Of a stretch of DNA of 51,758 bases, positions 1-51,758 are shown piece by piece; positions within the stretch are counted from its first letter, which is position 1, and each line of letters begins with the position of its first letter. Source of the DNA: Deltaproteobacteria bacterium. GTDB taxonomy: Bacteria; Desulfobacterota; Desulfarculia; Desulfarculales; Desulfarculaceae. The stretch lies in contig JAJZPI010000006.1 in assembly GCA_021811275.1 (NCBI GenBank), positions 1-51,758 on the forward strand, read 5' to 3'. Position numbers and translations under genes: made by a program. The notes under the pieces were generated by a model, which saw nothing but the letters and a program-made list of their open reading frames with translations, ran no database searches and was not told the DNA's origin.

Positions 1-1
1 C

Positions 2-1363
2 GCCATAGTAGGCCGCCCCAACGTGGGCAAGTCCACCCTGTTCAACCGCCTGACCCGCACCAGGCGGGCCCTGGTTGACGACCTGCCCGGGGTCACCCGC
101 GACCGGCTCTACGGCCCGGTGGAGGCTGATGGCCGGCGCTTCATCCTGGTGGACACCGGCGGCTTCGACCCCCCGGCGGACCAAGCCCTGGCCCACGAGG
201 TGCACGCCCAGATCGAGTTGGCCCTGGCCGAGGCCGACGCGGTGCTTTTCCTGGCCGATGGCCGGGCGGGCCTGAACCCCCTGGACCAGGAGGTGGCTCG
301 CCGGCTGCGCCGCACGGCCAAGCCGGTGATTTACGCCGTGAACAAGGTGGACGGCCCCGCCCAGGAGGACGCGGCCCAGGAGTTCCAGGCCCTGGGGGTG
401 GACGGCCTGCACTTCATCAGCGCCGCCCACGGCCTGGGCGTGCGCGACCTGGTGGAGGCGATTCTGGATGCCCTGCCCGCACAACCAGAGGCGGGCGAGG
501 ATGTTGAGGAAGCGGAGGACGGCCCGGTGCGGGTGGCCCTGCTGGGCCGGCCCAACGTGGGCAAGTCCTCCCTGGTAAACGCCTTGCTGGGCGAAAGCCG
601 GGTGGTGGTTTCCGACATACCCGGCACCACCCGCGACGCCGTGGACACCCCCCTCAGGCGCGGGGGCCGCGACTACCTGCTGGTGGACACCGCCGGCATC
701 CGCCGCCAAGGCAGGGTGGAACGCGGCCTGGAAAAGGCGGGAGTCTTCCGCTCCCTGCGGGCCCTGGAGCGCTGCCACATCGCGGTGTTGGTGGTGGACG
801 CCTCGGAGGGGATCACCGACCAGGATCTGCACCTGGCCGGCCAGGCCCTGGAGGCCAAACGGGGACTGGTGCTGGTGCTCAACAAATGGGACCTCTTGGC
901 CAAGGATCCCGATCGCCAGGAGCAGGTCCGTGAACAGGCCCGGAAGCTGGAGCGCTTCGCGCCCTGGGCTCCGGTGGCGCAGCTGAGCGCCAAGACAGGC
1001 AAGGGGCTGTCTAAACTGCTGCCCTTGGTGGACAAGGTCTGGGCCGACTACGGCAAGCGCCTGGCCACCGGCCCCCTGAACCAGGTCTTGGAGGCCATCC
1101 TGGCCCACCACACCCCCCCGGCCTCGGGCGGGCGCCGGCTGAAATTCTACTACGCCTCCCAGGTCTCCACCCGGCCGCCGACGGTGGTGCTGTTCGTCAA
1201 CGACCCCAAGGCGGTGCATTTCTCCTATCGGCGCTATCTGCTCAACGAACTGCGCCGGGCCCTGGAACTGAGCCACTCGCCGCTGGTGCTCGCCTTCCGC
1301 CAGCGCAGCGGCCGGCGTCAGGGCCGGGGTGCGGCCAACGCCCCCGGGCTTGACAAGCCATAG
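2..1363 (+). CDS. der: Ribosome-assembly GTPase Der (EngA), 5'-truncated by window edge
   Basis: Der is a tandem-GTPase-domain protein needed for 50S ribosomal subunit maturation. The reading frame is open from base 2, and the first codons already encode a G1 motif (GRPNVGKST), so only a few N-terminal residues lie outside the window. The first G domain continues with DLPGVTRD (G2/G3 region), DTGG and NKVD. The second G domain has GRPNVGKSS near base 545, DIPGTTRD, DTAGIRR and NKWD. A C-terminal KH-like domain (about bases 1030-1300) and a basic tail complete the family architecture. About 453 residues are visible, close to full family length. gmhA follows after 70 bases. The 23-25 GTG inside the P-loop is not a real start. 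Confidence 0.96.
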   Translation, partial: AIVGRPNVGKSTLFNRLTRTRRALVDDLPGVTRDRLYGPVEADGRRFILVDTGGFDPPADQALAHEVHAQIELALAEADAVLFLADGRAGLNPLDQEVARRLRRTAKPVIYAVNKVDGPAQEDAAQEFQALGVDGLHFISAAHGLGVRDLVEAILDALPAQPEAGEDVEEAEDGPVRVALLGRPNVGKSSLVNALLGESRVVVSDIPGTTRDAVDTPLRRGGRDYLLVDTAGIRRQGRVERGLEKAGVFRSLRALERCHIAVLVVDASEGITDQDLHLAGQALEAKRGLVLVLNKWDLLAKDPDRQEQVREQARKLERFAPWAPVAQLSAKTGKGLSKLLPLVDKVWADYGKRLATGPLNQVLEAILAHHTPPASGGRRLKFYYASQVSTRPPTVVLFVNDPKAVHFSYRRYLLNELRRALELSHSPLVLAFRQRSGRRQGRGAANAPGLDKP

Positions 1364-1433
1364 CCATCCGGTTAGTTTTAGCCGTTCGATTTCGTAGAAA
1401 TTTCCTTGGTGGATATCCCCGGGGGTCGAAGCC

Positions 1434-2012
1434 ATGCTGTCCCTGGCCACTGCCAGCCTGAAGCGTTCCATCGCGGTGATGTCGGAGTTCGAGGCCGCCG
1501 GCCTGACTCAGTTGGTCAACGCGGCCGAGTTGATCTCCCAGTCTTTGGCCAAGGGGGGCAAGCTCCTGATCTTCGGCAACGGCGGCTCGGCCGCCGACGC
1601 CCAGCACATGAGCGGCGAGATGGTCAACCGCTTCCTCATGGAGCGGCCCAGCCTGCCGGCCATCGCGCTGACCACCGACACCAGCGTGCTCACCGCCATC
1701 GCCAACGACTACCACTTCGACGAGATATTCGTTAAGCAAATAAAAGCCTTGGGCAAAGAGGGCGACGTCGCGCTGGGCATCTCCACCTCCGGCCGCTCAC
1801 CCAACGTGGTCAAGGCCCTGGCCGCCGCCAGGGGCAAGGGCCTCATCAACATCGGACTCACCGGCCGCGAAGGACGGGACATGGAACCCCTGTGCGACTG
1901 TCTGATCTGCGCCCCCAGCGAGGAGACGCCGCGCATCCAGGAGGTCCACGCCCTGGCCATCCATGTCCTTTGCGAACTGGTGGACGTCAAGCTTTTCGGA
2001 CGCGCGCGATGA
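1434..2012 (+). CDS. gmhA: Phosphoheptose isomerase (sedoheptulose-7-phosphate isomerase)
   Basis: This 192-residue protein converts sedoheptulose 7-phosphate to D-glycero-D-manno-heptose 7-phosphate, the first step toward ADP-heptose for the LPS inner core. It is a single SIS-domain protein of normal GmhA length. The family signature GNGGSAADAQHMSGEMVNRF is at about residues 47-66. A phosphate-binding serine-rich loop (ISTSGRSPN) follows, and the C-terminal QEVHALAIHVLCELVD helix carries the expected conserved Glu and His. The stop overlaps the next start (ATGA, 2009-2012), implying translational coupling. With lptD, rmlA and rmlC elsewhere in the window it supports a Gram-negative envelope. 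Confidence 0.93.
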   Translation: MLSLATASLKRSIAVMSEFEAAGLTQLVNAAELISQSLAKGGKLLIFGNGGSAADAQHMSGEMVNRFLMERPSLPAIALTTDTSVLTAIANDYHFDEIFVKQIKALGKEGDVALGISTSGRSPNVVKALAAARGKGLINIGLTGREGRDMEPLCDCLICAPSEETPRIQEVHALAIHVLCELVDVKLFGRAR

Positions 2013-2944
2013 CCATACCCCCCGCCGACTTGAACCGGCTCAGGCTCTCAGACCTGGACCTCCGCCCCTCCAAAGTGCAGACCGCCATGCTGGGCCAGCC
2101 CTGGCAACCCGGCGGCAGCCTGGCTCGGTTCGTGTCCGGACTGCCTCGGGTGCTGGCCGCCGATGACCTGCGCGCCGCCGCCGACGCCATGGCGCGGGCC
2201 CGCCGCGCCGGCCGGCCGGTGATCCTGGGCATGGGGGCCCACGTCATCAAGGTGGGCTTGAGCCCCCTGATCGTCGACGCCCTGGAGCGGGGCATCGTCA
2301 CCGGCCTGGCCTTCAACGGGGCCTGCATGATCCACGACGTTGAGATGGCCCTGGCCGGCCACACCAGCGAGGACGTGGCCGAGGCCCTGGCCGACGGCAG
2401 CTTCGGCACCGCCCGCCAGACCGGCGAGTTCATCAACTCCGCCGTGGCCTCCCGGCCGGAGCTGGGCCTGGGCCGGGCCGTGGGCCAGGCTCTCAACGAG
2501 GCCGCCCCGCCCCACGGGGAGCTTTCCCTGCTGGCCGCCGCCGCCCGCCTGGACCTGCCCCTGTCCGTGCACGTGGCGGTGGGAGCGGACATCATCCACA
2601 TGCACCCCAGCTTCGACGGCGCGGCCACCGGCCGGGCCAGCCACCACGACTTCCGCCTGCTGGTGGCCCAGGTGGGCCAGCTCAAAGGGGGCGTCTTCCT
2701 CAACGTGGGCTCGGCGGTGGTCCTGCCGGAGGTCTTTCTCAAGGCCCTGAGCGCCGCCCGCAACCTGGGGCACGAGGCCAGGGACTTCACCACCGTCAAC
2801 CTGGACATGATCCGCCATTACCGGCCGCTGACCAATGTGGTCAGCAGGCCGGTCATGACCGGCGGCCGGGGCATCAGCATCACCGGCCATCACGAGATAA
2901 ACTTCCCGCTCCTGCTGGCCATGGTGCGCGAGGAGTTGGGCTGA
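2009..2944 (+). CDS. Deoxyhypusine-synthase-like conserved protein
   Basis: This 311-residue protein starts at the ATG that overlaps the gmhA stop by four bases. It has a Rossmann-like, glycine-rich layout: GMGAHVIKVGLSPL at about residues 75-88, a NGACMIHDVEMALAG segment, SEDVAEALADGSFG, then HVAVGADIIHMHPSFDG and a C-terminal GHHEINFPLL segment. The order and spacing recall the NAD-binding deoxyhypusine synthase superfamily, which in bacteria includes homospermidine-synthase-like members. I do not see an obvious equivalent of the catalytic lysine loop, so the reaction is unknown. Coupling to gmhA may mean a role in heptose or envelope metabolism, but that is inference only. Confidence 0.7.
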   Translation: MTIPPADLNRLRLSDLDLRPSKVQTAMLGQPWQPGGSLARFVSGLPRVLAADDLRAAADAMARARRAGRPVILGMGAHVIKVGLSPLIVDALERGIVTGLAFNGACMIHDVEMALAGHTSEDVAEALADGSFGTARQTGEFINSAVASRPELGLGRAVGQALNEAAPPHGELSLLAAAARLDLPLSVHVAVGADIIHMHPSFDGAATGRASHHDFRLLVAQVGQLKGGVFLNVGSAVVLPEVFLKALSAARNLGHEARDFTTVNLDMIRHYRPLTNVVSRPVMTGGRGISITGHHEINFPLLLAMVREELG

Positions 2945-3052
2945 TCTTGCCTCCACCCCCCGGCGGGATTACATTATGGGCGAGCCGCCTTGGGCGGCGC
3001 CAGCATTGATTTTTTAAGGCGGCTTCACGCGCCGTCAGGGGAAGCAAGGGAA

Positions 3053-3268
3053 ATGCCAATCTATGAATACCACTGCGCCAAGTGCGACCAGGACTTCGAG
3101 TGCCTGGTCTTCAGGAGCGATGAAAAAGTTTCCTGCCCCAAGTGCAAGGGCAAGAAGGTCTCGCGCCTGATGAGCGGCTTCGCCCACAAGTCGGCCGGGG
3201 GCAAGATGGTCTCCTCCAGCGGCGGCTGCGCCTCCTGCTCCGGCGGCAGCTGCTCCAGCTGCCACTAG
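3053..3268 (+). CDS. FmdB-family zinc ribbon protein with Cys-rich tail
   Basis: This 71-residue protein begins MPIYEYHCAKCDQDFE and has a second knuckle CPKCKGKK, the typical FmdB/CxxC_CxxC zinc ribbon (about residues 1-40). FmdB was named as a putative regulator in methylotrophs, but most members have no assigned function. The tail is unusual: a Ser/Gly-rich stretch ending in six cysteines and a His (CASCSGGSCSSCH), which could bind additional metal. The ATG at 3053 was chosen over the upstream in-frame extension because MPIYEY is the conserved family start; gcaaggg lies just before it. hemC starts 11 bases after its stop. A paralogue lies at 42484-42705. Confidence 0.88.
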   Translation: MPIYEYHCAKCDQDFECLVFRSDEKVSCPKCKGKKVSRLMSGFAHKSAGGKMVSSSGGCASCSGGSCSSCH

Positions 3269-3279
3269 ACTCCGCGCCC

Positions 3280-4212
3280 ATGTCCGACCTCATCCTGGCC
3301 ACCCGCGGCAGCCAGTTGGCCCTCGCCCAGGCGGGCTGGGTAGCCTCCCGCCTGCGCGAGCTTTCGCCAGGCGTCACCGTTGAACTCAAGGTCATCAAGA
3401 CCACCGGCGACAAAATCCTGGACGTGCCCCTGGCCAAGGTGGGCGGCAAGGGGCTGTTCGTCAAGGAGATCGAGGAGGCGCTGCTTTCCGGCCAGGCCGA
3501 TTTGGCCGTGCACTCCATGAAAGACGTGCCGGCCGAGCTTCCGGAGGGGCTCACCATCGCCTCGGTCAGCGAGCGCGAGGACCCCAGGGACGTGCTGGTA
3601 AGCCCCGGCGGCCTTTCCTTCGAGCAACTCCCCGCCGGCGGGGTGATCGGCACCAGCAGCCTGCGGCGCAAGGCGCAGATTCTGGCCCAGCGGCCCGACC
3701 TCAAGATGGTGGACCTGCGCGGCAACGTGGAGACCCGCCTGCGCAAGATGGACGAGCAGGGCCTGGCCGGGGTGATCCTGGCCGCGGCGGGCTTGAACCG
3801 CCTGGGCCTGAACCAGGCCCCCAGGCATGTCATCTCCGAGCAGGTCATGCTCCCGGCCGTGGGCCAAGGGGCTCTGGGTTTGGAGTGCCGGGCCGATGAC
3901 CAGGCCACGTTAGGCCTCCTGGGCGGGCTGAACCACCCCGCCACCGCCGCGGCGGTGGCCGCCGAGCGGGCCTTCCTGGCGCGCCTGGAGGGCGGCTGCC
4001 AGGTGCCCATCGCCGGCCACGCCCGCCTGGAAAAGGGCATCGTGGTCTTCAAGGGCCTGGTGGCCAGCCTGGACGGCAAGGCGGTGGCCCGGGGCGAGGG
4101 GCTTTCCTCGCCCGAGGAGGCGGCGGTCATGGGCCGGCGGGTGGCCGAGGACGTGCTCGCCAGGGGCGGCCGCGAGATACTGGCCCAGGTCTACGGGGAG
4201 GGCCCGGCATGA
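3280..4212 (+). CDS. hemC: Porphobilinogen deaminase (hydroxymethylbilane synthase)
   Basis: HemC condenses four porphobilinogen molecules into hydroxymethylbilane. The 310-residue protein starts MSDLILATRGSQLALAQAG, the conserved family N-terminus, so the ATG at 3280 is preferred over the longer frame that overlaps the upstream zinc ribbon. The catalytic aspartate is in HSMKDVP (Asp82), and the dipyrromethane-cofactor cysteine is in LEGGCQVPIAGHA (Cys240). The stop overlaps the start of the CobA-HemD fusion (4209-4212), so the two consecutive tetrapyrrole steps are translationally coupled. Confidence 0.96.
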   Translation: MSDLILATRGSQLALAQAGWVASRLRELSPGVTVELKVIKTTGDKILDVPLAKVGGKGLFVKEIEEALLSGQADLAVHSMKDVPAELPEGLTIASVSEREDPRDVLVSPGGLSFEQLPAGGVIGTSSLRRKAQILAQRPDLKMVDLRGNVETRLRKMDEQGLAGVILAAAGLNRLGLNQAPRHVISEQVMLPAVGQGALGLECRADDQATLGLLGGLNHPATAAAVAAERAFLARLEGGCQVPIAGHARLEKGIVVFKGLVASLDGKAVARGEGLSSPEEAAVMGRRVAEDVLARGGREILAQVYGEGPA

Positions 4213-5732
4213 ATGGCAAGGTCTATCTGGTGGGCGCCGGCCCAGGCGACCCCGAACTGCTGACCATGAAGGGCGCGCGCCTGTTGGGCGAGGCCGAGGT
4301 GGTCGTGTACGACTTCCTGGCCAACCCCGAGCTGTTGGCCCTCGCCCCCGAGGGGGCCAAGCGTATCTACGTGGGCAAGAAGGGCGGCGACCACACCCTG
4401 GGCCAGGAGGAAATCAACACCCTTCTCTGCGACTTGGCCGCCCAGGGATTCAAGGTGGTGCGACTGAAGGGCGGCGACCCCTTCGTCTTCGGCCGGGGCG
4501 GCGAGGAGGCCAGCGCGCTCTTCGCCAAGGGCCTGGATTTCGAGGTCGTCCCCGGCGTGACCAGCGCCGTGGCCGCCCCGGCCTACGCCGGCATACCGGT
4601 CACCGACCGCCGCTGCACCACCGAGGTGGCCTTTGTCACCGGCCACGAGGACCCGGACAAGCCCGAAACCACCATCAAGTGGGCCTCCCTGGCCGGCATC
4701 GGCACGGTGGTCTTCCTAATGGGGGTCAAGAATCTGCCCGAGATTTGCCGCCAGCTCATGGCCCACGGCAAACCCGCCAGCACCCCGGCCGCGGCGATCC
4801 GCTGGGGCACCACCCCCGAACAGGAGACCGTGGTGGGCGATTTGGGCAGTCTGCCCGAACTGGTGCGCGAACGAGGCCTCAAGCCCCCGGCCATCACCGT
4901 GGTGGGCCAGGTGGTTTCCTTGCGCGACGAGCTGCGCTGGTTCGACAAGCTGCCGTTGTTTGGCCGGCGGGTGCTGGTCACCCGCACCCGCGAGCAGGCC
5001 AGCAAGCTGAGCACGGGCCTGAAGCGCCTGGGCGCCGCGGTGGTGGAGGTGCCCACCATCGCCCTGGAGCCTCCCAGCAAAATGGGCCCGCTGCTGACCG
5101 CGGTGGAGGAAGTGGAATCCTACGACTGGATACTCTTCACCAGCGCCAACGGGGTGGAGGCCTTCTTCGACGCCCTGGAGGCGGCCGGCCGGGACGTACG
5201 GGCGCTTGCCGAGGCGGTGCTGGGGGCCATAGGCCCGGCCACGGCCCAGGCCCTCAAGGACCGGGGTCTGAACCCCGACCTCACCGCCGCCACCTACGTG
5301 GCCGAAGGGCTATTGGAGGCCCTGGCCGGCCGCGATTTGGCCGGGGCGCGGGTGCTCATCCCCCGGGCCGAGCAGGCCCGCGACGTGCTGCCCGAGACCC
5401 TGCGGGGCTGGGGGGCCGAGGTGGAGGTGGCCCCGGCCTACCGCACCGTGGCCCCGCCCGAGGCCACCGACCAGTTGAAGGCCGCCTTGGAGCGCGGCCT
5501 GGACGCCATCACCTTCACCGCCAGCAGTACCGTGAACAACCTCATGAACCTCCTGGACGAGCCGGCGCGGGAAAGGCTGGGCCAGGCCTCGGCCGCAGGC
5601 GAGATCACCGTGGCCGCCATAGGGCCGGTCACCGCCCAGACCGCCCGCCAGCGGGGGCTGACCGTCCACGTCCAGCCCGACGTCTTCACCATAGAGGCCC
5701 TGGTCGAGGCCCTGGCCCGGCGTTTCGGTTAG
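4209..5732 (+). CDS. cobA-hemD: Fused uroporphyrinogen-III C-methyltransferase / uroporphyrinogen-III synthase
   Basis: This 507-residue fusion covers two steps around uroporphyrinogen III. Residues 1-245 are a SUMT (CobA) domain, with the SAM-binding VGAGPGDPELLT at the N-terminus and the signature VVRLKGGDPFVFGRGGEEA; it makes precorrin-2. Residues about 250-505 are a HemD domain starting GRRVLVTRTREQA, with ILFTSANGVEAF and a late TFTASSTVNN loop typical of uroporphyrinogen-III synthase. There is no CysG-type dehydrogenase/ferrochelatase domain, so precorrin-2 oxidation must be encoded elsewhere. CobA-HemD fusions are common in Desulfobacterota and Firmicutes. They would channel flux to siroheme, cobalamin or alternative heme, which suits sulfite reduction. 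Confidence 0.95.
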   Translation: MNGKVYLVGAGPGDPELLTMKGARLLGEAEVVVYDFLANPELLALAPEGAKRIYVGKKGGDHTLGQEEINTLLCDLAAQGFKVVRLKGGDPFVFGRGGEEASALFAKGLDFEVVPGVTSAVAAPAYAGIPVTDRRCTTEVAFVTGHEDPDKPETTIKWASLAGIGTVVFLMGVKNLPEICRQLMAHGKPASTPAAAIRWGTTPEQETVVGDLGSLPELVRERGLKPPAITVVGQVVSLRDELRWFDKLPLFGRRVLVTRTREQASKLSTGLKRLGAAVVEVPTIALEPPSKMGPLLTAVEEVESYDWILFTSANGVEAFFDALEAAGRDVRALAEAVLGAIGPATAQALKDRGLNPDLTAATYVAEGLLEALAGRDLAGARVLIPRAEQARDVLPETLRGWGAEVEVAPAYRTVAPPEATDQLKAALERGLDAITFTASSTVNNLMNLLDEPARERLGQASAAGEITVAAIGPVTAQTARQRGLTVHVQPDVFTIEALVEALARRFG

Positions 5733-5736
5733 AACC

Positions 5737-7908
5737 TTGACGGCTTCCCGCCCAGGGGCCGATCCCCAGGCCCTGGCCCGCGTGCTTCAGGGCTTGAACG
5801 AGGCCCAGGCCTACGCCGCCGGCCTGGACGAGGGCCCCATCCTGGTCATCGCCGGGGCGGGCAGCGGCAAGACCCGCACCCTGGTCCATCGGGTGGCTCG
5901 TCTGGTGGCCAGCGGCGTGCCGCCCTCGGCCATCCTGCTTCTCACCTTCACCCGCCGGGCGGCGGCGGAGATGCTGGCCCGCGCCCGCGAGCTGATGCCC
6001 GCCAGCGCGGGGGTGGAGGGCGGCACCTTCCATTCGCTCTGCCATCGCCTGCTCCGCCAGCACGGGTCCCGCCTGGGCCTGGCCCGGAACTTCACCATCA
6101 TCGACCGCGCCGACGCCGAACAGATCCTGCGCGGAATCGTGGAGGAGCGCGGGCTCAAAAGCCGCGGCGACAAGCGCTTCCCCAAGGCCTCGACCCTGGC
6201 CGATCTCATCAGCCGTTCGCGCAATCTGGAAAAGGGTCTGACGGAGATCATCGAGGAGCGGGCCGCCCACCTGGCCGCCTACACCGAGGCGGCGCTCACC
6301 GTGGAGCGGGCCTTCGAGGCGGCCAAGCGCGAACAACAGCTGGTCGACTACGACGACCTGCTCTATCTTAGCGAGCGCCTGCTCAAGGAGAACCCCGGCC
6401 TGCGCCAGATGCTCGCGGAGCGCTGGCGCTTCATCCTTGTCGATGAATACCAGGACACCAACGCCGTGCAAGCCCGCCTGGTGGAGCTCCTGGCCGGCCC
6501 GCGTAAAAGCGTCATGGCCGTTGGCGACGACGCCCAGTCCATCTACCGCTTCCGGGGCGCTCGCCTCAGGAACATCCTGGAATTCCCCAGCCGCTTTCCC
6601 GGCACCCGCCTGGTCAAGCTGGAGCAGAACTACCGCTCCACCCAGGCCATCCTGGACCTCACCAACCAGATCATCGCCGGCGCGGCCCAGCGTTTCGACA
6701 AGCGCCTGTTCACCGAGCTGGGCCAGGGCGCAGCGCCCGAGCTGCTGCGCCCCCGCGACGAACGCGGCCAGTCGCGGATTGTGATGGAGCGCATCCGCAG
6801 CCTCCTGGACGAAGGCGAGCCCGCCGATCGGATCGCGGTGCTCTTCCGAGCCTCCAACGACTCCTACGACCTGGAGGTGGAGCTGACCGCCGAGGGCCTG
6901 GCCTATGTCAAGCACGGCGGGCGGCGCTTCCTGGAGGCGGCCCACGTCAAGGACGCCCTGTCCCACCTGCGGGTGGCCATGAACCCCCGCGACTACCTGG
7001 CCTGGCAGCGCCTACTCATGCTGCTGCCCGGGGTGGGGCCCAAGAAGGCCCAGCAGGTCATCGCCCGGGTGGTCGCCGCCGGCGACGAGGGCTCGGAGGA
7101 AATCGACGCCGCCCACGCCCTGGCCGCCCTGCCCGAATCCCTGCGCGGGCCCCAGTTCGAGGAACTGGGCCGGCTGATGGAGCTGCTCTGCCGGCCTGGG
7201 GCAGACCCCCTGGAGGCGGTGGAGGCGGTGCTAACCTATTACGAGCCGCTCTGCCGCGACGCCTACGAGGACCACCCCCGCCGGCTGCGCGACCTGGGCG
7301 AGCTGCCCGGCCTGGCCCGGCAGTACGCCACCCTGCCCGAGTTCATCTCCGAGGTGGCGCTGGACCCGCCCTCAAACTATGCCGACGAGACGGCCGGCCC
7401 CCGGCTCACCCTGTCCACCATCCATTCGGCCAAGGGCCTGGAGTGGCGGCACGTCTTCCTGCTCTGGGCCTGCGACGGCCGCCTGCCCGCCTTCCCTTCC
7501 CTGGACGAGCCCGAGGCCCTGGAGGAGGAACGGCGGCTGATGTACGTGGCCAGCACCCGGGCCCAAAAAACCCTGACCATCTGCGCGCCCCGCGAGTATT
7601 ATGGCCGCGGACAGGGCCTGATGCAGATGCGCCTGTCGCGCTTCCTGGAAGACCTGCCGCCCCGGCTGGTACGGGAGGAGGCCGGCGCTCGGCCGGTCTT
7701 CGCGGTGCCGGAGCCCGCTCCCGCGCCGGCCACCCGGGGCAGCCAGTTCCAGAACCGGCCCTTTCCGGTAGGCCGGCGGGTGTCCCACGCCGCCTTCGGC
7801 CAGGGCAAGGTCATGGGCTATCAGGGCGACAAAAAAATCATCGTTCACTTCGACCGCCTGGGGTTGAAGATCCTGCTCCTGGAATACGCCAATCTCCAGC
7901 CGGCCTGA
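5737..7908 (+). CDS. UvrD/PcrA-type superfamily 1A DNA helicase
   Basis: This 723-residue 3'-5' helicase has all SF1A motifs: Q motif (LNEAQ, residues 20-24), Walker A AGAGSGKT (39-46), TFTRRAAAEM (Ia), DEYQDTN (motif II, from residue 236), VGDDAQSIYRFRGA (III), QNYRST (IV), STIHSAKGLEW (V) and MYVASTRAQ (VI). The C-terminus (VGRRVSHAAFGQGKV to the end) is a Tudor-like domain like the one by which PcrA/UvrD contacts RNA polymerase. The most likely start is the TTG at 5737, four bases after the cobA-hemD stop; no upstream in-frame ATG is available. Roles in excision repair and in removal of RecA or stalled complexes are expected from the family. It could be named uvrD or pcrA. Confidence 0.93.
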   Translation: MTASRPGADPQALARVLQGLNEAQAYAAGLDEGPILVIAGAGSGKTRTLVHRVARLVASGVPPSAILLLTFTRRAAAEMLARARELMPASAGVEGGTFHSLCHRLLRQHGSRLGLARNFTIIDRADAEQILRGIVEERGLKSRGDKRFPKASTLADLISRSRNLEKGLTEIIEERAAHLAAYTEAALTVERAFEAAKREQQLVDYDDLLYLSERLLKENPGLRQMLAERWRFILVDEYQDTNAVQARLVELLAGPRKSVMAVGDDAQSIYRFRGARLRNILEFPSRFPGTRLVKLEQNYRSTQAILDLTNQIIAGAAQRFDKRLFTELGQGAAPELLRPRDERGQSRIVMERIRSLLDEGEPADRIAVLFRASNDSYDLEVELTAEGLAYVKHGGRRFLEAAHVKDALSHLRVAMNPRDYLAWQRLLMLLPGVGPKKAQQVIARVVAAGDEGSEEIDAAHALAALPESLRGPQFEELGRLMELLCRPGADPLEAVEAVLTYYEPLCRDAYEDHPRRLRDLGELPGLARQYATLPEFISEVALDPPSNYADETAGPRLTLSTIHSAKGLEWRHVFLLWACDGRLPAFPSLDEPEALEEERRLMYVASTRAQKTLTICAPREYYGRGQGLMQMRLSRFLEDLPPRLVREEAGARPVFAVPEPAPAPATRGSQFQNRPFPVGRRVSHAAFGQGKVMGYQGDKKIIVHFDRLGLKILLLEYANLQPA

Positions 7909-7926
7909 GCCAGAAGCGAGCGCGGC

Positions 7927-9225
7927 ATGGACGAATACCAAAAGGCGCTGGCGCGCCTCTACGAGTTGCAGAAGTTCGGCATCAAGCTGGGGCTCTCATC
8001 CACCGAGAACCTGCTCCGGCGGCTGGGCGACCCCCATTTGGAGCTCAAGTGCGCGCACCTGGCCGGCACCAACGGCAAGGGCTCGGTGGGAGCCATGCTG
8101 GAGGCCACCCTGCTGGCCGCCGGGGTCAAGGCCGGGTTCTACACCTCCCCGCACCTGATCCGCTTCAGCGAGCGCTTCCGGCTGGCCGGGGCCGAGATTG
8201 GCGAAAAACAGGTGATGGACCTGGCCGAGGAGGTCTGGGGGGCGGTGGACATGCGCGAGCCCCCCACCTTTTTCGAGTTCGCCACCGCCCTGGCCTTTCT
8301 TTACTACGCCCGTGAAGGGGCCGATTGGGTGATCCTGGAGAGCGGCTTGGGCGGACGCCTGGACGCCACCAATATCTGCCGCCCGGCGGCCACGGTCATC
8401 ACCAACATCGGTTTGGAGCACCAGGAATACCTGGGCCGGAACCTGGCCGCCATCGCCTCCGAGAAAGCCGGCATCATCAAGCCCGGCGTTCCCCTGGCCC
8501 ACGGGGTCACCCAGCCCCCGGCCCGGCGGGCGGTGGAGGAGCGGGCCGCCGAGCTGGGCGCGCCCTTGCTGCGCCTGGGCCGCGAGATCCGGGTGCGCCG
8601 GGCCGGCGATGGCCGCTTCAGCCTGCGCGGGGCGCGCTGGCACCTGAGCGGGCTGGCCACCAGCCTGGCGGGCCGGCACCAGCCCATGAACGCCGGACTT
8701 GCGCTGGCCGCGGCCGAGGCCCTGGCCGCGGCCGGAGCGCCCATTTCGCCCGAGCACTTCCGGCGCGGGCTAACGGAAACCCGCTGGCCGGGACGCCTGG
8801 ATCGGCTGCCCCAGGCTCCCGGCGAACCGGCCCTCTGGCTGGACGGCGCGCACAACCTGCCCGCGGCGCGCGCGCTCCTGGACAGCCTGGATCTGGTGCG
8901 CGGCGACCGCCGGCCCCTGGTGATGGTGCTGGGGGTCATGGCCGACAAGGACTATCGGAGCATCCTGGCCGAGCTGGTACCGGCGGCGGACTTGGTGGTC
9001 TACTCGCGGCCGGCCTACAGCCGCGCCGCCGAACCGTCCGTCCTGGCCGCCGCCGCCCCGGCCGGGGCCCCGCCAGGCGAGGTGGTGCCGGAGCTGGGCC
9101 GGGCCCTGGCGCGGGCCAAGGAGCTGGCCGGCCCAGAGGGCGTGGTGCTGGTGACGGGATCGCTCTTCACCGTGGGCGAAGCGCTGGCCATACTGCGCGG
9201 AATTCATACAACCGACTTGCCTTAA
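7927..9225 (+). CDS. folC: Bifunctional dihydrofolate synthase / folylpolyglutamate synthase
   Basis: FolC adds glutamate to dihydropteroate and then extends the polyglutamate tail of folates. The 432-residue protein has the Mur-ligase-like fold: P-loop AGTNGKGSV (residues 46-54), the folate-loop segment FYTSPHLIRFSERF, the LESGLGGRLDATN motif with TNIGLEHQEYLG, and the C-terminal ligase domain with LDGAHN. The ATG at 7927 lies 18 bases after the helicase stop. It sits in a plus-strand run with no promoter-sized gap between hemC and lptD. Confidence 0.95.
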   Translation: MDEYQKALARLYELQKFGIKLGLSSTENLLRRLGDPHLELKCAHLAGTNGKGSVGAMLEATLLAAGVKAGFYTSPHLIRFSERFRLAGAEIGEKQVMDLAEEVWGAVDMREPPTFFEFATALAFLYYAREGADWVILESGLGGRLDATNICRPAATVITNIGLEHQEYLGRNLAAIASEKAGIIKPGVPLAHGVTQPPARRAVEERAAELGAPLLRLGREIRVRRAGDGRFSLRGARWHLSGLATSLAGRHQPMNAGLALAAAEALAAAGAPISPEHFRRGLTETRWPGRLDRLPQAPGEPALWLDGAHNLPAARALLDSLDLVRGDRRPLVMVLGVMADKDYRSILAELVPAADLVVYSRPAYSRAAEPSVLAAAAPAGAPPGEVVPELGRALARAKELAGPEGVVLVTGSLFTVGEALAILRGIHTTDLP

Positions 9226-9291
9226 TTCCAGGATTCTGCTAGTTTGCGACAACGGTCCGTTTCCGCGGGGTCGGGCCAACGGGAGGACATC

Positions 9292-11532
9292 GTGGCAGGA
9301 TGCAGGCGGCGTACAGGTGTTGGCTCCTTCTGGCTGGTTTGGCTCCTCTGCTTGCTGGGCCTGCTGTGCCTTGGCTCGCCCAAGGCATGGGCGGCGGAGC
9401 TTATCAAAGTCGACGCCCAGGGGCCGGTGGATATCCGGGCCGACCAAGTGACCTTCGACGAAAACGCCAAGTCCTACCTGGCCGTGGGCGAAGTTGAAGT
9501 CGTGCGCGGCGTCAACCGCATCTTCGCCGACCGGGTGCGCCTGAATTCCCAAACCCTGATCGCCGAGGCCGAGGGCCGGGTGAGGGTGAATACCCCCACC
9601 GAGGTGCTCACCGGCGAGCGCATGCTGGTGGACCTCCAGGGCGGCACCGGCAAGGTGTACAACGGCTTGATCTTCGTGCGCCCCGCCTACTACTACTTGC
9701 GCGGGGAGGAGATCGAAAAGACCGGCAAAGACACCTACAAGATGCGCTACGGCAGCTTCACCACCTGCGACGGCTCCGCGCCCGCCTGGGAGGTGACCGG
9801 CCGCGACATGGAGGTGTCCATCGACGGCTACGGCCAGGCCTACGACACCTCCTTCCGGGTACGCGACTTCCCGATATTCTGGACCCCCTACGCCGCCTTT
9901 CCGGCCAAGTTCAAACGCCAGTCCGGCCTGCTGCCGCCGGTCATAGGCTACTCCGACCGCGACGGCTTTTTCCTCAGCCAGCCCTGGTACCAGACCCTGG
10001 GGGATTCCCAGGACATGACCCTGACCCTGAACTACATGTCCAAGCGCGGCCTGGACTCCAGCCTGGAGTACCGTTACGCCCTGGACCGCTCCAGCAAGGG
10101 CATGTTCGCCTTCGACTACCTGCCCAACGACGGCATGGCCCAGGAACTCTATGACCAGTACAAGAACGCCGACATCTGGCACACCCGCTACTGGGTGCGA
10201 GGCAAGGTCGACCAGCCTCTGTTCAATAACAACATGTTCCTGAAGGCCGACATCGACTTGGTCAGCGACCGGGACTACCTGCGCGAATTCGCTTACGGCT
10301 ACACCGGCTACGAGAGCACCAAGGACCGCTTCGACCAGTGGTTCGGGCGCAACTTCGACCCCAGCACCTCCACGGTGCGCGAGAACAAGATAAATCTCCA
10401 GCGATACTGGGCCTCTTCCACCTTCAACGCCAGCGTGATCTATTACGACGACTTGGCCAGCGACAACAAGCAGACCCTGCAATATCTGCCCTCGATCACC
10501 TACGATGCCACCCGCCAGGCCGTGGGCGACACCGGGCTTTACTTCCAGATGAATTCCGCCTACAACTATTACTACCGTGAGGAAAATTCGCGCGGGCACA
10601 TCCTGGACGTGGCGCCCACCATGTCCCTGCCGCTTAATTTCAACGACTACCTGGAGTTGGAGCCTTCCTTCACTTTTAAGGAAAGGGCCTACAACGTCAC
10701 CAGGGATTCCAACGACAGCGGCGACCCCAAGCTGAACGGCCTGAGCAACCTGTGGAACTTCTCCACTGCGGCCTCCACCTATCTCTATCGGGTCTTTGAA
10801 TTCGGCTCGGCCGAGGACCCCCTCAAGATAAAGCACGCCCTGCGCCCCAACGTCACCTACGCCTACACCCCCAACATAAGCGAGGACGACGTGGGCTACC
10901 TGGCGCGTTATGGGCAGAACCGCTACAACGTGATCTCCTACGGTCTGGACAACACCCTGACCAGCAAAAAGATCCAACAGGACGAGGAAACCGGCGAGGT
11001 GCGTCCGGTCTACCGCGAATTCCTCAAGTTCGCGGTGAACCATACCTTCGACGTGGACCAGGCCCGCCTGGACGAAAGCGGAACCGTGGAGTCGCGCCCC
11101 TGGGGCACCCTGGACACCCGCACCCAGATATACACCAGCAGCTTCTTCCTGCTGCAGGGCGACACCTCCTGGAACCCCTACTCCAACCGCTGGGAAAGCC
11201 TGAACGGCCTGTTGAGGACCAAAGACCGCCGGGGAGACTCCATAACCCTGGACTACCTGTTCACCGAGGACTACGTGAAGCAGGTTTCCACCAAGCTCAA
11301 ACTGGCGGTGACCAAGGAATGGTTCGTGGGCTGGGTCAACCACAAGGACTTGGACGCCAACAGCGACTTCCAGGCCATCTACGAGGTGGGCTACGAAGGG
11401 CAGTGCTGGGGCGTGCGGGCCTTCTACCAGGATGACTCCCAGCAGCGCGGATTTTTCCTGGCTTTCTCCCTGGGCGGCTTCGGCGAACTCTTGAGCCGCG
11501 GCTGGCTGAGGGACACCACCTCCACCAAGTAA
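9292..11532 (+). CDS. lptD: LPS-assembly outer membrane protein LptD
   Basis: LptD is the outer-membrane beta-barrel that inserts lipopolysaccharide into the outer leaflet. I chose the GTG at 9292 over the upstream TTG at 9244 because GGGAGGA (9281-9287) lies just before it and the product (746 residues) then opens with a signal peptide: basic start, long Leu/Trp/Val core, and cleavage near AWAAE. After this come an LptA/OstA-like N-terminal beta-jellyroll (about residues 30-130, starting near IKVDAQGPVDIRADQV) and a long aromatic-rich region with alternating beta-strand pattern ending about 20 residues before the stop. Cysteines are few (for example in FTTCDG and GQCWGV), so the disulfide pattern of E. 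coli LptD may not apply. Confidence 0.93.
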   Translation: MAGCRRRTGVGSFWLVWLLCLLGLLCLGSPKAWAAELIKVDAQGPVDIRADQVTFDENAKSYLAVGEVEVVRGVNRIFADRVRLNSQTLIAEAEGRVRVNTPTEVLTGERMLVDLQGGTGKVYNGLIFVRPAYYYLRGEEIEKTGKDTYKMRYGSFTTCDGSAPAWEVTGRDMEVSIDGYGQAYDTSFRVRDFPIFWTPYAAFPAKFKRQSGLLPPVIGYSDRDGFFLSQPWYQTLGDSQDMTLTLNYMSKRGLDSSLEYRYALDRSSKGMFAFDYLPNDGMAQELYDQYKNADIWHTRYWVRGKVDQPLFNNNMFLKADIDLVSDRDYLREFAYGYTGYESTKDRFDQWFGRNFDPSTSTVRENKINLQRYWASSTFNASVIYYDDLASDNKQTLQYLPSITYDATRQAVGDTGLYFQMNSAYNYYYREENSRGHILDVAPTMSLPLNFNDYLELEPSFTFKERAYNVTRDSNDSGDPKLNGLSNLWNFSTAASTYLYRVFEFGSAEDPLKIKHALRPNVTYAYTPNISEDDVGYLARYGQNRYNVISYGLDNTLTSKKIQQDEETGEVRPVYREFLKFAVNHTFDVDQARLDESGTVESRPWGTLDTRTQIYTSSFFLLQGDTSWNPYSNRWESLNGLLRTKDRRGDSITLDYLFTEDYVKQVSTKLKLAVTKEWFVGWVNHKDLDANSDFQAIYEVGYEGQCWGVRAFYQDDSQQRGFFLAFSLGGFGELLSRGWLRDTTSTK

Positions 11533-11583
11533 CACGCCAGGCGGCGGGCGGACCGGCCCCGGCGGGCAAATCCTCCCAGGCTC

Positions 11584-11612
11584 TTGACAGAACAGGACCT
11601 TTCCCCTATATA
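11584..11612 (+). promoter_or_regulatory. Sigma-70-type promoter for rplM-rpsI
   Basis: A consensus -35 box TTGACA (11584-11589) is followed by a 17-base spacer and TATATA (11607-11612). Transcription would start near 11619, leaving a leader of about 55 bases before the rplM ATG. It lies in the 141-base gap after lptD, and AT-rich boxes stand out strongly in this GC-rich sequence. Confidence 0.82.
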
Positions 11613-11673
11613 TACGACTTCGACTACCACCGGGGCGATGCACACCCCCCGTTTTGGGACTAAGGCAGGGATT

Positions 11674-12111
11674 ATGAAGACCTACGTTGCCAAACCTGAA
11701 GACTTTACGCGTCAGTGGTACGTGGTGGACGCCGCCGAGCAGGTGCTGGGCCGCATGGCCACCCAGCTGGCCATGCGCCTGCGGGGCAAGCACAAGCCCG
11801 TGTTCACCCCCCATCTGGACACCGGCGACTTCATCATCGTCGTCAACGCCGATAAGGTGGTTCTGACCGGCCGCAAGTGGGACCAGAAGAACTACTACCG
11901 CCACAGCGGCTATCCCGGCGGCATTACGGCCACCGCGGCCAAGAAGCTCAAGGAGAGCAAGCCCGAGGATCTGATCCGGGCGGCGGTGCGCGGCATGCTG
12001 CCCAAGAACCGCTTGGGCCGGCAGATGCTCAAGAAACTAAAGGTCTACGCCGGGCCCGAGCATCCCCACTCCGCCCAGCAGCCCCAGCCCCTGGCCATCC
12101 AGGCCAGTTAA
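11674..12111 (+). CDS. rplM: Large ribosomal subunit protein L13 (uL13)
   Basis: This 145-residue protein begins [20 protein letters not shown] and contains the L13 core [34 protein letters not shown] and [12 protein letters not shown], as well as the conserved [13 protein letters not shown]. The ATG at 11674 is preceded by aaggcaggga. rpsI follows after 12 bases, the universal L13-S9 pair. The upstream frame through 11584 is promoter and leader, not coding. Confidence 0.97.
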
Positions 12112-12123
12112 CGAGGATCGAAG

Positions 12124-12513
12124 ATGACTGACCGCTACTACGCCACCGGTAAAAGAAAAACCTCCGTGGCCCGCTGCTGGCTGGTGCCCGGCTCCGGCAA
12201 GGTAACCGTCAACAAGCGCCCGGCCGAGCAGTACTTCGGCCGCGAGACCGACACCATGGTCCTGCGTCAGCCCCTGGCCGTCACCGAGACCATTGACCAG
12301 TTCGACGTGTTGGCCACGGTGGCCGGCGGCGGCACCAGCGGCCAGGCCGGGGCCATCCGCCACGGCATCGCGCGCGCGCTCCTGACCTTCAACCCCGAAC
12401 TCAGGTTGGCCCTCAAGCGCGCGGGCTTCCTCACCCGCGACCCCCGCAAGAAGGAGCGCAAGAAGTACGGCCAGCGCGGCGCCCGTGCCCGCTTCCAGTA
12501 TTCCAAGCGCTAG
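12124..12513 (+). CDS. rpsI: Small ribosomal subunit protein S9 (uS9)
   Basis: This 129-residue S9 opens [16 protein letters not shown] and ends [17 protein letters not shown], where the basic C-terminal tail reaches the P-site tRNA. The internal signature [19 protein letters not shown] is intact. It is co-transcribed with rplM and followed by a strong intrinsic terminator. Confidence 0.97.
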
Positions 12514-12532
12514 ATTTCTCGCGCCAGGTTTT

Positions 12533-12568
12533 GCAGGGAGGGCCCGCGCGGGCCTTCCCTGCTTTTAT
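12533..12568 (+). terminator. Rho-independent terminator after rpsI
   Basis: Arms GCAGGGAGGGCCC and GGGCCTTCCCTGC form a 13-pair stem with one G-U pair around a GCGC loop (12533-12562). TTTTATTT follows directly. It ends the rplM-rpsI operon 20 bases after the S9 stop. Confidence 0.9.
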
Positions 12569-12615
12569 TTGGGCCCCGGCGGTGCCACGGCGGCCCGCGC
12601 ACCCGGAGGTGAAGC

Positions 12616-13653
12616 ATGATCCCCGTCGCCATCCTGGGCGGCTCCGGCTACACCGGCGTGGAGCTGATGCGGCTGATCGCCAACCATCCCCAGCTCAAAC
12701 TGACGGCGGTCAGTTCCCGCCAATTCGAAGGCCAGCCGGTATCTCGGGTCTTCGGAGCCCTGGAAGGCGCTCTGGACCTGCCCTTCAGCGCCGCCGAGGC
12801 GGGGGCCCTGGCGAAAAACGCCCGGCTGCTCTTCCTGGCCGTGCCCCACCAGACCGCCATGGCCGCCGTACCCGAGGTCCTGGCCGCCGGGGCCAAGGTG
12901 GTCGACCTCTCGGCCGACTTCCGGTTGCGCGACCTGCCCACCTACGAGAAGTGGTACGCCCCTCACACCTGCCCGGAATTCATCAAGGAGGCGGTCTACG
13001 GCCTGCCCGAGTTCTATCGGGGGCGAATCAAGGACGCGCGGCTGGTGGCCAACCCCGGCTGCTACGTCACCAGCGTGCTCACCGCTCTGGTGCCCCTGCT
13101 CAAGGCCGGGCTGGTGGAGCCCGATGGGCTCATCGCCAACAGCGCCTCCGGGGTTTCCGGGGCCGGCCGTTCGGCCAAACTGAACCTCATCCACGGCGAG
13201 GTGCACGACAACTACAAGGCCTACGCCGTGACCGGCCACCGGCACACCCCGGAGATGGAGCAGGAGCTTTCCCTGGCGGCGGGCCAAGAGGTGCGGCTGA
13301 CCTTCACCCCCCATTTGCTGCCCATCGACCGGGGCATTCTCTCCACCATCTACGCCCGGCCCGCCGGCGGGGCCTCCCCGGAGGCGGTGCGGGAATGCTG
13401 GCAAGCTGTCTACGCCGGCGAGCCCTTCATCCGGCTGCTGGGGCCCGGCGTTCTGCCGGCCACCAAGGAGGTGCGCGGCACCAACCGCGTGCAGCTGGCG
13501 GTGGTGGCCGACCCCCGCAGCGGACTCTTGAAGATTTTCTCCGCCCTGGACAACCTGACCAAGGGCGCCAGCGGCCAGGCGGTGCAGAACGCCAACCTCA
13601 TGCTGGGATTGGACGAGACGGCCGGCCTGCTGGACCTGGCCTGCACGCCCTAG
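12616..13653 (+). CDS. argC: N-acetyl-gamma-glutamyl-phosphate reductase
   Basis: ArgC reduces N-acetylglutamyl phosphate to the semialdehyde in arginine synthesis. The 345-residue protein has the NAD(P)-binding start VAILGGSGYTGVELMRLI, the active-site cysteine in NPGCYVTS (Cys149), and the HRHTPEME histidine segment. GGAGGTGAAGC precedes the ATG. No other arginine gene is in the window, and argC is separated from rpsI by a terminator. truA starts eight bases after its stop. Confidence 0.96.
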   Translation: MIPVAILGGSGYTGVELMRLIANHPQLKLTAVSSRQFEGQPVSRVFGALEGALDLPFSAAEAGALAKNARLLFLAVPHQTAMAAVPEVLAAGAKVVDLSADFRLRDLPTYEKWYAPHTCPEFIKEAVYGLPEFYRGRIKDARLVANPGCYVTSVLTALVPLLKAGLVEPDGLIANSASGVSGAGRSAKLNLIHGEVHDNYKAYAVTGHRHTPEMEQELSLAAGQEVRLTFTPHLLPIDRGILSTIYARPAGGASPEAVRECWQAVYAGEPFIRLLGPGVLPATKEVRGTNRVQLAVVADPRSGLLKIFSALDNLTKGASGQAVQNANLMLGLDETAGLLDLACTP

Positions 13654-13660
13654 GGCCGGC

Positions 13661-14587
13661 ATGACGGAGCATGGCCTTGATCTCTGGCCCGGCCTCTGGG
13701 GAGACTTCCCTCCGCATGACGTGCCGTTTCTTGCCGATGGCGAGGCTCAGGCGATAGAAAGCCCCCCCGCCGCCACCCGCCGCCTGGCCCTGGTCCTGGC
13801 CTATGACGGCGGCCCCTACGCCGGCTGGCAGGTGCAACCCGGAGCGGTGACGGTCCAGGGCGAGCTGGAGCGGGCCTTGAGCCAGCTCTGCGGCCGGCCG
13901 GTGCGCGTGCACGCCAGCGGCCGCACAGACGCCGGGGTGCACGCTTGGGGCCAGGTGGTCAGCTTCAACGCCTTCGGCCGCCTGGAGCCCGAGGCCATGC
14001 TGGCCGGCCTGCGCGCCCTGCTGCCGCCGGAGATCCACCCCCGCGCCCTGGGACGGGTGGCCCCGGACTTCCACGCCCGCTATGCCGCCAGGGCTAAAAC
14101 CTACGACTACTTCCTCTGGCCCCAGGCCGGGCCGGCCCTGTTCCAGCGCCAGCGGCTGTGGCCCCTCTGGCGGGCCCTGGATGAGCGGGCCGTGCGCCAG
14201 GCCCTGGAGCCCCTGCCCGGCCCGCGCGACTTGAAGCCCTTCGCCAGCCAGGGGGCAGAGGCCAAGGGCTCCACCGTGCGGCAGATTTTCGAGGCCAGGC
14301 TGGACACCGGCCCCCGGGGGCTCTGGCGCATCAGGCTCACGGCCAGCGGCTTCCTGCGCCACGTGGTGCGCAATCTGGCGGGCGCCCTGGTCATGGTGGG
14401 GTTGGGCAAGGCCCACCCCTTCAGCATCCTGGATGCCTGCGAGGCCGGCCGACGGTCCCGGCCGGGCCCCAAGGCCCCGGCGGGCGGCTTATACCTCAAC
14501 CGCGTCTTCTATCAATGCTACAATGAGTTGCCTTTGACGGAGAGCCCAGAGGCTCCCGCCTGGAATGCCAAGGAGGATGGAATATGA
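13661..14587 (+). CDS. truA: tRNA pseudouridine synthase A
   Basis: TruA converts U38-U40 of the tRNA anticodon arm to pseudouridine. The core begins at about residue 42 (LALVLAYDGGPYAGWQVQP), and the catalytic aspartate is in SGRTDAGVHAWGQ (Asp90). FYYFLW-like and FLRHVVRNLAGALV segments follow. Counting from the ATG at 13661, the protein has about 30 extra N-terminal residues compared with E. coli (Asp60). An in-frame GTG at 13721 would remove 20 of them, but I see no clear ribosome-binding site for either start. The stop overlaps the rmlA ATG (14584-14587). Confidence 0.93.
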   Translation: MTEHGLDLWPGLWGDFPPHDVPFLADGEAQAIESPPAATRRLALVLAYDGGPYAGWQVQPGAVTVQGELERALSQLCGRPVRVHASGRTDAGVHAWGQVVSFNAFGRLEPEAMLAGLRALLPPEIHPRALGRVAPDFHARYAARAKTYDYFLWPQAGPALFQRQRLWPLWRALDERAVRQALEPLPGPRDLKPFASQGAEAKGSTVRQIFEARLDTGPRGLWRIRLTASGFLRHVVRNLAGALVMVGLGKAHPFSILDACEAGRRSRPGPKAPAGGLYLNRVFYQCYNELPLTESPEAPAWNAKEDGI

Positions 14588-15318
14588 AGGGCGTCGTTTT
14601 GGCCGGGGGCCTGGGAACAAGACTCGCCCCGCTGACCCGGGTCACCAACAAACACCTGCTGCCCGTCTATGACAAGCCCATGATCTTCTATCCCATCCAG
14701 GCTCTGGTCAACGCCGGGGTGCGGGATATTTTGATCGTCACCGGCGGCAACAGCGCCGGCGACTTCCTGAAGCTCCTGGCCAACGGCAAGGACTTCGGCT
14801 TGAGGCATCTGAACTACGCCTACCAGGAGGGCGAGGGCGGCATCGCCGCGGCCCTGGACGTGGCCGAGCCCTTTGCCGAGGGCGAGCGCATCTGCGTGGT
14901 TTTGGGCGACAACATCATCGAGGAGAACTTCCTGGCCGCCGCCCGGGACTTCCTCGCCCAGCCCAGCGGGGCCAAGATACTGCTCAAGGAGGTGCCCGAC
15001 CCCCAACGCTTCGGGGTGCCCGCCTTCGACCAGGCCGGCAGGATCGTCCGCATCGACGAAAAGCCCAAGCAGCCCAAGAGCGGCTACGCCGTCACCGGCA
15101 TCTACATGTACGACCCGGACGTCTTCAGCATCATCAAGACCTTGAGGCCCAGCGAACGCGGCGAGTTGGAGATCACCGACGTCAACAACCACTACCTGGC
15201 CCGCGGCGACCTGAGCTATCAGGTGCTGGACGGCTGGTGGAGCGACGCCGGCACCTTCGCCAGCCTCCTGAGGACCAGCAACCTGGTGGCCCAGACGGGG
15301 GCCAACAAGATGGAATAA
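14584..15318 (+). CDS. rmlA: Glucose-1-phosphate thymidylyltransferase-type nucleotidyltransferase (short form)
   Basis: This 244-residue sugar-nucleotide pyrophosphorylase opens with LAGGLGTRLAPLT, the nucleotide-binding loop, followed by KHLLPVYDKPMI. VLGDNII holds the metal-binding aspartate and FGVPAFD the sugar-site region, and the C-terminus carries WWSDAGTFASLL. It would make dTDP-glucose from dTTP and glucose 1-phosphate. It is about 45 residues shorter than enterobacterial RmlA, lacking the C-terminal allosteric extension, and resembles the short archaeal and bacterial class. An RmlC-like epimerase lies 30 kb away at 44955; rmlB and rmlD are not in the window. Confidence 0.85.
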   Translation: MKGVVLAGGLGTRLAPLTRVTNKHLLPVYDKPMIFYPIQALVNAGVRDILIVTGGNSAGDFLKLLANGKDFGLRHLNYAYQEGEGGIAAALDVAEPFAEGERICVVLGDNIIEENFLAAARDFLAQPSGAKILLKEVPDPQRFGVPAFDQAGRIVRIDEKPKQPKSGYAVTGIYMYDPDVFSIIKTLRPSERGELEITDVNNHYLARGDLSYQVLDGWWSDAGTFASLLRTSNLVAQTGANKME

Positions 15319-15346
15319 TTGAGGGGTTGAACCGGTAGGCCCAGGA

Positions 15347-15544
15347 CTAGCCCTTGCCCTCGATGGCGTCCTTGACCCCGCGGTAGACCTGACCGAAGGA
15401 CTCGGGGAAGGCGGCCAGTCCGATGCGGCCGGTCTCGATGAACTTCACCGCGATTTCCTTGGCCGTCTTGAGGTAGGCCTCCTCGCGCGGACTCAGGCGG
15501 TCCGGGGCCGCCTCCTCGCGCTCCTTCTTGCCTCCGCCGCCCAT
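15347..15544 (-). CDS. Small conserved hypothetical protein (65 aa)
   Basis: This short minus-strand gene is convergent with rmlA. It begins with a Gly-Gly-Lys-Lys-rich start, then a helical core (SPREEAYLKTAKEIAVKFIE, GRIGLAAFPESFGQVYRG) ending DAIEGKG. There is no signal peptide or membrane segment. I do not recognise a named family. Its composition is that of a real coding frame and no larger gene overlaps it. The role is unknown. Confidence 0.6.
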   Translation of the reverse strand: MGGGGKKEREEAAPDRLSPREEAYLKTAKEIAVKFIETGRIGLAAFPESFGQVYRGVKDAIEGKG

Positions 15545-15764
15545 GTTCGCCTCTCACCAGGTTCGCGTTGGCCATGCAAGCGTCGCGGCCCCGGCCGGAG
15601 GAAGAAGGCACATTACTTCCCGGCGGGGCCCGCGCCCGAGGATAAACCTTGAAGCCCATCCCCGGCCTCTCAACCATAGCAGAAATGGCGCGCCCCCGGC
15701 AAGGCGGGCTGGCAGGCCCCGCGCGGGCTGGTCAGGGGCGCGCGGCTGCTATATGCTAACGCCC

Positions 15765-17633
15765 ATGAGTGAGCAGCCCAGCCAACCGCGCCCCATCCGC
15801 CTGCTCAGCGAGGAGCTGGCCAACCAGATCGCCGCCGGCGAGGTGGTGGAGCGCCCGGCCTCGGTGCTCAAGGAGCTGGTGGAGAACGCCCTGGACGCCC
15901 GCGCCCGGCGCATACAGGTGGAAACCATCGGCGGTGGCCGGGCGCTCATCCGGGTGGTGGACGACGGCTGGGGCATGGACCCCGACGACCTGCTTTTGGC
16001 CTTGGAGCGCCACGCCACCAGCAAGGTCGCCACGGCCGAGGACCTGACGCGGGTCTTGACCATGGGCTTTCGCGGCGAGGCCCTGCCCAGCATAGCGGCG
16101 GTGAGCCGGCTGACCCTGCGCTCGCGCCGGAGGGGAGCGGAGGCCGGGGCCGAGGTACGGGTGGCAGGCGGCTCCATTCGCGAGATCAAGGCGGTGGGCT
16201 GCCCCGAGGGCACTCAGGTGGAGGTGGCCGACCTCTTCTTCAACACCCCCGCCCGCCGCAAATTCCTCAAGAGCCAGGCCACCGAATCCGGCCACCTGGG
16301 GCAGGCCCTGATGCGCCTGGCCCTGTCCCGTCCCGAGGTGGCCCTGCGCTACATAAGCGGCGGCCAAACCGTCTACGACCTGCCCCCCGCCCCGGACCTG
16401 GCCGCCCGCGCGGCGGCGATCCTGGGCCGGGAGGCGGTGGAACATATGGCGCAGGTGGATGAGAGCGAGGGTCCGCTGGCGGTGACCGGCCTAGCCGGCC
16501 TGCCCAGCCTGAGCCGGCCGGCCGCGGACCAAGTCTTCACCTTCGTCAACGGCCGTTTCGTGCGCGACCGGGTGCTGCTCTCGGCCATCGGCCAGGCCTA
16601 CCGGGGACTCCTGCCCGGCGAACGCCGGCCGGTGGCGGTGGTGCACATCAGCCTGGACCCCGAGTTGGTGGACGTGAACGTGCACCCGGCCAAGGTGGAG
16701 GTTCGCTTCCGCGGCTCCCAGGAGGTTCATCAGGCCCTGGCCCTGGCCCTGCGTCGGGCCCTGGCCCGCTTCCGCCCGGGCCTGGGCGCTCGGCCGTTAC
16801 GCTCGGCCGCCGAGTCCGCGCCACAGCCCTCCCCGCCGGCCTGGTCCAAGGAACCAGCGGCCTGGAGCCCGCCGCCCTCGGCCGGCGTGGTGCGCGAACC
16901 GGCGGGCGAGCCCGCCCGGCCCTGGCCCACGGCCCGGATGCCCTCCATGCCCCTGGACCGGGAGGATACCGCCCCGCCCCTCACCCTGGTCATCCCCCAG
17001 GCCCCCCGGCCCCGTCCCCTCTTCGGGCCGGCCGGCGAGCTGGCGGTCATCGGCCAGCTGCACGGGCTCTACATCCTTTGCGCCTCGCCCGCAGGCCTGG
17101 TCATCGTGGACCAACACGCCGCCCACGAACGCCTGAGTTACGAGGTCCTTAGCGCGCAAAGGCGGGCCGGGGCCCTGCCTCGCCAGGGGCTCCTGACCCC
17201 AGCCAACCTGGAGCTGACCCCCCAGGAGGCAGCCTGGGCCGAGCGCCAGCGGGCCGACTGGGAGCGCCTGGGCCTGGAGATGGCCCCCTTCGGAGGCCGC
17301 ACATGGAGCGTCACCGCCCTGCCCGCCCTCCTGGCCGGGCGCGACCCGGCGGCCCTGGCCCACGATCTCCTGAGCGAGATGAGCGTAAGCGGCCTGCCCC
17401 CGGAAACCCCCGAATTTCTGGAGGCCGCCCTACGCGCCCTGGCCTGCCGAACTAGCCTCAAGCAAGGCCAACGCCTCTCCCTGGCCGAGATGGAGGAGCT
17501 GGTGGGCAAGGTGGCGGCCCTGCCTCCGCCGGTGACCTGCCCCCATGGCCGGCCGGTCTTCCTGGCCTTGAGCCGCCGCGACCTGGCCCGCTACTTCCAG
17601 CGCGGCAGCGAAGATGAAGGCAAGGGCGTCTGA
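15765..17633 (+). CDS. mutL: DNA mismatch repair protein MutL (endonuclease type)
   Basis: This 622-residue protein has an N-terminal GHKL ATPase (ELVENALDA with the Mg-coordinating Asn, DDGWGM, and GFRGEALPSI), a Pro/Ala-rich linker (about residues 345-425) and a C-terminal dimerisation domain. The endonuclease motif DQHAx2Ex4E is intact (DQHAAHERLSYE from residue 449), along with ACRTSLKQG and CPHGRP, which help bind metal. This is the MutH-independent nicking class. The ATG at 15765 is the natural start; an ATG at 15753 would add only four residues. miaA overlaps its end by 20 bases. Confidence 0.95.
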   Translation: MSEQPSQPRPIRLLSEELANQIAAGEVVERPASVLKELVENALDARARRIQVETIGGGRALIRVVDDGWGMDPDDLLLALERHATSKVATAEDLTRVLTMGFRGEALPSIAAVSRLTLRSRRRGAEAGAEVRVAGGSIREIKAVGCPEGTQVEVADLFFNTPARRKFLKSQATESGHLGQALMRLALSRPEVALRYISGGQTVYDLPPAPDLAARAAAILGREAVEHMAQVDESEGPLAVTGLAGLPSLSRPAADQVFTFVNGRFVRDRVLLSAIGQAYRGLLPGERRPVAVVHISLDPELVDVNVHPAKVEVRFRGSQEVHQALALALRRALARFRPGLGARPLRSAAESAPQPSPPAWSKEPAAWSPPPSAGVVREPAGEPARPWPTARMPSMPLDREDTAPPLTLVIPQAPRPRPLFGPAGELAVIGQLHGLYILCASPAGLVIVDQHAAHERLSYEVLSAQRRAGALPRQGLLTPANLELTPQEAAWAERQRADWERLGLEMAPFGGRTWSVTALPALLAGRDPAALAHDLLSEMSVSGLPPETPEFLEAALRALACRTSLKQGQRLSLAEMEELVGKVAALPPPVTCPHGRPVFLALSRRDLARYFQRGSEDEGKGV

Positions 17634-18579
17634 GGAGGCCAGGCCGCGCCTGGTGGTCCTGGCCGGCCCCACCGCCGTGGGCAAGACCGCCGTGGCGGTG
17701 GAGCTTTGCCACCGCCTGGGGGCCGAGGTGGTGGGCGCCGACAGCGTGCAGGTCTACCGGGGACTGGACATAGGCTCGGCCAAGCCCACGCCCGCGGAGA
17801 TGGCCCTGGCCCCCCACCACCTGGTGGACGTGGCCGAGCCCGACGAGGCCATGAGCGCCGCGCGCTGGGCCGATCTGGCCGAGGCGGCCATCGCCGAGAT
17901 AGACGCCCGGGGCCGCCGGGTCCTGGTGGCCGGAGGCACCGGGCTCTATATCAAGGCCCTGATCTTCGGCCTGGCCCCGGCCCCGGCTGTGGATCGAGAC
18001 CTGCGCGCCGGCCTGCAAAAGGACTGGGACCGCCTGGGCGGGGCGGCCCTGCACGCCCGCCTGGCCGACCTTGACCCCGCTAGCGCCGCCCGTCTGCACC
18101 CCGCCGACCGTCAGCGGATCATCAGGGCGCTGGAGGTGTGCTTGCAGACCGGTCGGCCCTTCAGCGAAAGCCAGCGAAGCCACGGCTTCGCCCGCCCCCG
18201 CTATCCACATCTGTTCCTGGGCCTTGAGCGGCCGCGCGCCGAGCTCAACGCCCGCATCGATCAGCGCTGCCGGGACATGTGGCGGGGCGGACTGATCAAG
18301 GAGGTGCGGGGGCTGCTGGCCCAAGGCCTGAGCCCCGAGGCCCCGGCCTTGGCCAGCCTGGGCTACCGGCAGGCCTTGGCCTTCATCCGGGGCGAAATGG
18401 ACGAGGCGACCGCCCTGGCCGAGATGGTCAGCCGTACCAAGGCCTACGCCAAGCGCCAGTTCACTTGGTTTCGCGCGGTCCCGGGTATAAACTGGTTTTC
18501 TCCCACGGCTATCGACGACCCGGCCGGCCTGGCCGCGCGGGCGGGTGAATTCTGGTCCCTCAAGGATATGGCGTCATGA
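17614..18579 (+). CDS. miaA: tRNA dimethylallyltransferase
   Basis: MiaA adds a dimethylallyl group to A37 of tRNAs reading UNN codons. The 321-residue protein has P-loop AGPTAVGKT (residues 17-25), GADSVQVYRGLDIGSAKP, LVAGGTGLYIKAL, DRQRIIRALEV and SLGYRQALAFI, all in family order. It overlaps mutL by 20 bases and the next gene by four (ATGA at 18576). MiaB, which methylthiolates the MiaA product, is encoded at 33271-34632, so both i6A-pathway steps are present but in separate operons. Confidence 0.95.
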   Translation: MKARASEEARPRLVVLAGPTAVGKTAVAVELCHRLGAEVVGADSVQVYRGLDIGSAKPTPAEMALAPHHLVDVAEPDEAMSAARWADLAEAAIAEIDARGRRVLVAGGTGLYIKALIFGLAPAPAVDRDLRAGLQKDWDRLGGAALHARLADLDPASAARLHPADRQRIIRALEVCLQTGRPFSESQRSHGFARPRYPHLFLGLERPRAELNARIDQRCRDMWRGGLIKEVRGLLAQGLSPEAPALASLGYRQALAFIRGEMDEATALAEMVSRTKAYAKRQFTWFRAVPGINWFSPTAIDDPAGLAARAGEFWSLKDMAS

Positions 18580-19757
18580 AAAGGTTCCTGCTTGCTCTGC
18601 TGCTGGTGTTGCTGTGCGCGCCCTCCCTCATGGCCTTGGAGGCCGCCCCCGGCGGGGCGGTGATGTTCCTGGGCCGGGCCCCGGCCGCGGCCGGCGTCCC
18701 CGAGGCGGTGGCCCAGGAGGCGGCGCTCAAGGACGCCCTGCGTCAGGCCGTGGCGCGGGGCGTGCTGGAGGCGGCCGATCCGGCGGCCCTCAGGACCAGG
18801 CTGGAGGCGGTGGAGCGCGATATTCTGGCCCAGCCCCAACGTTTCGTGGGCGCCTACGGCATCCAGGCCAGCGGCCGCACCCCCGAGGGCGTCACGGTCC
18901 TGGTTTCGGTGAACCTGGAACGCGCCGCCCTAGCCAAGGCCCTGGCCGACCTGGGGATGACAAGGGCCGGCGGGGGCACCCAGGCCCCTGCCGCGCCTCT
19001 GGTTTTGGCCCTGATATCCGAGGAGACCGCGCCCGACCGGCCGGCTGTCTTCTGGTGGTCGGAGATACCCGGCCTGGAGGCCGCCCCGGCCCCGGTGGCG
19101 CTGGCCCTGGCCGGCGGCAAGTACCGTCTGGTAGAACCCAAGGCCCTGCTGGGGCGCATCCCCATGGCCTTGCGCCAAGCTGCGCTCACCGAGGACCAGG
19201 CCCTGGAGCTGGGCCGCCTGGCCGGGGCCAATCTGGTGCTGCTGGGCCGGGTGCGCGGCTACGCCCTGGTGACGCCGCCCGGCGAGAGCCCCTCTCCGGC
19301 GGCGCAGATGGAGGCCTTGAGCGTGGCCGGCGGCCAGGCCCTGGCCACCGCCGAGGAGGTCGGCCCGGTCTTCAATGCCCCGCCGGGGCCCGAGGCGTCC
19401 CAGCAGGTGGCCGCGGCGGTGGAGGCGGCGGCCCGCCGGCTACTGGCCCAGGCCGCCAGCGCGCCGGCTTCGGCGCAAACCGCCGGCGGAGGCCAAATCA
19501 CCATGGAAGTCAGCGGCCTGCGCAGCCTGGGGGACATCATGCGCTTCGAGGAAGCGGTGAACGGACTTTCGCCGCTGGTCAGCGGACTCAGGCGCGAATC
19601 GCTGGCCGGCGGGGTGGCGGTCTACCGCCTGCGCGCCGGCGGCCCCTTGAGCCGCCTGGTGGAGGAGCTGAAAGGCCTCAGCCCGGCCGGTCTGCTGGTC
19701 AGCGCCAGCGAAACCGGCCCCGACCGCCTGCGGGTGGGTCTGACCCCGAAACCATAA
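18576..19757 (+). CDS. Secreted conserved protein of unknown function (FlgT/DUF2066-like N-terminus)
   Basis: This 393-residue protein starts with a clear signal peptide (MKRFLLALLLVLLCAPSLMA, cleavage near residue 20) and no lipobox cysteine. The mature N-terminus has the pattern of periplasmic proteins that begin with a helix rich in ALKDALRQAVARGV, then ERDILAQPQRFVGAYGI and a strand TPEGVTVLVSVNL. That pattern recalls the FlgT N-terminal and DUF2066-type domains. The middle resembles a TolB/CsgG-type nucleotide-free Rossmann half, and the C-terminus has a strand-rich ITMEVSGLRSLGDIM segment. These resemblances are by eye only. It is coupled to miaA by a four-base overlap. Confidence 0.75.
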   Translation: MKRFLLALLLVLLCAPSLMALEAAPGGAVMFLGRAPAAAGVPEAVAQEAALKDALRQAVARGVLEAADPAALRTRLEAVERDILAQPQRFVGAYGIQASGRTPEGVTVLVSVNLERAALAKALADLGMTRAGGGTQAPAAPLVLALISEETAPDRPAVFWWSEIPGLEAAPAPVALALAGGKYRLVEPKALLGRIPMALRQAALTEDQALELGRLAGANLVLLGRVRGYALVTPPGESPSPAAQMEALSVAGGQALATAEEVGPVFNAPPGPEASQQVAAAVEAAARRLLAQAASAPASAQTAGGGQITMEVSGLRSLGDIMRFEEAVNGLSPLVSGLRRESLAGGVAVYRLRAGGPLSRLVEELKGLSPAGLLVSASETGPDRLRVGLTPKP

Positions 19758-19800
19758 GGCTGTCCGCAGTCTTCGCCGGCGCGGCCGAGACTGATCTACC

Positions 19801-19829
19801 TTGACATCGCCCCTGGCCACTGGTACAAA
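19801..19829 (+). promoter_or_regulatory. Sigma-70-type promoter for tRNA-Val
   Basis: TTGACA (19801-19806), a 17-base spacer and TACAAA (19824-19829) lie 14 bases upstream of the mature tRNA 5' end. The -35 is a perfect match and the -10 matches four of six positions. This may also drive thrS by read-through, since I see no strong terminator after the tRNA. Confidence 0.75.
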
Positions 19830-19843
19830 GTGGCCTCGAGTTC

Positions 19844-19918
19844 AGGCACGTAGCTCAGGGGGAGAGCGCTACCCTGACACGGTAGAGGTCATGGGTTCAA
19901 ATCCCATCGTGCCTACCA
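19844..19918 (+). tRNA. tRNA-Val (anticodon GAC)
   Basis: A complete cloverleaf: acceptor AGGCACG pairing with CGTGCCT, D arm GCTC/GAGC, anticodon stem CTACC/GGTAG around loop CTGACAC (anticodon GAC), a five-base variable loop AGGTC, T arm ATGGG-TTCAAAT-CCCAT, discriminator A and an encoded CCA. All stems are fully paired. Confidence 0.97.
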
Positions 19919-20019
19919 CCCACCCCGGCGGTGGCTGGCTTTTCCGGGATCGAGCCTCGGTCCTGGAGGGCGGCTGCGGCGGGTCGTGGGGATAGTTTTG
20001 TTTTTTGGGGAAGTTGGTT

Positions 20020-21912
20020 GTGGCAAGTCAGTCTTTAAGCGCCGCCGATAGACTACAAGCCCTAGACCCCCAGGCCGCCCGCCGGGCCTTGGCGGCCCGC
20101 GTGGACGGCCGTCTGGTGGATCTTTCCCGGCTGGTTGAGCCCGAGGCCCCGGTCAGCGCGGTCACACCCGCCGACCCCGAGGCCCTGAAGCTGCTGCGCC
20201 ACTCCACCGCCCACATCATGGCCGAGGCCGTGCGCGCGCTTTTCCCCGGAGTCAAGGTGGCCATCGGGCCGGCCATCGAGGATGGCTTTTATTACGACTT
20301 CGAGTACACCCGGCCCTTCACCCCCGAGGACCTGCCGGCCATAGAACAGAAAATGGCCGAGATCATAAAATCCAACCAGCCCTTTTCCCGCCGCATGGCG
20401 CCCAAGGCCGAGGCTCTGGCCGCCTTCGCCGCCGAGGGCGAGAGCTACAAGGTCGAGCTGATCGAAGGCTTGGAAGGCGACACGGTGAGCCTCTACAGCC
20501 AGGGCGGCTTCACCGACCTTTGCCGCGGCCCCCACATCCCCTCCACCGGCAAGGTGGGCGCCTTCAAGCTGCTTTCCGTGGCCGGAGCCTATTGGCGCGG
20601 CGATGAAAAGAACGCCATGCTCAGCCGCATCTACGGCACGGCCTTTTTCGACAAGAAGGAGTTGAAGGAATACCTGCACCTCTTGGAAGAAGCCAAGCGG
20701 CGCGACCACCGCAAGCTGGGCAAGGAGCTGGAGCTGTTCTCCTTCCACGAGGAGGCCGGGGCGGGTCTGGTGGTCTGGCACCCCCGGGGCATGCTCCTGC
20801 GCTACATCATCGAGGAGTTCGAGCGCAAGGAGCACATGAAGCGCGGCTACCACATGGTGCAGGGCCCGCAGATACTCAAGCGCGAGCTATGGGAGCGCTC
20901 CGGGCACTTCGACCATTACCGCGAGAACATGTACTTCACCGAGGTGGAGGGCCAGGCCTACGGCATCAAGCCCATGAACTGCCTGGCCCACATGCTCATC
21001 TACAAGTCCAAGGTGCGTTCCTACCGCGACCTGCCCCTACGCTACTTCGAGCTGGGCACCGTGCACCGCCACGAGAAGAGCGGCGTCATGCACGGCCTTA
21101 CCCGGGTGCGGGCCTTCACCCAAGATGACGCCCATATTCTCTGCACCCCGGAGCAGGTGGGCGAGGAGATCCTGGGGGTGATGAAGTTCGTCACCGAGGT
21201 CATGGCCATCTTCGGATTTGATTACAAGCTGGAGCTGTCCACCCGGCCCGAAAGCTCCATCGGCAGCGACGAGGACTGGGAGCGGGCCACCGCCGCCCTG
21301 GTGGCCGCGCTTCAAAAGAGCGGCCGCTCCTACGAGATCAACGAGGGCGATGGGGCTTTCTATGGCCCCAAGATTGATGTTAAGCTAAGAGACGCCTTGA
21401 AGCGGGAGTGGCAGTGCGCCACCATCCAGTGCGACTTCACCCTGCCCGAGCGCTTCGATTTGCACTACGTGGCCTCCGACGGCTCGTTGCAGAGACCGGT
21501 GATGCTCCACCGGGTGATCCTGGGCTCCATCGAGCGCTTCATCGGGGTTCTGGTGGAGCACTTTGCCGGGGCCTTCCCGCTTTGGCTGGCGCCAGAGCAG
21601 GTTCGCGTGCTCACCGTCACCAACCGGGCCGACGACTGGGCCCGGGAGGTCGAGGCCGAACTCAAGGCGCGCGGGGTAAGGGCGGAGTCCGACCTGCGCA
21701 ACGAGAAGCTTTCGGCCAAGGTGCGCGAGGCCCAGGTCTTCAAGGTGCCGTACATGCTGATCCTGGGCGACCGCGAGGTGGACGAGAGGCTCGTCACCCC
21801 ACGCCTGCGCTCGGGACAAAACTTGGAAGCCATGAACGTGGAGGCCTTCGCCGCCAGGCTGGCGGAGGAGGCCCAACCCCGCGTCGACGCCCAGGCCAAA
21901 GAAAAGCAGTAA
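20020..21912 (+). CDS. thrS: Threonyl-tRNA synthetase
   Basis: This class II synthetase charges tRNA-Thr. It has a short TGS domain (about residues 1-55), the editing domain with [12 protein letters not shown] and the late Cys/His pair ([14 protein letters not shown]), and the catalytic core. Zn ligands are expected in MNCLAHM, DDAHI and VMLHR, and motif 2 is in [14 protein letters not shown]. The C-terminal anticodon-binding domain starts near [11 protein letters not shown] prefer the GTG at 20020, which has GGGGAAG six bases upstream, over the TTG at 20005. thrS leads the thrS-infC-rpmI-rplT cluster, a widely conserved order. Confidence 0.95.
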
Positions 21913-21969
21913 GGAGCTGCCCGCCGGGCGGAGCCGGGAACCGACAACTTTGACAAGGAGGATGTAGCC

Positions 21970-22485
21970 ATCTCCAAACAGCAGGATCGCGTGCGCGTGA
22001 ATCAGGCCATCAGGACGCCGGTGGTGCGTCTGGTGGACGCTGAAGGCGGGCAGGTGGGGATCGTCCCCATCGAGCAGGCTCTTAGCCTGGCGGCCGAGGC
22101 AACCCTGGACCTGGTGGAGGTGGCTCCCGGAGCCGATCCGCCCGTCTGCCGTATCATGGATTACGGCAAGTACAAGTTCCAGCAGGCCAAGAAGGCCCAG
22201 GAGGCCAAGAAGAAACAGGCCCAGACCCAGGTTAAGGAAATCAAGATGAGACCCAAGATCGAGGACCACGATTTTGGGGTCAAGATGCGCAACATTCTGC
22301 GGTTTCTGGAGGAGCACAACCGGGTCAAGGTCACGGTGCAGTTTCGCGGCCGCGAGATAGCCTATGCCGAGGCTGGGCGCAAGCTCTTGGACCGGGTGGT
22401 GGCCGAGGCGGCCGAGGTGGGGGTGCTCGATGGCACGCCCAAGATGGAAGGGCGCTTCCTGAGCGTTTTCATAGCGCCCAAGTAG
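21970..22485 (+). CDS. infC: Translation initiation factor IF-3, with AUC start codon
   Basis: IF-3 binds the 30S subunit, checks start-codon pairing and prevents premature 50S joining. No ATG, GTG or TTG fits the expected N-terminus: the family start aligns with [15 protein letters not shown], beginning at an ATC (21970). AAGGAGG (21955-21961) lies eight bases before it, the correct spacing. This gives 171 residues. A GTG at 21991 would lose conserved N-terminal residues and has no ribosome-binding site. AUU/AUC/AUA starts are an established infC autoregulation device: low IF-3 permits initiation at the poor codon. An ATG-TAG sits between the ribosome-binding site and the ATC. Core motifs [20 protein letters not shown] and [11 protein letters not shown]-type segments are intact. 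Confidence 0.93.
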
Positions 22486-22502
22486 CAGCAAGGAGACGAA
22501 TC

Positions 22503-22697
22503 ATGCCCAAGATCAAAACCAACCGCGCCGCCGCCAAGCGCTTCAAGGCCACCGGCGGGGGCATCAAGCGTGCCAAGGCCTACCATAGCCACCTGTTGGG
22601 CCACAAGAGCACCAAGCGCAAGCGCAACCTGCGCCAGGGCAAGCTGGTGGATCAGGCCAACCTGAAAGGCATAAAGCGGCTGCTGCCCAATCTGTAG
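22503..22697 (+). CDS. rpmI: Large ribosomal subunit protein L35 (bL35)
   Basis: This 64-residue basic protein starts [20 protein letters not shown] and includes the conserved [15 protein letters not shown] segment and a C-terminal IKRLLPNL. It has an AAGGAGA ribosome-binding site. It lies 17 bases after infC and 22 before rplT, the standard IF3-L35-L20 operon. Confidence 0.96.
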
Positions 22698-22719
22698 CCG
22701 CCAGGGGAGTTGTTGAATC

Positions 22720-23070
22720 ATGCCCAGAGCAAGACGCGGGTTCAAGGCCCGTCAGCGCAGAAACAAGGTGCTCAAACTGGCCAAGGGCTTCGTGGGCGGC
22801 CGCCGCAAGCTCTTCCGCACCGCGGTGGAGACCGTCCAGCGCGCCCTGGCCTTCGCCTATCGCGACCGCAAGGTCAAGAAGCGCGACTTCCGCAAGCTGT
22901 GGATCGTGCGCATCAACGCGGCCGCGCATGAGAACGGCCTGAGCTACTCGCGCTTCATCAGCGGTCTGAACAAGGCCAGCGTGGGCCTGGACCGCAAGGT
23001 CCTGGCCGAGTTGGCGGTCAGCGACCCGGCGGGCTTCGCCGCCCTGGCCAACTTGGCCAAGGGCGCCTAG
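22720..23070 (+). CDS. rplT: Large ribosomal subunit protein L20 (bL20)
   Basis: This 116-residue L20 opens [24 protein letters not shown]. The long basic N-terminal helix is followed by a globular part with [40 protein letters not shown]. In E. coli L20 represses rpmI-rplT translation through an mRNA pseudoknot; I could not identify such a structure here by eye. Confidence 0.97.
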
Positions 23071-23103
23071 CCCCCCAGCGCAAGCCTAGACGGCCTCCTG
23101 CCT

Positions 23104-23137
23104 CGAGGCCCCTGCCCGGCTCGGGGCGGGGGCCTCG
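23104..23137 (+). terminator. Strong hairpin after rplT, no U-tract
   Basis: Arms CGAGGCCCCTGCCC (23104-23117) and GGGCGGGGGCCTCG (23124-23137) form a 14-pair stem with one G-U pair and a six-base loop. It is not followed by a T-run, so it may stabilise the operon's 3' end or slow polymerase rather than act as a classic intrinsic terminator. Confidence 0.55.
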
Positions 23138-23214
23138 TGCAGTCCCGGGTGGCGGCGGCTCACGCCCCTTTGCGGAGTCCGCCCAGCACGGCCCTCCCCT
23201 CCGGGGTGGATGAC

Positions 23215-23613
23215 ATGGACCAGTTCAGGCTCCCGCTTAAGCCCTACTTCCGCATCGGCGAGGTGGCGGAGCTGTTGGGCGTGGAGACCCATGTCCTGCG
23301 CTACTGGGAATCCGAGTTCCCCCAGCTCAAGCCCGTGCGCGCCCCCAGCCGCCAGCGGCTCTACCGCCGCCGCGACGTGGAAACCCTGCTGGTAATCAAG
23401 GACCTGCTGCACGGCCAGGGCTACACCATCGCCGGGGCCAAGAAGCGCCTCGATGAGCTGGCCCAGGCTCCCCAGGCCCAGCCATCGCCGCCCCCCCCGG
23501 CCTCCGATGCCGCCCCCCAGCCAGCCCCCGCTCAGCCCGCGCCCGGGCCAGACCCCGCCCTGCGCTCCGAGGTGGTCGGCGAACTCAAATCCCTGCTCAA
23601 GCTCCTTTCCTAA
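23215..23613 (+). CDS. MerR-family transcriptional regulator
   Basis: This 132-residue protein has an N-terminal winged-helix MerR HTH (YFRIGEVAELLGVETHVLRYWESEF, residues about 10-34, then RQRLYRRRDVETLLVIKDLL). A Pro/Ala/Gln-rich linker and a short LKSLLKLLS terminus follow. No effector-binding cysteines are present. Small MerR proteins of this type often sit next to translation operons (thrS-infC-rplT or pheT-ihfA) in Desulfobacterota, but their targets are not established. ATG 23215 is taken as the start; the frame is open upstream to 23137 but overlaps the post-rplT hairpin. Confidence 0.85.
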   Translation: MDQFRLPLKPYFRIGEVAELLGVETHVLRYWESEFPQLKPVRAPSRQRLYRRRDVETLLVIKDLLHGQGYTIAGAKKRLDELAQAPQAQPSPPPPASDAAPQPAPAQPAPGPDPALRSEVVGELKSLLKLLS

Positions 23614-24065
23614 AAATCGTCGCGGCAGGCTCGCCTTACCCGCTCGGCCGCCTGGGCCAGGGCGGAGGGGTCCTTGAGCGCCGCCAGGGCCGCCGGGGCC
23701 TCCTGGAATCGCTCCAGGGCGTTGAAGAAGCCGTCGAGCAGATCGCCCTGGCGGGTGGGCACCAGGAAGAGATGGGTGTGGGGGATGCGCCGGCCCCGGG
23801 CGTATAGGCAGACGAAGTCAGGGCCGTAGGTCTTCATCAGCCCCAGCGAGGCCCGCCGGGCCAGGGTGAACAGGCTCACCGTCTCCGCCTCGCTCAGGTC
23901 GTGCCACCAAGGCAAGTGACGGCGGGGGATGACCAGGCAGTGCCCTGCGGTGAAGGGGTTGATGTCCAGTATGCACAGGGACAACTCGTCGGCGAGGACC
24001 ACCTGGGCCGGGGCGCGGCCGGCGGCGATGTCGCAGAACACGCAGGAGTCCGCTTGCTGGCTCAC
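23610..24065 (-). CDS. HIT-family nucleotide-binding hydrolase with altered HIT triad
   Basis: This 151-residue protein has the HIT-family start CVFCDIAAGRAPAQVVLAD, ILDINPFTAGHCLVIPRRH, and the active-site region IPHTHLFLVP. HIT enzymes use HxHxHxx; here residues 96-100 read HTHLF, so the nucleophilic middle His (His98) and the first His are kept but the third is Phe. Family members hydrolyse or transfer nucleotidyl groups (Ap4A, AMP-NH2). The changed triad may lower or alter activity. It overlaps merR tail-to-tail by four bases and follows a small gene by 13 bases. Confidence 0.88.
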   Translation of the reverse strand: MSQQADSCVFCDIAAGRAPAQVVLADELSLCILDINPFTAGHCLVIPRRHLPWWHDLSEAETVSLFTLARRASLGLMKTYGPDFVCLYARGRRIPHTHLFLVPTRQGDLLDGFFNALERFQEAPAALAALKDPSALAQAAERVRRACRDDF

Positions 24066-24078
24066 GCTTGCCTCCGGG

Positions 24079-24282
24079 CTATATGGGCCGGGCGATCACC
24101 GAGATCTTCCTGTCCAGGTACTTGCCGTAGAGCCTGCAGGCCCGCTCCAGGAAATCAGGGAAGGGCATATCGTATTGCGCGGCCTTTTCCCGGGCCCGCT
24201 CCAATACCGCCGCGTCCATCACCACCAGGGCCGAGATGCGCACCTGCTGGGCCTGAACCTCCTGTCTGCTCTTGGGCTTCAT
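24079..24282 (-). CDS. Small conserved hypothetical protein (67 aa)
   Basis: This gene lies immediately upstream of the HIT gene on the same strand. Its product is basic at the start (MKPKSRQEVQAQQVRIS), then a strand-like ISALVVMDAAVLERARE and a helical DFLERACRLYGKYLDR. The layout could suit a small ribbon-helix-helix-like or coiled domain, but I cannot assign a family. The tight spacing to the HIT gene suggests one transcript. Confidence 0.55.
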   Translation of the reverse strand: MKPKSRQEVQAQQVRISALVVMDAAVLERAREKAAQYDMPFPDFLERACRLYGKYLDRKISVIARPI

Positions 24283-24381
24283 GCCGCCATCCGCCTGGGG
24301 TTTGTGTTAAGATCGGGCCGCCGCCGGCTACCGCCGAGAGCCCGGGGCCGGGGCCGACCATGGCCATGAGGTTAATATAGC

Positions 24382-25317
24382 ATGGACCTGATCTTTCTAG
24401 GCACCGGCGGGGCCTGGGGCCTGCCCGAGCACCAGTGCCCCTGCGCCACCTGCTCCCACCTGCGCGCCATCGGCGAGAGCCGCACCCGGCCTGGCCTCTG
24501 GCTGGAGGGAGCGGCCCGCCTGCTCATCGACCCCGGCCCGGACCTGCGCGCCCAGCTCGTGCGCGAGAACCTGCCCCGGCCCGACGCCGTGCTCATCAGC
24601 CATGAGCACCATGACCACTACCTGGGGCTGGACGACCTGCTCTGCTATCGCCGCAACCTGCCGCCCGAGGCCTGGCGGCCCATTCCGGCCTACGCCAGCC
24701 AGGCGGCCTGGGAGCAGATCGAAAGGCGCTTCGGCTATCTCCTGGGCAGCCTGCTGGAAAGACGCCTGGCCACGCCGGGCGAGCCGTTGGCGGGCGGGCC
24801 CTTCGGGCCAGGGCTTTCCTGCACCCCGGTCAAGACCGACCACGGCCCGGTGCCCAAGGGCTCCCTGGGCTACGTAATCAGCGACCTCGTCGGCGCCCGC
24901 CCCCTGAAGGTGGGCTACACCGGCGACCTCACCCGCACCCTGGAGCCAGAGGCTTTCGGCGGCCTGGATCTTCTGGTCTGCCAGTGCCACTTCCTGCACG
25001 AGCCGGCCCACAACCGGGCCAACCACCTGAGCCTGCAGAACGCCCTGCCCCTTTTGGCCCGCTGGCGGCCGGGGCGGGTCTGCTTCGTGCACCTCTCCTG
25101 TCAGGACTTCCTGCCCGGCGACGAGGCCTCCAACGGCATGCTGAAAAAGTACGCCCCGGCCAGCCCCCTGCTGGACCCCGCGGGGCGCGCCTACGTCCCG
25201 CCCCGCGACCAGGCTTCCTGGCAGGCCACGGTGGAACGGGTGCTGGCGGATCACGGACTGGACCTCAAGCCCCTGGTGGCCCATGACGGACTGCGCCTGA
25301 GCGTGGAGCCCGCCTGA
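24382..25317 (+). CDS. PhnP-like metallo-beta-lactamase-fold hydrolase
   Basis: This 311-residue protein opens MDLIFLGTGGAWGLPEHQCPCATC, the PhnP-type start with a CxxC zinc knuckle. Its metal-binding motif is SHEHHDH (His74, His76, Asp78, His79); TGDL supplies the later Asp, and the C-terminal region has VHLSCQD. PhnP-type enzymes are phosphodiesterases (cyclic ribose phosphate in phosphonate breakdown), and related proteins act in lipoate or tRNA processing. No other phosphonate gene is present, so the substrate is open. The stop overlaps the next start by one base (TGATG). Confidence 0.85.
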   Translation: MDLIFLGTGGAWGLPEHQCPCATCSHLRAIGESRTRPGLWLEGAARLLIDPGPDLRAQLVRENLPRPDAVLISHEHHDHYLGLDDLLCYRRNLPPEAWRPIPAYASQAAWEQIERRFGYLLGSLLERRLATPGEPLAGGPFGPGLSCTPVKTDHGPVPKGSLGYVISDLVGARPLKVGYTGDLTRTLEPEAFGGLDLLVCQCHFLHEPAHNRANHLSLQNALPLLARWRPGRVCFVHLSCQDFLPGDEASNGMLKKYAPASPLLDPAGRAYVPPRDQASWQATVERVLADHGLDLKPLVAHDGLRLSVEPA

Positions 25318-25853
25318 TGCGCCGGCCCGGCCCCCGCGGAGCGGCGCTGGCCCTGCTCCTGATCCTGGCCCTGCTCCCGGCCGCGGCAACGGCCGCCGGT
25401 GAGCGCTGGGCGCGAGTGACCTACGTCAACGACGGCGACACCCTGACCGTGCGCCTCGATGGCCGGCGGGAGCTGGTGCGCTTCCTGGGCATCGACGCCC
25501 CCGAGACCGTTCACAGCCAGAAACTCGCGCGCGCCGCCGACCTGGCCGGACGCAGCCCGGCCGAGGAGGCCGTCCTGGGCGAGCTGGCCCGCGCCCGCCT
25601 GGCGGAGCTGGCTCCGCCCGGCGTAAGACTGCGCCTGGCCGGCGACGCGAGAGCGCCCCGGCGCGACGCCCACGGCCGGCTGCTGGCCTATCTCTATATG
25701 CCCGACGGGCGGATGCTCAACGCGATCATGGTGAGGGAGGGATTGGCCCGGGTCTTCCGCCGCTGCGGTTGCCAGGCCTTGGAGGAATTCAGAGACCTGG
25801 AACGCTGGGCGCGCGCCCGGGGCCTTGGTATCTGGGCCGCGCCCCGGCCCTGA
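25317..25853 (+). CDS. Secreted thermonuclease-like (SNase) protein
   Basis: This 178-residue protein has an N-terminal signal peptide (Arg-rich start, LALLLILALLPAAATAA; cleavage near residue 27) followed by one SNase OB-fold domain. Nuclease residues can be placed in DGDT (Ca-binding Asp), RFLGIDAPE (Arg/Asp/Glu triad equivalent to Arg35, Asp40, Glu43 of S. aureus nuclease) and HGRLLAYLY (second catalytic Arg). It probably degrades nucleic acid in the periplasm or outside the cell. It is translationally coupled to the PhnP-like gene. Confidence 0.87.
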   Translation: MRRPGPRGAALALLLILALLPAAATAAGERWARVTYVNDGDTLTVRLDGRRELVRFLGIDAPETVHSQKLARAADLAGRSPAEEAVLGELARARLAELAPPGVRLRLAGDARAPRRDAHGRLLAYLYMPDGRMLNAIMVREGLARVFRRCGCQALEEFRDLERWARARGLGIWAAPRP

Positions 25854-25874
25854 GCCCCGGGGACGGCCCGTCCG

Positions 25875-25906
25875 AAATTGTGCCAAATGACAATTTGGCG
25901 CAATTT
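25875..25906. repeat. Near-perfect palindrome in SNase-flgL gap
   Basis: Arms AAATTGTGCCAAAT (25875-25888) and ATTTGGCGCAATTT (25893-25906) pair over 14 positions with one T/G mismatch around a GACA loop. It is AT-rich in a GC-rich context. It could be an operator or a terminator stem for the SNase transcript. Confidence 0.7.
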
Positions 25907-25912
25907 AGAAGG

Positions 25913-25937
25913 CTTGCCAAAATTTACTTTTGGCAAG
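25913..25937. repeat. Second inverted repeat in SNase-flgL gap
   Basis: CTTGCCAAAA (25913-25922) and TTTTGGCAAG (25928-25937) pair perfectly over ten bases around TTTAC. The GCCAAA element is shared with the palindrome just upstream. Confidence 0.7.
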
Positions 25938-25940
25938 CGA

Positions 25941-25971
25941 CAAAAGGAGAAAGCCATGGACGGCTTTCTCC
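25941..25971 (-). terminator. Rho-independent terminator of flgL
   Basis: GGAGAAAGCC (25946-25955) and GGCTTTCTCC (25962-25971) form a perfect ten-pair stem. Read on the minus strand, the stem is followed by TTTTG. It starts ten bases after the flgL stop. Confidence 0.75.
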
Positions 25972-25980
25972 GACACGCTC

Positions 25981-28815
25981 CTAGATCATGTCGGCCAGGA
26001 ACAGCTTGGACATCTCCGAAATCACCTTCAGGGAAGCGTCGTAGGCGGTCTGCTGGGCGCGCAGGTCCATGAAGGCCTGGGTCAGGTCCACGTCCTGCAG
26101 GTCCTGAAGGTTCTTGCTGCTGTAGGTCTCGTGGTCCTCCAGAACGTTCCCGCGCACCGTCACCCGGTTCTGGCGGGTGCCCGAGTCGGCGATGTAGTCC
26201 ATCATGGTGTTGAGGGCCTTCTTGATGGCTTCCAGGGTGCGCTGGCTCTGGGTCTGGGCCGCCTCCGCGTCCCCGTTGGCAAGCTGGTACTGCCATTCCT
26301 TGAGGGTGTCCAACACGCTCAAGGGATTCTTGTCGATGCCGTAATGGAAGCTGTCGCCCACCTGGAAGGCGCCGTTGTCCAGGTGAAAGTAGATGGCTTC
26401 GCCGGCGTGGGCCGGGTTGAGGCTCAAGCTGTAGTCGTAGGTGTCGCCCGCTGCGTAGTTGCCGGTGGTGCTGGGGTCCAGGTAGATTTTCACCCCCTCG
26501 GAGCCGGGCAGTTCCTGGGCATTGTCCGCCCCCCCGGCGGCGAAGGTCAGGTCCTCGCTATGCGATTGGCCCTGGTCATCGGTCCAGGTGGCCCGGATGG
26601 TTACCGGGTCGCTGGGCAGCTGGCCGCCGTCGACCACGGTGTAGCTGAAGTCGCGGGAGTGGAAGCCCTGGTAGGTACCGGTGATGTGCACCCCCCCGGT
26701 GCCCACGTTGGCCCCCCCGGCGGTGGCCTGGTCGCCGTCCAATTCGATGCGGGGCGTGTCTCCGAAAACCGGCAGGGCCACCATGTTGTCCGCCCCCGCC
26801 CCCGAGACGGTCAGCAGCTTGTCGTGGGCCAGGCCCTGGTCGTCGCTCCAGGTAACCCGGAAGGTCACGTCGTCACCGGGGACCTGGCCGGCGTCGACCA
26901 CGTCGAAGGTCAGGTCGCGGGACATCAGCCCCCGATAGACACCGGACATCGTGAGGTTGCCGGTGCTGCCCGGCTGGCGGTTGGCCGTGGCCGCCCCGCC
27001 GTCCAGGTTGACGCTGGCCGAGTCCCCCAAGAGCTGGTGGGCGGTCCAGTTGTAGGCCATGCGGGTGCCGTTGCTGAAGTTGACGTTGATCGACCCGTCG
27101 TCGCCCTGGTAGTGGGTGAGCTCCAGGTCGAAGACCGCCCCCACCTTGTAGACCTTGTCGTCGCGGTAAAGCTGGAGTCCGCCCAATTGGGCGATGGTGA
27201 CGGCCGAGCCTTCGCCCTCGGGGATGGTGGCGTCCGTGGTCTGATACTGGCCGGCGTCATCGTACCAGGAAAGGCGCATGCTGACCGCGCCGCTGACCGG
27301 GTCCACGGCCAGAACCTCGCCGCGCACGGTGGTGGCCAGGCGCAGGGTGCTTTCGCCAGCGCCCATGAGCTTGCCGGTGGTGTCGGCCCCGTCCAGCCCG
27401 CCCAGCAGGGCGGCGGCCGAGGCGGTGACGTTGGCATCGGTGGAGGCCAGGGCGATGGCGTTGCCGGCCACGCCCACGTTCCTGGCGGTGACCTGCACCG
27501 AAGCCCCGCCGGCCGGATTGGCGGTATAGGAGGCGGTCACGTCCTGGTTGTTGGCGTTGATCCAGCTCACCAGGGCGGCCGCGTACTCGGCGGGGGTGGC
27601 GGGGGCCGGGACCACCCCGGTAAGGATGGTGGTCCAATCGGCGTTGGCCCCGCCCACGGTCACGATGCTGGCCGCCACCGGGGCGGCGGCGATATGCAGC
27701 ACGCCCGTGGCCTTTTCACCGCTGTTGATCTGGTTGACCATCTCCTGCAAGGTGGTGTCGCCGTCCACGGTCTTGTTGGCGGTGTTCATGCCGGTCACGG
27801 TGTGGAAGGTGGCTCCGGGTGTCTTGTCGGAGATGTACACTTCCCAATTGGAGCCGTCCTGCACCGTGTAGGCATAGTAATCCAGGCCGGCGGCGTTGAT
27901 TTGATCGACCAGGTTGGCGGCCGAGCTGGCGGCGTCGGTGGCGGTGAGGTTGTAGACGTCCGCGCCGTCGACGGTCACGGTCTCGCCGTTGGCGTCGCCG
28001 GTGAAAGTCACCTTGCCCTGGGTTACGTAGGTCTGGGGCGCGCCGGCCCCGGTCCAGGCAAGAGTCTCGCCGATCCGGCCGGAAACCAGATCGCCGGCAC
28101 CGGTCAGGGCCTCGTTGCTGGTGTAGATATCCGGCTGCACCGGGTTGCTGGAGGCGATCTGGGTCTGGGTGAAGTTGGCGGAGGTGAAATCCAGGCCCAG
28201 GCCGGAGCCCAGGGTGCTCAAGGGGGAAAGGGTTATGGTGCTGGTGGTGCCCCCGGTCTGGCGGCCCACGCGCAGGAAGTAGCTGCCGGAGATGGCGTCG
28301 TGGTAGATCGAGGCCTCGGTGCTGTGGCTGCTGGCCCCGTCGCTGGCCAGGGTGGCCGGGTCCGGGGCGGTCAGCGTATTCAGGACGGCGGGAACGTCGT
28401 TGCGGGTGCCCCCGAAGATGTAGGAGCCGTTCATGGCGGTGTTGGCCAGGGAGATGATCTGATCAATGATGTTGGCGACCTCCGCGGAGGCCGCGGCCTG
28501 CTGGTCGGATTGGTAGGTGCCGGTGGACATCTGTTCCGCCACGGCCGAGGCCCGGGTGAGCCGGTCCACGATGGACTGCATGGCCGATTCCGAGGCCGTC
28601 ATCCATGAGTTGGAGGCCTCCAGGTTGACCTTGTACTGGTCCACCTCGTTGAGGGAGAGCCGGCTGCGCAGGATAGTGACCGCGTAGTCGCTTTCCGAGG
28701 GCGCGTTGACCTTGCGGTTGGTGGACACCTGCTGGGAGGTCGCAAACTGCTCCGCCTGCAGACGCATCACGTCCGTCAACATGGTGCGGTACATGCTTTC
28801 CTGGGTTACGCGCAT
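25981..28815 (-). CDS. flgL: Very large flagellar hook-filament junction protein FlgL
   Basis: The first about 150 residues are classic FlgL/HAP3: MRVTQESMYRTMLTDV, a coiled region with VSTNRKVNAPSESDYAV, and NTAMNGSYIFGGTRND. The last 90 residues are the matching C-terminal coil (YQLANGDAEAAQ, VLEDHETYSSKNLQDLQDVDL, ending FLADMI). Between them is an insertion that makes the protein 944 residues; FlgL is usually 300-400. The insert contains two tandem 88-residue repeats (about residues 618-705 and 706-793, each with SRD..., DD-Q-G and ADN motifs) and a GVAGNAIALAS-type segment like those in phage tail-sheath and hook-associated domains. The start at 28815 has GGGAGG seven bases upstream; an in-frame ATG two codons earlier is too close. 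A sigma-54 promoter precedes it. Confidence 0.9.
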   Translation of the reverse strand: MRVTQESMYRTMLTDVMRLQAEQFATSQQVSTNRKVNAPSESDYAVTILRSRLSLNEVDQYKVNLEASNSWMTASESAMQSIVDRLTRASAVAEQMSTGTYQSDQQAAASAEVANIIDQIISLANTAMNGSYIFGGTRNDVPAVLNTLTAPDPATLASDGASSHSTEASIYHDAISGSYFLRVGRQTGGTTSTITLSPLSTLGSGLGLDFTSANFTQTQIASSNPVQPDIYTSNEALTGAGDLVSGRIGETLAWTGAGAPQTYVTQGKVTFTGDANGETVTVDGADVYNLTATDAASSAANLVDQINAAGLDYYAYTVQDGSNWEVYISDKTPGATFHTVTGMNTANKTVDGDTTLQEMVNQINSGEKATGVLHIAAAPVAASIVTVGGANADWTTILTGVVPAPATPAEYAAALVSWINANNQDVTASYTANPAGGASVQVTARNVGVAGNAIALASTDANVTASAAALLGGLDGADTTGKLMGAGESTLRLATTVRGEVLAVDPVSGAVSMRLSWYDDAGQYQTTDATIPEGEGSAVTIAQLGGLQLYRDDKVYKVGAVFDLELTHYQGDDGSINVNFSNGTRMAYNWTAHQLLGDSASVNLDGGAATANRQPGSTGNLTMSGVYRGLMSRDLTFDVVDAGQVPGDDVTFRVTWSDDQGLAHDKLLTVSGAGADNMVALPVFGDTPRIELDGDQATAGGANVGTGGVHITGTYQGFHSRDFSYTVVDGGQLPSDPVTIRATWTDDQGQSHSEDLTFAAGGADNAQELPGSEGVKIYLDPSTTGNYAAGDTYDYSLSLNPAHAGEAIYFHLDNGAFQVGDSFHYGIDKNPLSVLDTLKEWQYQLANGDAEAAQTQSQRTLEAIKKALNTMMDYIADSGTRQNRVTVRGNVLEDHETYSSKNLQDLQDVDLTQAFMDLRAQQTAYDASLKVISEMSKLFLADMI

Positions 28816-28853
28816 GGCCATGCCTCCCGGTTCAAGGATTCCCCCCTGGAGAG

Positions 28854-28872
28854 AAGCAAGGCCCATGCCAGG
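28854..28872 (-). promoter_or_regulatory. Sigma-54 (RpoN) promoter of flgL
   Basis: On the minus strand the sequence reads CTGGCATGGGCCTTGCTT. The -24 GG and -12 GC are separated by exactly ten bases, and TGGCA-N6-TTGCT matches the RpoN consensus at all but one core base. The expected start of transcription, near 28846, gives a leader of about 30 bases. RpoN control of late hook/junction genes is established in several Desulfobacterota and epsilonproteobacteria. Confidence 0.78.
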
Positions 28873-29018
28873 GCAGGGATCGGAAACGCCGCCCTTTAGC
28901 CAGAGCATCATCTCGATATTGCTGTTTTTTTACAGAAGGAGCCAAGGCGAATGCGGAGTCGGCCGGCTCTCTGGGCAGCTCTTGCCGCCGCCCCGCCGGC
29001 CCGGGGGCTCAAAGGTGC

Positions 29019-29936
29019 CTAGTTTGGCGGTATTGGCCGGCGCTGCCAGGCCGGCCGGCCCTGTTGGTCCACCTCCAGGAAAAGGCCGTGGCCGCGCGCC
29101 AGCTCCCAAGAGGGGCGTCCCAAGAGAAGATCAAGCTCCTCGGGGGGATAGCCATAGCGTTCACTGATTCCGGCCCGCAGGCGGCCATCCAGGGCCACCA
29201 ACTCCAGGGCCTGCTCCGCGGCCTGGTCCCGCGCCGGCTTTTCCGCGGCCGAGGCCGCGCGCAGGAACAGCGCGGTCAGCCCCCCGGCGGAAAGCTTGAC
29301 CTCGTACTCCTCGATCAAGGCCAAGGCCGTGTCGTCGCCGGCATAGATGTCCCGGCGGTCCAGGCGGGGCAGGTCCTCAAGCTGGCCAGCATGGCGGCCG
29401 GACCAGCATTCCAGGTGGCGGCACTGCCGGGGCCGGCGCTCGTAGATGGCGCAGCGCGAACCCGCCAGACGCAGGCACCACCCCCGAGGTCCCTCGCGCA
29501 GCTTGACCAGCTCACCCTCCAGGGCGAAGGTCCGCCCCAGGCGGGATGAATGGGCCAGCTCGCCCCGGCGCAGAGTCACCAACTCGCCCGGCTCCAGCCC
29601 CCCGGCTTCCAGGCAGGCCAAGTCCTCGGCGTAGAGGGTGGGGCTGCTGGTGCGGCAGCAGGTGCCGCAGCCCAGGCAGGCCCGCGCCTGGGACAACTCC
29701 ATTAGGCGCAAGGCCAGGGCCGAGGCCAGGGCCGGGACCGGGCTCAAGGCCGGGTGGCCGGCCAGGGGGGACCAGAGGCCAATCAGCTCCGGGTCCTGAT
29801 CCAGCACCGCCTGGGCACCCGGCCCGTCCAGCCCGCGCAGGTCCATGAGGGCCTGGCCGCAGGCCGCGCGCAGGGCCCCCGGACCGCCCCGGGCAAAAGC
29901 CTCCGCCAGCCCCCGTGCGAGTTCGGGCAGGCTCAC
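29019..29936 (-). CDS. YkgJ-family cysteine-cluster protein
   Basis: This 305-residue protein has the YkgJ/UPF0153 Zn- or Fe-chelating signature: CLGCGTCCRTSS in the centre (about residue 90), followed about 60 residues later by CAIYERRPRQCRHLECW. Members are thought to bind metal, but their function is not established. A C-terminal helical region with ERYGYPPEELDLLLGRPSWEL is extra. It starts at GTG (29936) and overlaps the upstream PHP gene by four bases (GTGA), so they are co-translated. Confidence 0.85.
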   Translation of the reverse strand: MSLPELARGLAEAFARGGPGALRAACGQALMDLRGLDGPGAQAVLDQDPELIGLWSPLAGHPALSPVPALASALALRLMELSQARACLGCGTCCRTSSPTLYAEDLACLEAGGLEPGELVTLRRGELAHSSRLGRTFALEGELVKLREGPRGWCLRLAGSRCAIYERRPRQCRHLECWSGRHAGQLEDLPRLDRRDIYAGDDTALALIEEYEVKLSAGGLTALFLRAASAAEKPARDQAAEQALELVALDGRLRAGISERYGYPPEELDLLLGRPSWELARGHGLFLEVDQQGRPAWQRRPIPPN

Positions 29937-30985
29937 GCCTCACCGCGCAGGTAGAAGGGGTTGCAGTATATCCAGGGCCGCCAGCCGGCGGGCGGCCGCA
30001 GACGGCTGGCCTCCACCCGCCAGACCCCAGGGCCTTCCAGGTTCCAGGCGAAACGGCGGCCCAGGCCGGAGGCGACCAGGCGACCGTTGCGCAGCAGCCG
30101 AGCCCGGCCCCAGGCCGGCAAGGTGGCCTCCAGGCTAAAGCCCGACCGCCAGGGCAGCTCCAGCCCCGGCCAATGCTCCTCGCCGGAGGGACCGCGCAGG
30201 CGGCAGTCGAAGCCCTTGGCCCGGCCCAGGCAGAGGAAGGCCCGCCCCGCGGCCAGGGCCTCCTTTACCAGGGCCAGGTCTTGCCGCCAATCGCCCGAAA
30301 GTTCGCCCTTGAGCCACAGCCCGGTCAGGATCAGGTCCAGATGCCGGCGATAGGAAAAGACCTTCAGGGGCAGCCACCAGCGCCCGGTGCCAAAGCCGTG
30401 GGCATCGGCCCCGCCCAGGGCCGGCCAGGCCCGCCGCCGGCCCTGGCTGTCCCAGAGGGCCAGCAACAGGGGGTGCGGGCCGGGCAGGAAGGTCTTGGGC
30501 ATGCACAAGCGGGCCAGGGCGGCTAGAGGGCTGCTCAGGTCGGTCTTGAAGGCGCTCAGGCAATTCCAGAGCTCCAGGCCCGGGCAGTCGTCCAACCGGC
30601 TGAAATCTTCGGCCACGTAGGCCTTGGAGCTGGACAGGCCGGTGATGGGCGGGTCCAGAGGGTGGGCCAGGGCGGCCCAGGCCCCGGCCCGGCGGGCCGA
30701 GTCCAAACCCCGGGCCAACTCCCCGGCCAAGCCGTCGCGCTCGGGCAGGGGCAGGGTTTCATCCTGGCCCAGGGCGAGAACATGGTTGTGCCGGGGGCTT
30801 ATCTCCTGGCCGGCCAGCACCAGCACGCCATCCCAGTAGCCCGCTCCGGGAGAGAGGACGTCGTGGTCGGTGAGCGCCACCACCTCCACTCCGGCTCGCG
30901 CTGCCAGGCGGGCGATGGCCCCGGCGTCCCTGGTGCCGTCGCTGGCCCTGGTATGCGCGTGGATCAGGACCAGCACTTGGCGCAT
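29933..30985 (-). CDS. PHP-domain phosphoesterase-like protein (350 aa)
   Basis: The N-terminus has PHP motif 1 (LIHAHTRASDGT), LTDHDVLSPG (motif 2), GQEISPRHNHVLALG, and later ALAHPLDP and GGADAHGFG (late metal His). This matches metal-dependent phosphoesterases of the TrpH type. The C-terminal third (about residue 240 on) is strand-rich with WRVEASRLRPPAGWRPWIYCNPFYL, a layout seen in PHP proteins fused to a carbohydrate- or Ig-like module. The gene is followed by the YkgJ gene with overlap and preceded by another PHP gene 25 bases away. Confidence 0.82.
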   Translation of the reverse strand: MRQVLVLIHAHTRASDGTRDAGAIARLAARAGVEVVALTDHDVLSPGAGYWDGVLVLAGQEISPRHNHVLALGQDETLPLPERDGLAGELARGLDSARRAGAWAALAHPLDPPITGLSSSKAYVAEDFSRLDDCPGLELWNCLSAFKTDLSSPLAALARLCMPKTFLPGPHPLLLALWDSQGRRRAWPALGGADAHGFGTGRWWLPLKVFSYRRHLDLILTGLWLKGELSGDWRQDLALVKEALAAGRAFLCLGRAKGFDCRLRGPSGEEHWPGLELPWRSGFSLEATLPAWGRARLLRNGRLVASGLGRRFAWNLEGPGVWRVEASRLRPPAGWRPWIYCNPFYLRGEA

Positions 30986-31010
30986 GGGGATTTTCCCTCG
31001 GGGATGGGGG

Positions 31011-31670
31011 CTAGATGGACAGTCCGGTGAGACGGGCCACCAGGCGTTCGGAGCCTTGGAACAACTCGGCCACCTCGCCGGGCGCGAGCCCGGCCCCCAG
31101 AGCCACCCGCTCGGCCTGGGCCCGGTCTATCAGGTCGCCGGGGGCGTGGGAGTCGGTGTTGACCACCAACTGGGCCCCGAAGCGCCGGGCCAGGGCTGCC
31201 ACCCGGCCGTTGCCCAGGCAATGGCCCCTGCGGGAGGAAAGCTCCAGGGCCACCCCGCGCTGGGCGGCCAGACGGGCCTCCGCCTCGCTCAGCAGCCCGG
31301 GATGGGCCAGCACGTCGGCCCCGGCCTCGATGGCGGCCAGGTTGGTGCCCGGCGCCACAGGCTCCACGATGGTCTCGCCGTGGACCACCACCACCTGCGC
31401 GCCCAGTTCGCGGGCCTGGCGCACCAAGGGTCCGATCAGCTCCGGGGGCACGTGGGTGATCTCCGCCCCGGCCAACACCCGCACCCTATAGTGGCCGCCC
31501 AGTTCATCGGCGGCCCGGCGCAGGCGCGGCACGACCAGGTCCAGGTTGCTCATGTCCATGTGGTCGGTGAGCGCGACGGCCTTGAGCCCCAGGGCGTCGG
31601 CACGGCGGATCAGCTCGGCGGGCAGAAGCTCGCCGTCGCTGAACAGGGTGTGGGTGTGCAGGTCTATCAC
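31011..31670 (-). CDS. Histidinol-phosphatase-type PHP domain protein
   Basis: This compact 219-residue PHP protein has IDLHTHTLFSDGEL (motif 1), ALTDHMDMSN (motif 2), GAEITHVPPE, VVVHGETIVEP, ADVLAHPGL and VVNTDSHAPGD (late motif), all metal-binding regions in order. It is shorter than most histidinol phosphatases, so the substrate could be another phosphomonoester or phosphodiester. It starts with GTG at 31670, with GAGG about six bases upstream. Confidence 0.85.
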   Translation of the reverse strand: MIDLHTHTLFSDGELLPAELIRRADALGLKAVALTDHMDMSNLDLVVPRLRRAADELGGHYRVRVLAGAEITHVPPELIGPLVRQARELGAQVVVVHGETIVEPVAPGTNLAAIEAGADVLAHPGLLSEAEARLAAQRGVALELSSRRGHCLGNGRVAALARRFGAQLVVNTDSHAPGDLIDRAQAERVALGAGLAPGEVAELFQGSERLVARLTGLSI

Positions 31671-31704
31671 TTGGTCCTCGCCAAACGGTTTGATTGGGGC
31701 GGTT

Positions 31705-32724
31705 TCAGGCGGCCACCGCCCGGTTGCGGCCCTGATCCTTGGCCCGGTAGAGGGCCCGGTCCGCGTCAGCCAGCAGTTCCTCCTTGGCCCGGTCCCTAGC
31801 CGGCATGGCCCAGGCCGCCCCCACGCTCAAGGTGACGTGAGGGGCCACCGGAGATGAAGCGTGCTCCAGCCCCAGTCCGGCCACCGCCGAGCACATTTCC
31901 CTGGCCAACGCCAGCACGCCCACGGCGGGGGTTTCGGGCAGTAGCGCCACAAACTCCTCGCCGCCGTAGCGGGCCACCAGATCGGCCGGCCGTTTGGCGC
32001 GGGCCTGAAGGGCCCTGGCCACGGCCCGCAGGCACTCGTCACCCTGCTGATGGCCATAGCGGTCGTTGTAGAGCTTGAAATGGTCGATGTCCATCATCAA
32101 CACCGCCAAAGGGGTCTGGGACCGTTGCGACCGCCGCCACTGCCGCTCGAACTCCTGGTCGAAGAAGCGGCGGTTGGCTACGCCGGTCAGGCCGTCCAAG
32201 TTGGTGATCCGCCGGAGCTCCTTGTTGGCCTCGGCGAACCGGCCGGCCAACTTGAACAGCTCCTCCTCCTTTCGCCGCCGACGGTCGCTCTCCTGCTTGA
32301 ACGAGATGGCCGAGCGCACCCGGGCCAAAAGCTCCACCTCTCCGATAGGCTTGGCGATGTAGTCCATGACCCCGGCGGCGAAGGCATCGCTCAGGTTGCC
32401 CAGGCCCTCCCGAGCGGTGACCATGATCACCGGCACCCGCGCAAGGCGCTCATCGGCCTTTATCATGCGGCAGGCGCTGATGCCGTCCATGTCCGGCAGG
32501 ACGCCGTCCAGCAGCACCAAGTCCACCGCCGGCCGCTCCGCCACCCCCGGCTTTCCCAGTCCCAGCAGGCCGAAGGCCTCTGCCGCCGAGGTCGCTTCGA
32601 CGATATTTTGGTAACCCGCGGCCTCCAGGATGTCACGCATGGCCGCACGGGCCAGGCGCGAATCGTCCACCAACAGAATGCGAGGATTGCCCAGCCCCCC
32701 CGACGCAGGCGCGGTGTCATTCAT
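31705..32724 (-). CDS. Response regulator diguanylate cyclase (REC-GGDEF)
   Basis: Residues about 13-135 form a receiver domain: LLVDDSR acidic pair (Asp20/Asp21), phospho-acceptor Asp73 in VLLDGVLPD, TAREG and the conserved Lys in DYIAKPIGE. A short coiled linker leads to a GGDEF domain with LDGLTGVANRRFF, DIDHFKLYNDRYGH and the active site RYGGEEF (GGEEF 254-258). An inhibitory I-site RxxD (RPAD, 245-248) lies exactly five residues before it, so c-di-GMP feedback is expected. It should make cyclic di-GMP after phosphorylation by an unlinked kinase. Its closeness to flgL fits a motility-sessility role, but that is inference. Confidence 0.93.
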   Translation of the reverse strand: MNDTAPASGGLGNPRILLVDDSRLARAAMRDILEAAGYQNIVEATSAAEAFGLLGLGKPGVAERPAVDLVLLDGVLPDMDGISACRMIKADERLARVPVIMVTAREGLGNLSDAFAAGVMDYIAKPIGEVELLARVRSAISFKQESDRRRRKEEELFKLAGRFAEANKELRRITNLDGLTGVANRRFFDQEFERQWRRSQRSQTPLAVLMMDIDHFKLYNDRYGHQQGDECLRAVARALQARAKRPADLVARYGGEEFVALLPETPAVGVLALAREMCSAVAGLGLEHASSPVAPHVTLSVGAAWAMPARDRAKEELLADADRALYRAKDQGRNRAVAA

Positions 32725-32791
32725 TACGTGAGCTACCTCCGCCCCTTTCCATCACAGTCATGCTGTTTCCATTGGGGCAGGCGGCATGATT

Positions 32792-33274
32792 TCACATCTT
32801 GTACTTTCCGAAATCCTCGGGGTCCATCTGATCCAGGAGTTCCTTCCACTTCTGCTCGGCGTCCTCGCTTTCGGCCTTGCCGGTGGCCCCGGCCATCTCC
32901 AGGACCGCGGGGGCCACGAAGATGGGAGCCTCGGCGCGCAGGGCCAGGGCGATGGCGTCGGAGGGCCGGGAATCCACGGACAGGGGTCCCTCGGGTCCCA
33001 GGAGGTGGATCAGGCCGTAAAAGGTGTTCTCCTTGAGCGATACCACTTCCACCTTGGCCACCGAGTAGCCGAGCTGGTTGATGACGTTGCGCAAAAGGTC
33101 GTGGGTCATGGGGCGCGAGAAGGAAACCTTCTCCAACTCGCTGGCGATGGCCGTGGCCTCCAGCAGCCCGATCCAGATGGGCAGCGCCCTCTCGCTGTCG
33201 GGGTCCTTGAGAATGAGGATGGGCGAGTTGGTGGCCGGATCGATGGTCAAGCCCTGGACGATCACGCGTATCAT
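32792..33274 (-). CDS. Bifunctional nuclease domain protein (BFN/DUF151)
   Basis: This 160-residue protein starts MIRVIVQGLTIDPATNSPILIL and includes LPIWIGLLEATAIASEL, RPMTHDLL, and SVDSRPSDAIALALR, the DUF151 signature. BFN-domain proteins include a plant nuclease; bacterial members are often next to miaB, as here. The acidic C-terminus is a helical tail. It overlaps miaB by four bases (ATGA). Confidence 0.9.
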   Translation of the reverse strand: MIRVIVQGLTIDPATNSPILILKDPDSERALPIWIGLLEATAIASELEKVSFSRPMTHDLLRNVINQLGYSVAKVEVVSLKENTFYGLIHLLGPEGPLSVDSRPSDAIALALRAEAPIFVAPAVLEMAGATGKAESEDAEQKWKELLDQMDPEDFGKYKM

Positions 33275-34632
33275 GGCTCCACGCCTCCCGCCGGCCCCAC
33301 CAGCCGACCCTTGAGTGAATTGACCAGCCCCTCTTTCACGCGCACCCGCGCCAAGGTCCCCTTGAGTTCCGCCTTTCCCTCAAAGTTTACCACTCTGCCG
33401 CCCCGTTCACGCCCGCTCATCAAGCCCTGGCCGCGCTTGGCCGGCCCTTCCACCAGAACCTCGGCCACGCTTCCCACCAGGGCCCTGTGCCGGGCCAGGG
33501 ATATGCCGCGCTGCAACTCCTGCAGGCGTTGCAGGCGCCGGCTCTTCTCGGCCTCGAGGTGCTTGTCGGGCAGCTTTGAGGCCTTGGTGAAGGGCCGGTC
33601 GGAATACATGAAGCTGAACAGAAAATCGTAGCCCACCTCCTCCAGAAGGCTCAGGCTTTGCGCGAAATCATCCTCGGTCTCGCCGGGGAAGCCCACGATG
33701 ATATCGCCGCCCAGGCAGACGCCGGGGGCCCTGCGCCTGAGATCGGCCACCCTCTCCAGGTATTGCCGTCGGGTGTAGCCGCGTTTCATGGCCGCCAGCA
33801 CCCGGTCGCTGCCCGACTGGGCCGGCAGATGCAGCTGCTCCATGACCTTGTCCAGGCCGGCCATGGCCTCCACCAGGGCCGGTGAAAGGTCCTTGGGGTG
33901 GCTGGTGGTGAAGCGCAGGCGCCAAAGCTCCGGCTCCCGGCAGAGCATCTCCAGGAGCCCGGCGAAGTCCAGGCCCCGCTCCGGATCGCGGTAGGAGTTG
34001 ACGTTCTGGCCCAGGAGAGTGACCTCCCGCGCCCCCGCCGCCGTAAGTTGAGCCACCTCCCGGGCCACCTCCGAGGCGGGCCGGCTGCGCTCGCGGCCGC
34101 GCACGTAGGGCACCACGCAGTAGGAGCAAAAATTGTCGCAACCGGTCATGACCGTGACCATGGCCTTCAGGCCGGGCCTGAGCTGGGGATGGTCGGCCTC
34201 ATGCGCGCCGGCCAGGCCGACCGGCATTGGTTCGCCCGGGGTGCAGACCACCCGCCGGCCGGCCCTGGCCTCCTCGATCAGCTCCGGCACCCGTTCCAGG
34301 GCCTGGGTGCCGAAGACCAGGTCCAGGTAGGGCACGCTGTCCAGCAGGCGCTTGCCCTCCTGCTGGGCCACGCAGCCTCCCACTCCGATCAGGAGCCCGG
34401 GCCGGCGCTGTTTAAGCTCGCGCAGGGCTCCCAGGTAGGAATAGACCTTGTGCTCGGCCCGCTCGCGCACGCTGCAGGTGTTGAGCAGCACCAGGTCGGC
34501 GCTTTCGGCGTCCTCGGCCGGGACGAAACCGTGACTGGCCAGGAGGCTGGCCAGACGGGATGAATCATATTCATTCATCTGGCAGCCGAAGGTGGTGATA
34601 TGAACTTTTTGCTGCCGGGCTTGCTCGGCCAT
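33271..34632 (-). CDS. miaB: tRNA-2-methylthio-N6-dimethylallyladenosine synthase
   Basis: MiaB is a radical-SAM methylthiotransferase that converts i6A37 to ms2i6A37. The 453-residue protein has the N-terminal auxiliary 4Fe-4S cysteines (TTFGCQMNEYDS, NTCSVRERAEHK, GGCVAQQEG), the radical SAM motif CDNFCSYC, and a C-terminal TRAM domain (about residues 385-445). The ATG at 34632 begins MAEQARQQKVHITTFGC; an upstream extension is open but its residues are not family-like. It is co-translated with the BFN gene. Confidence 0.95.
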   Translation of the reverse strand: MAEQARQQKVHITTFGCQMNEYDSSRLASLLASHGFVPAEDAESADLVLLNTCSVRERAEHKVYSYLGALRELKQRRPGLLIGVGGCVAQQEGKRLLDSVPYLDLVFGTQALERVPELIEEARAGRRVVCTPGEPMPVGLAGAHEADHPQLRPGLKAMVTVMTGCDNFCSYCVVPYVRGRERSRPASEVAREVAQLTAAGAREVTLLGQNVNSYRDPERGLDFAGLLEMLCREPELWRLRFTTSHPKDLSPALVEAMAGLDKVMEQLHLPAQSGSDRVLAAMKRGYTRRQYLERVADLRRRAPGVCLGGDIIVGFPGETEDDFAQSLSLLEEVGYDFLFSFMYSDRPFTKASKLPDKHLEAEKSRRLQRLQELQRGISLARHRALVGSVAEVLVEGPAKRGQGLMSGRERGGRVVNFEGKAELKGTLARVRVKEGLVNSLKGRLVGPAGGVEP

Positions 34633-34766
34633 CGCGATCGTCCATCCGAAAAAATATTGTTTCAAAACTAACCTAGGCCGGCGGCCTTGGCAAGGGGGCC
34701 TCCCCGCCTTGGCCGAGCAAAAAGGTTGCCACCAGGAGGGATTTGGTACATGCTGTGCGCGAATCG

Positions 34767-35444
34767 ATGGTGGAGCCGCCCTTGCTGCCACTGCGCGACG
34801 ACATCCCCACCCGGCGCACCCCCTATCTCACTCTCGGGCTAGTCGGCCTGAACCTGGCCGTATTCATCTACCAGATCGTCCTTTCCCCGCCGCGCGCGGA
34901 GGCGCTGTTCTTCAACTTGGGCCTGGTGCCGGCCTGGCTCACCGGCCTCGCCCCCCAGGCCCCGCCGCCGGAATTCGTGCCCCGGCCGCTCACCCTGGTC
35001 ACTTCCATGTTCTTGCACGCCGACCTCTTTCATGTGGGCGGCAACATGCTATACCTGTGGATATTCGGCAACAACATCGAGGACGCCCTTGGTCCGGCGC
35101 GCTTTCTGGTCTTCTATCTGCTGGGGGGAATCCTGGCCGGACTGACCCAACTGGCCGCCGCGCCGGCCTCGGTGATCCCGGTGATCGGGGCCAGCGGAGG
35201 CGTAGCCGCCGTCCTGGGGGCCTACTTGATGCTCTACCCCCGCGCCCGGGTCTCGGTGCTGTTCTGGTTCATCTTCGTGCAGGTGGTGCGGGTGCCCGCG
35301 GTGATTCTGCTGGGGTTGTGGTTCCTGCTCCAAGTCCTGGGCGCGGGCGGCGCGGGCGTGGCGGTGATGGCCCACATCGGCGGCTTCGTCGCCGGCCTGT
35401 TGATGATCCGCCTCTTCCTACCCCGGCCGCGCAGCCTGTACTGA
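34767..35444 (+). CDS. Rhomboid-family intramembrane serine protease
   Basis: Counting from the ATG at 34767, the 225-residue protein has about six membrane segments. Ser143 lies in GASGGVAAVLGAYL and His203 in HIGGFVAG, the catalytic dyad, with HADLFHVGGNMLYLWIFGNNIED in the preceding loop. It cleaves transmembrane substrates that are not identifiable here. AGGAGGG (34734-34740) lies too far from this ATG and too close to an in-frame TTG at 34743, so the exact start is unsure; the TTG would add eight residues. The gene is divergent from miaB. Confidence 0.9.
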   Translation: MVEPPLLPLRDDIPTRRTPYLTLGLVGLNLAVFIYQIVLSPPRAEALFFNLGLVPAWLTGLAPQAPPPEFVPRPLTLVTSMFLHADLFHVGGNMLYLWIFGNNIEDALGPARFLVFYLLGGILAGLTQLAAAPASVIPVIGASGGVAAVLGAYLMLYPRARVSVLFWFIFVQVVRVPAVILLGLWFLLQVLGAGGAGVAVMAHIGGFVAGLLMIRLFLPRPRSLY

Positions 35445-35452
35445 GCGGGCCC

Positions 35453-35881
35453 CTAGCGGGCCAGGCCCAGGAACTCCACGCCGCGCACCTCGCTCAAGGG
35501 AATGCGGAAGTTGCCGTAGGTGGTCTTGCCCGTGGCCTTGAGCGCGCCCTTGACCGTAAGCTCCACCGGCTCGCCCTGCTTGAGGGTGATCTTGGCCTTG
35601 AGCTGGCCGCCGCGGTTGGCCAGTTCCACGGTCTTGATGCCCTCGAAGGGCACGGCCACCTGCCCCTGGCCCACACTGCCGAGCATGAACACCTGGCCGT
35701 CGACGGCGAACATGGTCAGTTCCACCCGCGCGCCCTCCTGGTCGGTCATGCGCACGCGATAGTCCGCCGAGGGCTCGGGGATGCGAGTGGGGCCTTCGCT
35801 GTCGCCCCCGCTCATGGCCGACATGAGCGGCAGGGACACAATCAGCCATACCAGGAGCGAGGCGCGGACGAACCTGTGCAT
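35453..35881 (-). CDS. Small secreted protein of unknown function
   Basis: This 142-residue protein has an N-terminal hydrophobic signal (MHRFVRASLLVWLIVSLPLMSAM) and a beta-rich mature part with DYRVRMTDQEGARVEL, VPFEGIKTVEL, PVELTVKGALKATGKT and RIPLSEVRGVEFLGL. It has no cysteine lipobox. The ATG at 35881 follows GAGGAAGG closely; the frame upstream is open but lacks a signal-like start. It is convergent with the rhomboid gene. I do not recognise a named family. Confidence 0.7.
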   Translation of the reverse strand: MHRFVRASLLVWLIVSLPLMSAMSGGDSEGPTRIPEPSADYRVRMTDQEGARVELTMFAVDGQVFMLGSVGQGQVAVPFEGIKTVELANRGGQLKAKITLKQGEPVELTVKGALKATGKTTYGNFRIPLSEVRGVEFLGLAR

Positions 35882-36009
35882 GGGCCTTCCTCGGTGCAAG
35901 GGTTGTCGGGTGGTGCCAAGGGCATCGGCCATGTCTTATTTTGGTATCACGCCCCCGGCCGTCAGGCAACCAAAAGCGCGCGGGCCGCGATTGTCGGCCT
36001 CGCCAAAGG

Positions 36010-36867
36010 CTATCCCCAGCGCAATTTGGCGCGCAGAATCTCGAAGTAGTCCTTGAAGGGAGAATGGATCAGGCGGACGGTCTTCCCCGCCCGCGAGATG
36101 ATGACGCGGTCGCCGGCCACCAGATCGAAACCGACTTGGCCGTCGCAGGTGAGGGTGGTGTCCTGGGCGCGGCGGTCCAGGGTGACGGTGAGCGTCATGT
36201 GGGGGCTCAGGAGCAGGGGGCGGTTGCTGAGCGCGAAGGAGCAAATGGGGGTTACCAGAATGCACTCCAGGCTGGGGTGGCAGATGGGCCCGCCGGCGGA
36301 GAGGTTGTAGGCCGTGGAGCCGGTGGGGGTGGAGATGATAAGCCCGTCGGCCCGGAAAGTGGTCAGCGGCTGGCCGTCCACGGCCAGGCTCAAGTCCACT
36401 ATGCGGGCCAGGGCCGCCTTGTTGACGACCACGTCATTCAAGGCGGTCATGCTCTTCTGCACTTGGCCCTGGCGCTCCACCTGGGCCTGGATCATCAGCC
36501 GCGGCGGGGCCAGGAAATGGCCGTCGAGCACTTTTTCCATGGCCGGCAGCAGCTCTTCCGGAGCCAAGGCGGTCAAAAACCCCAGACCGCCCAGGTTCAC
36601 GCCCAGGATGGGAACCCGCTGCAGGCCGGCCTCGACCACCTCGCGCACCGCCCCCAGCATGGTGCCGTCCCCGCCCAGGACCACTACCAGCTGGCAATCG
36701 GGCGGGAGGTCCAGGGCGCGGGCGCGGCCGGACTTGGGATGGCCCGCGCCCGCCTCCAGGACCTGGGCCTGCCCTCCCCGTCCCCGGAGCCAGGCGGCCA
36801 GTTCGCCGGCCAGAGCCACGGCCTCGGGCGAGTTGTATTTACGGATGACCACGATCCGCGAAAGCAT
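36010..36867 (-). CDS. nadK: NAD kinase
   Basis: NadK phosphorylates NAD to NADP. The 285-residue protein has VVLGGDGTMLGAVRE (GGDGT catalytic loop), GVNLGGLGFLTAL, ALNDVVVNK, and ISTPTGSTAYNLSAGGPI, all family-defining. The ATG at 36867 has AGAGGT upstream. The longer frame upstream through 37275 is antisense to the next plus-strand gene and is not part of nadK. Confidence 0.95.
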   Translation of the reverse strand: MLSRIVVIRKYNSPEAVALAGELAAWLRGRGGQAQVLEAGAGHPKSGRARALDLPPDCQLVVVLGGDGTMLGAVREVVEAGLQRVPILGVNLGGLGFLTALAPEELLPAMEKVLDGHFLAPPRLMIQAQVERQGQVQKSMTALNDVVVNKAALARIVDLSLAVDGQPLTTFRADGLIISTPTGSTAYNLSAGGPICHPSLECILVTPICSFALSNRPLLLSPHMTLTVTLDRRAQDTTLTCDGQVGFDLVAGDRVIISRAGKTVRLIHSPFKDYFEILRAKLRWG

Positions 36868-36948
36868 ATAATTACCTCTGGAGCGCACGGTAGCAGAATG
36901 CGCGGCCTGCCACAAGGGCCAAGGCCCCGGGCCGCGGCGAGGAAGGCG

Positions 36949-37716
36949 ATGTACGAAGACGACCTGGTGACCGCCCTGCAACAAGCTGTCAAGCAGGAGA
37001 TAATCGAAAACTATGTGCGCGAGCGGCGCATCGTGGAGGAGGAGATCGCCCTGCTCTGCGAGACGGCCAGCGCCCTGCAAGGCGGCCTGGCCGCCTGGGA
37101 AGGGCGCAAGCTGCATTTGGCCCGGGCCCTGCTCACCCCCGAGGCCGCCCGGCGCTTCTTCGACCTGGCGGGCCTGGGCGAGCCCCCCGCCCCGCCCCCG
37201 CAGCCCGGGCCAGCCCTGTGCCGCCTGCCCCGGGGCTGGACCCGCCCCGGGCGCTACACCGGTCTGGTGCGCCACCTCTACACCCGGATATGGCGGCAGG
37301 CCGGAGAATTGGCCGCCGAGCGCGAGAAGGTCCTGGCCTTGCGCCAGGAGATCAACGACGACATCCTCTCATTCGAGCGCAACCACGACATGCTCACCAT
37401 CACCGGCTTCCTGCGCTCCCTGGACCCGGCCGAGATTCAGCGCCGGCGCATCCTGGGGGTGAACTTTTCCCCCCAGGAAACGGCCATCTCGGCGGCCAGC
37501 CTCTCATTTCAAACCGTTAGCCTGGAGCGCCTGGGCCTGCACCCCGACTTGGGCCGGGAACTGGCCCGTCCTCGCCCACCCGCCGAGGTCCTGGCCGGGG
37601 CCCGCGAGCTGCTGCGCGAACTCTGCCGCTCCAACCCCTGCGAGGTGGACGCCCTCTGGAACCTGGGGGATTGGGCCAAGGAAGCGGGCAGGTTGCCGGC
37701 GATGGAAGAGCTGTAA
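36949..37716 (+). CDS. Conserved hypothetical helical protein
   Basis: This 255-residue protein is divergent from nadK. It has GAGGAAGG before the ATG. The N-terminal 60 residues are predicted coiled/helical (VTALQQAVKQEIIENYVRER, VEEEIALLCE); a Pro-rich break (PPAPPPQPGPAL) follows, then a second helical region (QEINDDILSFERNHDMLTI, PAEIQRRRILGVNF). I see no enzyme motif, signal peptide or membrane segment and cannot name a family. It is followed by the AAA+ gene after 83 bases. Confidence 0.7.
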   Translation: MYEDDLVTALQQAVKQEIIENYVRERRIVEEEIALLCETASALQGGLAAWEGRKLHLARALLTPEAARRFFDLAGLGEPPAPPPQPGPALCRLPRGWTRPGRYTGLVRHLYTRIWRQAGELAAEREKVLALRQEINDDILSFERNHDMLTITGFLRSLDPAEIQRRRILGVNFSPQETAISAASLSFQTVSLERLGLHPDLGRELARPRPPAEVLAGARELLRELCRSNPCEVDALWNLGDWAKEAGRLPAMEEL

Positions 37717-37799
37717 AGGCCGTCACCCTCAACATCCGGCGGGGTCTCCGCCAACATCGCGCGGGCCCCTGGCATCCAGGGCCCCAGGGAGCAGCCGCC

Positions 37800-38882
37800 A
37801 TGAACGAAAACGCGCTTGAATCCGCCTCGCCGGAAATCCTGGCCAGCAAAATTTTTGAAATCAGCGGGGCCAGGTTTGATCCGGATATAGCCGCCGAACT
37901 TTGGCCCAAGATCCTTAAACACAAGTGGTTGCTCTCGGAAAAGCTGGGCCGCGACGTAGGGCTACGAACCGCCTGCGTCGATTTCCTGGAAAATATGGAG
38001 CAGGCCCTTGATGAATACATGGCTTATAAACGCACCGACATCCTGGGTGAATTGGGAGCCCTGACCTTTGACAGAGAGTTGTGGGATACCATTTCCGATT
38101 CGCAACCACCCAAGCAGTTGGTTCAGCGCAAGATCATTCTTCCCTTGACCGAAGATTCCCTGGCAAAAAAACACGGGGTCACACCCCCCAAGACGATCAT
38201 ATTCTTCGGCCCCCCCGGCACGGGCAAAACCCACTTTGTAAAGGCCATCGCAGGGATACTATCTTGGTGGTATATCGAAATCGTACCCAGCATGCTCATG
38301 GTCGACGGCATGGAGAAGATGGGAGCCAACCTGCGCACGATCATGGAAAAGACGCGGAACCTCGATCAAGCCGTCATTTTCATTGACGAATTCGAGGAAA
38401 TAGCTGCCAGCCGCGATTCAGGTTCGCGGCTCGACAAGTCGATCACCAATGAGTTCCTCAAGCAGGTTCCTCTGCTGAAAAGCCAGGACAACAAAATACT
38501 GCTGGTATGCGCAACCAATTATATCCGCCAGTTGGACGCAGCCCTGCTTCGGCCGGGAAGATTCGATTGCATCATTCCAGTTGGCGTACCCACCAACGAG
38601 GAAAGAAAAACCATCCTGGAAAACTACCTGTCCCGCCTCAACACCGGCGCCATAGAAATCGACCGGCTGGTTGCCATGACCGGCAAATCCACACCGGCGG
38701 ACATCGAATATCTGTTCCAAAAGGTGGCCCAATTCGCCTTTGAGCAAGAGCTGGAAACCGGGCGGGACTACCGGGTGACGACGGAGACCATCCTGCGAAT
38801 CATGTCTGATTTCAGGCCATCGCTGACGGATGAAATCATCAGGGAGTTCGAGAATGACATCCTCACTTATTCTCGATCCTGA
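37800..38882 (+). CDS. AAA+ ATPase with N-terminal unknown domain, A/T-richer than neighbours
   Basis: This 360-residue protein has a classic-clade AAA+ module: Walker A GPPGTGKTHF (Gly137-Lys143), Walker B IFIDEFEEI (Asp196/Glu197), sensor 1 LLVCATN, and arginine-finger/sensor region RPGRFDCIIPVGVP. This looks like spastin/FtsH-type substrate-processing ATPases without a protease domain. The first 110 residues contain a motif HKWLLSEKLGRDVGL followed by LENME, which recalls DUF4032-type proteins; this is only by eye. The coding sequence uses many more A/T-ending codons than flanking genes, suggesting transfer or different expression. The partner gene is not evident. Confidence 0.85.
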   Translation: MNENALESASPEILASKIFEISGARFDPDIAAELWPKILKHKWLLSEKLGRDVGLRTACVDFLENMEQALDEYMAYKRTDILGELGALTFDRELWDTISDSQPPKQLVQRKIILPLTEDSLAKKHGVTPPKTIIFFGPPGTGKTHFVKAIAGILSWWYIEIVPSMLMVDGMEKMGANLRTIMEKTRNLDQAVIFIDEFEEIAASRDSGSRLDKSITNEFLKQVPLLKSQDNKILLVCATNYIRQLDAALLRPGRFDCIIPVGVPTNEERKTILENYLSRLNTGAIEIDRLVAMTGKSTPADIEYLFQKVAQFAFEQELETGRDYRVTTETILRIMSDFRPSLTDEIIREFENDILTYSRS

Positions 38883-38962
38883 GCGCCGGGGCCACACGCG
38901 GCCATAATGCCGCGGTCAAGGGGTCCGACGCCCGCATACGCCTCCGGGGGGAAGGGTTGCCG

Positions 38963-40051
38963 TCACTTGCCCCGCCAAAGCACGCCGACCTCGTGGTCCG
39001 GGATATCGGCCGGAGGGAGAGCGCTGAAGTCCAGCCGCGAGGCCGGGCCCCCGGCGCGGAAGGTCACCCGCTTCTTGTGCAGCAGATAGCGATAGAGGTA
39101 CCAGGCCCAGGCCCGGCGCAGGGGCCAGGGCAGGGGGCAAGGCCGCAGATAGGCGTTTGAGTGCTCGGGCAGGCCGTGGGCCGCCAGGACCCTTTCCGGA
39201 CGCTCGCCGTGAGCCAGCGCCACGTAGATGTCGTGGCCCCGATCGGCCAGGGCGTAAAGGGCTTCCATCTGGCGCCCTGTCTCCGGTCCGGGGTCGTCCA
39301 GGGGCCAGGGCGGCGACCAGAGTAGCCGGCGCTTGTAGCCCCAGCGCGCGATGAAAATCTTCTCGCCCCGCCGGGCCGACTCCTTCCACTGCGGGCCCTT
39401 GGCGCCCAGGGTGCGGTTCTCCAAGTGGTAGACCAGGCCGTCTTGGGCCTCGCCGGCCAGCCAGCCCAGCCCCTGGGCCCGGCGCAGGTAGTCGTGGTCG
39501 GCCCAGAGCCCCTGGGGATAGACCGGATCGAAGGGCCCCAGCTCCTGGTATAGCCGCCGGGGCATAAGCAGGCAGAACCCGCTGATGTAGCTCAAACGGC
39601 GGTAGCGGCCCCGGTTCCGCTCGGCCACGCGCCGGCCATAGGCGACAATATCCTTCTCCGCCTCGCGGCGTATGCTCCGCTCGTTGCCCAGGGGCTGCAC
39701 CAGGCCCAGGCGCGGCACGCGGGCCAGCTTGTCCATCAGCGCCGGCAGCCAGCCTGGGGCGGCCAGGGTATCGTTGTTCATCAGGCAGATATAGGGCGCT
39801 TGACTGGCGGCCAAGCCCCGGTTGGTGGCCCCGGTCCAGCCCAGGTTGGTCTGGTTGCGTAAAAGCAGCGTGGGCCCGAAGCGCGAGTCGCTCGCGGCCT
39901 GGCGCAGCCAGGCGGCCGTTTCGTCGCCCGAGGCGTCGTCCACCAGGATCAGGCGATAGCCGGGTTCGGTGTGCCGGGCCAGCCAATCCAGGCAGCCCGC
40001 GGTGTCGCCCAGGTTGTCCTTGATGGGGATTATGATGTCGCAGGAAATCAT
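38963..40051 (-). CDS. Family 2 glycosyltransferase
   Basis: This 362-residue cytoplasmic GT-A glycosyltransferase has DIIIPIKDNLGDTAGCLDWL at the start, VDDASGDET, NLGWTGATNRGL and the acidic metal site MNNDTLAAPGW, with a later WADHDYLRRA that could supply the catalytic base. The pattern is like WbbL-type rhamnosyltransferases and fits the dTDP-sugar genes (rmlA, rmlC) in the window, but the donor is not proved. There is no membrane segment. It is convergent with the AAA+ gene and divergent from the prenyltransferase. Confidence 0.87.
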   Translation of the reverse strand: MISCDIIIPIKDNLGDTAGCLDWLARHTEPGYRLILVDDASGDETAAWLRQAASDSRFGPTLLLRNQTNLGWTGATNRGLAASQAPYICLMNNDTLAAPGWLPALMDKLARVPRLGLVQPLGNERSIRREAEKDIVAYGRRVAERNRGRYRRLSYISGFCLLMPRRLYQELGPFDPVYPQGLWADHDYLRRAQGLGWLAGEAQDGLVYHLENRTLGAKGPQWKESARRGEKIFIARWGYKRRLLWSPPWPLDDPGPETGRQMEALYALADRGHDIYVALAHGERPERVLAAHGLPEHSNAYLRPCPLPWPLRRAWAWYLYRYLLHKKRVTFRAGGPASRLDFSALPPADIPDHEVGVLWRGK

Positions 40052-40165
40052 GCCCGGAGCATAACCCCAACGATCGCGCGGGTAAACAGGTTACTGCCCC
40101 GATAGTCCGGCCCGCGCGGTTCGCTCCGCGTTGAAGTTGACAAGCCCCTGGGCATCGGGTACACG

Positions 40166-41245
40166 GTGACAGACACCCAAGCAACCAGAGGGAAGCACTT
40201 GCCCAATACCTCCCCCACCCTGGCCAGCCTCGATCACGGCGAACTCGCCGCGCCCCTCGACAACGCCGCCATCAAGGCCCGGGTGCTGGAGCTGGCGCTG
40301 CCCGCCGACCAGGCGCTGACCGACAACCTCAAGAGCCACGTGCCCTTCATCGAAAAGGTGAGCTGCTACATCGTTTTCAGCGGGGGCAAGCGACTGCGGC
40401 CGGTGCTCTTCACCCTGGCCGCCCATGCCGCGGGCGCGGGCGGCGACCCTCGTCTGGCCAAGCTCTCATCCATCTTCGAATACCTGCACGCCGCCACCCT
40501 GCTGCACGATGACGTGGTGGACGAGGCGGGCCTAAGGCGCGGGCGGCCGGCGGCCCGCGTCAAGTACGGCAACGACGCCGTGATCCTGGTGGGGGATTTT
40601 CTTTTTTCCAAGAGCTATTCGCTGGCCGCCGAGGTCGAGGATCACCGCTTCGTCACCGCGCTCACCGACTGCACCACCCACATGGCCGAGGGCCAGGTGC
40701 TGGAGTTGATCCACACCGGCGACCTCGCTCTCACTCCCGAGGGCTACCTCGGGGTCATCGTGGCCAAGACCGCCGTGCTCCTGGCCGCGGCCTGCCAGAT
40801 GGGGGCGCTCCTGGGCCGGGCCGACCAGGCCGCGGTGGACGCCCTCTACGATTATGGCATGGAGTTGGGCATCGCCTTCCAGATGGTGGACGACGCCCTG
40901 GACTACGTGGGCACCGAACACGAATTCGGCAAGCCGGTGGGCCATGACCTGGCCGAGGGCAAGATCACCCTGCCCTTCATCCACGCCCGCGACCACGCCG
41001 AGCCCCAGGTGCGCTCCCGCCTTGTGCAATTGGCCGAGGAGGGCAAGACCAGGCCCGAGGTGCTCGCGGAGGCCAAGGATATCGTGCGGAGTCTGGGCGG
41101 GGTGGAGGCCACCTACGCCCAGGCCCGGGCCCACGCCTTCCGGGCCCAGGCCGCGCTCGCGCCGCTGCTGGCCGGCAGGGAGGCCTCAGCGGACCTGCAG
41201 ACCCTTATGGGTCTGCCCCACTACGTGCTCACCCGCCGCAGCTGA
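40166..41245 (+). CDS. ispB: Long-chain polyprenyl diphosphate synthase (IspB-like)
   Basis: This 359-residue trans-prenyltransferase has SGGKRLRPVL, the first Asp-rich motif LLHDDVVDEA (DDVVD from residue 115) with RRGRPAARVKYGN, and the second motif DDALDYVG (from Asp242). It should make the octaprenyl or longer chain of menaquinone or ubiquinone. A long N-terminal extension (about 45 residues) depends on the GTG at 40166. A TTG at 40199 with GAGGGAAG upstream is another possible start, so the first 11 residues are uncertain. It overlaps prmA tail-to-tail by 17 bases. Confidence 0.9.
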   Translation: MTDTQATRGKHLPNTSPTLASLDHGELAAPLDNAAIKARVLELALPADQALTDNLKSHVPFIEKVSCYIVFSGGKRLRPVLFTLAAHAAGAGGDPRLAKLSSIFEYLHAATLLHDDVVDEAGLRRGRPAARVKYGNDAVILVGDFLFSKSYSLAAEVEDHRFVTALTDCTTHMAEGQVLELIHTGDLALTPEGYLGVIVAKTAVLLAAACQMGALLGRADQAAVDALYDYGMELGIAFQMVDDALDYVGTEHEFGKPVGHDLAEGKITLPFIHARDHAEPQVRSRLVQLAEEGKTRPEVLAEAKDIVRSLGGVEATYAQARAHAFRAQAALAPLLAGREASADLQTLMGLPHYVLTRRS

Positions 41246-42113
41246 AAACCATTCCTTCCCAACCCGCCTCCTGGGCGCGACGCCGGACCGCGAGCCCCAG
41301 GCCCGCCAGGGACTCGGCCAGTCCGGGCGCGAATTCCTCCCTGAACCCGCTGACCACCAGCCGCCCGCCCGGTTCCAGCGAGCCGACCAGGTGCGCGGCG
41401 GCCACGAGAAGTATGGGCCCGGGCAGGTTGGCGGCGATCAGGGGTAAGCGCGCGCCCAAGACATCGTGACAGCCCCGCGCGAAGTGCACCAAGGGCCCGG
41501 CCAGGGGGTTCAAGGCGCGGTTGCGCGCCACGGCCCGGGCCGAGGCCGGGTCCGGGTCCACGGCCAGCACCTTGAGCCCCGCCAGGAGCGCCATGGCCAG
41601 GGCCAGGACTCCCGTGCCCGCCCCCACGTCGGCGACCCAGGAGCCCGCCGGCGGCGGGGACTCGGTGAGCAGCCCGGCCAGGAGCATGAGGTTGAGGCGG
41701 GTGCTGGGGTGGTCGCCGGCCCCGAAGGCTGTCAGGGGGTCGATGATTATGGTGTCAGCGCCGGCGGCCAAGCCGGACCAGGCCTCGGCAAGGGTGAGGC
41801 GGGGGTGCAGGCGCTGGCAAGGCGGCTCGGCCCAGCGCGCGCGGGGGCCGGCGGCTTGGAAACACTCCAGAAAGGGTTCCGGCGCGTTTGCCGGCAGGGG
41901 CAGGGCCGCGATGGCCCTCCTGGCCTGGGGGGTGTCGGGCCAGACGCCCCGCACCTGTCCGGCGGGCGCCCAGACACAGGCCGCCCCGGCGCGGCGCATG
42001 GCCCGCACCAGGACGCGCCTCTCCTGGGCCAGGGTCGGGCGCAGGCGGACTTCAACCCAGCCGGGTGCCCCGGCGCCCAAGGCGGGTTGGGACGCATTTT
42101 CTTTGTCACCCAC
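41229..42113 (-). CDS. prmA: Ribosomal protein L11 methyltransferase family (PrmA)
   Basis: This SAM-dependent methyltransferase modifies ribosomal protein L11 in well-studied bacteria. The 294-residue protein has TAFGAGDHPSTRLNLMLLAG (the PrmA equivalent of the AFGTGxHPTT motif), VADVGAGTGVLALAMALL (motif I), VDPDP, and ANLPGPILL. Its N-terminal domain is more divergent. The start is GTG at 42113. It overlaps ispB tail-to-tail by 17 bases and is preceded by a repeat-rich 370-base intergenic region. Confidence 0.87.
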   Translation of the reverse strand: MGDKENASQPALGAGAPGWVEVRLRPTLAQERRVLVRAMRRAGAACVWAPAGQVRGVWPDTPQARRAIAALPLPANAPEPFLECFQAAGPRARWAEPPCQRLHPRLTLAEAWSGLAAGADTIIIDPLTAFGAGDHPSTRLNLMLLAGLLTESPPPAGSWVADVGAGTGVLALAMALLAGLKVLAVDPDPASARAVARNRALNPLAGPLVHFARGCHDVLGARLPLIAANLPGPILLVAAAHLVGSLEPGGRLVVSGFREEFAPGLAESLAGLGLAVRRRAQEAGWEGMVFSCGG

Positions 42114-42153
42114 CTCGCACGCTCCCGTTCGAGTTTGCCCAGCCGAGGGGATA

Positions 42154-42199
42154 ATACCAATAAGCTTTCAAAGGATAACTTTGAACGCTTATTTGGTAT
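42154..42199. repeat. Large AT-rich inverted repeat upstream of prmA
   Basis: Left arm ATACCAATAAGCTTTCAAAG and right arm CTTTGAACGCTTATTTGGTAT pair over about 19 positions with one mismatch and one bulged base around a GATAA loop. The element is much more AT-rich than its surroundings and lies 41 bases upstream of prmA. It resembles a MITE-like hairpin or a transcription/processing hairpin. Confidence 0.8.
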
Positions 42200-42208
42200 G
42201 CGTGCCAA

Positions 42209-42273
42209 GGCTCACCCCAGCCAACAAGTTGTCTGGGGGCCCCGGCTCACCCCAGCCAACAAGTTGTCTGGGG
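42209..42273. repeat. Tandem direct repeat (two 30-base copies, 35-base period), each palindromic
   Basis: An identical 30-base unit (GGCTCACCCCAGCCAACAAG followed by TTGTCTGGGG) occurs at 42209-42238 and 42244-42273. Within each copy CCCCAG and CTGGGG are complementary, and CAAC/GTTG extends the pairing after one mismatch. There are only two copies, so this is not a CRISPR array. Confidence 0.85.
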
Positions 42274-42483
42274 ACCCCGGGGGGCCCGCCGGATACGCAA
42301 GCATCCGGGATGTCTTACAAAACTATGCGTTGGCCCTACCGGCAAGCATACAACGCCATGAATGGCTATGGAACCTGCTATCAGGGCGCTCCGCCCCCTG
42401 GCCCGGCGTTCATGCCCGAGTCAAGGTTGAGAGCGGCTTTAGCGCAAATTTTCGTGGCGGACCGCCACGAGTCATTAGTGGGC
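42274..42483. other. Remainder of the 370-base prmA-FmdB intergenic region
   Basis: This stretch holds a further short inverted repeat (CCGGAT...ATCCGG, 42290-42310 region) and no convincing gene. A plus-strand frame from about 42308 continues antisense through the FmdB gene and is not supported. Together with the repeats at 42154-42273 it looks like a site where repeat elements have accumulated. Confidence 0.6.
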
Positions 42484-42705
42484 TCAGGAGAAGCCGCCGG
42501 AGCCGCAGCCCCCGCCACCGCCGCCGGCCGTACCCAGACCGGCCAAACCGGAGCCGCCGGCCACGCCGGTGGCAAAGCAGGAGAGCTGGCGCTCGACCTG
42601 GGGCGAGCCGCACTTGGGGCAGAGAGGACCTTCGTTGTCGCTGGCGAAGCGCAGGGCCTCGAAGCAGTTGCCGCAAGCGGCGCATTTGTATTCATAGATG
42701 GGCAT
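42484..42705 (-). CDS. FmdB-family zinc ribbon protein with Gly-rich tail
   Basis: This 73-residue protein is a paralogue of the product at 3053-3268. It starts MPIYEYKCAACGNCFEALRF, has the second knuckle CPKCGSPQVERQ, and ends in a long Gly/Ser tail (GLAGLGTAGGGGGGCGSGGFS-like). GGGGAG lies before the ATG. Zinc binding is expected; function is unknown. Confidence 0.88.
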   Translation of the reverse strand: MPIYEYKCAACGNCFEALRFASDNEGPLCPKCGSPQVERQLSCFATGVAGGSGLAGLGTAGGGGGGCGSGGFS

Positions 42706-42842
42706 GGGTAACTCCCCGAAGCATAAGTTTCGGCTATAAAGGTAGGCCGTCCGGCGGGGTTGTCAAGGGCAGGCCCCCACACCCGGCCGGAACGGACGGC
42801 TTCCCCTGGCGGTCCCGCCTCACATGCCTCAAAATTTAATCC

Positions 42843-43847
42843 ATGGCCTCCCACCTTCTCGCCACCGGGCAGAGCACCTGCCACGATTCCCAGGGCCGCG
42901 CCATGGTTTGCCAGGGCAGCGGGCAGGACGCCGAATACAGCCTTGGCCGGCCCTGGCCCCGCCCGCGTTGGTCGCCCCGGCCGGACGGGGTGCTCGATGC
43001 CCTCACCGGTCTGATCTGGTCCCCGGACGCCAACCTCAGCGAGTTTCCCCTGGCCTGGCAAGAGGCTCTGGATTTCGTGTCCGACCTTAACCGGCAGGCC
43101 CACCTGGGCCGGCGGGATTGGCGTCTGCCCAACCGCCGCGAACTCCGCAGCCTGATCTGTCACCAAAGCCGCCAGCCCGCCCTGCCCCCGGACCACCCCT
43201 TCGAAAAGGTGTTCCCGGGCTGGTATTGGACGAGCACCAGCGCCAGCATCAACCCCGCCTATGCTTGGTACGTTCACCTGGAGGGCGGGCGCATGTTCTA
43301 CGGGCGCAAGTATGAATCCCACCTGGTTTGGCCGGTGTGGGGAACCGGCCTGGGCATCCTGCCGGCCACTGGCCAGGGCCGATGCTTCGACATCTGCGGG
43401 AGCGAGGTTCTCTGCCCGGGAAGCGGGCAGGACGGGGACCTGGGGAAGGGCGCGCCCTGGCCCGTTCCCCGGTTTTCAAGCGAGAAGGCCGGGGTGCTCG
43501 ACCGCTTGACCGGCCTGCGCTGGCGTCGGGAGGCGGACCTTTGCCAGGGTGCGGCCACTTGGCAGGACGCCCTGGCGGCGGTGGCATACCTGAACGCCGG
43601 CGTCCGGACAAACCAGCCCCGCTGGCGACTGCCCAACATCAACGAACTGGAATCCCTGGTCGACTGCTCGCGGCACCGCCCCGCCCTGCCGGCGGATCAT
43701 CCCTTCAGGGACTTGGGGGAGGCCTACTGGTCCTCGACCACCAGTCTGTTTGCCCCGGACTGGGCCTGGGCCCTCTACCTGGACAAGGGGGCCTGCGGGG
43801 TGGGGCAAAAGAAGGACCCCCACTTCCTCGTCTGGCCGGTCAGATGA
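42843..43847 (+). CDS. Duplicated DUF1566 (Lcl C-terminal domain) protein
   Basis: This 334-residue protein consists of two related halves, each about 160 residues. Half one has ATGQSTCHDSQGR, GVLDALTGLIW, DWRLPNRRELRSL, YWTSTSASINPAYAWYVHL and HLVWPVWG. Half two has ATGQGRCFDICGS, GVLDRLTGLRW, RWRLPNINELESL, YWSSTTSLFAPDWAWALYL and FLVWPVR. The RLPN-E-L and WSST pattern is the DUF1566/Lcl fold. No signal peptide is visible, though many relatives are exported. The ATG at 42843 has no strong ribosome-binding site. It overlaps the next gene tail-to-tail by eight bases. Confidence 0.85.
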   Translation: MASHLLATGQSTCHDSQGRAMVCQGSGQDAEYSLGRPWPRPRWSPRPDGVLDALTGLIWSPDANLSEFPLAWQEALDFVSDLNRQAHLGRRDWRLPNRRELRSLICHQSRQPALPPDHPFEKVFPGWYWTSTSASINPAYAWYVHLEGGRMFYGRKYESHLVWPVWGTGLGILPATGQGRCFDICGSEVLCPGSGQDGDLGKGAPWPVPRFSSEKAGVLDRLTGLRWRREADLCQGAATWQDALAAVAYLNAGVRTNQPRWRLPNINELESLVDCSRHRPALPADHPFRDLGEAYWSSTTSLFAPDWAWALYLDKGACGVGQKKDPHFLVWPVR

Positions 43848-44490
43848 CCGGCTTAAGGTCGCGCGGCAGCAGCAGCGAGGCGCTCACCAGGCCCACCAGC
43901 AACAGCGGGACCTCCTCGCGCAGGCCCAGGTCCACGGCCAGCACAAAGGCCAGGAACGACCATAGCGCCGGGATGGCCAGCAGGCGCTTGGGCATGCGCC
44001 CGCGCGACCAGAGCAGCAGGCCGCAGGTGAAGGCCGCGGTGGGCCCGGGGGCCAGCCCCACCAGCCCCAGGCGGGGCCAGGGGTGGCCCAGGTAGGCCGA
44101 GAGCCAGGGGTGCCCGGCCAGGGCCCAGAACATGAACAGGGCGCCCATGACCATGAAGCCGTCCCCGGCCGGGGCCAGGACCAGATTGGCCTTGAGCGGG
44201 CCGTCCCAGAGCAGGAGGGCCGCCTGCAGGCCGAACAGAGCGGCGAAAACGTAGCCCAGCTCACTCAGGCGGGAGAAATACCCGAGATGATAGACCAGGG
44301 CGCTGGCCAGCCACATGGCGGCCAGGATGCCCGAGGCGGCCCGGCTGGCCCAGGGCCGCCGGAACCCGGCCAGCCCCGCCGCCGCCAGGGCCAGGGCGTA
44401 GCCCAGGAACTGGGCCGGCCATAGGTCCAGGTTCAGGCTCGCCAGCATGCTCAGAAGCTGGTCCAGGGATACGCGCAGATCGCTGATCAT
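43840..44490 (-). CDS. DUF6064-like integral membrane protein
   Basis: This 216-residue protein has six or seven hydrophobic segments (for example LGYALALAAAGLAGF, GILAAMWLASALVYHLGYF, LGYVFAALFGLQAALLLW, VMGALFMFWALAGHP, LWSFLAFVLAVDLGL). The start region LDLWPAQFLGYALA resembles DUF6064 family proteins. I prefer the ATG at 44490 (GGAG upstream) over the GTG at 44502. Function is unknown. Confidence 0.78.
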   Translation of the reverse strand: MISDLRVSLDQLLSMLASLNLDLWPAQFLGYALALAAAGLAGFRRPWASRAASGILAAMWLASALVYHLGYFSRLSELGYVFAALFGLQAALLLWDGPLKANLVLAPAGDGFMVMGALFMFWALAGHPWLSAYLGHPWPRLGLVGLAPGPTAAFTCGLLLWSRGRMPKRLLAIPALWSFLAFVLAVDLGLREEVPLLLVGLVSASLLLPRDLKPVI

Positions 44491-44642
44491 GAACTCCGCC
44501 ACCTGCCCGCGACGGCGGGCATTTCAGCCTTGAGTTTGGCGGCAAGGTCCGGGAGCGAGGTGGCCGTTGACCGGGCGGTCCCCGAGGGGTCGAGCCGCGA
44601 CGCGGGAGCCGGTCCGATGTAGCCCCCCTGACCCGGGGGATT

Positions 44643-44951
44643 TCAGCCCCTCTTTTGCCGCTCCTTCTCCAATTCCTTTTCCAGCAGCCGCCGACTGAGG
44701 CCCTCCTCCGCGCCCGCCTCCTTCCCACCAAAGACCTTGAAGGCGTGGAAGGCCACGCTCAAGGCCAGGGCCAGGGTGGGCCATGCGAACCACCAGTAGG
44801 CGCGGGAGGTGAGGGCGTTTATGGCCAGGCAGAGCAGGCTGACCGCCACCGCCCCGGCCAGATGTTTACGGAAGGCGAGCTTGGCCTCAGCCCGCGCCAT
44901 CTCCTGCTCCTGGGCCCTGGCCAGAGAGCCGGCGTCGTGCAGCCGGGTCAT
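44643..44951 (-). CDS. 2TM-domain protein
   Basis: This 102-residue protein has a soluble basic/helical N-terminus (AQEQEMARAEAKLAFRKHLA), two membrane segments (AGAVAVSLLCLAINAL and FAWPTLALALSVAFHAF), and a charged coiled C-terminus (LSRRLLEKELEKERQKRG). This is the 2TM domain layout seen in histidine kinases and short stand-alone proteins. It begins three bases after the RmlC-like gene ends, on the same strand. Confidence 0.8.
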   Translation of the reverse strand: MTRLHDAGSLARAQEQEMARAEAKLAFRKHLAGAVAVSLLCLAINALTSRAYWWFAWPTLALALSVAFHAFKVFGGKEAGAEEGLSRRLLEKELEKERQKRG

Positions 44952-44954
44952 GGC

Positions 44955-45416
44955 CTAGCCGTCCTTGGTGGTCCAGTCGAAGGGGATGTGGCTCTCGTGG
45001 GGGTCCAGGCGGTGCTCGTCCGGTTCCCGGTGGTTGTAGGGCCGGGTCACGGTGTTGATCATGAGCGCCTCCTCGGGGCTCACGCATTTCCAGCCGTGGT
45101 AGACCAGTGGCGGAATACGCACCAAAAGCGGACGGTGCACCCCCATGTAGAACTCGTTGGCCAGGCCGAAGGTGGGTGATTCGGGGCGGTCGTCATACAG
45201 GCCCAGGCGGATCATGCCGGCCACGCAGACCACCTGGTCGGTCTGGAGCTTGTGCAGATGCCAGGCCTTGACCACGCCGGGCAGGGTGGTGGTGAGGTAG
45301 ACTTGGCCGAAGCCGGCGAAGATGTCCTCGTCGGACCGGAGCATCTCCATAAGCCGGCCCCTGCCGTCGGGGATGACCTTCAGTTCCTTGACCCGCACGC
45401 CGTCGATAAGCTGCAT
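44955..45416 (-). CDS. rmlC: dTDP-4-dehydrorhamnose 3,5-epimerase-like protein (short RmlC)
   Basis: This 153-residue cupin has PDGRGRLMEMLRSDED at the start, GFGQVYLTTTLPGVVKAWHL (epimerase core with His), HKLQTDQVVCVAG, and RIPPLVYHGWKCVSPEEALMI. Typical RmlC is about 180 residues; the short form is found in many Desulfobacterota and archaea. It probably epimerises dTDP-4-keto-6-deoxyglucose for rhamnose or a related deoxysugar. Its partner rmlA is 30 kb away (14584). Confidence 0.85.
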   Translation of the reverse strand: MQLIDGVRVKELKVIPDGRGRLMEMLRSDEDIFAGFGQVYLTTTLPGVVKAWHLHKLQTDQVVCVAGMIRLGLYDDRPESPTFGLANEFYMGVHRPLLVRIPPLVYHGWKCVSPEEALMINTVTRPYNHREPDEHRLDPHESHIPFDWTTKDG

Positions 45417-45518
45417 GCCCCCTCTCCCGCCTCGGCGGCCGCGCCACTGCGGCCCGCTGGCAGATAAATACCACGCCTGGGGGGGTTAGGCCAGCCCAAG
45501 TCCGGCCCGGCCCGGCCT

Positions 45519-46280
45519 TCAAGGCTGGGGAGCGAGGCGGCCCAGGAGTCGGGTCCTCAGTTCGCGCGCGGCCAATTGCAGCAAGGGTTCGAGGTTAAGC
45601 ACGTCGCAAGCGTTGTATTCCAGCAGGGTGGGGAGGGCCTCGGCATGTCCGGCTTGGTGCTCGGCCCAAAGCGCCACGGCGTCGAAGCCAGACAGACCCC
45701 GGACCCGCTCCGGGCGCTCTAGGCCCAGCTGGCGTTCAATGCGCTTGAGGCCGCCGGAGAGCCCCAATTGCTTGAGAGGCGGCTTGAGGTCGATATGGAT
45801 GGGCGGGATGAACATGTTGGGAAAGACCCGGCGGAGCACGGGAAGGTCGAAGGAGGCCCCGGCGAAGGTTACAACCACATCATATTCTTTTAATATATCA
45901 TTTATCAACCACATATTGTGATCAGCCCTTAACTGCTCCACCCCTCGGCCATCGTAGACCCCCACCACCGTCACCCCGCCCCACTCCTCGGGGTCGCCCC
46001 CGGTCTCGATGTCCAGGTAGGCCACCCGGCTGAAGCTGGGGAAAAAACGCCAGTGCTGGGCGCGGGGGATCATCCTCGCCAGCTCGGCCAGGCCTCCGGG
46101 GCGCCCCAGGGCCGCCAGGGAGCGCTCCACCAGGGGCCGGCCCAGGCGATGCAGAGCTGGCGGCAGCAGTCCTTCCCCACGCTCCAGGAAATCCTCCCAG
46201 GTGGCGATTCCCGCCTTCCAGAGCCCCAACTCCCGTCGCAGCCCCACTCCGGGCAGGTGCAAGAAGGTCCGTTTGAGCAT
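45519..46280 (-). CDS. RNase H-fold exonuclease (YprB-like)
   Basis: This 253-residue protein has a helical N-terminus (TFLHLPGVGLRRELGLWKAG) like a helix-hairpin-helix, then a DEDD-type exonuclease domain: LDIETGG (Asp-Glu), FAGASFDLPVLRRVFP (second Asp), and YNACDVLNLEPLL (late Asp). This matches the ribonuclease-H-like YprB family. Such proteins probably act on DNA or RNA ends, and some are adjacent to helicases. Upstream is a 322-base AT-rich gap. Confidence 0.83.
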   Translation of the reverse strand: MLKRTFLHLPGVGLRRELGLWKAGIATWEDFLERGEGLLPPALHRLGRPLVERSLAALGRPGGLAELARMIPRAQHWRFFPSFSRVAYLDIETGGDPEEWGGVTVVGVYDGRGVEQLRADHNMWLINDILKEYDVVVTFAGASFDLPVLRRVFPNMFIPPIHIDLKPPLKQLGLSGGLKRIERQLGLERPERVRGLSGFDAVALWAEHQAGHAEALPTLLEYNACDVLNLEPLLQLAARELRTRLLGRLAPQP

Positions 46281-46602
46281 TTCCCGCCTTCCCGGCCTCG
46301 GCCATATGGCCTATTCAATTACCCCTAAGTTATTGGAGCGACTGCTTCGCCAACTGAATTATTTTACCAGCGCCTTCTCGGCGCGGGCAGGGGGCAAGTT
46401 CCAAAATTGAACCCGGCACAATGTCACTATATGTGAAATACATCTTGACCGCAGGGGTTTGGTCAAAGTCTACTCGCAGCCTCCCCGCCAGCCATTTTCG
46501 CCATAACTTTGGATTTTATCTTGCAAGGGCGAGGTGGAGAGTATATTGTTCCAATGGAGATTGGTATTCGTCATGTTGTGGCTAACAAACAGGTTACGGT
46601 GG
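46281..46602. other. AT-rich divergent intergenic region with operator-like repeats
   Basis: This 322-base gap lies between the divergent YprB-like and HTH genes. It contains an inverted repeat TCACTATATGTGA (46424-46436) and TTGACC-N10-GGTCAA (46445-46466). The TTGACC could also serve as a -35 box, but no good -10 lies 16-18 bases on. No convincing small gene is present; the 35-codon frame at 46306 lacks a ribosome-binding site. Confidence 0.55.
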
Positions 46603-47982
46603 ATGAATTCAAGCATGGTGCCAAAGGGGAAAAAACCTCCCAAACCTATCTCGGGGGGGCCCGTGCGCCTGGACGCCTGGGTGGCGGCCACCCAGCCCAG
46701 GCTTCATCCCACCCAGCGCAAAGTGTTGCAAGCCGTGTCCGAATTGGCCGCGGGGGGGGCCCAGGTTACCAGCAGCGTCATCAGAGAGCAGCTCGGAATT
46801 AGTCAACAACTGCTTAACCGACACCTGCGCGGCCTGGAATCCGAAGGTTTGGTCCACCTGGAGAGCCTGGGGGTGGGTTTGCCTCTGCTGGCCCGGGCCA
46901 CCAGCCTCGGTCAGCGGGCCTTGGGCCTGCGCGGGCCCCAGGCGGCCACCAAACCCGAACAGGAAAAAATTCCCGCCGCCCCCATGGGGCGCGACTCCGA
47001 CGAGCCGGAACCGCCTACGCCTGCCACCGGCGAACATGAGGCCCCGCGCTCGCGCCTGAAGCATTTCATGGACCAACTCTTCAATACCTTGTCTCCCTAT
47101 CTGGCGGGGCTAAACAAAGAATCATTTCAACGCCTGGTCAGTCAGGCCATGGCCGAGGCCATGGACTTGGCCGCCCGGCCGGGCCAGGGCCTACCGCCGG
47201 TCAGCGCCGTCGCTCCCGTCGTCCCCCCCCCGGCCCCCAGACCATCCACCGCCGCCCCGGCCATTCCCGGCCCGGCGGACCTGCCCGAGTTGAACCCCGC
47301 CGAGCTGGCCCTGGAGGACCGCCTATCCCAGACCGCCCATCTCCTGCACCGCCGCCACCATTGGTGGGAACGCACCAGGGAGTTCAGCAATATATGGGAC
47401 CAGACCCGCCGCCACCGGATAGGTGTCTTGGGCACCTTCTTCAACACCTTCGGCCCACGCTGGCAGCATCCCGACTGGGAGAGCTTCAACCGCGCCCGCC
47501 GTCAGGCCGACGCCCGGGGGGCAGCCTATCAGGACTGGGTTGATGCCCAGTTCAACCGCTTGGCCGGCAAGGGCAGGGGAGAAGTCGCACCAGAGGAGTT
47601 GCAAGGCGAAGAGGCTGCCCAGGCCTGGCAGGCATTGCGCCAAGCCGAGACAGGCGGACACCCGGCCGTCGCCGGCCCCCCGCCCTACACCCCCGAGAGC
47701 TTCAATATCCACAACCCGGACCACGCCGCCTACGCCGAGGAGCTCTTGGACGAGATCGGCTTCCTGGCCAGCCGGGTATATGGCGATGACCCCGACGGCC
47801 CCATCCGCCTGTTGGCCCAGGCCGTGGACCAGGGCACCCTGCCCCGCGCAGCCCTGGACCTGCGCCCTGAATGGAAGGAGCGTGTGCTCGCCGTCCTGGG
47901 CGCGCCCGCGTGGCCCCGCTCAGGCCCAGCGTTCCAAGCCGACCAGTGCCCCGTTGGCGGTCCACCGCCCGTAATCATCTAG
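46603..47982 (+). CDS. Large protein with N-terminal winged-helix-like domain, unknown function
   Basis: The 459-residue product (from ATG 46603; ATG 46615 is an alternative) has a basic, Pro/Lys-rich start, then a MarR/ArsR-like helix-turn-helix at about residues 33-90 (RLHPTQRKVLQAVSELA, VIREQLGISQQLLNRHLRGL, SEGLVHLESLG). A Pro/Ala-rich spacer follows, then a helical middle (FMDQLFNTLSPYLAGLNKES) and an aromatic-rich domain (HRRHHWWERTREFSNIWDQT, GTFFNTFGPRWQHPDWESF). The last part is acidic/helical (AAYAEELLDEIGFLASRVYG). I recognise only the HTH. The gene stands alone with AT-rich flanks. Confidence 0.72.
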   Translation: MNSSMVPKGKKPPKPISGGPVRLDAWVAATQPRLHPTQRKVLQAVSELAAGGAQVTSSVIREQLGISQQLLNRHLRGLESEGLVHLESLGVGLPLLARATSLGQRALGLRGPQAATKPEQEKIPAAPMGRDSDEPEPPTPATGEHEAPRSRLKHFMDQLFNTLSPYLAGLNKESFQRLVSQAMAEAMDLAARPGQGLPPVSAVAPVVPPPAPRPSTAAPAIPGPADLPELNPAELALEDRLSQTAHLLHRRHHWWERTREFSNIWDQTRRHRIGVLGTFFNTFGPRWQHPDWESFNRARRQADARGAAYQDWVDAQFNRLAGKGRGEVAPEELQGEEAAQAWQALRQAETGGHPAVAGPPPYTPESFNIHNPDHAAYAEELLDEIGFLASRVYGDDPDGPIRLLAQAVDQGTLPRAALDLRPEWKERVLAVLGAPAWPRSGPAFQADQCPVGGPPPVII

Positions 47983-48125
47983 CTAATGGCCTCGCGCCTG
48001 AGGCGCATGAAATTCCAACAGCCTTGAACGGGAGCCTATCAGGCCGGGCCGAAGGGTACCCTCCCCGACCCGCCTTGGCCGGCGCGGCACGCGCCCGGAA
48101 GAGTTTGGATTGAAACGCTCCGCGG

Positions 48126-48154
48126 TTGACAGGGGGCGTCCTTTCGGGTAGATG
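48126..48154 (+). promoter_or_regulatory. Candidate sigma-70 promoter for tRNA-Ser
   Basis: TTGACA (48126-48131), a 17-base spacer and TAGATG (48149-48154), the latter matching the -10 consensus at three of six bases. The tRNA starts 49 bases downstream. Confidence 0.55.
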
Positions 48155-48203
48155 TGCAAGGCGGGTTCCCGGCAACGGGGGCCCTCTCGTTTCGACCACC
48201 TCC

Positions 48204-48296
48204 GGAGAGATGACCGAGTGGCCGAAGGTGCGCGACTGGAAATCGCGTGTACCCTCACAAGGGGTACCGAGGGTTCGACTCCCTCTCTCTCCGCCA
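48204..48296 (+). tRNA. tRNA-Ser (anticodon GGA)
   Basis: Acceptor GGAGAGA pairs with TCTCTCC, discriminator G, encoded CCA. The anticodon stem CGCGA/TCGCG encloses CTGGAAA (anticodon GGA). The long variable arm TGTACCCTCACAAGGGGTACC forms its own stem (GTACCC/GGGTAC), which is typical of class II tRNA-Ser. The T arm is GAGGG-TTCGACT-CCCTC. Confidence 0.97.
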
Positions 48297-48297
48297 C

Positions 48298-48345
48298 AAA
48301 AGCAAACGCCGCCTCCCCCTGCCCAAGGGAGAGGCGGCCGCTTTT
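48298..48345 (+). terminator. Intrinsic terminator after tRNA-Ser
   Basis: GCCGCCTC (48308-48315) pairs with GAGGCGGC (48331-48338), with further CCC/GGG pairing inside, and AAAAGC pairs with GCTTTT (48340-48345) outside. The 3' arm ends in TTTT, two bases after the CCA end begins the element. Confidence 0.82.
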
Positions 48346-48370
48346 GATCCCTACATAAAAAAATGAACGA

Positions 48371-48388
48371 CTCCGTCTGGTGACGGAG
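48371..48388. repeat. Short hairpin with adjacent A-run
   Basis: CTCCGTC (48371-48377) and GACGGAG (48382-48388) pair around TGGT. On the minus strand a T7 run follows eight bases on, so this could be a weak minus-strand terminator, but no minus-strand gene is recognisable here. Confidence 0.4.
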
Positions 48389-48516
48389 CCGTGCGTTTGG
48401 GGCGGCTTCCGGGCTCAGCGGGCATTCCCTGAGCCCGGGGGGTAGGCATCAAAGGCATTGGAAGGGGCCAAACTTGGGTCCCTCGATTATTATTTATATT
48501 ATTCACAATTTTCGCC

Positions 48517-48545
48517 TTGACAAGAAAAATTGAAAAAAATGTTAA
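48517..48545 (+). promoter_or_regulatory. Candidate promoter for SprA-like metalloprotease
   Basis: A consensus -35 TTGACA (48517-48522), a 17-base A-rich spacer and TGTTAA (48540-48545, three of six matches) lie in a strikingly AT-rich stretch 90 bases before the gene. The rest of the 48346-48633 gap has no recognised feature apart from the hairpin above. Confidence 0.5.
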
Positions 48546-48633
48546 AGGAACCCCGGTTGGCTGCCGATACGCCAAATGAGGAGGTCTAGAGCCAGATCTC
48601 CTGTTGGTCGTGGCCAAGGTCCGGAGACGCCGG

Positions 48634-49356
48634 ATGTTTATCGGGCAACTGCAATCCGCGCTGAGGGGGCTCTATGGTTACGGTTGGGGCCTGCCCCCAC
48701 CCACGGCCTTCAACAACCCCCCGCAGGACAAGCCTGGCCGCCTGGGCGACGCTGCTGCCGGAGCGTCGGCCCTGGAGGTCCCAGAACCACCCTCGGACCA
48801 ACCCGCGCCCCAACGCGTCCAGCCTGGCCAGGAGGGCCAGGCTCCTGGCAACCAGGGGCAGTCCGGCGGGGGCTCCTCATCGGAGGGGGCCCAGGACTCC
48901 CTGGAACAGGCCGAACTGCGGGCTCTACAGAGCGCCGACCGCCAGGTGCGCGCCCATGAGCAGGCCCACGTGGCCGCCGGCGGGCCCTATGTAAGCGGCG
49001 GGGCCAGCTTCACTTATCAGACCGGTCCCGACGGCCGTCAGTACGCCGTGGGCGGGGAGGTTCCCATCGACGCCTCCCCGGTGGGCGGAAACCCCGAGGC
49101 CACCATCAAAAAGGCGCAGACCATCAGGTCCGCAGCCCTGGCCCCTGCCGACCCCTCCCCCCAGGACCGCAGCGTGGCCGCCGCCGCCGCCCAGATGGAG
49201 GCCCAGGCCCGCCTGGAACAGGCCCAACGGAACGCTCAGGAGCAGGGCCTGGCTCAAGGCCAAAACCAGGGCCCAAGCCAGGACGCGCCACCGATGACTT
49301 CCGGCGCGCCTCCTCCCCTTGTCGTCCGTCTGAGGCCGTTGAGCATCTACGTCTAG
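48634..49356 (+). CDS. Putative SprA-family metalloprotease (CJM1_0395-like)
   Basis: This 240-residue protein has a low-complexity Gly/Gln/Pro-rich N-terminus and a conserved core: QVRAHEQAHVAAGGPYVSGG with a zincin HExxH motif (HEQAH, residues 108-112), SFTYQTGPDGRQYAVGGEV, IDASPVGGNPEATIKKAQTI and ALAPADPSPQDRSVAAAAAQ. This is the SprA-related family of putative metalloproteases, common in Proteobacteria. No signal peptide is visible; the function is not established. I chose ATG 48634 (GGAG seven bases upstream) over the TTG at 48604. Confidence 0.87.
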   Translation: MFIGQLQSALRGLYGYGWGLPPPTAFNNPPQDKPGRLGDAAAGASALEVPEPPSDQPAPQRVQPGQEGQAPGNQGQSGGGSSSEGAQDSLEQAELRALQSADRQVRAHEQAHVAAGGPYVSGGASFTYQTGPDGRQYAVGGEVPIDASPVGGNPEATIKKAQTIRSAALAPADPSPQDRSVAAAAAQMEAQARLEQAQRNAQEQGLAQGQNQGPSQDAPPMTSGAPPPLVVRLRPLSIYV

Positions 49357-49438
49357 GCTTTCACAGCGGGCGCTGCCGTCCTGATCTCAGGTCATGGCGT
49401 TCCAGCGTGCCTCCCCGCCCCGGCCTTCGCCCCGGTCC

Positions 49439-49810
49439 TCAGACAGATGCTTCGATTTGGCGGCACCTGGCCAACAGCGCGAGGGCGTCCCGGCGGCCGG
49501 GCCGGGGAGGAAGCCTGGCCAGAACCCCCAAGCCTTCGTAGACCTCGTGGAAACGCTCCTCGGACAACCTGCTGATCACGGCCACGTTGACGAAGGCGTT
49601 GAGCGCCAAAAGTTGACGGATAAACTCCAGGGGCGAGACCTGACGCAAGTCTTCATCGACGATCACCAGGCCGGGGGTATCCCGGGCAACTTTTCGAAGC
49701 GCCTGGGCGCATTCGGTGGCCACCATGATCGGCTCCCCGCACTTGGCGCCGAGCAGTCTGGCGAAATGCACCGAACCGGCCGGCGCGGGCGTCACCAAAA
49801 GCGTCTTCAT
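49439..49810 (-). CDS. Receiver-like (CheY-fold) stand-alone protein
   Basis: This 123-residue protein begins MKTLLVTPAPAGSVHFARLLG and has the alternating strand/helix pattern of a receiver domain: VIVDEDLRQVSPLEFIRQLL with Asp in the phospho-acceptor position, and VAVISRLSEERFHEVYEGLG. The usual acidic pair at the start and the Thr/Lys switch residues are weak, so it may be a non-phosphorylated pseudo-receiver. GGAGAGAGGC lies before the ATG. The start overlaps the end of the NifU-like gene (49807-49810), so it is the last gene of that operon. Confidence 0.72.
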   Translation of the reverse strand: MKTLLVTPAPAGSVHFARLLGAKCGEPIMVATECAQALRKVARDTPGLVIVDEDLRQVSPLEFIRQLLALNAFVNVAVISRLSEERFHEVYEGLGVLARLPPRPGRRDALALLARCRQIEASV

Positions 49811-50231
49811 GCCTCTCTCCTTTCCCCGGCGGACACGGCTTGCGCCAACCGCCGCCGCAGGTGGTCCTCTATCGCCTCGCCCAGAGCATTGACGGCCAGG
49901 CGCGCGCAGAGCCAATGATCCTCCGGCAGGCCGCCCAACTCCAGTTCCAAGCCCTGTGGTTCGAGGCGAAGCGCGCCCTCCAGGTTGAGCCCCCGGACCA
50001 GGCTAGCCAAGGCGCTAGCGCAGGCCACGGTATAGATACAGCCCCTGGTCGCGGCCCCGATGCCCTGGATTGTCGCGTCATCCACCCGGATACCCACCTC
50101 CACCGAATCGCCACGTTGGCCCACCCCGTTCGCCAACCGTCGGGATCGACAAGTCTAAGCTGAAAGGGGGGCGAGAGGGCGTGGCACAGAAACCCCGCAC
50201 CCATCCGGTCAAAGGGAAAGTCTTCCTTCAC
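49807..50231 (-). pseudogene. NifU-like Fe-S scaffold gene with a frameshift
   Basis: The C-terminal part (about 49807-50136) encodes GDSVEVGIRVDDATIQGIGA, RGCIYTVACASALASLVRG and LPEDHWLCARLAVNALGEAIEDHL. This matches NifU-N/IscU-like scaffold proteins, including two likely cluster cysteines. The N-terminal part lies in a different frame, from GTG 50231: MGAGFLCHALSPPFQLRL then VDPDGWRTG, which matches the NPR-x-VG-x-DPDG start of the family. Adding one G in the ACGGGG run (50124-50128) would join the two halves as DPDGWRTGVGQRGDSVEV. If only the C-terminal frame is used, translation would begin at a TTG (50136) without a good ribosome-binding site. The first scaffold cysteine (normally before GD) is Arg even in the repaired protein. 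It is either a damaged gene or an assembly error. Confidence 0.75.
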
Positions 50232-50366
50232 TCAATTTGTCCTCTCCTTCCCGCAAGCCTGCCGCGGCCTGGGGGCACTCTATCCCGCACCGGGCGCGCG
50301 TAGCCAAGGGACAGGCGCCATGCCTTGTCCGCCCCAACCGCGCCGGCCAGGCCAGGGGCCGTGGCC

Positions 50367-50399
50367 GGGAGCGGAGTCGCACCCCACAACTCCGCTCCC
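50367..50399. repeat. Perfect 11-pair hairpin between NifX-like and NifU-like genes
   Basis: GGGAGCGGAGT (50367-50377) and ACTCCGCTCCC (50389-50399) pair perfectly around an 11-base loop. It has no T-run on either strand. It lies in the 210-base gap that otherwise shows no gene and could stabilise or process the operon mRNA. Confidence 0.7.
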
Positions 50400-50441
50400 G
50401 ACGACGAAACGGCCCGGAATGCCCCGACCGACGCCGGCCGG

Positions 50442-50831
50442 TCACGGATGCTGGCGGCCGCCGCCTCCGCCGCAGGTGAACTCCTGACTGAACTGGGGCA
50501 GTTTTCCCTCGGCCAAGGCGGCGACCGCCTGCCCCACGCTCTCGGCGCCCCCGCCGAAAAAGACCTGGATGCCAACCTGGTTGAAGCCCATCAAGGGGCG
50601 CAAGCCCATGCCGCCGGCGATCAGGACCTGTATGCCATTGCCGGCCAGGCGCTGCACCGGGGCCATGCACCCGCCCTACTGATGGGGAACATTGGGCAAC
50701 ACCCGCACGTCCTTGATCTCGCCCTGCTCCAGTTTCACCACGGTATATAGGTCGCAATGGCCGAAGTGGGCCCCCAATTCGGCGTCCAGTCCGCCCGGCA
50801 GGGTGGAGGGAATGGCTACGATGGCCTTCAT
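50442..50831 (-). pseudogene. NifX/NifB-like dinitrogenase FeMo-cofactor family gene interrupted by in-frame TAG
   Basis: The frame from ATG 50831 encodes MKAIVAIPSTLPGGLDAELG, AHFGHCDLYTVVKLEQGEIK and VLPNVPHQ, then TAG (codon 52, bases 50676-50678 on the plus strand), then GGCMAPVQRLAGNGIQVLIA, GGMGLRPLMGFNQVGIQVFF and a CGGGGG tail. Apart from the single TAG the 129-codon frame is an uninterrupted match to the NifX/NifB-like family, where PHQQGGCMAPV is usual; a single C-to-T change (CAG to TAG) would create it. The downstream part could start at the ATG of CMAPV (50666) but lacks a ribosome-binding site. Neighbouring genes end in TAG normally, so general TAG recoding is unlikely. Confidence 0.8.
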
Positions 50832-50867
50832 GTGATGCTCCTTGACTGGTTGGCGGCTCGCCGCCGC

Positions 50868-51752
50868 TCAGGCTGCCTGTTTTTGCCCGGCCAGGGCCAC
50901 GATGGCCCGCCAGGCGTCTTCGATCAACTCGGCCAGGCCGCCGTTTTCCTGCTCGGTCACCACCCGGCCAGCCAGCATGGCCCGGACAAAGGCGGGGTCG
51001 TGGGGGAGCTTGGCCAAGAGCGGCAGGCCCTCGCGGGCGCAGTAGCGCTCGATGAGGCCCGACTGTTCATCGTTGAGGTCATGCTTGTTTATGATCACCG
51101 CCGCGGGCACCCGGAAATGGGCGCACAGCTCCACCACCCGCTCCAGGTCGTGCCGGCCCGATGGCGTGGGCTCGGTGACCGCCACCGCCAGGTCCACCCC
51201 GCTCAGGGAGCTGATTACCGGGCAGCCTATACCCGGAGCGCCGTCGCAGAGGATGAGGTTCCGTCCCCGGCTCCGGGCCAGTTGCTTGGCCTGCTGGCGC
51301 AGGAGGGCCACCAGGCGGCCCGAGTTCTCCTGGCCCGGAAATAGCTGGGCGTGGACCAGGGGGCCGAAGCGGGTGCTGGAGATGTACCAGCGGCCGCAGT
51401 GTCTCTCGGGAAAGGCGATGGCCTGGGCGGGGCAGAAGTGCACGCAGACCTTGCAGCCCTCGCACCTGCGCTCGTCCACCGCCGGGGCCCATTCTAGGTT
51501 GGCGATGGCCTGGTAGCGGCACATCTCAAGGCACAAGCCGCAGGAGGTGCAAAGTTCCGGGTCTATGACCGCGTGGTGGCCGAAGAAGAACTCCTCTGTT
51601 CTCTCGGCGGCTGGGTCCAACAGCAGATGTAGGTCGGGCGCGTCTACATCCAGGTCGCAGATCACCGGATCCTGGGCCAGATGGGCGAAGGCCCCGGTCA
51701 GTGAGGTCTTGCCCGTGCCGCCCTTGCCGCTGATGACCAGAATTTCAGGCAT
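50868..51752 (-). CDS. MinD/Mrp-family ATPase with two 4Fe-4S ferredoxin motifs
   Basis: This 294-residue P-loop protein has the deviant Walker A SGKGGTGKTS (residues 8-17) and CDLDVDAPDL as its switch I region. Two ferredoxin-type clusters are inserted after the first strand: CTSCGLCLEMC (Cys68, 71, 74, 78) and CEGCKVCVHFC (Cys97, 100, 103, 107). Later GAPGIGCPVISSL and VTEPTPSGRHDL complete the Mrp/NBP35-like core. Proteins of this type usually occur beside NifX-like proteins in anaerobes and are thought to act in Fe-S or metal-cofactor assembly or transfer. It is the first gene of the cluster inside the window, 36 bases upstream of the NifX-like gene. Unlike its neighbours it is intact. 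Confidence 0.92.
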   Translation of the reverse strand: MPEILVISGKGGTGKTSLTGAFAHLAQDPVICDLDVDAPDLHLLLDPAAERTEEFFFGHHAVIDPELCTSCGLCLEMCRYQAIANLEWAPAVDERRCEGCKVCVHFCPAQAIAFPERHCGRWYISSTRFGPLVHAQLFPGQENSGRLVALLRQQAKQLARSRGRNLILCDGAPGIGCPVISSLSGVDLAVAVTEPTPSGRHDLERVVELCAHFRVPAAVIINKHDLNDEQSGLIERYCAREGLPLLAKLPHDPAFVRAMLAGRVVTEQENGGLAELIEDAWRAIVALAGQKQAA

Positions 51753-51758
51753 GGGCGG

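Follow-up and report, generated by a model that had tools for sequence, protein, structure and literature searches.

The described system that the locus resembles, when the two are likened by domain content and motifs, is the ORP (orange protein) cluster of Desulfovibrio vulgaris, which includes the Orp3 and Orp4 ATPases, Orp8, and Orp9/MrpORP (PMC6345978). Set against that description, the clusters have in common two MinD-like ATPases that carry paired 4Fe-4S motifs and are encoded next to Di-Nase proteins, as well as the HFGHC motif, which the NifX-like gene studied here shares with the Di-Nase domain of MrpORP. In contrast to the Desulfovibrio cluster, one Di-Nase protein of the present locus is fused to DUF134, and NifU-like and receiver-like genes are present. 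The NifX-like gene also differs from MrpORP (NF041136) in being single-domain: it scores 50.9 bits against an equivalog cut-off of 450, with the Di-Nase part alone matching. Among solved PF02579 structures, MTH1175 (1eo1) and the TM1816-type NifB-like protein (1o13) match across nearly the whole domain; the similarity, however, is low (35-36 bits), and the HFGHC and QGGC cysteines are unshared in the alignments shown.

The window, that is, the whole stretch of 51,758 nucleotides analysed here, forms contig C10 in the draft genome of a sulfate-reducer-like bacterium (3.95 Mb, 245 contigs, 97.9% complete). The features under discussion lie close to its end and are the following.

49439..49810, minus strand: receiver-like protein of 123 aa; intact frame, conserved neighbour in relatives
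49807..50231, minus strand: remnant of a NifU-like scaffold gene (PF01592) with a one-base deletion, a Cys to Arg and a His to Leu change
50442..50831, minus strand: NifX-like gene (PF02579, Di-Nase); frame of 129 codons with TAG at codon 52 and a TGA end
50676..50678, minus strand: the in-frame amber codon (codon 52); close orthologs have a Gln codon here (CAG or CAA)
50868..51752, minus strand: MinD-like ATPase B with two 4Fe-4S motifs; intact frame, directly upstream of the NifX gene, likewise in relatives

The last 98 bases of the window (51661-51758) are identical to the end of another contig, C201 (L167 16367-16464), and therefore the two contigs probably join, with the operon running on into C201. 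Read through this overlap, the gene order is DUF134-Di-Nase fusion, MinD-like ATPase A, MinD-like ATPase B, interrupted NifX, NifU-like scaffold, and receiver-like protein, and the same neighbours surround NifX in relatives. The fusion, found at about 14725-15490 of L167 and upstream of both ATPases, carries its DUF134 and PF02579 Di-Nase domains in one frame.

Translation of 50442-50831 on the minus strand begins with MKAIVAIPS, reads NVPHQ, stop, GGCMAPVQ around the interruption, and ends with GGGGGRQHP before the terminal stop, a single TAG being the sole interruption. This agrees with the original prediction, as does the PF02579 profile match, which runs through the stop at 64-65 bits (cut-off 26.3) and reaches 65.2 bits when the stop is read as Gln, above the curated cut-off for membership in the family. 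Not one of 48 near-invariant columns is changed in the frame, so that the sequence on both sides of the stop is, as judged from the alignment, genuinely coding rather than open by chance. No further decay inside the gene was seen in these columns, and divergence after the stop shows no consistent increase over divergence before it, i.e., no consistent loss of constraint. The interruption itself, codon 52 in a frame of 129, comes long before the natural end and is one substitution away from the sense codon of the orthologs; an ATG follows at codon 56, nine bases past the stop.

Close orthologs, which come from Desulfobacterota-type genomes and are ~60-75% identical, align unbroken through the stop. 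Among their aligned copies codon 52 is CAG in 84 and CAA in 11 (with some records present in duplicate), and TAG occurs in the window's own sequence alone. The expectation of Gln at this position is thus borne out, and the proposed C-to-T origin gains support, ortholog CAG being one base from TAG. In paralogues that are less closely related, codon 52 encodes Glu or Ala and is never a stop. A single TAG in genome G015 was considered as another interrupted copy and rejected: it was taken as a natural end, and the same sequence (L092) has an open frame up to residue 124, in which position 52 is Gln.

According to several measures, TAG is a functioning stop codon in this organism. RF1 was found in the genome, ARAGORN reported no CUA anticodon at the loci of 46 tRNA matches (0/46), and TAG terminates roughly one in three of the window's likely genes (~14/45 by a crude gene call, with one spurious antisense frame set aside), which supports the earlier statement that there is no genome-wide TAG reassignment. 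The Gln tRNAs have the usual UUG and CUG anticodons. Genome-wide leaky stops, considered as a further candidate, were rejected on the absence of in-frame stops in 69 ABC-transporter domains of the genome. For UAG being decoded as pyrrolysine, or read by a dedicated amber-suppressor tRNA, nothing speaks besides the in-frame TAG itself. The search for pyrrolysine machinery covered two families; PylS (C-terminal model) gave weak, sub-threshold matches similar to those in nearly all control genomes, and MttB was not found. Together with the tRNA result and the presence of RF1 in a draft of this completeness, these searches give recoding or amber suppression no support and leave its probability next to negligible.

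The NifU-like neighbour, whose damage the original prediction had not noticed, is broken in its own right. Nucleotide alignment with ten relatives places a one-base deletion near 50134. Measured between the GTG start and the stop (50231-49807), the remnant is 425 bases long, a length that three does not divide. The NifU-like gene of relatives comes after NifX, and its opening segment ends in GxCGDS or a close variant; the counterpart of this segment in the window is spread over two frames. The Cys of GQCGDS, presumably the first of the cluster ligands as in NifU/IscU proteins, is replaced by Arg at 50113-50115, and a conserved His by Leu. For comparison, 37 of 40 sequences show zero deviations in the near-invariant columns of this gene (~21). 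On these alignments the damage is of two independent kinds, and it lies in the same cluster as the interrupted NifX gene.

Taken as a whole, the evidence makes it likely that a recent CAG-to-TAG nonsense mutation inactivated the NifX-like gene within a decaying cluster. The mutation appears young because the frame is otherwise undamaged, and ordinary recent gene loss is favoured because the adjoining NifU-like gene is broken too. With a single base changed, translation would halt at codon 52 and presumably leave a stub of 51 residues, which would retain the HFGHC motif and lack ~60% of the protein. The scaffold was disabled separately, by the frameshift and by loss of the ligand Cys, both visible in the sequence; the NifX stop is probably younger than this damage. 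Bacterial pseudogenes that arise by recent nonsense mutation present a similar picture, likewise combining one disabling point change in an otherwise conserved frame with a damaged neighbour and a congener that lacks the gene. If the mutation is very young, the putative pseudogene status of NifX would rest on the stop together with the damage to the adjacent gene. Against decay, the genes for the ATPase and the receiver-like protein on the flanks are intact, which would make the decay partial, and an unblemished NifX frame would equally fit an error or a read-through stop. Of the 3 outcomes that the original prediction had left side by side (a protein made in two pieces, suppressed, or lost), loss fits best and is further backed by the separate NifU-like lesions, whereas suppression lacks a suppressor tRNA or pyrrolysine system and a split lacks a split relative. 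On this account the premature stop would be part of the ordinary erosion of a module of metal-cluster genes and would say nothing about stop-codon reassignment. The locus may show an ORP-like cluster midway through its loss, which could be of some use to students of that poorly understood complex.

A flawless remainder of the NifX frame is also what a sequencing, assembly, or strain-mixture artefact would leave, with CAG in most of the population, and the draft state of the genome and the contig end ~0.9 kb away, at the 98-base overlap, point in the same direction. Such an artefact is nevertheless unlikely: several independent lesions are present in the adjoining NifU-like gene, two of them missense changes at near-invariant residues, the 69 uninterrupted ABC domains indicate that such errors are rare in the assembly, and a second, intact copy of the NifX gene, sought in the window's own genome bin, was not found. 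A real TAG with low-level read-through by near-cognate tRNAs, yielding some full-length protein and a frame kept by selection, would account for the full constraint beyond the stop. In one published survey, dN/dS is reported to stay below 1 for many in-frame stops of bacterial genes, and the authors make a case for read-through being common in bacteria (PMC7918605). Any young nonsense mutation, however, predicts the same pattern, and the stop is common to no ortholog, the adjacent partner gene is broken, and no suppressor tRNA was found among the 46 tRNA genes, which makes read-through decidedly improbable. The more specific idea of an amber codon maintained as a leaky switch, which would let a little full-length Di-Nase protein be made and keep the module mostly off, is very improbable.

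As for a protein made of residues 1-51 plus a fragment restarting at the codon 56 ATG, this start is near enough to the stop for termination-reinitiation. Met at codon 56, however, is also found in most stop-free orthologs and hence is no adaptation, the break falls inside a single PF02579 domain, and no relative naturally ending and restarting at codon 52 was seen among those aligned, so that a two-piece protein has a very slender chance indeed. Recent inactivation of the NifX-like gene remains the preferred reading.

Comparison with five congeners (G001-G005, all draft genomes) suggests a variable presence of the module. Neither the NifX ortholog nor the ATPase B ortholog was found in G002 (99% complete) or G003 (85%), which have a more distant paralogue only, whereas G004 retains both genes. 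In G001 the most similar ATPase is retained and the contig stops short of the NifX gene, and G005, just 54% complete, says little on presence or absence. Since neither ortholog was found in a congener that is 99% complete, the module appears dispensable in the genus, with dispensability being the presumed functional reason for the pattern. The host genome itself has two other intact PF02579 genes, located on C201 and C142, which count in favour of loss. An intact NifX-like paralogue, ~50% identical, lies at L106 7898-8281 without other ORP-like genes alongside; inspected by eye, its flanks show a NUDIX-like gene on one side and phage-structural-like genes on the other.
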